Origin: a virus
Reading direction: 5' to 3' (one strand)
DNA: 22,452 bases
IMG/VR virus record: IMGVR_UViG_3300042549_003501
Location: 1 to 22,452 of that record
Part shown: positions 1 to 22,452 of the stretch, in pieces
Layout of the letters: every line of letters begins with the position of its first letter
How positions within the stretch are numbered: position 1 is the stretch's first letter
Position numbers and translations under genes: made by a program
The notes under the pieces: generated by a model
Database searches by the model: none
Told to the model about the DNA's origin: nothing
The model's input: only the letters and a program-made list of their open reading frames with translations

Positions 1-248
1 TTACCAATGATTGGGAACGTAGAAAGAAAGAGCACGTTAAAACGAAGGGACAGTTTATCAAAGGCTTTGTGAAAAAGGTTTCTACAGGAGATGATGCGTT
101 GTTATGGGAAAATACTATCAAGAAAACAATGCATTGCGGCATAGTAGATTCAATAAAATGTAGAGATGGATGGACAGAAACGATTAGCCCGGAACTACTA
201 CACAAAATAGTAGATGAAACCTTCACTCAAATATATGGGGATTCCTAG
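1..248 (+). CDS. 3' end of an unknown plus-strand gene (partial)
   Basis: An open frame of about 81 codons runs in from the left window edge (first whole codon at position 3) and stops at TAG 246-248. There is no start codon in the window, so this is the C-terminal part of a longer protein. The visible part is polar and charged, with a run of K/R/E near its beginning (WERRKKEHVKTKGQF) and an ending QIYGDS. I recognise no domain. It converges on the zinc protease gene, and their 3' ends overlap by 26 bases. The absence of stops over 82 codons in AT-rich DNA and the normal amino-acid mix favour a real gene, but a chance frame cannot be excluded. Confidence 0.5.
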   Translation, partial: TNDWERRKKEHVKTKGQFIKGFVKKVSTGDDALLWENTIKKTMHCGIVDSIKCRDGWTETISPELLHKIVDETFTQIYGDS

Positions 249-747
249 CGCCGTAAATTTTTATCATTTTTCCAGCCATTATATCTGCCATAGCTTCAAT
301 GGGTGAACCAGGGTAACTTGAATTGGGTTTTATCATATCAAGTTCGTGTTGTCTTACGTGTACGAGTTCGTGAAAAACCGTTCTTAAAAGGTCCACTAAG
401 TTACGATTTTTAGCATAGACCCAAATTTTACCACTGCCGGGAACATGTCCACCGGTATGATGATTGCCTTGCGCTTCATCTGTGTCCATGCTTAGTTCAA
501 TTGCAGGTATATCTTTTATTCCAAACTTTTTACAAATCCATTCAACTGCTTTTGCTATTTCAGCAGCTTTGTTATCATCAATTTCTTCATCCAAGCTTTG
601 GATTGCTTTTTTAGCTACATTTCTTTCTTTTTTGGCATCTTTTACTAATTTGTCAAGAACACTGTATCTATGTTTATCTAAGGTAGGTAATCCATATTCT
701 GGATTTTCAGTGATTAAATTTTCTGTTAAAAACTCTTTAGCTCTCAT
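223..747 (-). CDS. Zinc metalloprotease (HExxH) with capsid-targeting-like N-terminus
   Basis: 174 aa. The HExxH zinc site is at residues 126-130 (HELVH) inside a hydrophobic helix, followed by SPIEAMADIMAGK (148-160). Its Glu151 is a plausible third zinc ligand, as in gluzincins. A charged helix-rich region (about 30-70) precedes the catalytic part. The first 15 residues contain two copies of a hydrophobic-x-T/I-E-N motif (EFLTEN, LITEN). They resemble the cleaved capsid-targeting peptide of T4 internal proteins, whose consensus begins MKTYQEFIAEA. The ATG at 745-747 has an AAGG 6-7 bases upstream. The substrate is unknown. It could be a protease packaged in the head and released into the host, or simply an intracellular peptidase. 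Zincin assignment is firm; packaging is inference. Confidence 0.85.
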   Translation of the reverse strand: MRAKEFLTENLITENPEYGLPTLDKHRYSVLDKLVKDAKKERNVAKKAIQSLDEEIDDNKAAEIAKAVEWICKKFGIKDIPAIELSMDTDEAQGNHHTGGHVPGSGKIWVYAKNRNLVDLLRTVFHELVHVRQHELDMIKPNSSYPGSPIEAMADIMAGKMIKIYGARNPHIFE

Positions 748-844
748 GATATGCCTTATAGTTGCTCACTTTAGTATGTGGTAGCGAGTCACAAACTAGG
801 CAGCAGCCGCGCACCATAACCCCAACGGTCCTAGGGTTAATTCT
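748..844. other. Intergenic spacer, locally GC-rich
   Basis: 97 bases between two minus-strand genes. They are clearly richer in G+C than the surroundings around 800-835. A 5-bp AACCC/GGGTT pairing with an 11-base loop lies at 818-838, but there is no T-run after it on either strand, so it is not a convincing terminator. A 26-codon minus-strand frame starts at 817 but has no visible ribosome site. No RNA gene is recognised. Confidence 0.4.
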
Positions 845-1033
845 TTATTTCATTTCTTTAATAGTACCAATTACAGCATCAGTAATGCCATATTGTTGTT
901 TCATTAATTGTCTTGCCATAAATAAATTTTGTGCTGTTACAGTAACATCCATATTGCCGGTATAGCCAGGTTGTTTTACAAACACTCTAGCTATATAAAC
1001 TTTGTATGGTTGTACTACATCAGCAACTTTCAT
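845..1033 (-). CDS. Small conserved-looking phage protein, unknown
   Basis: 62 aa, predicted soluble, with an alternating beta-like first half (VYIARVFVK, MDVTVTAQN) and a helical second half (FMARQLMKQQYGI). The composition fits a small alpha/beta domain. The ATG lies two bases after the stop of the 126-aa gene upstream (TAATTATG arrangement). There is no clear Shine-Dalgarno sequence, so expression is probably by translational coupling. No family is recognised. It begins MKVADVV and lacks the E-F-x-T-E peptide found in several neighbours. Confidence 0.7.
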   Translation of the reverse strand: MKVADVVQPYKVYIARVFVKQPGYTGNMDVTVTAQNLFMARQLMKQQYGITDAVIGTIKEMK

Positions 1034-1035
1034 AA

Positions 1036-1416
1036 TTAATTATAGTAAGTCATGCCGCCAGTGCGAGAACCAGCCATTCCGTCATATGTACTCTTTTGAG
1101 CCTTACCATATTTACCGGATACTGAATCTTTTACGGCAGCAACAAAACCATCAATGCTTGAAGCAGCATCAGCAGACATTTGCTGTTTGTCTTTTACTGA
1201 ACCATATGCTGCCAAGAATATTTCAATAGCCTTTAATGGAAGTTTTTTCTGATCTCCATTTTCAAAATTGATTACTTTATTGCCGTCAAAATCTTGGGCT
1301 TTTTCTAACTGAGCTATAATGTTTTGTACATTAGATTGAGGTGAGTCAAAATCATCTTCTTCACCGTCTATAGCAAACGGATCGTATGCTTCGTTTACAA
1401 TTTCTTGAATTTTCAT
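1036..1416 (-). CDS. Unknown late protein with internal-head-protein-like N-terminus
   Basis: 126 aa. It begins MKIQEIVNEA, which lines up with the T4 internal-protein targeting peptide (MKTYQEFIAEA), with a hydrophobic-x-Glu site at VNE. An acidic stretch (about 15-30) is followed by a helical middle, and the C-terminus is Gly/Ser/Tyr-rich (MAGSRTGGMTYYN). A ribosome site AAGGAAT lies close upstream of the ATG, and a CATAAATA late-type promoter lies about 25 bases upstream. This gives it its own short leader, independent of the dps gene whose stop codon overlaps that promoter. Function is unknown. A packaged internal head protein is the best guess. Confidence 0.75.
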   Translation of the reverse strand: MKIQEIVNEAYDPFAIDGEEDDFDSPQSNVQNIIAQLEKAQDFDGNKVINFENGDQKKLPLKAIEIFLAAYGSVKDKQQMSADAASSIDGFVAAVKDSVSGKYGKAQKSTYDGMAGSRTGGMTYYN

Positions 1417-1443
1417 ATCAGTAATTCCTTGTTAATGATAATG

Positions 1444-1451
1444 TATTTATG
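1444..1451 (-). promoter_or_regulatory. Late-type promoter box (CATAAATA)
   Basis: On the minus strand CATAAATA matches 7 of 8 bases of the T4 late consensus TATAAATA. It overlaps the dps stop codon and would start transcription some 15-20 bases before the ATG of the 126-aa gene, just upstream of its AAGGAAT ribosome site. Confidence 0.5.
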
Positions 1452-1890
1452 CTCTATCTTTTTTTAAAGTACTACGCAACATCCAGCCATGCTTTTCATG
1501 AGCATCTAGTCTTGTTGCTAAAAAGTCCATAATACCTTGTTTGTTTTCTTGTTCAGCACTAGCAAAGCAAGTGTTTAAAAGTTCTATAAGTTTTTGGTTG
1601 TCTTGTGTGAGTTCGGCTATCATTAATTGGGCGCGAGGAATCATTAGCTGATCTTCTATTATACACAGTTCATGTAGTCTTGTAAAGCTTCCTGGGGTAT
1701 AACTACCCAAAACTCTGATATATTCTGCTATTTGGTCAATAGAGTTATCAAACACATCTTCATATATTTTCCCAAAGAACTTGTGATATTGGGGAAAGTC
1801 GGGCCCTTCAACACACCAATGAAACTGTTGTGTTTTGATAGCAAAGCCATAACAGCTTGCTAATAATACTTTTAAGTCGTCTGCTAACAT
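1447..1890 (-). CDS. dps: Dps-like ferritin-family protein
   Basis: 147 aa, the usual size of the Dps/mini-ferritin fold. The family core is visible: QFHW (His24), G-P-x-F, His36, then D52-x-x-x-E56 in SIDQIAEYIRVLG. This corresponds to the inter-subunit ferroxidase ligands (E. coli Dps His51, His63, Asp78, Glu82), with one residue of extra spacing before Asp52. Position 40 is Gly where E. coli has Asp67. Dps dodecamers oxidise and store iron and protect DNA. Here the protein would guard phage or host DNA from Fenton chemistry. Its start overlaps the 52-aa gene by 7 bases, and it is the last member of the late run that begins at 6818. It lacks the capsid-targeting-like peptide. Confidence 0.88.
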   Translation of the reverse strand: MLADDLKVLLASCYGFAIKTQQFHWCVEGPDFPQYHKFFGKIYEDVFDNSIDQIAEYIRVLGSYTPGSFTRLHELCIIEDQLMIPRAQLMIAELTQDNQKLIELLNTCFASAEQENKQGIMDFLATRLDAHEKHGWMLRSTLKKDRA

Positions 1891-2042
1891 TTATTTTTTA
1901 CCTTATTTGAAATAATTTCATCACTTACTTCTGTTTTCCAAACATTTGGAAATATACCATGTACGAATAACATAAACGCCCAACGCCAAGCTCTTAATAA
2001 ATGCTTGAAATATCCTATGTTACTATCAGTCAAATGACTCAT
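1884..2042 (-). CDS. Small membrane-associated protein with HGIFP motif
   Basis: 52 aa. The ATG (2040-2042) overlaps the stop of the sigma-like gene as TAATG, and the stop TAG (1884-1886) lies 7 bases inside dps. It therefore fills the gap between two real genes with coupled translation on both sides. Residues 10-33 have the pattern YFKHLLRAWRWAFMLFVHG followed by IFP and then V-S-D-E. This resembles small marine bacterial and phage proteins with one hydrophobic helix carrying H-x-L, A-W-R and HG-x-FP. I know no function for that family. A single amphipathic or membrane helix is likely (about 15-31). Confidence 0.72.
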   Translation of the reverse strand: MSHLTDSNIGYFKHLLRAWRWAFMLFVHGIFPNVWKTEVSDEIISNKVKNKC

Positions 2043-2731
2043 TATTTCTTCATTTGCTTATTTAATCTAGTAGCTGTTTTAGTCATAGGATTAACGCGCT
2101 TGGTTTTTTTAGTTTTTCTAGCTTGAGCTACTTTTGTTCGTTGTCTTGTTTGTTTCATTTTTGCTGATTTTTTAAGATCAGGTGCTGCTGAGCAATGTGA
2201 AACATCAGGCATCGTTCTGCCTTTTCTTGGACCAGATTCACAACGCCACTTCATAGAAATACTACCTGATTTGGCGTTCTTTTTGAATACTAGTCTATGT
2301 TCTGTTATATAATAGTCTACTAATTCATAGTTAGCTTTTATTAATCTTAAAAGTGCTCGTCTTAACAAAACCTGCACTCTAGATGGAGATATATTCATTT
2401 TTTTAGCTATTTCTGAAAGAGTATTTTCTTCTTGATCAAATAATCCAAATCGTAGTGTTAGCAATAACTTGTCGCGTGACGGCAATTCTGAAACAATTTT
2501 TTCTATTTTATTTTTTAATGAATCATCCATTACAACTTTTTCTAGTTCGGGATCATAGATAAATTCTTGAGGGTTAAAATCACTTATGGTAGATGCCTTA
2601 TCCATAACAGGGTCATCTAATTGCGGCATCGCATAATTTTCGTAATCTTTGCCGTAAGTTTTACCGGTTGGATTATACTTCTTAGCCCTAACGGCATCTG
2701 TCCATTCTGTCACGAATTCTTTTGCTCTCAT
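2042..2731 (-). CDS. Sigma-70 region 4 protein with basic tail and capsid-targeting-like N-terminus
   Basis: 229 aa in three parts. Residues 1-10 (MRAKEFVTEW) resemble the cleaved targeting peptide of T4 internal proteins. Residues 71-132 match sigma-70 region 4. LPSRDKLLLTLRFGL corresponds to the L-x-x-R-E-R-x-V-L-x-x-R-F-G-L signature, followed by TLSEIAKKM and a second helix SPSRVQVLLRRALLRL, the helix-turn-helix that reads the -35 element. Residues 155-229 are a Lys/Arg-rich tail with two Cys (RCESGPRKGR, SHC) that probably binds nucleic acid. Regions 1-3 of sigma are absent, so it cannot melt a promoter alone. It could act like a co-activator or anti-sigma that occupies the beta-flap, as T4 gp33 does. 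It lies in a late run, 3 bases after the 146-aa gene. Confidence 0.82.
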   Translation of the reverse strand: MRAKEFVTEWTDAVRAKKYNPTGKTYGKDYENYAMPQLDDPVMDKASTISDFNPQEFIYDPELEKVVMDDSLKNKIEKIVSELPSRDKLLLTLRFGLFDQEENTLSEIAKKMNISPSRVQVLLRRALLRLIKANYELVDYYITEHRLVFKKNAKSGSISMKWRCESGPRKGRTMPDVSHCSAAPDLKKSAKMKQTRQRTKVAQARKTKKTKRVNPMTKTATRLNKQMKK

Positions 2732-2734
2732 TTT

Positions 2735-3175
2735 TTATCTACTCCGCACTAAGTAATATATGACTGAACTGCTATCTTCATCTCTTTTAAGTTTGTACCC
2801 TAACTTGTCGGCATATTTTTCAACCATTCTGTCATACAATTTAACTCTACCAGTTGGAGTTTTCGTGCCTGGATCACCTGTCTCTTTGTCTGCTCCAAAC
2901 GTAATCTCATGTGGCTGCACTTTTTGAATAAATTCTATAATAACTTTGAGAACAGTGCTGAATATCTTATAAGCATCACCCTCGTTTGTTACATCATATG
3001 ACCTGTTTTTAGAGAATTCAACTACGTAACTAGCCCCTTCACCTTCAATCTTGTCAAATGTTATGTGTAAGCGACTTCCGTCAGGTAACTTAACTTCAAC
3101 CTCATAGTCGCCACCATACTCTGAGCGTCCTAATTCTGCTGAATAGGGTGAGTCAAATACTTCAAATATTCTCAT
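2735..3175 (-). CDS. Conserved-type phage protein, unknown
   Basis: 146 aa, predicted alpha+beta. It starts MRIFEVFDSPYSAE, then has beta strands rich in polar residues (DYEVEVKLPDGSRLHITF), the segment YDVTNEGDAYKIFSTVLKVI (about 60-79), PHEITFGADKE and a C-terminal half GRVKLYDRMVEKYADKLGYKLKR. The layout suggests a compact single domain, but I cannot name it. Its start loosely recalls the targeting peptides of the neighbours (M-R-x-F-E-x-F) without the T-E site. The ATG overlaps the stop of the 318-aa gene as ATGA, so it is translationally coupled. Confidence 0.75.
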   Translation of the reverse strand: MRIFEVFDSPYSAELGRSEYGGDYEVEVKLPDGSRLHITFDKIEGEGASYVVEFSKNRSYDVTNEGDAYKIFSTVLKVIIEFIQKVQPHEITFGADKETGDPGTKTPTGRVKLYDRMVEKYADKLGYKLKRDEDSSSVIYYLVRSR

Positions 3176-4128
3176 TTTTTATCTCTTGTACTTTTAGTAG
3201 CTACATTCTTTGCCTTACCTTGTCTTTCAGGATTTGGATCTTGTCTACGTTTTCTGCTAGCGGCACTTGCTCTCTTTTTTTTACCTAGTGCGTGTGCTTT
3301 CTTTTGTGGTAAGCATTTTGGCTTACCTTCGCTTTCACTGCCTCTAGCACAAGCACCTCTGATCTTACCATCAGGACCAAATCTAACCCACTTTTCTTTG
3401 AACCATTTGCGTAAGTCTTCTTCTAGTTGTTCTTCACTTACACTTTCTTTAGGTACACAGTTGGGAACCATTTTACCACTTTTCTTTTTCATACCCACTT
3501 GTTTGTGTGTATCCCAACATGCTTCTTCTAAATCCACGCCTTCATCAGTTTTTTTATTAGCATTGATATATTTTCTGTACACAGCCGCAGCTTCAGATTT
3601 TCCTGCTGCTTTAGCTCTTTGTTCCATAGCAACAGCAGCTTGTATTTTGTGAGCATGGCTACGACCGCTATTACGAATTTTTGAAACACTTGCTTTAGCA
3701 TCTGCTTCAGTAGCAAATTTTAAACCAGTAATAGTACCTTTAGGATTCTCGTCTGTATATAAATCACTATGTTTTTTACTATTAGCAGGCTGTCCCGGCT
3801 TTCTTGCTATTCTAGAATTATCTTCTTCAATGCCTTCGTTTGATTTTTTGTTTTTGACACAGTTTGGATATGTTTTTCCAAACATTTTTTTGTTGCCTTC
3901 TTTGTGATAACCCTTCCAACAGGCTTCATCTATATTGTGTCGTGAATGATCTCCGTGCGTTTCACACATGCTACAATCAGGACAAGTCATTTCCATGACA
4001 ACGCCTTCATTGTGCTTCTTCTTACCGGCACAATGAGCTTTTTGGCTAAAGCCTTTGGGATGACTACAGTTGATAGAGCGTTTATATTTTTCGCTCCAAG
4101 CTTCTGTTATAAACTCACCAGCTCTCAT
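3172..4128 (-). CDS. Modular basic Cys-rich protein with capsid-targeting-like N-terminus
   Basis: 318 aa, strongly basic and built from small units. The N-terminus MRAGEFITEA is almost superposable on the T4 targeting peptide (E-F-I-x-E-A). Units are: 11-38, an S-x-N-C-S-x-P-K-G-F-S-Q-K-A-H-C motif; 49-59, CPDCSMCETHG, a possible zinc knuckle; 69-92 and 202-226, two copies of E-A-C-W ... G-K ... P-N-C-V; 135-190, a helical unit with RSHAHKIQAAVAMEQRA; 238-318, a Lys/Arg-rich unit containing GPDGKIRGACARGSE and DPNPERQGKAKN. Short acidic linkers (SNEGIEED, TDEGVDLEEA) separate them. The composition points to nucleic-acid contact inside the head. Start and stop overlap neighbouring genes by 4 bases (ATGA). 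Function is unknown. Confidence 0.8.
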   Translation of the reverse strand: MRAGEFITEAWSEKYKRSINCSHPKGFSQKAHCAGKKKHNEGVVMEMTCPDCSMCETHGDHSRHNIDEACWKGYHKEGNKKMFGKTYPNCVKNKKSNEGIEEDNSRIARKPGQPANSKKHSDLYTDENPKGTITGLKFATEADAKASVSKIRNSGRSHAHKIQAAVAMEQRAKAAGKSEAAAVYRKYINANKKTDEGVDLEEACWDTHKQVGMKKKSGKMVPNCVPKESVSEEQLEEDLRKWFKEKWVRFGPDGKIRGACARGSESEGKPKCLPQKKAHALGKKKRASAASRKRRQDPNPERQGKAKNVATKSTRDKK

Positions 4129-6818
4129 TTGCTTTTATTACCCCAATTACTTGCACCCACTTTGCGGCACTTTACTAACGCACCTGAAGCATACGCACTT
4201 GGCCAAACTTTGTAGCGCGATTTTACTTTATGATAGCAAGCATCTTTATTGCCTTCTTCGTTTAGTTCGCTTTCTGCTACTAGCTTACCGCCGCATTTGG
4301 GGCACTTATCAGTATTTTCTGTAACTAATGTTGCTTTGTAGTTTTTATTAGGTAAACGAATAAGCTGATATGAATTTCCTTTTAAATCTTTTCGTTGCAT
4401 CATTTTCGGGCTGTGACTTGCCGCATCATACGCAACTTCTGCACCAAAATGTTTTTGTAGTGATGCTGAATCGTGCTCTTGATCAGTATTTTCTGTTACA
4501 CTTTCGTTTTTAGGTTCCCAGTATCTTCCTTTACCCAACATATTATCTTGGTAACCATACCACTTACCTGATTTACTTTGTTTTAATCCTGCACGACTAG
4601 CATCAGTTTCTTTTCCTGCCGGTACATTGTAAAAAAACATACCTTTAGGTTTGTTATAAGTTTTGCGTGTTTCGTGACCTAACTCATGTTCCATTTCTCT
4701 ACGCTTGAAGTCGCGTTTGCTCATTGAACCCCAATCATTTGTTTGTTCATTTTGAAGTCCTCGCATAATAGAACTTTCATACTTAGGTACAATAGGTTTA
4801 TCATCTGCGCCCATTACCTCGCCTTTACCTAATGACAAACGAGTTTTATGATTTTCTATTCTTCTTTCTATTTCTTGAATCTTAGCTTGATCATTTTGCT
4901 GTGTAGCCATTTGATGATACTTGATAAGTGTTTGTAGTTGAGGACTATTGCTATACACTTGTTGTGCTTGCTGCTGTCCTATTCCCCAAAGAGAAGCTAA
5001 CAGTGCTGTACCTGCTAATACTTTTCCTATTACTCCTTCGGACATTTCTCTGTCCATCATGGTTAATGTATCATAGTCAATATAAAAGTCTGTATCTGGA
5101 TCATATGCTAAGCCAGCTTTTGGATCGTAGTAATATACTTTACCGTTTCTTGCTCTGAATGGACCTTCTAATCCCTCACGCTCTTGATATTTTTCACGAT
5201 CAATGTTTGGTAGTATGCGATATCCTTCCGCCATACCATTTTGTTGTGTATTCTTCTTTTGAAATTTTGCTTGATTGATAGCTTGAAACTTATCATTTAA
5301 TTCTTTATATTCTTGTTTCATGGCAGGCGTACTCTTGCCACTCCTGGATGCAGCTACAATTTCATCTCTTCTTTGTGTAATGTCACTTTCTAATTGTGCT
5401 AATTTATCATCACTCATTTTCACATATGGAGCAATACTTGCCCTGTATTGTTCTAAGCGATCTTTCCTTGATTGCTCTTCATGTTTTAGTCCATCTCTGT
5501 ATCCAGCTGTATAATCATTTGAGCCTGGGCCATACTTTGAACTGGCTCTGGGATCCGAACTGCCTCTCTTACCATCGCTGAATCCAGCTTGATATGCTGA
5601 TGATTTATTTTCTTCACCTTCTGCCATACCTTGACCCATTTGTTTATGTTCCAAATATTCACGAATAGTATTCAAGTAATCGTTTGCTTTGATAATCTTT
5701 TCTTGAACCCAACCTTCAATACCCACTTCTTCAGGAATGTCTTTGATCAGTTCGTATACTTGTTTAGCGTTTTTAGCAGATTGAAAAAGATCACTTAAAG
5801 CCATTTCAACTTCGTGATCAGTTCTGTCTTTTGCTTTTGGAATAAATCCTTGTTTGTATTTCTTACCTTGTCCAGGAACAATGATAATGTCTTCTTCATC
5901 AAGTTTGGCTTCTTTCATACTTTCTTTAAACATATCATTTAGATTTACTTCTCGTGTACCCGACACTTCAACATCCCCTTCGTTTTGATCTAGCCATTTT
6001 TCAAATGCTTCTTGACTTTTAAATGTTTTCTTCCACTTATTGCTATTTACGCCACGAACTCCATATGCTTCTATACCAACTTTAGTTTCTTCTTTGGCTT
6101 CTTCAATTTTTTTAGACATTTTTTGTTTTAACGCTTGAATCTTTTTTTGATATAATTTACATTTTTCATCGTCGCCTGCACGATTTGCTGCTAATGCTAA
6201 TTCTTCATACTTTGATATTTGTTTTTTATCATCTGTAGATGCGCTTTCTGACACGCCTTGATCTTTGTTTGCTAATTTGTCTAACTTGTAATAGCGGTCA
6301 AAATGCTTCTTAGAGGTTTTAGTGTCGCCCTTCATACTAGCATCTTGTGACTTGGCTATTTCTTGCCCAATACGAGTTTGTATATCTTTACCTGTAGCCA
6401 ACCGCTTTATGTCTTTTACTAATCCTTCCGCCACACCTTGCTTATCACCAGTACCTTTGCAGGTTGGGCATTTTACTTTTTCAGCACCTTGTTTATTGTC
6501 GGCAAACAACTTGCTACCTAACTTATACATACTCTTACGACCATGACAAGTGGTGCAATTGGTATCTTGGTGCCTGACAGTTTTGCCTGGCATATGATCT
6601 ACATCATGTGGGAAGCCTTCCGCCACACCTTGGTCTTGAGATTCTTTAACTGATTTACTGTTAGCAAACTTTTCATTAGTCTTTTTACCAGTTAATAAGT
6701 TGCCGCCTTTTTCGTTAGGATAAATTCCTTTACCGCGTGTTTGTGTTTTGCCTACAGGCGTAGCAACAGTAGCTATAGCCCCTGAAGTAGTTGATTCTGT
6801 AAAATGAGTGCTTTTCAT
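4125..6818 (-). CDS. Long modular protein with repeated GVAEG-type linkers (possible head polyprotein)
   Basis: The frame opens at ATG 6830, but I prefer the ATG at 6816-6818. It follows a GGAT, leaves a short leader after the late promoter, and gives an N-terminus MKSTHFTES like the targeting peptides of neighbours (897-898 aa). Numbered from 6830, eight short motifs of the form hydrophobic-x-E-[GSN] punctuate the chain: 68-72, 132-136, 192-196, 401-405, 532-536, 596-600, 777-781 and 835-839. Between them lie small modules. These are a DnaJ-type Cys motif pair (CTTCHG, CPTCKGTG, 92-128), helical units, a DHEVEMALSDLF...IPEEVG unit (338-396), a Tyr/Asp-rich unit with a hydrophobic helix (565-618), MSKRDFKRREMEHELGHE (703-720), a CPKCGGK knuckle and a C-terminal KVWPSAYASGALVKCRKVG unit. 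No enzyme is recognised. Confidence 0.82.
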   Translation of the reverse strand: MKSTHFTESTTSGAIATVATPVGKTQTRGKGIYPNEKGGNLLTGKKTNEKFANSKSVKESQDQGVAEGFPHDVDHMPGKTVRHQDTNCTTCHGRKSMYKLGSKLFADNKQGAEKVKCPTCKGTGDKQGVAEGLVKDIKRLATGKDIQTRIGQEIAKSQDASMKGDTKTSKKHFDRYYKLDKLANKDQGVSESASTDDKKQISKYEELALAANRAGDDEKCKLYQKKIQALKQKMSKKIEEAKEETKVGIEAYGVRGVNSNKWKKTFKSQEAFEKWLDQNEGDVEVSGTREVNLNDMFKESMKEAKLDEEDIIIVPGQGKKYKQGFIPKAKDRTDHEVEMALSDLFQSAKNAKQVYELIKDIPEEVGIEGWVQEKIIKANDYLNTIREYLEHKQMGQGMAEGEENKSSAYQAGFSDGKRGSSDPRASSKYGPGSNDYTAGYRDGLKHEEQSRKDRLEQYRASIAPYVKMSDDKLAQLESDITQRRDEIVAASRSGKSTPAMKQEYKELNDKFQAINQAKFQKKNTQQNGMAEGYRILPNIDREKYQEREGLEGPFRARNGKVYYYDPKAGLAYDPDTDFYIDYDTLTMMDREMSEGVIGKVLAGTALLASLWGIGQQQAQQVYSNSPQLQTLIKYHQMATQQNDQAKIQEIERRIENHKTRLSLGKGEVMGADDKPIVPKYESSIMRGLQNEQTNDWGSMSKRDFKRREMEHELGHETRKTYNKPKGMFFYNVPAGKETDASRAGLKQSKSGKWYGYQDNMLGKGRYWEPKNESVTENTDQEHDSASLQKHFGAEVAYDAASHSPKMMQRKDLKGNSYQLIRLPNKNYKATLVTENTDKCPKCGGKLVAESELNEEGNKDACYHKVKSRYKVWPSAYASGALVKCRKVGASNWGNKSK

Positions 6819-6842
6819 AATGAAATCCATAAGTGATATGTA

Positions 6843-6850
6843 TATTTATC
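6843..6850 (-). promoter_or_regulatory. Late-type promoter box (GATAAATA)
   Basis: GATAAATA on the minus strand, one mismatch from the T4 late consensus. Initiation about 6-7 bases downstream would leave an 18-base leader to the ATG at 6818 and would make the upstream ATG at 6830 nearly leaderless. It is the only promoter-like box before the coupled run from the 898-aa gene through dps. Confidence 0.55.
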
Positions 6851-6865
6851 TTATTACATTAAAGA

Positions 6866-7552
6866 TTAAGGTTTGTTTTTACAACGGTCGAAATGCCAAA
6901 CTTTAATCCCTCCGGCACCGCCAGTCTTCCCGCAATGTGGACAAGTTACTATTTCGTGTTTTTTTATAGTTTTACCTAGACGAGTAGCCGATCTCTTTGC
7001 GATAGCTTCGGGTGATTTAGGTTTCCCCTTTTGACTTTCACTCATCTTGGGATATGTTTTAGTTGATTTAGTTAGCGTTCTCTTTGCTATAGACTCAGGT
7101 GATTTAGGTTTACCTTTTAACGCATTACTTACTTCAGGACAAGGCTTTCCTTTTTTACGGTCACTAACATCCGGCCGCGATCTTCCTAATAATTTTTGAC
7201 TCCTACTTTGATTGGCTTGCAGAGTCTGTTTGACTCCAGTTCCTCCTTCACCGCCGTCAGTACGATTATGTAGTATACCTGTCTTTATATCTTTTCTTCC
7301 GTACCATCGTATATATCTTCTTTCTAATGCGAATGCTCCCACTTCTGTAAGATTTGATTCCATAATAACAATACGATGATTAGAAGGGACATGAACACCT
7401 TTCCATTTACCATCTACATTATCCTTATACCTATGGTCAGACCAAGCTCTACTTTCCTTTCCTTTGCCGATATAATATGGAGTACCGTCTTTGCGAAGGT
7501 AAGCATATGTATAAAATCCGTTAGGTGAGTTAGTTTTAAAATAAATAGTCAT
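6866..7552 (-). CDS. GIY-YIG homing endonuclease with NUMOD3 repeats
   Basis: 228 aa from the ATG at 7550-7552, chosen because AAAGGAG lies 8 bases upstream. The longer frame to 7624 has no ribosome site and overlaps a promoter box. The GIY-YIG domain occupies about 10-100: GFYTYAYL (GIY position), YYIGKG (YIG position, 26-31), a conserved Glu in [11 protein letters not shown] and Asn in [11 protein letters not shown]. After it come KGKP-containing NUMOD3 DNA-binding repeats (near 134, 146 and 175). The end is a putative zinc finger (Cys204, Cys207, His220, Cys224). Free-standing enzymes of this kind (T4 Seg type) cut phage DNA lacking the gene and spread by repair. It sits between a terminator and the promoter of the next run, a typical invasion point. 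Confidence 0.9.
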
Positions 7553-7614
7553 GCTGATAGCTCCTTTATAGCTGTTAGAGTAGTTGGGAATCCCCATTCC
7601 GCGAACTACACTAT

Positions 7615-7622
7615 TATTTATC
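7615..7622 (-). promoter_or_regulatory. Late-type promoter box (GATAAATA) for the homing endonuclease
   Basis: GATAAATA on the minus strand, about 60 bases before the chosen start and just after the terminator of the upstream gene. It lies inside the 5' extension of the endonuclease frame, which is one reason for rejecting that extension. Confidence 0.5.
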
Positions 7623-7632
7623 ATACGTGATT

Positions 7633-7652
7633 AAAAAAGCCCCTTTCGGGGC
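7633..7652 (-). terminator. Intrinsic terminator after the glycosyltransferase gene
   Basis: Perfect 5-bp GC stem GCCCC/GGGGC closed by a GAAA tetraloop (7639-7652), followed on the minus strand by six T (7638-7633). The plus strand also gives a stem followed by T's, so it may work both ways. It lies 3 bases after the glycosyltransferase stop. Confidence 0.9.
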
Positions 7653-7655
7653 TTT

Positions 7656-8555
7656 TTATTTTACTTCATTTCCGTCTGTATCTACTAGCTTCATTCCTTT
7701 AGCTCGTTGTGCTTCTAGATACATAGGTCCAATAGTATTCAATAGCAAATCTTGATTTTCCTGACAGAACGTATATGTTCCCGTATGTCTTAGTAATACT
7801 CGTTTGTCAACCCAAATCTTACCGCCTAGATCACGCCAATTCTCACAGGCCGTCCAATCTTCACTATAGTATCGGTTTTGCCTTACTGCGGTATCAAAAT
7901 ATGTTTTTAAGTACTGGTCATACATCGGATCAAGACCTATATCATTTTTATACTGCTTTACTGCTGGATGTGAGTTCATTTTTTCAAACACATGTTTTTT
8001 TAACAGCAGGAACCCAGTACCTGCTTTGCTTACTTCTTGTAATCCATCAGGCCCCTCTTCTGCTCCGGTGAATCCATTTACTACCCATTTGATCGGCATT
8101 GTTTTCATTGGATATAATCCACCGATTACATCTACATCTCTGTTCAAGAGAACTAGTAGATGCCATGGCTCCCATCCTATATCGGAGTCCACAAACATCA
8201 AGTGAGTTGATTCTGGCATCGCTAGAAACTTAGCTGTCAGTGTATTTCTTGCTCTACTGATTAATGACTCGTTGGTCATAGTTTCTAAGGTCCAGTCAAT
8301 GCCTAACTGTCTAGCAGTGTTAGCCCACTTGATATAACTCATGAATGTAGATTCAGTTAACATGCCACCGTAGCATGGCATAGCCAAATGCGCTCTTGTA
8401 GTTCGTAGGAAGTCTACATTTACTTGAACTTGATTTTGTGCGGGTTTTGGATCTTCAGTACCACCAATGCTTGCTGCTTGTGGTGCTTTGTCAGCTAGTT
8501 CTTGAACTGCTTCTACTGGAATAGCTTTATCTTGTTTTGTTTTACGTGTTGCCAT
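7656..8555 (-). CDS. GT-A type glycosyltransferase
   Basis: 299 aa. Residues 1-45 are a polar, low-complexity tail (ATRKTKQDK, then Ala/Gln/Pro-rich). The catalytic part starts near 52 with beta strand HLAMPCYGG, continues through SLISRARNTLTAKFL and reaches the metal-binding D-x-D in LMFVDSDIGW (DSD 123-125). VIGGLYPMK, AGTGFLLLKK and EDWTACENWRDLGGKIWVD follow, the usual order of nucleotide-sugar and acceptor regions in GT-A folds. It probably transfers a sugar from an activated donor to a phage or host acceptor, either DNA base, capsid or surface. The acceptor cannot be read from sequence. The ATG follows GAAGAGGATAAC, and that ribosome site lies in a possible hairpin. Confidence 0.85.
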   Translation of the reverse strand: MATRKTKQDKAIPVEAVQELADKAPQAASIGGTEDPKPAQNQVQVNVDFLRTTRAHLAMPCYGGMLTESTFMSYIKWANTARQLGIDWTLETMTNESLISRARNTLTAKFLAMPESTHLMFVDSDIGWEPWHLLVLLNRDVDVIGGLYPMKTMPIKWVVNGFTGAEEGPDGLQEVSKAGTGFLLLKKHVFEKMNSHPAVKQYKNDIGLDPMYDQYLKTYFDTAVRQNRYYSEDWTACENWRDLGGKIWVDKRVLLRHTGTYTFCQENQDLLLNTIGPMYLEAQRAKGMKLVDTDGNEVK

Positions 8556-8559
8556 GTTA

Positions 8560-8600
8560 TCCTCTTCAAATAAGTAATATTATTTACTACATTAAGAGGA
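8560..8600 (-). promoter_or_regulatory. Possible ribosome-site-sequestering hairpin
   Basis: On the minus strand TCCTCTT (8600-8594) can pair with AAGAGGA (8566-8560), a 7-bp stem that includes the Shine-Dalgarno sequence of the glycosyltransferase. A second pairing AGTAA/TTACT (8588-8584 with 8577-8573) is nested inside. No T-run follows, so it is not a terminator. Translation control is an inference. Confidence 0.45.
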
Positions 8601-8607
8601 CATCAAA

Positions 8608-9522
8608 TTATTTTTCTGAGATATAATCAGTAGATTCGGAAATATCTATTTCTCTACCTTTAGCTATTGGACGATTGCCCTGCTTTTCTTTGAAGTTTTC
8701 ATATTGAATTAAAGCTTTTAACATATTCTCAACTACACCTGCTTCGTAAAGAGAATGATAAAGACTGCTGTATCTTTTTTCTTTGATCATTTCTACCATG
8801 CTAGAAAACTTTCTTGTTAAGTTACTTAGCAATGATTTTTCATCCCAAGTACCCATACCACCATCTGGTACTATTAAATGACCTTGTTCTGGATCGTTGA
8901 CGAGAGTTGCTTCTTCAACACCTTCTTCATTTACTTGATCACCAATAATACCAGCATCTAACATCTTTACTGCTACATCAGCCAAGTTTTTGTTTTGTTG
9001 TGTTCTAGGGTATAAACTCATTACCATTGCTAATTTTTGTCTTTCGTTTAAGTTAGGCCAAGCGTTTCTTATTTCTGACGCACTTGTTATACCGGGACCA
9101 AACTCAATAGTTGGTAAGTATTCTATATAAGCATGTTTATTAAAAGATTCTAAGTTGTTGGGGTCATATGGTTGAAAGTATGAAGGTGATCCATCTTTTT
9201 TAGTGCCACCGGGCTTGGGCTGTTCATTTCTGTCTTTTTCACTACGAACGAATATTAACACATCACTTTCAGGATCATACTTTTGAGTAATTTCTTCAGC
9301 TTTGAATGGACTTTTTACTTGTACAAATTGATTGGGATTAACTCCAGCTAGTTGTGCTAGTTTCTTTTTAATTTCAAAAGGGAACGGACGAGTTTTAGTA
9401 TCGTTAGTAGCTGCTAAGTATATATCAGCATCTGGAAACTTTTCTTGTGCGGCTTTATACAGTGAATAATGTCCTGCATGATAAGGGTGATAGCCACCAG
9501 GTAATACTACAATCTTTTTCAT
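8608..9522 (-). CDS. Nucleotidyltransferase (HxGH superfamily) with extra C-terminal module
   Basis: 304 aa. Residues 1-160 form a cytidylyltransferase-like Rossmann domain: PGGYHPYHAGHYSLY, with HAGH at 15-18 as the HxGH nucleotide-binding site, and GITSASEIRNAW (144-155), the counterpart of the ISSTxIR signature. Such enzymes join a nucleoside monophosphate from NTP to a phosphorylated substrate, as in NAD, CoA or CDP-alcohol synthesis. The substrate here is unknown. After about 195 a linker NEEGVEEATL leads to a module with VPDGGMGTWDEKSLLSNLTRKF and a helical end that is not part of the catalytic fold. The linker resembles those of the 898-aa protein. AGGAACT precedes the ATG. Confidence 0.85.
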   Translation of the reverse strand: MKKIVVLPGGYHPYHAGHYSLYKAAQEKFPDADIYLAATNDTKTRPFPFEIKKKLAQLAGVNPNQFVQVKSPFKAEEITQKYDPESDVLIFVRSEKDRNEQPKPGGTKKDGSPSYFQPYDPNNLESFNKHAYIEYLPTIEFGPGITSASEIRNAWPNLNERQKLAMVMSLYPRTQQNKNLADVAVKMLDAGIIGDQVNEEGVEEATLVNDPEQGHLIVPDGGMGTWDEKSLLSNLTRKFSSMVEMIKEKRYSSLYHSLYEAGVVENMLKALIQYENFKEKQGNRPIAKGREIDISESTDYISEK

Positions 9523-9531
9523 TTTTAGTTC

Positions 9532-9900
9532 CTAATAAGTAAGCTTCACGTATTGGACCACGCCGTTGGCAAAGTCCTTAATCTTTGCTCTCATATACAC
9601 AAAATTACCAGTAATATTTTGATATGCGTTTATTGTACTGTTTGTGTTGGAATTGTTATCAGCTTCTACTTCATATACTTTGAACCAATCATCTGCGGTA
9701 GGCGAACTAGCAAGAGTAGCTTCAATTTCTAAATTACCGGTAACATTAGTAAAGCTATAACTAATAGTTTGCAAGTCTTGATTACCCAAATAATAAGCAG
9801 CGGCAGGTTGAGCGTTACCAGTAACAGTATACACATTAGCGGTTCCGCCGCCGTTGTATGTAGTTTGAGGTAATAAGATAAGTGTAGTAGTTTGTGACAT
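9532..9900 (-). CDS. Small beta-rich virion-type protein
   Basis: 122 aa, dominated by Thr, Ser, Asn, Gly and Val with alternating strands (TISYSFTNVTGNLEIEATL, FVYMRAKIKDF, VVQYVKLTY) and almost no Lys. This is the composition of phage head-decoration or tail-fibre jelly-roll and Ig-type domains. The order of strands with an exposed ASSPTADDWFKVYEV segment suggests a single beta-sandwich. It starts exactly at the stop of the 53-aa gene (TAATG) and is followed by the nucleotidyltransferase 9 bases on. A structural role is inferred from composition only. Confidence 0.7.
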   Translation of the reverse strand: MSQTTTLILLPQTTYNGGGTANVYTVTGNAQPAAAYYLGNQDLQTISYSFTNVTGNLEIEATLASSPTADDWFKVYEVEADNNSNTNSTINAYQNITGNFVYMRAKIKDFANGVVQYVKLTY

Positions 9901-10061
9901 TAGGCTTTTTCAACCTCAACTATTACACTATCACCTACCAATTCTTGCGCCACTTGTTCCAGCGCCACTTGTAAATCATTAGTTACAATACCCTGAGTAA
10001 CATCATCTTTAACTAGTTTACTTAACTTGATTATGATGATTTCTTCTACGATTTTAGCCAT
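9900..10061 (-). CDS. 53-aa acidic phage protein, unknown
   Basis: A complete small gene filling the space before the 122-aa gene. The ATG is at 10059-10061, and the TAA at 9900-9902 is shared with the next ATG. The protein starts MAKIVEEIIIIKLSKLVKDD, then ALEQVAQELVGDSVIVEVEKA. The N-terminal strand, central helix and C-terminal strand suggest a small alpha/beta unit, probably oligomeric. A late-type promoter and a palindromic leader lie immediately upstream. No function is recognised. Confidence 0.72.
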   Translation of the reverse strand: MAKIVEEIIIIKLSKLVKDDVTQGIVTNDLQVALEQVAQELVGDSVIVEVEKA

Positions 10062-10063
10062 GT

Positions 10064-10091
10064 AAATACCCTATAAATATATAGAGTATTT
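10064..10091 (-). promoter_or_regulatory. 12-bp palindromic leader hairpin
   Basis: AAATACTCTATA and TATAGGGTATTT (minus strand) pair over 12 positions, with one G-U, around a TATT loop. The structure ends 2 bases before the ATG of the 53-aa gene and overlaps the late-type promoter box, so only its 3' half need be present in the transcript. Confidence 0.45.
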
Positions 10092-10094
10092 ATC
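10087..10094 (-). promoter_or_regulatory. Late-type promoter box (GATAAATA)
   Basis: GATAAATA on the minus strand, between the stop of the 227-aa gene and the 53-aa gene, about 25 bases before the ATG. It is well placed to drive the 53-aa, 122-aa and nucleotidyltransferase genes, and possibly the glycosyltransferase. Confidence 0.55.
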
Positions 10095-10102
10095 TTTAAT
10101 GG

Positions 10103-10786
10103 CTATTCGGGGCGTTTTTCCAATTTATAACTTTTTCTCAAACATTCACCAAAAAGTAGGTGCATAAGGGTTAACGTCTGTTCATCTTTAAAGTCTATAA
10201 AAGAAGAACTGGGAAGATAGAAAGACTTATGAGTATTACAATGCCTCATCAAGAATAATACTAAACCTCCTGATAACCATACATCACCTTTATCGTGATA
10301 ACTGTAACGAAAAGAGTTTAATGTTGATAACAATTCAGAACTAGCCCTAGTGCTCTTAAAATAAACACGATATTTATACTCAGGCTCTTTAGCAAAATAC
10401 ATTATCGCTGATGGCGGCGTCAAAGCTTGCGTTATTTCTATGTTGTTATCAATTTGATACAACTCTTTTAATATATCTATATTAGAAGTATATAAGGATA
10501 AAGATAAATGCTCATGTAAAAAAGTAACTTCTTTATTACATGAATAGTTATTATAAAATACTATTAGCTTTTCACATACATCTAAGTTTAGTTCAGTTAA
10601 CTTAGGTACTGGTGCCTTATACCAAGCAGTTGAATTATTTTTTTGTGCCATGCTGATCTTTCGTTTAAAATGATCCAAGTCCCTAGTGTTAGAAACAAAT
10701 CTAACACCAAGGTACTTTAAAATCACACGATAGCAAAACTTATTATAAAAAAGCTTATTGCGGTTAGTCTGAGTTATGTTCACCAC
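10103..10786 (-). CDS. Unknown 227-aa protein
   Basis: 227 aa, rich in Tyr, Phe, Asn and Lys. The N-terminal basic part is NKLFYNKFCYRVILKYLGVRF. The middle contains TFLHEHLSLSLYTSNIDILKELY and PPSAIMYFAKEPEYKYRVYFKS. The end is SFYLPSSSFIDFKDEQTLTLMHLLFG when read through 193-213. It has no catalytic motif that I can name; I have the impression of a family found in marine T4-like phages without known function. The start is a double GTG (10784-10786 and 10781-10783). GAGG is better spaced for the second. The gene begins 23 bases inside the end of the clpA-like gene. Confidence 0.72.
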   Translation of the reverse strand: MVNITQTNRNKLFYNKFCYRVILKYLGVRFVSNTRDLDHFKRKISMAQKNNSTAWYKAPVPKLTELNLDVCEKLIVFYNNYSCNKEVTFLHEHLSLSLYTSNIDILKELYQIDNNIEITQALTPPSAIMYFAKEPEYKYRVYFKSTRASSELLSTLNSFRYSYHDKGDVWLSGGLVLFLMRHCNTHKSFYLPSSSFIDFKDEQTLTLMHLLFGECLRKSYKLEKRPE

Positions 10787-13046
10787 TAACCTCTATAATA
10801 CCTTGATCATTTACCTTTGCTGTTACTTTGTTAGTAACATTAAAAACAATTTCATCATTGTCCATTACAGCCATGATGTTTGAATCTTTAATGCGTTCAA
10901 ACAAAATCTTTTTACTCAAGGGTACTCTGATCATTTCATCAATCTTACGAGCTAGGGGTCTTGCACCCATTTTGCTATCATAACCCTTATCAGCTAGATA
11001 TTCAATTACCGGCTCACTTAAGTTAAGTGTAATGTTATGTTTTTCCAACAAGCTCTTTTTAACATCTTCAGTAAACTTGATAACAATCTTTTTAATAGAA
11101 AGCATATCAAGCTTTTTAAACTTGCAAATCATGTCTAATCTGTTTCTAAACTCTGGCTTAAAGAATTCTTTAAGTGCTTTATCATCTTCACCTGTTTTTT
11201 CTTGTGTGCCAAATCCAATAGCATTCTTTTCACTGTCAGCCGAACCCAAATTAGAAGTTAGGATAATAATAGCATTCTTACACGAAACTTTCTTACCGTT
11301 AGATCCAGTAACTGTACCTTCGTCAAGAATCTGCAAAAAGATATTAAAGATATCCGGATGTGCTTTTTCTACTTCGTCAAACAACATAATAGCATGTGGA
11401 TTCTTGCTTAGATCAGAGATAAGTCTTCCTCCCTGAACTTGACTATCACCAAAACCAACATAGCCTGGAGGAGGACCAATCAGTGATGATACGGTGTGAC
11501 GTTCACTATATTCACTCATATCATATTTGAGTAGAGGCATATCTAGATTTTTGCTTAAAAGTTTAGCTAATTCTGTTTTACCAGTACCCGTAGGGCCTAG
11601 GAACAAGAAACTTGCGACTGGTTTAGTTTCATTACCAATACCAGCAAATGACACATACACTCGTTCTAAAACTTTATCAACCGTTTCATCTTGACCATAA
11701 AGCTTAGATTTAACATTTACATCAAGATTATTAATACGTTCATAGTTATTGTCTGATAACTTATCAGCAGGAACACCCGTATATTTTTCTACTTGTTCGT
11801 GAATAAGTTCTTTTGTAATTAGTGCTTCTTTATTACCCAAGACTCGTTGCTTAGCACACGCGGCGTCTAACAAATCAATTGCTTTATCTGGGTTTTTGCG
11901 ATCATGAATGTATCTGTCAGCAGAATCAACTGCGGCGTTAATAGCTTCTTCAGTAATTTTTACTGTGTGAAAGTCATTTAGTCGTTCAGATAATCCTTTA
12001 AGAATTCTAATAGTAGAGTCATGAGAAGGCTCATCAATTGAAATTTTAAAGAATCTACGCATTAATGCACGGTCTTTTTCAAATGACTCGTAAAACTCTT
12101 CCCAAGTAGTAGAAGCAATTACTTTCAATGTGCCTTTAGTAATTGCCGGTTTGATCATGTTAGCAAAGTCAACAGATCCGTTGTTTGATGAACCACCTGC
12201 TTGCATGGTATGTGCTTCGTCAATAAACAAAATACAATTTTTCTTTGTGTTAAGTGCTTCAAGAACTGCTTTTACTTTTTCTTCAAAGTCACCGCGGTAT
12301 TTAGAACCAGCTAACAAACTACTAATTTCAAGTGAGTATAGTTCATATCCTTCCAAGAATTCAGGAACTTCTCCGTTAACGATTGCGTTAGCAATACCTT
12401 CAGCAATCGCGGTTTTGCCTACGCCCGGATCTCCTACCATAAGTGCGTTAGCTTTAAATCGCTTGGCCAACACAGTAATTATATCATCAATTTCTTTTGA
12501 TCTGCCAATAACTGGTTCTAATTTACCCTGTTTAGCAAGTTGAGTGAGGTTAGTAGTATACTCTTCTAAGACTTCATCTGCCTGGTTAGAAGTCAGTGAT
12601 GTTGTGTAATCACTACCCTTATAATTCTTTTGCCAATACTGAGCAAACTCATTTCTTGATACGCCATATTTTAACAAGAAATAATGGGCATGTGAGTTAT
12701 TTTCTGATGTTATTGAAAGATACAAATCAATAGTAGTTACTTGTTTTCTACCAGTAAATAATACTTGGGTGACACTACGGTTCATTGCTCTTTCTAGTGT
12801 GTTGGTTCGTTTTGGAACAACAGAAGAACCAGTGGACTCAATAGAATGTAAGCCATCAAGATAAGCACCAACTTCATCGCTCATCAAACTAGCATCTACG
12901 CCAAATAGAGTTAGGCATTTTTTGAAGGGAGGATGTGTAATTAGTGCTAACAAAAGATGTTCTAGTGTCACATACTCGTGTTTGCGTGATTTGGCATGGT
13001 CAATTGCTTGTTCAATGATACTTTCAATTTCGGGACTGGTATTAAT
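10764..13046 (-). CDS. clpA: ClpA-type AAA+ unfoldase, probable AUU start
   Basis: About 760 aa, the length of bacterial ClpA. From the AUU at 13046 it has a Clp N-domain (ending in HEYVTLEHLLLALI), AAA+ module 1 (Walker A GDPGVGKT about 205-212, Walker B LFIDEAH, Arg finger region) and module 2 (Walker A GPTGTGKT about 484-491, Walker B LFDEVEKAHPD, sensor 2 GARPLAR). No ClpB middle domain is present. IGF at about 610-612 matches the ClpA/ClpX loop that docks on ClpP. No ATG, GTG or TTG exists in frame between the upstream stop and 12971. A GTG at 12969-12971 would cut into the N-domain, whereas AAAAGGAG sits 7 bases before ATT 13044-13046. It probably unfolds proteins for host ClpP. It follows dnaJ in the same frame. 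Confidence 0.9.
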   Translation of the reverse strand: MNTSPEIESIIEQAIDHAKSRKHEYVTLEHLLLALITHPPFKKCLTLFGVDASLMSDEVGAYLDGLHSIESTGSSVVPKRTNTLERAMNRSVTQVLFTGRKQVTTIDLYLSITSENNSHAHYFLLKYGVSRNEFAQYWQKNYKGSDYTTSLTSNQADEVLEEYTTNLTQLAKQGKLEPVIGRSKEIDDIITVLAKRFKANALMVGDPGVGKTAIAEGIANAIVNGEVPEFLEGYELYSLEISSLLAGSKYRGDFEEKVKAVLEALNTKKNCILFIDEAHTMQAGGSSNNGSVDFANMIKPAITKGTLKVIASTTWEEFYESFEKDRALMRRFFKISIDEPSHDSTIRILKGLSERLNDFHTVKITEEAINAAVDSADRYIHDRKNPDKAIDLLDAACAKQRVLGNKEALITKELIHEQVEKYTGVPADKLSDNNYERINNLDVNVKSKLYGQDETVDKVLERVYVSFAGIGNETKPVASFLFLGPTGTGKTELAKLLSKNLDMPLLKYDMSEYSERHTVSSLIGPPPGYVGFGDSQVQGGRLISDLSKNPHAIMLFDEVEKAHPDIFNIFLQILDEGTVTGSNGKKVSCKNAIIILTSNLGSADSEKNAIGFGTQEKTGEDDKALKEFFKPEFRNRLDMICKFKKLDMLSIKKIVIKFTEDVKKSLLEKHNITLNLSEPVIEYLADKGYDSKMGARPLARKIDEMIRVPLSKKILFERIKDSNIMAVMDNDEIVFNVTNKVTAKVNDQGIIEVSGEHNSD

Positions 13047-13064
13047 GATTATGCTCCTTTTAGT

Positions 13065-13823
13065 TTATTTACTATTACTTAGATGATTATTAATGGAATC
13101 TATTATTTCTTGACTTATGTTATCAGGCATATAGGTTTGTAGCAAGATGATTTGGTCGCCGAAGCCATTATTTTTATTGGGCATACCTGCTTTTGGTATC
13201 TTTAACTGCGTATAAGGTTGTGTTTTAGGAGCTACTTTAACTTCTAGTGTTCGTTGGTCTATTGTTACAAACTTAAACTTTGTTCCAACGATCAAATCTA
13301 ATACAGATATAGAATGATTGGAATATAAATCACTCATCCTTCTATCAAACCTTAAATCAGGTAAAACAACAAACTGCACTAACAGTATTGCGTTTTCAAT
13401 TATGTTATCATATCTGATAGAATCGCCTGTTTCTATTCCGGGAGGAACACTGATGTTTATTACTTTGTTACCAAAAGGGGTAGACAGTTGTAAAACATGT
13501 GATGATCCTTTATACGCATCTACTAACGACACAGTAACTTGAGTTCTAAATGTTTGTTTTTGATTTTGGGGACGTGCTCCAAAAACTTGATTAAAAAAAC
13601 TTTCTGCATCCATGTTATAGATATTATTAGAAAATGGGTTGTCGTATTGTTGTTTTTTTGTAGGATCACTTAAAACATCATAAGCTTCTTGTACTTTTTT
13701 AAACTGGGTATCATCCCCGCCATTACGGTCAGGATGAGTTTTAAACGCCAGGGATTTGTAGGCCTTTTTGATTTCGTCTACTGACGCAGTTTTGGGTATA
13801 TTTAGTATAGAGTAATAGTCCAT
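13065..13823 (-). CDS. dnaJ: DnaJ/CbpA-type co-chaperone without zinc fingers
   Basis: 252 aa. The J domain is at 1-65 with helix II, the HPD loop (30-32) and [22 protein letters not shown] short linker (about 65-90) lacks the Gly/Phe-rich repeats of DnaJ, and no CxxCxGxG zinc repeats are present. The remainder (92-250) matches the double beta-barrel substrate-binding C-terminus ([15 protein letters not shown] in the form [29 protein letters not shown]). This is the CbpA-like layout. It would stimulate host DnaK and feed it chosen substrates. The start follows a sigma-70 promoter by only 5 bases and has no convincing ribosome site, so the message may be leaderless. It is co-transcribed with the clpA-like gene. 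Confidence 0.92.
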
Positions 13824-13828
13824 TTCTT

Positions 13829-13857
13829 ATTATCGCATGAATGCGATTAAAAGTCAA
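13829..13857 (-). promoter_or_regulatory. Sigma-70 promoter with palindromic operator candidate, for dnaJ
   Basis: Minus strand -35 TTGACT (13857-13852), 17-base spacer, -10 GATAAT (13834-13829); each hexamer has one mismatch. A perfect 14-bp inverted repeat TCGCATTCATGCGA (13846-13833) overlaps the -10 element. The dnaJ ATG is only 5 bases beyond the -10, so the transcript would start at or within 1-2 bases of the ATG. Confidence 0.75.
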
Positions 13858-13863
13858 CTATTT

Positions 13864-13971
13864 CTAAGCACTTTCTTTTATAGAAGTAAACTTTTCAATA
13901 GCAGATGACCCAAAACCACCCTTTTTAAAGATATCACAGTATCTATCACAAACGATAGATTTTAGTTTCAT
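13864..13971 (-). CDS. 35-aa small protein, unknown
   Basis: The ATG (13969-13971) shares its T with the stop of the preceding gene (TAATG), and the TAG (13864-13866) lies just before the dnaJ promoter. It reads MKLKSIVCDRYCDIFKK and then GGFGSSAIEKFTSIKESA. The two Cys and the GGFGSS segment are the only notable features. The latter resembles dUTPase motif V, but the rest of that enzyme is absent. Coupling to the upstream gene supports translation; the shortness limits confidence. Confidence 0.5.
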   Translation of the reverse strand: MKLKSIVCDRYCDIFKKGGFGSSAIEKFTSIKESA

Positions 13972-14513
13972 TACAATCCTGCAGCCATTATAAAATTCTG
14001 TAGCAATGCGTCTTTACTATCATATAGTTTCTTTGGCTCTAACCCAGCTGCCTTTCTCATTTCATTTAATTCATTGTCTTTGTTTTTTTCAGCTTTATAA
14101 ACATTTGGGTTTAATATAACCTTTTCTCTGATTATATCTTCACTAGCAGGGTACTCTGTCTCATCTATTTTCATTTGCCATTCGCTTACTGGTATATCAG
14201 TAAGTGTTTCTAAATCGGTTAGCATTTCAATTATTCTTTGCGGTACTTTGGATCTTCTATCTAGTTCCACAAAAACCACGTATTTGCCAGGAGCCAATTC
14301 TCCTTCACTTGTGCTAGCATCAAGCACAAAGTCATATCCTCTTTCAAACCATGAAACTAAGTCCTCACCTGCTAAGCTAGATTTAACTATAAATGACAAA
14401 GTAACTACTTCATGATCAGGTCCCATTTTAGCCGCATATTCATCAACTGAAAGTTCGGGTTCTATTTGACCTACCATGTCCATATAATCTAAACTTTCTT
14501 TTATGATATTCAC
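13971..14513 (-). CDS. Unknown phage protein
   Basis: 180 aa with a GTG start (14511-14513) that overlaps the stop of the gene before it by 3-4 bases (GTGA). It is acidic in the first two thirds. The pattern is strand-rich between 35 and 90 (HEVVTLSFIVKSSLAGEDLV, YDFVLDAS, GKYVVFVELDRR) and helical later (PQRIIEMLTDLETLTD). The last 50 residues contain a charged linker and ELNEMRKAAGLEPKKLYDS. It is probably a partner of the 197-aa gene upstream, judged only by coupling. I recognise no family. Confidence 0.72.
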   Translation of the reverse strand: MNIIKESLDYMDMVGQIEPELSVDEYAAKMGPDHEVVTLSFIVKSSLAGEDLVSWFERGYDFVLDASTSEGELAPGKYVVFVELDRRSKVPQRIIEMLTDLETLTDIPVSEWQMKIDETEYPASEDIIREKVILNPNVYKAEKNKDNELNEMRKAAGLEPKKLYDSKDALLQNFIMAAGL

Positions 14514-15103
14514 GGCATCATTCCTGTTTGCACTGGTTGTCCAGGTTCATTCATATCTGGTTCAGCAGCTTCTTGATCCTGACTAGCATCTTTATCCAAG
14601 TCTTCGTTATAAGCATCATCAATGTCTGCTAAGTCAATTGTACTGTCTGCTAAGTCAATAGAACCTTCTTTAATAGAATCCATTAGTTCTAACGGTACTT
14701 CTATTTTTACGAACCAAACTTTTCTTTCTTTCATTTTAGGGTAATTGCCGCCGGGAACTAAGTCTTCATAGTCTTTAACTTCAACCGGAACTTTTATCTC
14801 AGATTTAGCAAATTCTACTTTACATCCTATTTTTAATAATCTTACAGCAGCCCTCGGGTCGGGCATCATTTTGTAAGGCCACATAAAAACACATGTAGCT
14901 GTATATCTACCTACATTTGGCCCTTGTACTAATTCACCATTGATCCAGTTTTTAAATGCGTAGATATCCGCATCATCTAAAACACGTTCAAAATCTAATA
15001 TAGTGGACATAGTGCCATCGCTGGTATATATACCTTTTACAGTATCTACTATAGAGATAAAGTTAATATCGTCAAAAAATTTATCGGCTTGTTTTGTTTT
15101 CAT
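14510..15103 (-). CDS. Unknown phage protein with acidic tail
   Basis: The frame extends to a GTG at 15118, but I choose the ATG at 15101-15103 (197 aa, MKTKQADKFFDDIN). The upstream codons overlap a GATAAATA promoter box. The N-terminal two thirds look like a compact alpha/beta domain (NFISIVDTVKGIYTSDGTMS, DADIYAFKNWINGEL, KVWFVKIEVPLELM). The last 45 residues are Asp/Glu/Gln/Pro-rich and likely disordered (SIDLADSTIDLADIDDAY). There is no good ribosome site, and the promoter box ends about 5 bases before the ATG, so this could be another near-leaderless message. Function is unknown. Confidence 0.72.
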   Translation of the reverse strand: MKTKQADKFFDDINFISIVDTVKGIYTSDGTMSTILDFERVLDDADIYAFKNWINGELVQGPNVGRYTATCVFMWPYKMMPDPRAAVRLLKIGCKVEFAKSEIKVPVEVKDYEDLVPGGNYPKMKERKVWFVKIEVPLELMDSIKEGSIDLADSTIDLADIDDAYNEDLDKDASQDQEAAEPDMNEPGQPVQTGMMP

Positions 15104-15108
15104 ATAGT

Positions 15109-15122
15109 TATTTATCACCTAA
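15109..15122 (-). repeat. Direct repeat copy 1 containing a late-type promoter box
   Basis: TTAGGTGATAAATA on the minus strand, identical over 14 bases to a second copy at 15163-15176. It contains GATAAATA and lies directly before the ATG at 15103. Confidence 0.6.
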
Positions 15123-15162
15123 GTTTAAAACTACTGGTAAAATAGTTAGGGGAACCTTTACG

Positions 15163-15176
15163 TATTTATCACCTAA
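15163..15176 (-). repeat. Direct repeat copy 2 containing a late-type promoter box
   Basis: Second identical TTAGGTGATAAATA, 54 bases upstream of the first on the minus strand. It would give a leader of about 55 bases containing a possible ribosome-like AAAGG, and is the more conventional of the two as a promoter. Confidence 0.6.
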
Positions 15177-15200
15177 CCACTGTTCTAAAAAGTACAGTCT

Positions 15201-15243
15201 TAAACATTTATTCACCACTTAAATATTATTGAAGTTCAACTTC
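15201..15243 (+). promoter_or_regulatory. Weak sigma-70 promoter and palindrome before phoH
   Basis: TAAACA (15201-15206), a 17-base spacer and TATTAT (15224-15229) form a modest sigma-70 promoter. The predicted start near 15236 lies inside a perfect inverted repeat GAAGTT-C-AACTTC (15231-15243), a possible operator. The phoH ribosome site follows at 15252-15258. Confidence 0.35.
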
Positions 15244-15265
15244 ATTGATTCAAAGGAGATATCAT

Positions 15266-16057
15266 TTGAGTAAAAGAAAAACTGGAGCATTAAGAAAAAA
15301 GGATCCTAGATTTACCAATTTTGAAAACAACTATGAGGATACAGGAAAAACATACTATTCTAAAGACACAAAAACAGTTATAGATTTTAATCAAGCACAC
15401 CAAAAGCAGCAAACTAGAAAAAAAGTTGAGCTACTTCCTAAAAGCATAAACCAAGAAAAGTATATCTTGGCTCTTACCGACAATCAACAAGACGTAGTAG
15501 TAGTATCGGGTCCAGCAGGAACGGGTAAAACATATCTAGCTATGTTAGCAGCTATCCAAGCACTAAGAGACAGAACATGTGACAAGATAGTGATAACCCG
15601 TCCAGCAGTTACGGTTGACGATGAAAAGCATGGGTTCTTACCGGGCGATCTAAATCAAAAAATGGAACCATGGGTAAAACCTCTTTTTGATGTTCTAAAT
15701 GAATTTTATAGTGTAAAAGAACTACAATATATGTTATCAGAACAAACCATAGAAATTGCTCCTTTAGCGTTTCTTAGAGGTAGAACATTCAAGAATAGCT
15801 GGATTATATTAGACGAAAGTCAAAATACTACAGTGTCGCAAATGAAAATGTTATTAACCAGAATAGGTGAGGGTAGTAAGATTGTTGTAACAGGAGATAC
15901 AGATCAATCTGACCGTCAAACAAAAGATAATGGATTACTTGACCTAACTAACAGATTACGCAATCATCAAATACCGGGAATGGTTGCATGTGAGTTTGAC
16001 AAACGTGATATAAGAAGGCACAAGATTATAGAACACATACTTAACTTGTACTCATAA
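15266..16057 (+). CDS. phoH: PhoH-family ATPase, TTG start
   Basis: 263 aa from TTG 15266-15268, chosen because AAGGAGA ends 7-8 bases before it. An earlier in-frame TTG at 15245 would place that ribosome site inside the gene. A basic N-terminal extension (SKRKTGALRKKDPRF) precedes the PhoH domain: Walker A GPAGTGKT at 82-89, TRPAV, GFLPGDLNQKMEPW, Walker B WIILDESQN near 180-187, and VTGDTDQ. PhoH proteins are cytosolic P-loop NTPases with RNA-helicase-like activity reported for some members. Their role in phages is unsettled, and the link with phosphate starvation does not hold for all. It is the only complete plus-strand gene in the window. Confidence 0.92.
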   Translation: MSKRKTGALRKKDPRFTNFENNYEDTGKTYYSKDTKTVIDFNQAHQKQQTRKKVELLPKSINQEKYILALTDNQQDVVVVSGPAGTGKTYLAMLAAIQALRDRTCDKIVITRPAVTVDDEKHGFLPGDLNQKMEPWVKPLFDVLNEFYSVKELQYMLSEQTIEIAPLAFLRGRTFKNSWIILDESQNTTVSQMKMLLTRIGEGSKIVVTGDTDQSDRQTKDNGLLDLTNRLRNHQIPGMVACEFDKRDIRRHKIIEHILNLYS

Positions 16058-16060
16058 AAA

Positions 16061-16081
16061 ACGGGGCTTGGCCCCGTTTTT
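16061..16081. terminator. Bidirectional terminator between phoH and the 95-aa gene
   Basis: Stem ACGGGGC/GCCCCGT (7 bp) with a 3-base loop at 16061-16077. It is flanked by an A-run on the left and a T-run on the right, so it forms a hairpin plus T-tract in both directions. It serves convergent genes. Confidence 0.9.
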
Positions 16082-16368
16082 CATTTTGTTTTTTTAAGTT
16101 TTGATTGTTGATTTTTAGTAATCACGGCTTCTTTTTCTAGCTGATCAACTAAATTGGGGTAAATCTTTTTGTAGTATTCGTGCATTCTAATAAAATCGGT
16201 ATCAACTTGCTTACCTTCAATAACGCATTTTTCTACCTTTTTATCAGCATAGTCAATAATAACATTAGAAGTACTGATATCTGATTCTTGAATACGCTTG
16301 GATACTTTGACCATTTCATCAATTTGTCCGCCTTTTCGTCTAAAAAACGATACTAATAAATAACGCAT
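16081..16368 (-). CDS. 95-aa protein behind the clamp loader gene, unknown
   Basis: 95 aa. It begins with a hydrophobic strand MRYLLVSFFRRKGGQIDEMV, then ISTSNVIIDYADKKVEKCVIEGK, and ends in a Lys-rich tail. An alternating strand/helix pattern suggests a small alpha/beta fold in the first 55 residues and a helix after. It starts at the stop of the gp44 gene (TAATG), the place of gene 62 (small clamp-loader subunit, 187 aa) in T4. It is half that length and I see no similarity to gp62, so the position alone does not identify it. Confidence 0.72.
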   Translation of the reverse strand: MRYLLVSFFRRKGGQIDEMVKVSKRIQESDISTSNVIIDYADKKVEKCVIEGKQVDTDFIRMHEYYKKIYPNLVDQLEKEAVITKNQQSKLKKTK

Positions 16369-17300
16369 TAATTAATACCTGTTAGCTCTGCCATCATTGC
16401 TGCTATACTGATTTCGGGAATACCCACAAGCGGTAAGCTTGCTAATGTATTACGAATTATAATAATAGCTTGGTCTTTTTTATCGTTTGTTGTTCCCCAA
16501 AGATCAAGATTGTTATAAGCCCATTTGGCTGTATTTTCTATTCTAGTTGGATAAAGAGCAATATACTGCATTAGCTGTTGTCTACCTTCTAGAATCTTAC
16601 CATTCTTGAATAATTGTGCTGCGTGAGTAAGTAACTCTTCTTCTCCATTACCTTCAGCATGGGGAGGTTGAAGCGTTCCTGTACCTGAATTAGACTGTAA
16701 TTGATTCAAACACTTACGCAAATCTGGGTAAGAACCTCTTACATAAGAATCTAAATTATCTAACGTAAAATCTATGTTTTCATTAACAAGAACTGTTGCT
16801 GCTCTTGCTGTAAATTCAGTGATATCTGGTTTAGCAATATGAAACTTAGTACAACGGCTTTCTCTTAATGCAGGAATAATCTTATGCTCATAGTTACAAG
16901 TAAGAATAAATCTTACTGTATTAGCATATGCTTCCATATCATTGCGTAACGCAGCTTGAAACTCAGGAGAAGTATAATCAGCTTCATCTAACAAGATGAC
17001 TTTGAATTTACCAAAAGGCATTGTTTCAGCAAACGTATTGATCTTTTTTCTAACTATATCTACACCATTGTCTCTAGACGCATTAATTTCTAAAACATCG
17101 TAATCTTCTACACCCAATTCTTTAATCAGAACTTTTGCTAATGTAGTTTTACCAGTGCCTGGATCACCTGACAATAACAAGTGCGGTATCATACCGTTTT
17201 TAATCCATTGCATGATAGTTTGTTTCTGTCTTTCATCAACAAAAACATACTCATCTACTGATTTAGGCCTATAAGCCTCTACCCATAAGTTATTTTTCAT
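16368..17300 (-). CDS. 44: Sliding-clamp loader large subunit (T4 gp44 type)
   Basis: 310 aa, the typical gp44 length. WVEAYRP (6-12) is the RFC-box start, Walker A GDPGTGKTT is at 45-53, Walker B LLDEAD at 103-108, and the SRC motif in ESRCTKF (147-153) supplies the trans-acting arginine finger. A collar-like helical C-terminus follows. Four such subunits with one gp62 load the sliding clamp onto primer-template DNA. In T4 the loaded clamp also activates late promoters, which matches the late-type boxes seen here. A Gly/Thr/Glu-rich insert lies near 205-223 (SGTGTLQPPHAEGNGEEE). Confidence 0.95.
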   Translation of the reverse strand: MKNNLWVEAYRPKSVDEYVFVDERQKQTIMQWIKNGMIPHLLLSGDPGTGKTTLAKVLIKELGVEDYDVLEINASRDNGVDIVRKKINTFAETMPFGKFKVILLDEADYTSPEFQAALRNDMEAYANTVRFILTCNYEHKIIPALRESRCTKFHIAKPDITEFTARAATVLVNENIDFTLDNLDSYVRGSYPDLRKCLNQLQSNSGTGTLQPPHAEGNGEEELLTHAAQLFKNGKILEGRQQLMQYIALYPTRIENTAKWAYNNLDLWGTTNDKKDQAIIIIRNTLASLPLVGIPEISIAAMMAELTGIN

Positions 17301-17303
17301 TTA

Positions 17304-17585
17304 TTATCTCTTGATTGCTTCGTATGTTACAATGTGTGCTAGTCTCTCACCCAAATCTTGATCGGATGTAACTATGTATAAACTGGTTTGACTGTCGTGG
17401 TTTTTATCATAACTACGTGTTTCTACTACATGCCCGCCGTCTGCTTTGTACACAGTAAACCTAGTACCGTTAGAGTCAATAGACCCAGAACTATCTTTTA
17501 TCGTTGAAGGCATATCACATTGAGGTTCATATTCTCTTTCAACGTCTCTTAGTCTTTTTCTTATCCATTTAAAAACAAATTTCAT
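17304..17585 (-). CDS. 93-aa phage protein, unknown
   Basis: 93 aa. The basic N-terminus MKFVFKWIRKRLRDVEREYE forms an amphipathic helix. The remainder has a beta pattern (TRFTVYKADGGHVVETRSYD, QTSLYIVTSDQDLGERLAHI) ending in a helix. GGHVVETR and SDQDLGERLAHI look like conserved surface elements. It lies between the co-chaperonin genes and gp44, coupled to the former by TAATG and 3 bases from the latter. No function is recognised. Confidence 0.75.
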   Translation of the reverse strand: MKFVFKWIRKRLRDVEREYEPQCDMPSTIKDSSGSIDSNGTRFTVYKADGGHVVETRSYDKNHDSQTSLYIVTSDQDLGERLAHIVTYEAIKR

Positions 17586-17950
17586 TAAACCACCTTATCA
17601 CTCATGTTATAGTCTTCGACTTTTTCATCGCTTACTAATAGTATATCTTTGTTATCTACTTTGCGAACAATTTGGACGCCTTCATCGTCTTCAATCTTTA
17701 CACCACGAGTCCAACGACCATGTGCGATATAAATCCACTGACCCACTTCTAAGTCTTTTTGTTCAGGACCAATAGCATAGATTCTTGCCCAACGAGGTCT
17801 GATGCCAGAACTTTTCATATCATCGTTTGGAAGAATAAGACCTGCATGACTCAATCTTTCACCAAATTCCATTTGATGAACAACTACGGAATCTTTAAGA
17901 GGTAAAAACTCTTCTACTTGAATAGCATTTGTATTTTTAGCTGTTAACAT
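17585..17950 (-). CDS. Divergent GroES/Cpn10-type co-chaperonin
   Basis: 121 aa from the ATG at 17948-17950. TAAGGATATT just upstream is a ribosome site, and the longer frame to 17983 would begin inside the preceding gene. The Cpn10 pattern is present but diverged: FLPLKDSVVVHQ (strand 1), a GERLSHAGLILPND loop at the mobile-loop position, RWARIYAIGPE, LEVGQWIYIAH and DILLV at the end. T4 uses gp31, a divergent Cpn10, to make host GroEL fold the capsid protein. This gene is a good candidate for the same job. It directly follows a canonical GroES gene, so the phage has two. Confidence 0.78.
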   Translation of the reverse strand: MLTAKNTNAIQVEEFLPLKDSVVVHQMEFGERLSHAGLILPNDDMKSSGIRPRWARIYAIGPEQKDLEVGQWIYIAHGRWTRGVKIEDDEGVQIVRKVDNKDILLVSDEKVEDYNMSDKVV

Positions 17951-17957
17951 AATATCC

Positions 17958-18245
17958 TTACTTAATAATTGCCAAAATTTCATCTTCTTGTAGAATGCGG
18001 TACTCTGTATCTTCTACTTTTACTACTTGACCCGCGCCTTGAACAAAAAGAACTTTGTCACCCTCATTAACTCCGGGTACTACAAAAGTGCCATTTTCTA
18101 AATAAGTTCCGGGACCTACAGCAATTACGATACCTTGATTAGGTTTATCTGCTGCTGAGCCTGCTAAAATAAGACCGCCTGCGCTCTTTTTTATTGTTTC
18201 AACTTCTTTAACTACTATTCTGCCTTGTATTGGTTTAAGTTTCAT
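17958..18245 (-). CDS. groES: GroES-type co-chaperonin (Cpn10)
   Basis: 95 aa, exactly the bacterial GroES size. KPIQGRIVVK (4-13), the mobile loop VETIKKSAGGLILAGSAA (15-32), IAVGPGTYLENG, VNEGDKVLF and EDEILAIIK match E. coli GroES segment by segment, including the hydrophobic tripeptide LIL that inserts into GroEL. It should cap the host GroEL ring. Its similarity to a cellular GroES is much closer than that of the following gene, suggesting a more recent host origin. The start overlaps the preceding gene as ATGA. Confidence 0.93.
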   Translation of the reverse strand: MKLKPIQGRIVVKEVETIKKSAGGLILAGSAADKPNQGIVIAVGPGTYLENGTFVVPGVNEGDKVLFVQGAGQVVKVEDTEYRILQEDEILAIIK

Positions 18246-18580
18246 TTAGTATTTTTCCTTTCTTGTGCTTTAATTTGTTCTATTTCTAGATCATCGTCAA
18301 ACGATTGTTCTAGTTCAATTTCTTCTTTAGTTAGCTCTTTAATGGGAGGTGTATTAGCTTTTTGTTGATTTTTTACTATGTTTGCTGATTTGTTCCCAAC
18401 TGTCTTTTGATACCCGCTGTTTACTTTTGCGGTTGAAGGCACTACTATTTTTCCTTGCGCGTCAATTGTATCTCCACGAGCATTTACTGACATATTACCC
18501 ACGGCTCTTACTTTTTCGTTTTTTGCGGTTAAAGAAGCCATGTCTATTGTTTTTCCCATTGCTGTTCTATACTTTCCCAT
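18242..18580 (-). CDS. 112-aa phage protein, unknown
   Basis: 112 aa, hydrophilic and probably largely disordered. The N-terminal third has the striking low-divergence look of a conserved motif region (MGKYRTAMGKTIDM, then LTAKNEKVRAVGNM, VNARGDTIDAQGK). The middle is Lys/Asn/Gln-rich, and the C-terminus is acidic and helical (ELTKEEIELEQSFDDDLEIEQ). It may be a DNA- or protein-binding accessory protein. A GGAGA ribosome site precedes the ATG, and the next gene (groES) overlaps its stop. Confidence 0.75.
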   Translation of the reverse strand: MGKYRTAMGKTIDMASLTAKNEKVRAVGNMSVNARGDTIDAQGKIVVPSTAKVNSGYQKTVGNKSANIVKNQQKANTPPIKELTKEEIELEQSFDDDLEIEQIKAQERKNTK

Positions 18581-18589
18581 ATTAATCTC

Positions 18590-19096
18590 CTATTTTAAAA
18601 ATTCGTTTATTGATAAATCATAGTATAAACTATTTATCCTGTGTATCCCTATCAAATATAAAACAAAGCTAGCGATACTACTACCTCTACCTACTCCCCA
18701 TACGATATTATTATCACGCATAGTATCTACCAAATACTTTAAGTATTGAAGAAGAATAAACATGTGTCGTTCTTGGAACATAATTAATTCTTCCCCTGCT
18801 CTTTGTAACTCTTCGTCAGTTTTACACTGATCTAATACCCATTTAGCTATATCAAGGTTTTTATATTCTTGGGGCATAAACCATTCATATGATCTTGATT
18901 GGTCAAATTCTTCAATAGTTTGGTCATTAATTTCATACTTGATAAGTTCGGGTAAAGTTTGAAGGTTTAATTCTAAATCAAAATTAATTTCTTTTTCTAT
19001 AAAAAGTGATTTTAACTGGATATTGGGATCAGACATATATAAGTCGCATATGTCTTTTTCACTAAAGATGGGCTGTCCAAACTTATCTGTAATCAT
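18590..19096 (-). CDS. Fragment-like homologue of DNA polymerase III alpha (palm region before the catalytic Asp)
   Basis: 168 aa. Residues 111-168 align with the DnaE segment just before its catalytic motif. MFILLQYLKYLVDTM matches the YFLIVMEFIQWSK helix, GVGRGSSIASFVLYLIGI (134-151) matches GPGRGSGAGSLVAYALKI, and DLSINEFLK matches DLLFERFLN. The protein stops there; DnaE continues to PDFDVDF, which holds the active-site aspartates. The N-terminal 110 residues do not look like a PHP domain. The next gene starts within 10 bases, so this is the natural end, not an obvious frameshift. It cannot polymerise. It may bind DNA or interact with the host replicase. Confidence 0.78.
   Translation of the reverse strand: MITDKFGQPIFSEKDICDLYMSDPNIQLKSLFIEKEINFDLELNLQTLPELIKYEINDQTIEEFDQSRSYEWFMPQEYKNLDIAKWVLDQCKTDEELQRAGEELIMFQERHMFILLQYLKYLVDTMRDNNIVWGVGRGSSIASFVLYLIGIHRINSLYYDLSINEFLK
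18631..18638 (-). promoter_or_regulatory. Late-type promoter box (GATAAATA) inside the DnaE-like gene
   Basis: GATAAATA on the minus strand near the 3' end of the DnaE-like gene, about 50 bases before the ATG of the 112-aa gene. It could give late transcription of the co-chaperonin pair, when capsid folding is needed. Confidence 0.4.
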
Positions 19097-19102
19097 TGTT
19101 TA

Positions 19103-19131
19103 ATGATACAATACTATGATTTAAATTACAA
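19103..19131 (-). promoter_or_regulatory. Sigma-70-like promoter placing the start at the ATG
   Basis: Minus strand TTGTAA (19131-19126), a 17-base spacer, TATCAT (19108-19103). The ATG of the DnaE-like gene begins 6 bases after the -10, the usual distance to +1. No ribosome site is visible. The -35 is weak (4 of 6). Confidence 0.45.
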
Positions 19132-19143
19132 GAAAATAGGTAA

Positions 19144-19380
19144 TTACTTTTTACCAGCTTCAATATTAATTTTGGTACTAATATTTTGCTTTTTGATCAT
19201 TTCATCCATTCTTTTATTATATTCAGCGCGATAACTTTCCATTACCATATTTAGCTGACCAATCAGTGCTGAATTACCCGATCTATGTGCGTAATTCAAT
19301 TTGCCATATAGATCGGATATTGTGTTTTGTAATTCTTCTAAGGTTTTATCTGTAAGTGTTGCTATAAAAGGATGTTCCAT
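19144..19380 (-). CDS. 78-aa helical protein, unknown
   Basis: 78 aa, predicted almost wholly helical. LTDKTLEELQNTISDLYGKL and then LIGQLNMVMESYRAEYNKRM have heptad-like spacing of Leu, Ile and Met, consistent with a two-helix hairpin or coiled coil. Ends are short and polar. It sits 3 bases after the start-side neighbour's stop, in line with the structural genes 19384-22452, so it may be a small virion or assembly protein. No family is recognised. Confidence 0.75.
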   Translation of the reverse strand: MEHPFIATLTDKTLEELQNTISDLYGKLNYAHRSGNSALIGQLNMVMESYRAEYNKRMDEMIKKQNISTKINIEAGKK

Positions 19381-19383
19381 TTA

Positions 19384-20682
19384 TTAGAAAGGCTCTAGTG
19401 GAGTTCGTCTAAAGATATCAGGTCCATCATACACTGTGTAATCAATATTAACATTACCTGAACTAACAGTAGTGATGTTAGTATACTGCGGACCAGCAAT
19501 GCCGTTATATCTAGTCTTACTGATAGTTACATTACTACCTGATACTGAATTAATGTAATATACCGTATCTAGTTCTATGTTAGCAGTATTGCCGGACACA
19601 TTACCTGCAAAGATAATAGGATTATTTACTTCTAAATTAGCAGTTGAACCACTTACAGTTATGATGTTAGGAGCAGTAGTATTAGCTATATTTCTATTGA
19701 ATGCATTTGCAGAGTAGTTTGCCACAGCAACATACATATACTGTGTAGGATTTAACAACATTGTTGTTCCCGTAGCATTGGCACCTATAACAATATTTGA
19801 TCCGCTAATAGTAGAAGATACCGTAAATCGTGTGCTGTTTACTACGTTTCTAACATAATAAGTATTTCCAACCACAACGTTTGCTTCTAAACTAGTTCCC
19901 GTAAAAGTTACTGATAATCCCGGATAAAGTGTAGAAGTACTGGATGTTGTAAAATACGGATCAGTATTTGCGCCAGTAACAACTAACTGACTAGTACCTG
20001 TGTCAATACAAACAGTACCTACTTTGTCACCTTGTTGACCTGTACTAGGTGGAGTTCTTTTAATAATTTGAGTAGACTGATAAGGTCTGTTTAATGGCTC
20101 AATAGATATAGTATTGCCGCAATCTAATGTTCTTAATTTAAATTCTAACTGCTCAACATCATGAGGTGCTGTAATAGTAATGGCATTAGCAATGTTTGCA
20201 TAGTTTTCTAAAATAGTGCCGCCAAAGTTATTATTTGATGCTACTACTTGACTTGGGAAAGTGATTACAGCACTGGAATTACTAATACCCAGTCGTAATG
20301 TGATCGCACTTTCTGTGTTAGTAGGAGCCCACGATCCAAACTGTAGTGTTACATTACCGGCAACATTACCATATTGTACGTCAGCTTGCGCAACGTTAAC
20401 TAAAACTGTACCAGATAAAGCATTACCTAAATTGTAAGTTGTAGCTCTGAACGATCTAGTAGAAGCATTACTAATAAGAGTATTAGCCATGTCGTTGTTT
20501 AAAACAGATCCGTTTAGTGCGGCTTTTAAAACTACTTTATTCTGAAGATCAGTTATTTCAGTGCTAGCAGTATCCAAATTAGTTTTAATAGAGGCAAAGT
20601 TATCTCTAAAACCTTGTGTGGAATTATTCTCTCCTGGTACAGGATAATTTACGTTTAAACCATTAGTGTTAATTGTACTCAT
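19384..20682 (-). CDS. Beta-rich virion structural protein (tail or baseplate type)
   Basis: 432 aa, very rich in Asn, Thr, Ser, Val and Gly. A helical N-terminus (TQGFRDNFASIKTNLDTAS, about 22-50) looks like a trimerisation or attachment segment. Two related beta repeats follow at about 254-310 and 340-400, each with a [LV]-x-T-x-Y-Y-[VI]-x-x-V core (NTYYVRNVV, DTVYYINSV) and a following ISxT strand. Such repeats are typical of phage baseplate and fibre proteins. The C-terminus YDGPDIFRRTPLEPF is a distinct tail. It is adjacent to another large structural gene. Exact virion position is unknown. Confidence 0.75.
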   Translation of the reverse strand: MSTINTNGLNVNYPVPGENNSTQGFRDNFASIKTNLDTASTEITDLQNKVVLKAALNGSVLNNDMANTLISNASTRSFRATTYNLGNALSGTVLVNVAQADVQYGNVAGNVTLQFGSWAPTNTESAITLRLGISNSSAVITFPSQVVASNNNFGGTILENYANIANAITITAPHDVEQLEFKLRTLDCGNTISIEPLNRPYQSTQIIKRTPPSTGQQGDKVGTVCIDTGTSQLVVTGANTDPYFTTSSTSTLYPGLSVTFTGTSLEANVVVGNTYYVRNVVNSTRFTVSSTISGSNIVIGANATGTTMLLNPTQYMYVAVANYSANAFNRNIANTTAPNIITVSGSTANLEVNNPIIFAGNVSGNTANIELDTVYYINSVSGSNVTISKTRYNGIAGPQYTNITTVSSGNVNIDYTVYDGPDIFRRTPLEPF

Positions 20683-20708
20683 TTAAAATCTCACATTTAT
20701 TATAGTAT

Positions 20709-22452
20709 TTAGTACTGTGTTTCGTCAGGTAAAATTGTTTCTCTAGGGAAAAGCACGAAAAAGTCTTTGCTGTCTTTGGGATCGGGTACAGGTGTCGCGC
20801 TTGGTAATCCTGTCCAAGTAGCAGGAACTAAATTATTGTCATAGTTATATGTCAAACTCTTATCTACAGTAAATCTGTCTATTTTAAAGTTTATTTGATT
20901 TAATCGTATTGGATCGTTAACAGGAGTTCTCCAGTTATTTTCTATATTAGCTTTTACTATTTCAGCAAAACCGGGCTTTGTATAACAAATAACCCAAGCT
21001 GGAGTAAATCCTAAGGTACTGCCATTTGCTTGTTGCGATGTCATCCAACTTGGATACAGTCTAAAATTATATTCTTGACCTAATACATCACCCACTTGTT
21101 CTCTCATATTAGGCAAGCTATTAGGATAAAGAGTTCTAGCATATCCCGGTGATAAACTAGTGTAATAACCATTTTGGTAACTAGTATATAAGTTACTTAC
21201 ACTAGTGTACCACGGTCCTAAATTCAAATCTATAAATCTAGGCCAAAATATTTCTTTACTAACACTAACACCCTCAGGATTAATTAAGTTATCAATCACT
21301 GTGCTGTATACTACTTCATATATAATTTCTCCGGCTTCATTTTTAGCAACTGCGGTATTTAATTCACCTAATGTGATATTTCTCCAATAATGATTTTTAG
21401 TAACCGCAGCTACATAAGCATCTAAATCATTGGAGTATATGCCATAAGCATGAACATAAGTTACATTGGTTGCTTTACCGAAATTTGAGTCTTCGGGTCT
21501 GTACAGATATTCATTGGGTATCAGTTGTTCATCATTTAATAAATCTCTAATCAAATTGCGATCTAGGATGCTAGGAGCGCACTTAATATAAAGTGTATCA
21601 GTAGGTTGTACGTATTCTTGTGTTACAGTTAATGTAAATGTTCTAGAAGATTGTACTACTGATGAAAATGAGGGTGAAAATGCTTGAACGGTAAATGTAA
21701 ATGTAGTATTGTCATTTTCATCTAATAACGTATTTGTAGGTTGATATGCCACAGTACCTGAAATATTTCCATTACTTGTTAAAGTTAAGTTCGGCGGTAA
21801 ACTACCATTTATAAGTCTGTATTCTAACGCTACATCAGATTCTGCTACTACACTTAGCGTACTAATACTACTATTTTCTATTTGACCTAGATTAGCGGGG
21901 GTTATCCAAACAATATCACCCACTATATCATTTCTTACAACAAACGAGAAGTTAAATGCCCCTGAAGTTATTGATGGATTACTTGCCTTACTAACCGCTA
22001 CACTAAACGAAAATTCACTGATAGAATCATCAGCTATCATGGGATTACCAGTAATCCATCCAGTGTTGGTATTTCCTGTCAAACCCAAGGGCAGATCAGC
22101 AAAAAGATAAGTTAATACATTATCATCAAAATCTTTTCCTATAACTTTAAAAGAAAATTCATTGTCACTGGTTATTTTACCTATAAACGCATTTTCTGTT
22201 GGAGAATAAGTTAAGCCCTGACTGTCAGGTGGTAATACATAGTAACCAAAATAAGGTGTATCTTGTGTTATCAAGTATGTTGGTGGTCTAGTATTATAAA
22301 TGGTAGGTATTCTAGTATTTTCATTTAAACCAGGACCGCCCTCAGAAGTGGGTAGATTTTGGTTAGTAATTGTAATGCTATAAGATTCTAGATCAGTTCC
22401 TAATAAGCTTTCAAGTGTTAGCGTAAATGAGTATGTTTGTGCGGTTGGTTGA
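20709..22452 (-). CDS. Large virion structural protein with Ig-like repeats (5' end outside window)
   Basis: About 580 codons visible. The frame stays open to the right window edge, so the TTG at 22272-22274 is internal and the N-terminus is missing. The first half has cadherin/He_PIG-type putative Ig repeats: LPLGLTGNTNTGWITGNP and later LPPNLTLTSNGNISGTV, each followed by a FTFTV-type strand. The second half (from about the DTLYIKCAPSILDRNLIRDL segment) is a different domain with many Tyr and Trp (GPWYTSVSNLYTSYQNGYY) and ends in LFPRETILPDETQY. This combination fits a tail-fibre or baseplate-wedge-associated protein. It would be made late. Confidence 0.8.
   Translation of the reverse strand, partial: QPTAQTYSFTLTLESLLGTDLESYSITITNQNLPTSEGGPGLNENTRIPTIYNTRPPTYLITQDTPYFGYYVLPPDSQGLTYSPTENAFIGKITSDNEFSFKVIGKDFDDNVLTYLFADLPLGLTGNTNTGWITGNPMIADDSISEFSFSVAVSKASNPSITSGAFNFSFVVRNDIVGDIVWITPANLGQIENSSISTLSVVAESDVALEYRLINGSLPPNLTLTSNGNISGTVAYQPTNTLLDENDNTTFTFTVQAFSPSFSSVVQSSRTFTLTVTQEYVQPTDTLYIKCAPSILDRNLIRDLLNDEQLIPNEYLYRPEDSNFGKATNVTYVHAYGIYSNDLDAYVAAVTKNHYWRNITLGELNTAVAKNEAGEIIYEVVYSTVIDNLINPEGVSVSKEIFWPRFIDLNLGPWYTSVSNLYTSYQNGYYTSLSPGYARTLYPNSLPNMREQVGDVLGQEYNFRLYPSWMTSQQANGSTLGFTPAWVICYTKPGFAEIVKANIENNWRTPVNDPIRLNQINFKIDRFTVDKSLTYNYDNNLVPATWTGLPSATPVPDPKDSKDFFVLFPRETILPDETQY

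Follow-up and report, generated by a model that had tools for sequence, protein, structure and literature searches.

The window, that is the whole stretch of 22,452 nucleotides analysed here, contains six genes that open with a short leader ending in hydrophobic-x-Glu (Table 1; a slash marks the junction after Glu). The sequence-only reading had reported nearly the same start peptide on at least four genes, and MRAKEFLTEN, MKIQEIVNEA, MRAKEFVTEW and MRAGEFITEA were all found where it had placed them. Its probable fifth start, MKSTHFTES, is likely the start of the 901-aa frame, because the homologue in relative G001 begins with MNSKQFTES. The set is larger, as MRIFE of 2735-3175 and the internal VAE/G-type sites of the 901- and 318-aa proteins had been overlooked. 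The tagged bodies had been called unrelated, which holds for most of them. For the 126-aa protein, relatives have a leader of this kind with an additional module behind it (EVLLE/NAERPYVCVH). The window is a 22-kb fragment from a large uncultured (jumbo) phage, in which at least six mostly unrelated proteins share a short, probably removable tag of T4 type.

Table 1. Genes of the window considered in this study (product, coordinates, strand, leader and other features)
174-aa zincin-type metalloprotease	223..747	-	leader MRAKEFLTE/N, E9 codon 721-723; second site LITE14/N, codon 706-708
62-aa conserved protein MKVADVVQPYK	845..1033	-	without leader Glu; outside tagged set
126-aa protein	1036..1416	-	leader MKIQEIVNE/A, E9 codon 1390-1392
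Dps/ferritin-like gene, within cluster	1447..1890	-	without leader; outside tagged set; Pfam Ferritin E 1.1e-19, PHROG 3636
229-aa protein with leader, sigma-70 region 4 and basic C-terminal module	2042..2731	-	leader MRAKEFVTE/W, E9 codon 2705-2707
146-aa protein	2735..3175	-	short leader MRIFE/VFDSPYS, E5 codon 3161-3163; absent from the earlier list
318-aa modular protein	3172..4128	-	leader MRAGEFITE/AWSEKYKRSINC; PHROG 727 E 2.7e-30
901-aa modular protein	4125..6830	-	probable start codon M5 (MKSTHFTE/S); frame reads MDFIMKSTHFTES
304-aa nucleotidyltransferase-like protein	8608..9522	-	without leader; junction QVNE/EGVEE/ATL (E199, E204)

The pattern M[RK]xxE[FI]x[TN]E, proposed in the earlier reading, forms the start of 3 of the 31 window genes kept by the gene caller, and the expected number from column shuffles was 0.000. 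A fourth window gene fitting the pattern was left out of this count because the gene caller had mis-started it. In seven near-complete relatives, MRAx[EDQ][FIL][FILVM]xE opens 2-6 proteins per genome (shuffles, 0.000-0.003). After an internal Met, the same pattern was found at 0 of 146 positions in the window and at 0 of about 11,800 in the relatives. A search of the rest of the genome for such starts had been proposed as a check; leader-type starts exceeded the shuffled level in the window and in all seven relatives. The leader-bearing proteins fall into about 24 sequence clusters, some of which are single matches and possibly due to chance. Among the tagged cargo domains of the relatives are ADP-ribosyltransferase, acetyltransferase, kinase-like, GH19 and zincin domains. 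Since hydrophobic-x-E is met at about 1 position in 45, its value as a signature is weak, and not every such site need be cleaved. A late-promoter test (TATAAATA upstream) was uninformative in this lineage: the element was present at 1 of 49 leader genes and at few other genes.

The identification of 223-747 as a zincin was borne out by the motif and by the fold. HExxH is invariant across 20 homologues, and fold comparison of the AF2 model gave Z 10.4 to Wss1 and Z 10.3 to the Aquifex protein AQ_1354; Foldseek alone gave no significant match for the model. Residues 1-47 have pLDDT <50 and the zincin fold starts at 46. In the 20 homologues, M1 and E9 are invariant and residues 10-50 are variable or replaced. 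The leader is retained in 39 of the 45 untruncated homologues, and some homologues do not have it. For 2042-2731, sigma region 4, as also read from the sequence earlier, was detected at aa 81-130 (Pfam PF04545, E 1.6e-10, 40.7 bits against a cut-off of 24.1), and the Pfam search gave no match to sigma region 2. Both proteins may act in the host. Behind the sigma domain lies the junction ITE144/HRLVFK (codon 2300-2302), and the C-terminal module that comes next is basic. In L001, an acetyltransferase-like domain replaces the sigma part, and in L002/L089 the sigma part is absent; in all of these, the HRLVFK module stays directly behind ITE or ISE.

The documented mature peptide of T4 Alt starts after 6 aa (MELITE/LFD). 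In the 2735-3175 family, hydrophobic-x-E/xF is present in nearly every copy; the window copy has E/VFD, and its junction fits the Alt-type L/I-x-E/[LVA]F[DE]. The fold matches of the 2735-3175 model include Alt-type enzymes (E 5e-4 to 3e-3). Homology with the T4 Alt sequence was not detected by HMMER or single-sequence hhalign, and comparison with a 9-member Alt profile was weak and not significant. Pfam and PHROGs gave no ADP-ribosyltransferase match in the 146-aa protein. A direct sequence homology with T4 Alt was therefore dropped, and only the likeness of fold and cleavage site was kept. The protein of 2735-3175 may resemble the leader and N-terminal domain of T4 Alt.

Behind its leader, the 318-aa protein consists of short basic Cys-containing modules, with internal hydrophobic-x-E at E68, E102, E202, E232 and E237. 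A homologous module sits behind MKSFKQFQE/S in cyanophage Bellamy. The 901-aa protein possesses 21 hydrophobic-x-E sites, including QGVAE/G twice, QGVSE/S, QGMAE/G, NGMAE/G, EMSE/G, SVTE/N, LVTE/N and LVAE/S, and its C-terminal 45-60 aa are as in cyanophage T4-GC119/gp114. Because the same protease sites join small modules inside them, the 318- and 901-aa proteins are probably processed polyproteins. Signal-peptide-like hydrophobic stretches after hydrophobic-x-E (for example EMSE/GVIGKVLAGTALLASLWG in the 901-aa protein) catch the eye, but a test on hydrophobic segments gave 7 of 13 against a background of 46%, and they are not claimed as a feature.

The 901-aa and 304-aa proteins both belong to a module-sharing network of 201 proteins, and in the 304-aa protein, G001 carries an inserted module at the QVNE/EGVEE/ATL junction. 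A weak Pfam match of the 304-aa protein to CTP_transf_like (E 0.0018) was below the cut-off. In Sullivan 2010, T4-GC190 is placed in the virion of cyanophage S-SM1. An assignment of the 304-aa nucleotidyltransferase as the T4-GC190 orthologue was not used, because its only matches came from two phages, one of Microcystis and one uncultured.

The same modules are found behind hydrophobic-x-E both after leaders and internally. With 15 mobile modules, namely those with at least three contexts, which were chosen after a weaker result with 68 clusters, the proportion of hydrophobic-x-Glu at the junctions was 0.54 versus 0.24 at random, a value reached in 4 of 1000 simulations. The controls with Asp and Lys were flat. 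When each of the 68 loosely linked module clusters was given one vote, the enrichment was weak (0.304 versus 0.231, 44 of 500 simulations); when a small residue was required behind the site, the value was reached in 5 of 500 simulations. These module-level tests were used instead of the pooled junction statistic (z 17.7), which was set aside because related sequences are counted repeatedly in it. Judged from such comparisons of sequences, many further small modules appear to be exchanged between polyproteins of the relatives, at protease sites of the type with which the tags close.

A gp21-type protease had also been proposed as a check. A gp21-family protease and a T4-like gp23 were detected in 9 of 9 relatives of at least 230 kb, in a T4-like head cassette where the protease adjoins gp23. 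The 22-kb window gave no gp21 match, and its translated frames are without the head cassette. According to PMC9026906, T4 proteins are cleaved behind L/I-x-E, and for IPIII the 10 N-terminal residues are enough for targeting. At the place of T4 FLTE/A, gp23 of the relatives has LLAE or LLSE and then SSAG, and that of PA5oct has LVE/N. A conserved protein between the portal and gp21 begins with MKLFEMF or MKLLEMF in six relatives. The version in the cultured relative PA5oct begins with MKINDIITE/G and was MS-detected.

In PA5oct, a leader plus site of the M[RK]..[DE] type was found in 5 of 90 MS-detected proteins versus 2 of 393 others (p = 0.003, with few proteins). The claim is limited to this leader type because PA5oct virions showed no enrichment for the broad leader pattern C (p 0.24). 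The homologue of 2735-3175, gp135, was among the MS-detected proteins. MS presence in the PA5oct preparation does not equal a position within the head, because the set includes replication and metabolic enzymes. The virion evidence concerns the PA5oct homologues, and by analogy the window phage's own proteins would also be packaged.

Taken with the head cassette and the PA5oct virions, we judge it likely that the shared N-termini are T4-type capsid-targeting leaders, cut after Glu in the gp21 manner, and that such cuts release cargo and also act at joints inside polyproteins. The leader would carry the protein into the core during prohead assembly. The gp21-family protease would then cleave after the Glu of hydrophobic-x-Glu and release the cargo within the head. 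Entry of this cargo into the host would most likely take place along with the DNA. T4 Alt and IPI enter the host with the phage DNA. The same sites would join the small modules in the 318- and 901-aa proteins, and phages would exchange modules there. For the window phage, we infer head targeting and gp21-type cleavage, which are well supported; ejection with DNA and the cargo functions have less support than packaging and cutting.

It is unlikely that the leaders are head-assembly signals only, on core or scaffold proteins that are cut to make room for DNA, with little ejected or active in the host. Such a role would suit gp22, which is rich in hydrophobic-x-E sites in these phages and, unlike its neighbours, is unflagged in PA5oct virions, and also the 318- and 901-aa proteins, which are mainly short basic modules. 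However, many tagged proteins hold enzyme domains (ADP-ribosyltransferase, acetyltransferase, GH19 and zincin) unexpected in a scaffold, and the cargo is swapped among relatives, a better fit for effectors. Processing of the modular proteins by the cluster's own zincin rather than by gp21 appears quite improbable. The zincin gene lies in the same cluster, and Iyer et al. 2017 (PMC5512222) propose zincin processing of polyvalent proteins, but the sites obey the gp21 rule (L/I-x-E) and match the gp23 site, the zincin's own leader ends in such a site, and the zincin homologues of G002 and G003 have no leader though both genomes keep polyproteins. That the starts are a common helix-plus-acidic element with no processing role, alike through lineage-specific recombination copying gene starts, is conceivable because leader genes are often tandem with overlapping stop-start codons (3172-4128/4125-6830), but we give it hardly any credence, as the Glu is invariant in zincin homologues whose downstream regions are replaced, the same element is found internally ahead of the same modules, leaders are enriched among PA5oct virion proteins, and the element fits the documented cleavage site of T4 Alt.

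The preferred reading, capsid-targeting leaders with gp21-type cutting, has its closest parallel in T4 IPI-IPIII. There, too, a short leader with a basic start, an EF core and an L/I-x-E end is placed on unrelated proteins (IPIII, MKTYQEFIAE/A), and a gp21-type protease is encoded in the genome, as in the relatives of at least 230 kb. The start MKTYQEFIAEA, earlier ascribed to IPI-IPIII and Alt alike, belongs only to IPIII; IPI begins with MKTFKEFTSTTTPVSTITEA and Alt with MELITE/LFDED. In contrast to T4, the leaders here have nine residues and are mostly MRAxEF, the cargo is larger and more varied, and internal repeats of the site link modules within one chain. T4 Alt is cut at LITE/LFD where 2735-3175 has E/VFD, the fold model matches Alt-type proteins, and relatives of the window phage encode leader-tagged ADP-ribosyltransferase domains; 2735-3175 differs in having only 146 aa and no ADP-ribosyltransferase part in the window.

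In phiKZ and SPN3US, the available accounts describe inner-body and ejection proteins of the head from which a gp21-like protease cleaves propeptides behind x-Glu, as proposed here, whereas those accounts contain no description of one short leader on many unrelated enzymes. Cyanophage T4-GC119/gp114 has the same Cys-containing basic modules, most of them behind hydrophobic-x-Glu, but the S-SM1, P-SSM2 and S-B68 versions are without an N-terminal leader. T4-GC119 was not retained as a virion protein, since this is only an annotation in S-B68, and it is termed hypothetical in the main text of Sullivan 2010.

The polyvalent proteins that phages and conjugative elements encode have several domains of effector type, which are shuffled and have been proposed to be delivered together with the DNA (Iyer et al. 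2017, PMC5512222). The relatives match the model ART-PolyVal and, below the cut-off, Kinase-PolyVal; no window protein matched the polyvalent-protein models. Unlike in polyvalent proteins, the domains here bear T4-type leaders, with gp21-type sites between them. A broader reading, to which we assign even chances, is that DNA phages carry processed-polyprotein cargo, in which tagged or concatenated domains would be cut in the gp21 manner in the prohead, at joints that double as recombination boundaries of a delivered effector set. Some of the many small domains in such cargo would be host-takeover enzymes, namely the ADP-ribosyltransferase, acetyltransferase and kinase-like domains of the relatives and the sigma-region-4 domain and zincin of the window.

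These results suggest that the phage has an inherent means of packing a set of exchangeable proteins, which it probably also injects, and PA5oct makes this proposal directly testable. The capsid targeting sequence, a curiosity of T4, would become a readable tag for phage proteins likely delivered into hosts, of use for large phages that have not been cultured and about which there is little other knowledge. Furthermore, gp21-type sites as module joints would offer a concrete mechanism for the processing and evolution of injected multi-domain proteins.

The sequence-only reading had held that several unrelated genes of the window begin with nearly the same peptide, a leader ending in hydrophobic-x-Glu. 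Translation of the window, a complete IMG/VR virus fragment of 22,452 bases, confirmed these peptides at their coordinates. The motif proposed there was found at the start of 3 of the 31 gene-caller genes, whereas none was expected from column shuffles; a fourth gene (318 aa) lies outside this count because its start was misplaced by the gene caller. In each of seven relatives (230-364 kb), between 2 and 6 proteins opened with MRAx[EDQ][FIL][FILVM]xE, compared with 0.000-0.003 expected, and the motif was not detected after any internal Met. Since motif starts far exceed the shuffle expectation in the window and the seven relatives, the leader pattern is not due to chance. The matching proteins formed about 24 sequence clusters, in which several single matches may be chance.

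Sequence comparison indicates that the leader is under constraint. M1 and E9 were invariant in 20/20 zincin homologues, while the 40 residues after the leader were variable or swapped for an unrelated basic stretch. The leader was kept in 39 of 45 untruncated homologues. In the predicted zincin structure, residues 1-47 had low confidence and the zincin fold began from residue 46. As for the sigma-region-4 gene, in the related loci L001 and L002 an acetyltransferase-like domain takes the place of its sigma part, or this part is missing. The next module, HRLVFKKNAKSG, always has ITE or ISE directly ahead; in L002 and another locus, L089, this is the leader's own end.

Coordinates of the features (vertical bar, putative cleavage point)
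Record	Positions	Feature
Window	223-747	Zincin, tagged
Window	1036-1416	Tagged gene
Window	1447-1890	Dps/ferritin-like gene, no leader, amid the tagged genes; conserved in G001, L001 and L002
Window	2042-2731	Sigma region 4, tagged
Window	2735-3175	Sixth tagged member, N-terminus MRIFE|VFDSPYS
Window	3172-4128	318-aa protein, tagged
Window	4125-6830	901-aa protein, tagged
Window	5037-5039	Signal-peptide-like or Tat-like stretch directly behind hydrophobic-x-E
Window	10764-13823 and 17585-18245	Clp-like and DnaJ-like genes, two adjoining GroES-like (gp31-type) genes (by eye)
G005 (relative)	13507-13854 and 200850-201236	Two short ORFs, gp23 piece plus other sequence
L257	4515-5435	146-aa domain behind NLTE|AFD, T4-like Vibrio phage
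L258	5515-6435	146-aa domain behind NLTE|AFD, T4-like Vibrio phage
PA5oct (NC_071039)	180349-181020	Second annotated head maturation protease besides gp331, MS-detected

The window's clamp loader shares up to 90% identity with IMG/VR contigs, some as long as 525 kb, and 52% with that of the Pseudomonas jumbo phage PA5oct. All nine related contigs of at least 230 kb encode a gp21-family protease (PF03420) and the gp23 major head protein. In the relative G001, which retains most of the window's cluster in order, the head genes (portal, 75-aa protein, gp67-like acidic protein, gp21, gp22, gp23) are arranged much as in T4. Its gp23 has QLLAE|SSAG immediately ahead of the conserved core, where T4 gp23 has FLTE|A; G009 has LLSE and PA5oct LVE|N. 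The gp23 piece in the G005 ORFs comes from beyond the cleavage site (VGVQPMT / LGVQTMT region).

The PA5oct record flags proteins identified by ESI-MS/MS, a set that also includes cytosolic enzymes, and the phage's proteins were searched for M[RK]..[DE][FILVM] plus hydrophobic-x-E no later than residue 11. This class comprised 5 of 90 detected and 2 of 393 undetected proteins (Fisher p 0.003); of the latter pair, one (64 aa) lies beside two leader proteins that were detected. Gp135, the full-length homologue of the sixth tagged member, and the homologue of the MKSLKQYIAES family were detected. Gp22, expected to be degraded, had no MS flag. The core protein encoded between portal and gp21 has the N-terminus MKINDIITE|G in PA5oct and MKLFEMF or MKLLEMF in six relatives; since it bears either type, its sequence suggests that the two leaders are interchangeable. 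PA5oct also has adjacent genes annotated DnaJ and ClpA.

Nearly all homologues of the sixth member, which stand alone, behind an MRATEFITE leader or within long proteins, have hydrophobic-x-E|xF at the putative cleavage point. The T4 Alt family shares this element, and in the Alt record the mature protein begins past six residues (MELITE|LFDED). Structure prediction gave the 146-aa protein a fold that, among viral models, matched Alt-type enzymes (E 5e-4 to 3e-3) and, in the PDB, acetyltransferases at TM ~0.4. Homology to Alt was not established by sequence profiles alone. In R10Z, a gene annotated as prohead protease inhibitor lies near the 146-aa domain of the T4-like Vibrio phages.

The 318-aa and 901-aa proteins, probable polyproteins, belong to a 201-protein network (window, relatives and related contigs) with modules common to different contexts. 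One module can follow hydrophobic-x-E both right after a leader and within long chains, as in FITE|AWSEKYKRSINC and QLDE|KWSTKYKDSINC, or EVLLE|NAERPYVCVH and RVLNE|SAERPYVCVH. Pooled junctions lay at hydrophobic-x-E in 54% versus 24% for random positions, a count inflated because the sequences are related. For 15 modules occurring in three or more unrelated upstream contexts, the junction mean was 0.54 versus 0.24 (4/1000 simulations), and Asp and Lys controls were flat. Across 68 loosely linked clusters, the bare motif gave a weak signal and the motif plus a small residue a modest one. Enrichment was absent in other shuffled proteins of the same genomes, largely radical-SAM-type arrays.

These radical-SAM/SPASM-like tandem arrays (L156-L168, L170-L181, L196-L248; G009, G002, G005, G008, G003) comprise proteins of ~350-520 aa that carry CxxxCxxC motifs and have exchanged parts; five of seven relatives have 10-17 CxxxCxxC proteins, and G001 and G004 one each. 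Signal-peptide-like or Tat-like (SRRGFLRGLGAATLGATALG) stretches also occur directly behind hydrophobic-x-E in G001, G003, G004, L089 and L094, and one in G008 sits ahead of a GH19 domain. Cleavage could unmask them; a general test for such stretches after hydrophobic-x-E gave no enrichment.

Leader-tagged cargo in relatives includes ADP-ribosyltransferase domains (ART-PolyVal), one of which is fused with an acetyltransferase, as well as a GH19 domain and, with a match below cut-off, a kinase-like protein. Visual inspection suggests a nucleotidyltransferase, a methyltransferase and a ParB-like protein as further cargo. T4 packages the ADP-ribosyltransferase Alt and the anti-restriction protein IPI, both bearing such leaders (PMC9026906). 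For polyvalent proteins, Iyer et al. proposed that domains of this kind enter with the DNA, and that zincins may process these proteins (PMC5512222).

Capsid targeting with gp21-type cutting is the best-supported reading, and we consider it quite probable. Ejection and host takeover would follow by likeness to T4 and are less certain. The literature searched, which took in few subscription journals, did not describe gp21-type sites as joints between shuffled modules. The system can be classed with T4 internal proteins and polyvalent proteins as a variant of both, its new element being the putative role of the protease site as a joint between modules.

Follow-up and report, generated by a model that had tools for sequence, protein, structure and literature searches.

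A modular phage gene as a probable precursor of internal-head cargo proteins, with cassettes exchanged at a DNA word encoding the predicted cleavage site

What does a phage make from a long open reading frame in which short, glutamate-containing motifs recur between otherwise dissimilar modules? We examined such an ORF in a window of 22,452 bases, a viral record that is a fragment of a T4-like phage (Table 1). We assign the window to this group by its gene set, which includes ClpA-like, Dps-like and sigma-like genes along with genes that, from their translations, we take to encode a PhoH, a clamp-loader and a GroES-like protein. One neighbour gene has its closest relatives on contigs of up to 267 kb, and the capsid protein of the relatives is 64-67% identical to that of jumbo T4-like isolates, e.g. 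Vibrio phage 2.275.O, PA5oct and 121Q.

The ORF encodes 901 aa from the ATG at 6830, not the 898 given in the initial annotation, whose eight linker motifs all lie at the residues it named. The pattern [VM]xE[GSN] occurs 10 times (1.03 expected) and the stricter G[VM][AS]E[GS] five times (0.01 expected), with neither count reached in any of 2,000 shuffles. Further sites of the same form had gone unlisted, namely HFTE|S (10-12), SVKE|S (61-63), MFKE|S (301), SMKE|A (305) and LVAE|S (851-853), and the ORF opens with a peptide of about 10 residues that itself ends in hydrophobic-x-Glu, MDFIMKSTHFTE|S. With 10-14 sites fitting the form, the product number of "about nine" suggested earlier is an estimate only. 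From comparative sequence analysis, we propose that the ORF is probably the precursor of several small internal-head cargo proteins, which a protease would cut in the prohead and whose modules would be exchanged at an 18-nt DNA word.

Table 1. Coordinates of the features discussed; a vertical bar within a motif marks the predicted cut.
Feature	Position	Strand	Remark
Next gene, targeting-like peptide MRAGEFITE|A	3172..4128	(-)	first module also behind QGVAE in L061
Modular ORF, proposed cargo polyprotein, 901 aa	4125..6830	(-)	open; individual modules also found in other phages
C-terminal module DACYHKVKSRYKVWPSAYASGALVKCRK (aa 857-901)	4128..4262	(-)	phrog_38880/727; 414 phage records
Site LVAE|S (aa 850-854)	4269..4283	(-)	
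Site LVTE|N (aa 835-839)	4314..4328	(-)	
Site SVTE|N (aa 777-781)	4488..4502	(-)	
Hydrophobic leader GVIGKVLAGTALLASLWGIGQQQAQQ (aa 599-624)	4959..5036	(-)	begins at predicted cut
Site MSE|GV (aa 596-600)	5031..5045	(-)	SLDE|G before same module in L247
Linker GMAE|G (aa 532-536)	5223..5237	(-)	swap border; DMAE|G in L120
Linker GMAE|G (aa 401-405)	5616..5630	(-)	swap border; TIE|G in L120
Linker GVSE|S (aa 192-196)	6243..6257	(-)	
Linker GVAE|G (aa 132-136)	6423..6437	(-)	following module elsewhere after QGVAE, QGMEE, KQFAE, LAEE
Linker GVAE|G (aa 68-72)	6615..6629	(-)	full DNA word CAAGGTGTGGCGGAAGGC; module swap border vs L120
Site SVKE|S (aa 60-64)	6639..6653	(-)	
End of N-terminal targeting-like peptide HFTE|S (aa 9-13)	6792..6806	(-)	QFTE|S in relative L120
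Cytidylyltransferase-like gene	8608..9522	(-)	without 114-aa GVAEG module present in relative L121

The earlier view that these sites form borders between distinct modules is borne out by a close relative, in which the stretches between sites are replaced and the N-terminal, middle and C-terminal parts keep 87-96% DNA identity. Across the related loci L120-L125, identity to the window ORF is 94-95% over the N-terminal 71 residues, 87% over the middle module and 95-96% over the C-terminal third, with unrelated modules swapped between these shared parts and the borders lying at or next to hydrophobic-x-Glu sites. The 114-aa module of L121, missing from the window gene at 8608-9522, is likewise inserted in frame at GVAEG. 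The window's own modules are also found elsewhere after unrelated upstream sequence, and in nearly all cases the Glu is kept. For example, the module at residue 599 is preceded elsewhere by EMSE|G and SLDE|G, and (G/A)FPHDVDHMPG by QGVAE, KGMAE, FVKE or TKKE, the site in L282 being displaced by one residue; some modules lack a site, as the one in L288 does before (G/A)FPHDVDHMPG. The comparison of homologues that had been proposed as a check finds the linker Glu and a hydrophobic P3 kept while modules and upstream sequence are swapped.

The same modules are also found in stand-alone genes, directly after an N-terminal peptide of the T4 capsid-targeting type. The window gene that reads MRAGEFITE|AWSEKYKRSINCSHPKGFSQKAHC is matched by QGVAE|EWSQKYKNSINCSHPKGFSQRAHC in L061, so that a module with an AWSEKYK-type start follows MRAGEFITE|AWSEKYK in one case and the internal QGVAE|EWSQKYK of another phage in the other. 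Similarly, MKIAEIIQE|ASGYIPSEKQKND in L189 pairs with QGVAE|ASGYIPSEKQKND in L151 and AMSE|ASGYIPSEKQKND in L152, and MKSSDFVVE|AEAWQTSKGKNK in L103 with LLNE|AEAWQTSKGKNK in L086. Of the 171 different internal contexts compared, 53% have Glu at P1 and 58% a hydrophobic residue at P3 (V 22%, L 20%, I 9%, M 4%). The two features occur together in 78 contexts (46%), fewer than half but well above the 2.3% at random positions. The internal sites coincide with those at which targeting peptides would be cut from the same modules elsewhere.

These chains might instead be uncut multi-domain proteins of the virion or cytoplasm, their domains shuffled and their E-G motifs serving merely as flexible linkers. 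Pfam matches among the linker ORFs are to GNAT, ParB_N, deaminase, GH19 and LysM, and the presence of many such domains per chain (GNAT, ParB_N, deaminase, GH19) is in keeping with this idea, as is the fact that domain shuffling by itself requires no cutting. We nevertheless consider an uncut chain unlikely, because the constraint at module borders is site-like (P3 and P1 fixed, P2 free) and far above chance, because the match to N-terminal targeting sites would be left unexplained, and because the leaders would be buried.

The leaders in question are signal-type segments lying behind linkers, of two types, GWKDVVAGGAMTLGALGANA and RRGFLKG. When hydrophobic leader segments with GW[KR] were collected without requiring Glu, all 20 had Glu at P1 and 19 of the 20 had V, L or I at P3, with P2 free. 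Several leader segments end in signal-peptidase-like ANA, AQA or AEA, and others are Tat-like (RRGFLKG) and lie directly behind linkers, Pfam TAT_signal matching two members. A general hydropathy test behind linkers gave no excess (5 seen, 5.2 expected), and the effect is confined to specific signal-type segments. The signal-leader module of L121 had no match among phage isolates. Signal peptides work at N-termini, so internal leaders make the best sense if the chain is cut where they begin.

A protease suited to such cutting is present in the relatives. The S77 prohead protease (PF03420) was detected in 11 of 12 large relatives, the closest included, and these 11 also have the gp23 capsid family; gp21 is absent from the 22-kb window fragment itself. 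In the relatives, the capsid protein starts with MSKILLESRWDETKEALLEGLKGTRKSTMGVILENTKKQLLAESSAG and has an apparent cleavage site, LLAE|S. Targeting-like peptides also open the ORF's neighbours (MRAKEFLTE, MRAGEFITE, MRAKEFVTE), and among linker ORFs with a start they occur in 73 of 111, compared with 647 of 2,212 other ORFs. In T4, gp21 cleaves after L/I-x-E, the IP proteins are packaged by means of a 10-residue peptide and ejected, and Alt is likewise packaged and ejected (PMC9026906). The S77 enzyme, the targeting peptide and the sites resemble those of T4 and are of one kind, with cleavage a prediction from the resemblance. The polyprotein reading of the initial annotation thus gains support from the comparison of modules, linkers, swaps and sites and from the protease of the relatives.

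Cutting could also take place outside the head, by another phage or host protease, with the modules acting in the infected cell. Linker genes are indeed located in the company of replication and chaperone genes rather than in the head operon, and promoter searches gave weak support for late expression: the T4 late promoter TATAAATA was not above chance in the window, and ATAAATA lies upstream of 23-27% of linker and targeting-peptide genes versus 15%, a modest enrichment. The T4 ip and alt genes likewise lie outside the main head operon; together with the resemblance of the N-termini to T4 capsid-targeting peptides and that of the site to the capsid protein's own LLAE|S, this makes processing elsewhere improbable in our view.

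The linker is constrained at a further level, which the initial annotation did not see. Searching a viral collection with the fully degenerate back-translation of KQGVAEG retrieved at least 119 loci encoding the peptide, with linker ORFs carrying up to nine sites in a single open frame, and the linker proved to be conserved as an 18-nt DNA word, CAAGGTGTGGCGGAAGGC. The codons CAA GGT GTG GCG GAA GGC prevail across 181 distinct QGVAEG sites, with GCG used in 92% (11% in the background), GTG in 89% (24%) and GGC in 76% (31%). In an independent sample made up of the window and 80 loci retrieved via a neighbour gene, the word (up to three mismatches allowed) occurred in 129 copies, each of them read as QGVAEG within the longest ORF. 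The N-terminal targeting peptide, unlike the linker, shows free variation in its codons. Synonymous positions being near-invariant in the one and free in the other, the peptide must be constrained and something further must hold the DNA.

Shared DNA points to what this may be. A DNA module is common to another contig in 142 of 149 non-redundant linker ORFs, and 473 of 1,455 shared-block ends fall within 30 nt of a linker (126 expected). Left ends cluster where the word begins and right ends where it stops, with 40 linkers within shared blocks and 790 at block ends. Shared blocks therefore start and stop at the linker word, implying that an exchanged cassette runs from one linker to another. 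Linkers retained in two phages gave no usable pairs for measuring synonymous change, since two phages almost never have the same neighbours on both sides of a linker. Homology-based cassette exchange at the word, spreading only those copies that still match, would be the simplest account of the DNA conservation, and the word itself may promote exchange. The extreme form of this account, in which the linkers are a DNA recombination word only, with a peptide motif of no consequence in a chain that stays uncut, would fit the nearly invariant synonymous positions and the ending of shared blocks at the word, but is very improbable given that linkers with diverged DNA still retain hydrophobic-x-Glu, that 129 of 129 copies lie in one reading frame and that codon choice varies freely at N-terminal sites of this kind.

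Two other readings of the word were considered and rejected. Among bacterial and archaeal genomes, it gave two bacterial matches, both in ordinary bacterial sequence and at about chance level, speaking against a cellular source. The word ends in GGAAGG, which is ribosome-site-like, but start codons that could serve internal translation behind the linker showed no enrichment (ATG within 5 codons in 6%, background 12%). Isolates 2.275.O, Phosso, PA5oct and 121Q gave no exact linker match.

Combined, these results suggest a scheme in which the N-terminal ~12 residues of the ORF would act as a T4-type capsid-targeting peptide and bring the chain into the prohead core, where an S77-family prohead protease (T4 gp21 type) would cleave hydrophobic-x-Glu sites on the far side of the Glu, so that the peptide is lost and roughly ten modules of ~50-180 aa are freed. 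The freed modules would remain in the head and enter the host along with the DNA, and the cut would expose the Sec- or Tat-like leaders of some modules, allowing export or membrane insertion after entry. Phages would exchange modules at the near-invariant 18-nt word, and as this word encodes the cleavage site, each swap would preserve both the frame and the cut site.

The system encoded by the ORF is best read as a form of the T4 internal-protein and targeting-peptide system, one with cargo polyproteins of exchangeable modules. It resembles T4 IPI-III and Alt in its short N-terminal peptide ending in hydrophobic-x-Glu, S77 protease, P1 Glu and small, variable accessory proteins (PMC9026906). 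It differs from them in having many modules per chain, internal sites and exchange at a conserved DNA word; moreover, the T4 gp21 rule has L or I at P3, whereas sites here often have V or M. The T4 core proteins gp22 and gp67 are cut into internal peptides. They too yield several peptides from one precursor that are left inside the head, but as scaffold remnants, whereas the products predicted here are diverse domains, some enzymatic, that are unrelated between phages. In phiKZ and SPN3US, head proteins carry propeptides cut at S/A-x-E (PMC9026906, PMC5694885). These jumbo phages also have a Glu-specific head protease and ejected proteins, but the protease branch and the site are different, and the portions of PMC9026906 and PMC5694885 consulted mention no multi-module chains with repeated linkers. 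Cyanophage isolates have the same modules within the composite proteins of cluster T4-GC 119 (P-SSM2 PSSM2_123, Bellamy gp123), where DACYxKVKSRYxVWPSAYASG, KCWxGYxxxGMKxK and AAWTKKSGKNKxGG likewise stand behind hydrophobic-x-Glu. The T4-GC 119 gene adjoins gp15, gp16 or gp17, and relatives are annotated as structural or virion proteins in the S-B68 and S-SCSM1 records; unlike in the linker ORFs, QGVAEG is absent from the four proteins compared. No published description of such polyproteins was found in the open-access literature.

More tentatively, jumbo T4-like phages may possibly share a common cassette pool, with the 18-nt word serving as both protease site and junction and the cargo being injected and exported. 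If so, cassettes would plug in frame into any cargo gene, and cargo including endolysins, once injected into the cytoplasm, would reach the envelope from inside via the exposed Sec or Tat leaders. The cargo-polyprotein reading as such would account for the way in which large environmental phages vary the proteins that they bring into the host. It also opens the origin of phage-delivered effectors to testing and raises the possibility that host export systems are used by injected proteins. Unannotated "hypothetical" ORFs could be read as lists of cargo proteins by in silico cuts at hydrophobic-x-Glu, and cassettes with built-in cut sites would be a ready-made model for filling T4-type heads with cargo.

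Several further observations concern individual loci. Within modular linker ORFs, a hidden signal-type leader stands ahead of a GH19 endolysin domain in L023 and L046 and ahead of a LysM-GH19 chain in L079. A 310-aa stand-alone gene on the minus strand of L013 starts MKIDEVTRRDFLKGLGAAGVAAATGA, a Tat-like leader at a true N-terminus. Five loci (L128, L145, L068, L158 and L186) have a common block, AAGTTTC..TATTTTGATAAATACTCTATAACTTTGGGAAAC, ~30 nt before the start codon of linker genes, perhaps a promoter and leader.

In the window, a homing-endonuclease-like gene (phrog_314; 6866-7624, minus strand) is the immediate upstream neighbour of the polyprotein gene and might be a driver of exchange there; it is missing in L120-L125, where its two flanking genes are <100 bp apart. 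The gene at 2042-2731 (minus strand) encodes a sigma-70 region 4 domain (PF04545, 1.6e-10) behind the targeting-like MRAKEFVTE|W, and its product is possibly a sigma-like factor carried in the virion. At 223-747 (minus strand), a protein that has a zinc-protease-like HELVH motif and a weak phrog_87 match stands behind MRAKEFLTE|NLITE|N and is possibly a packaged metalloprotease.
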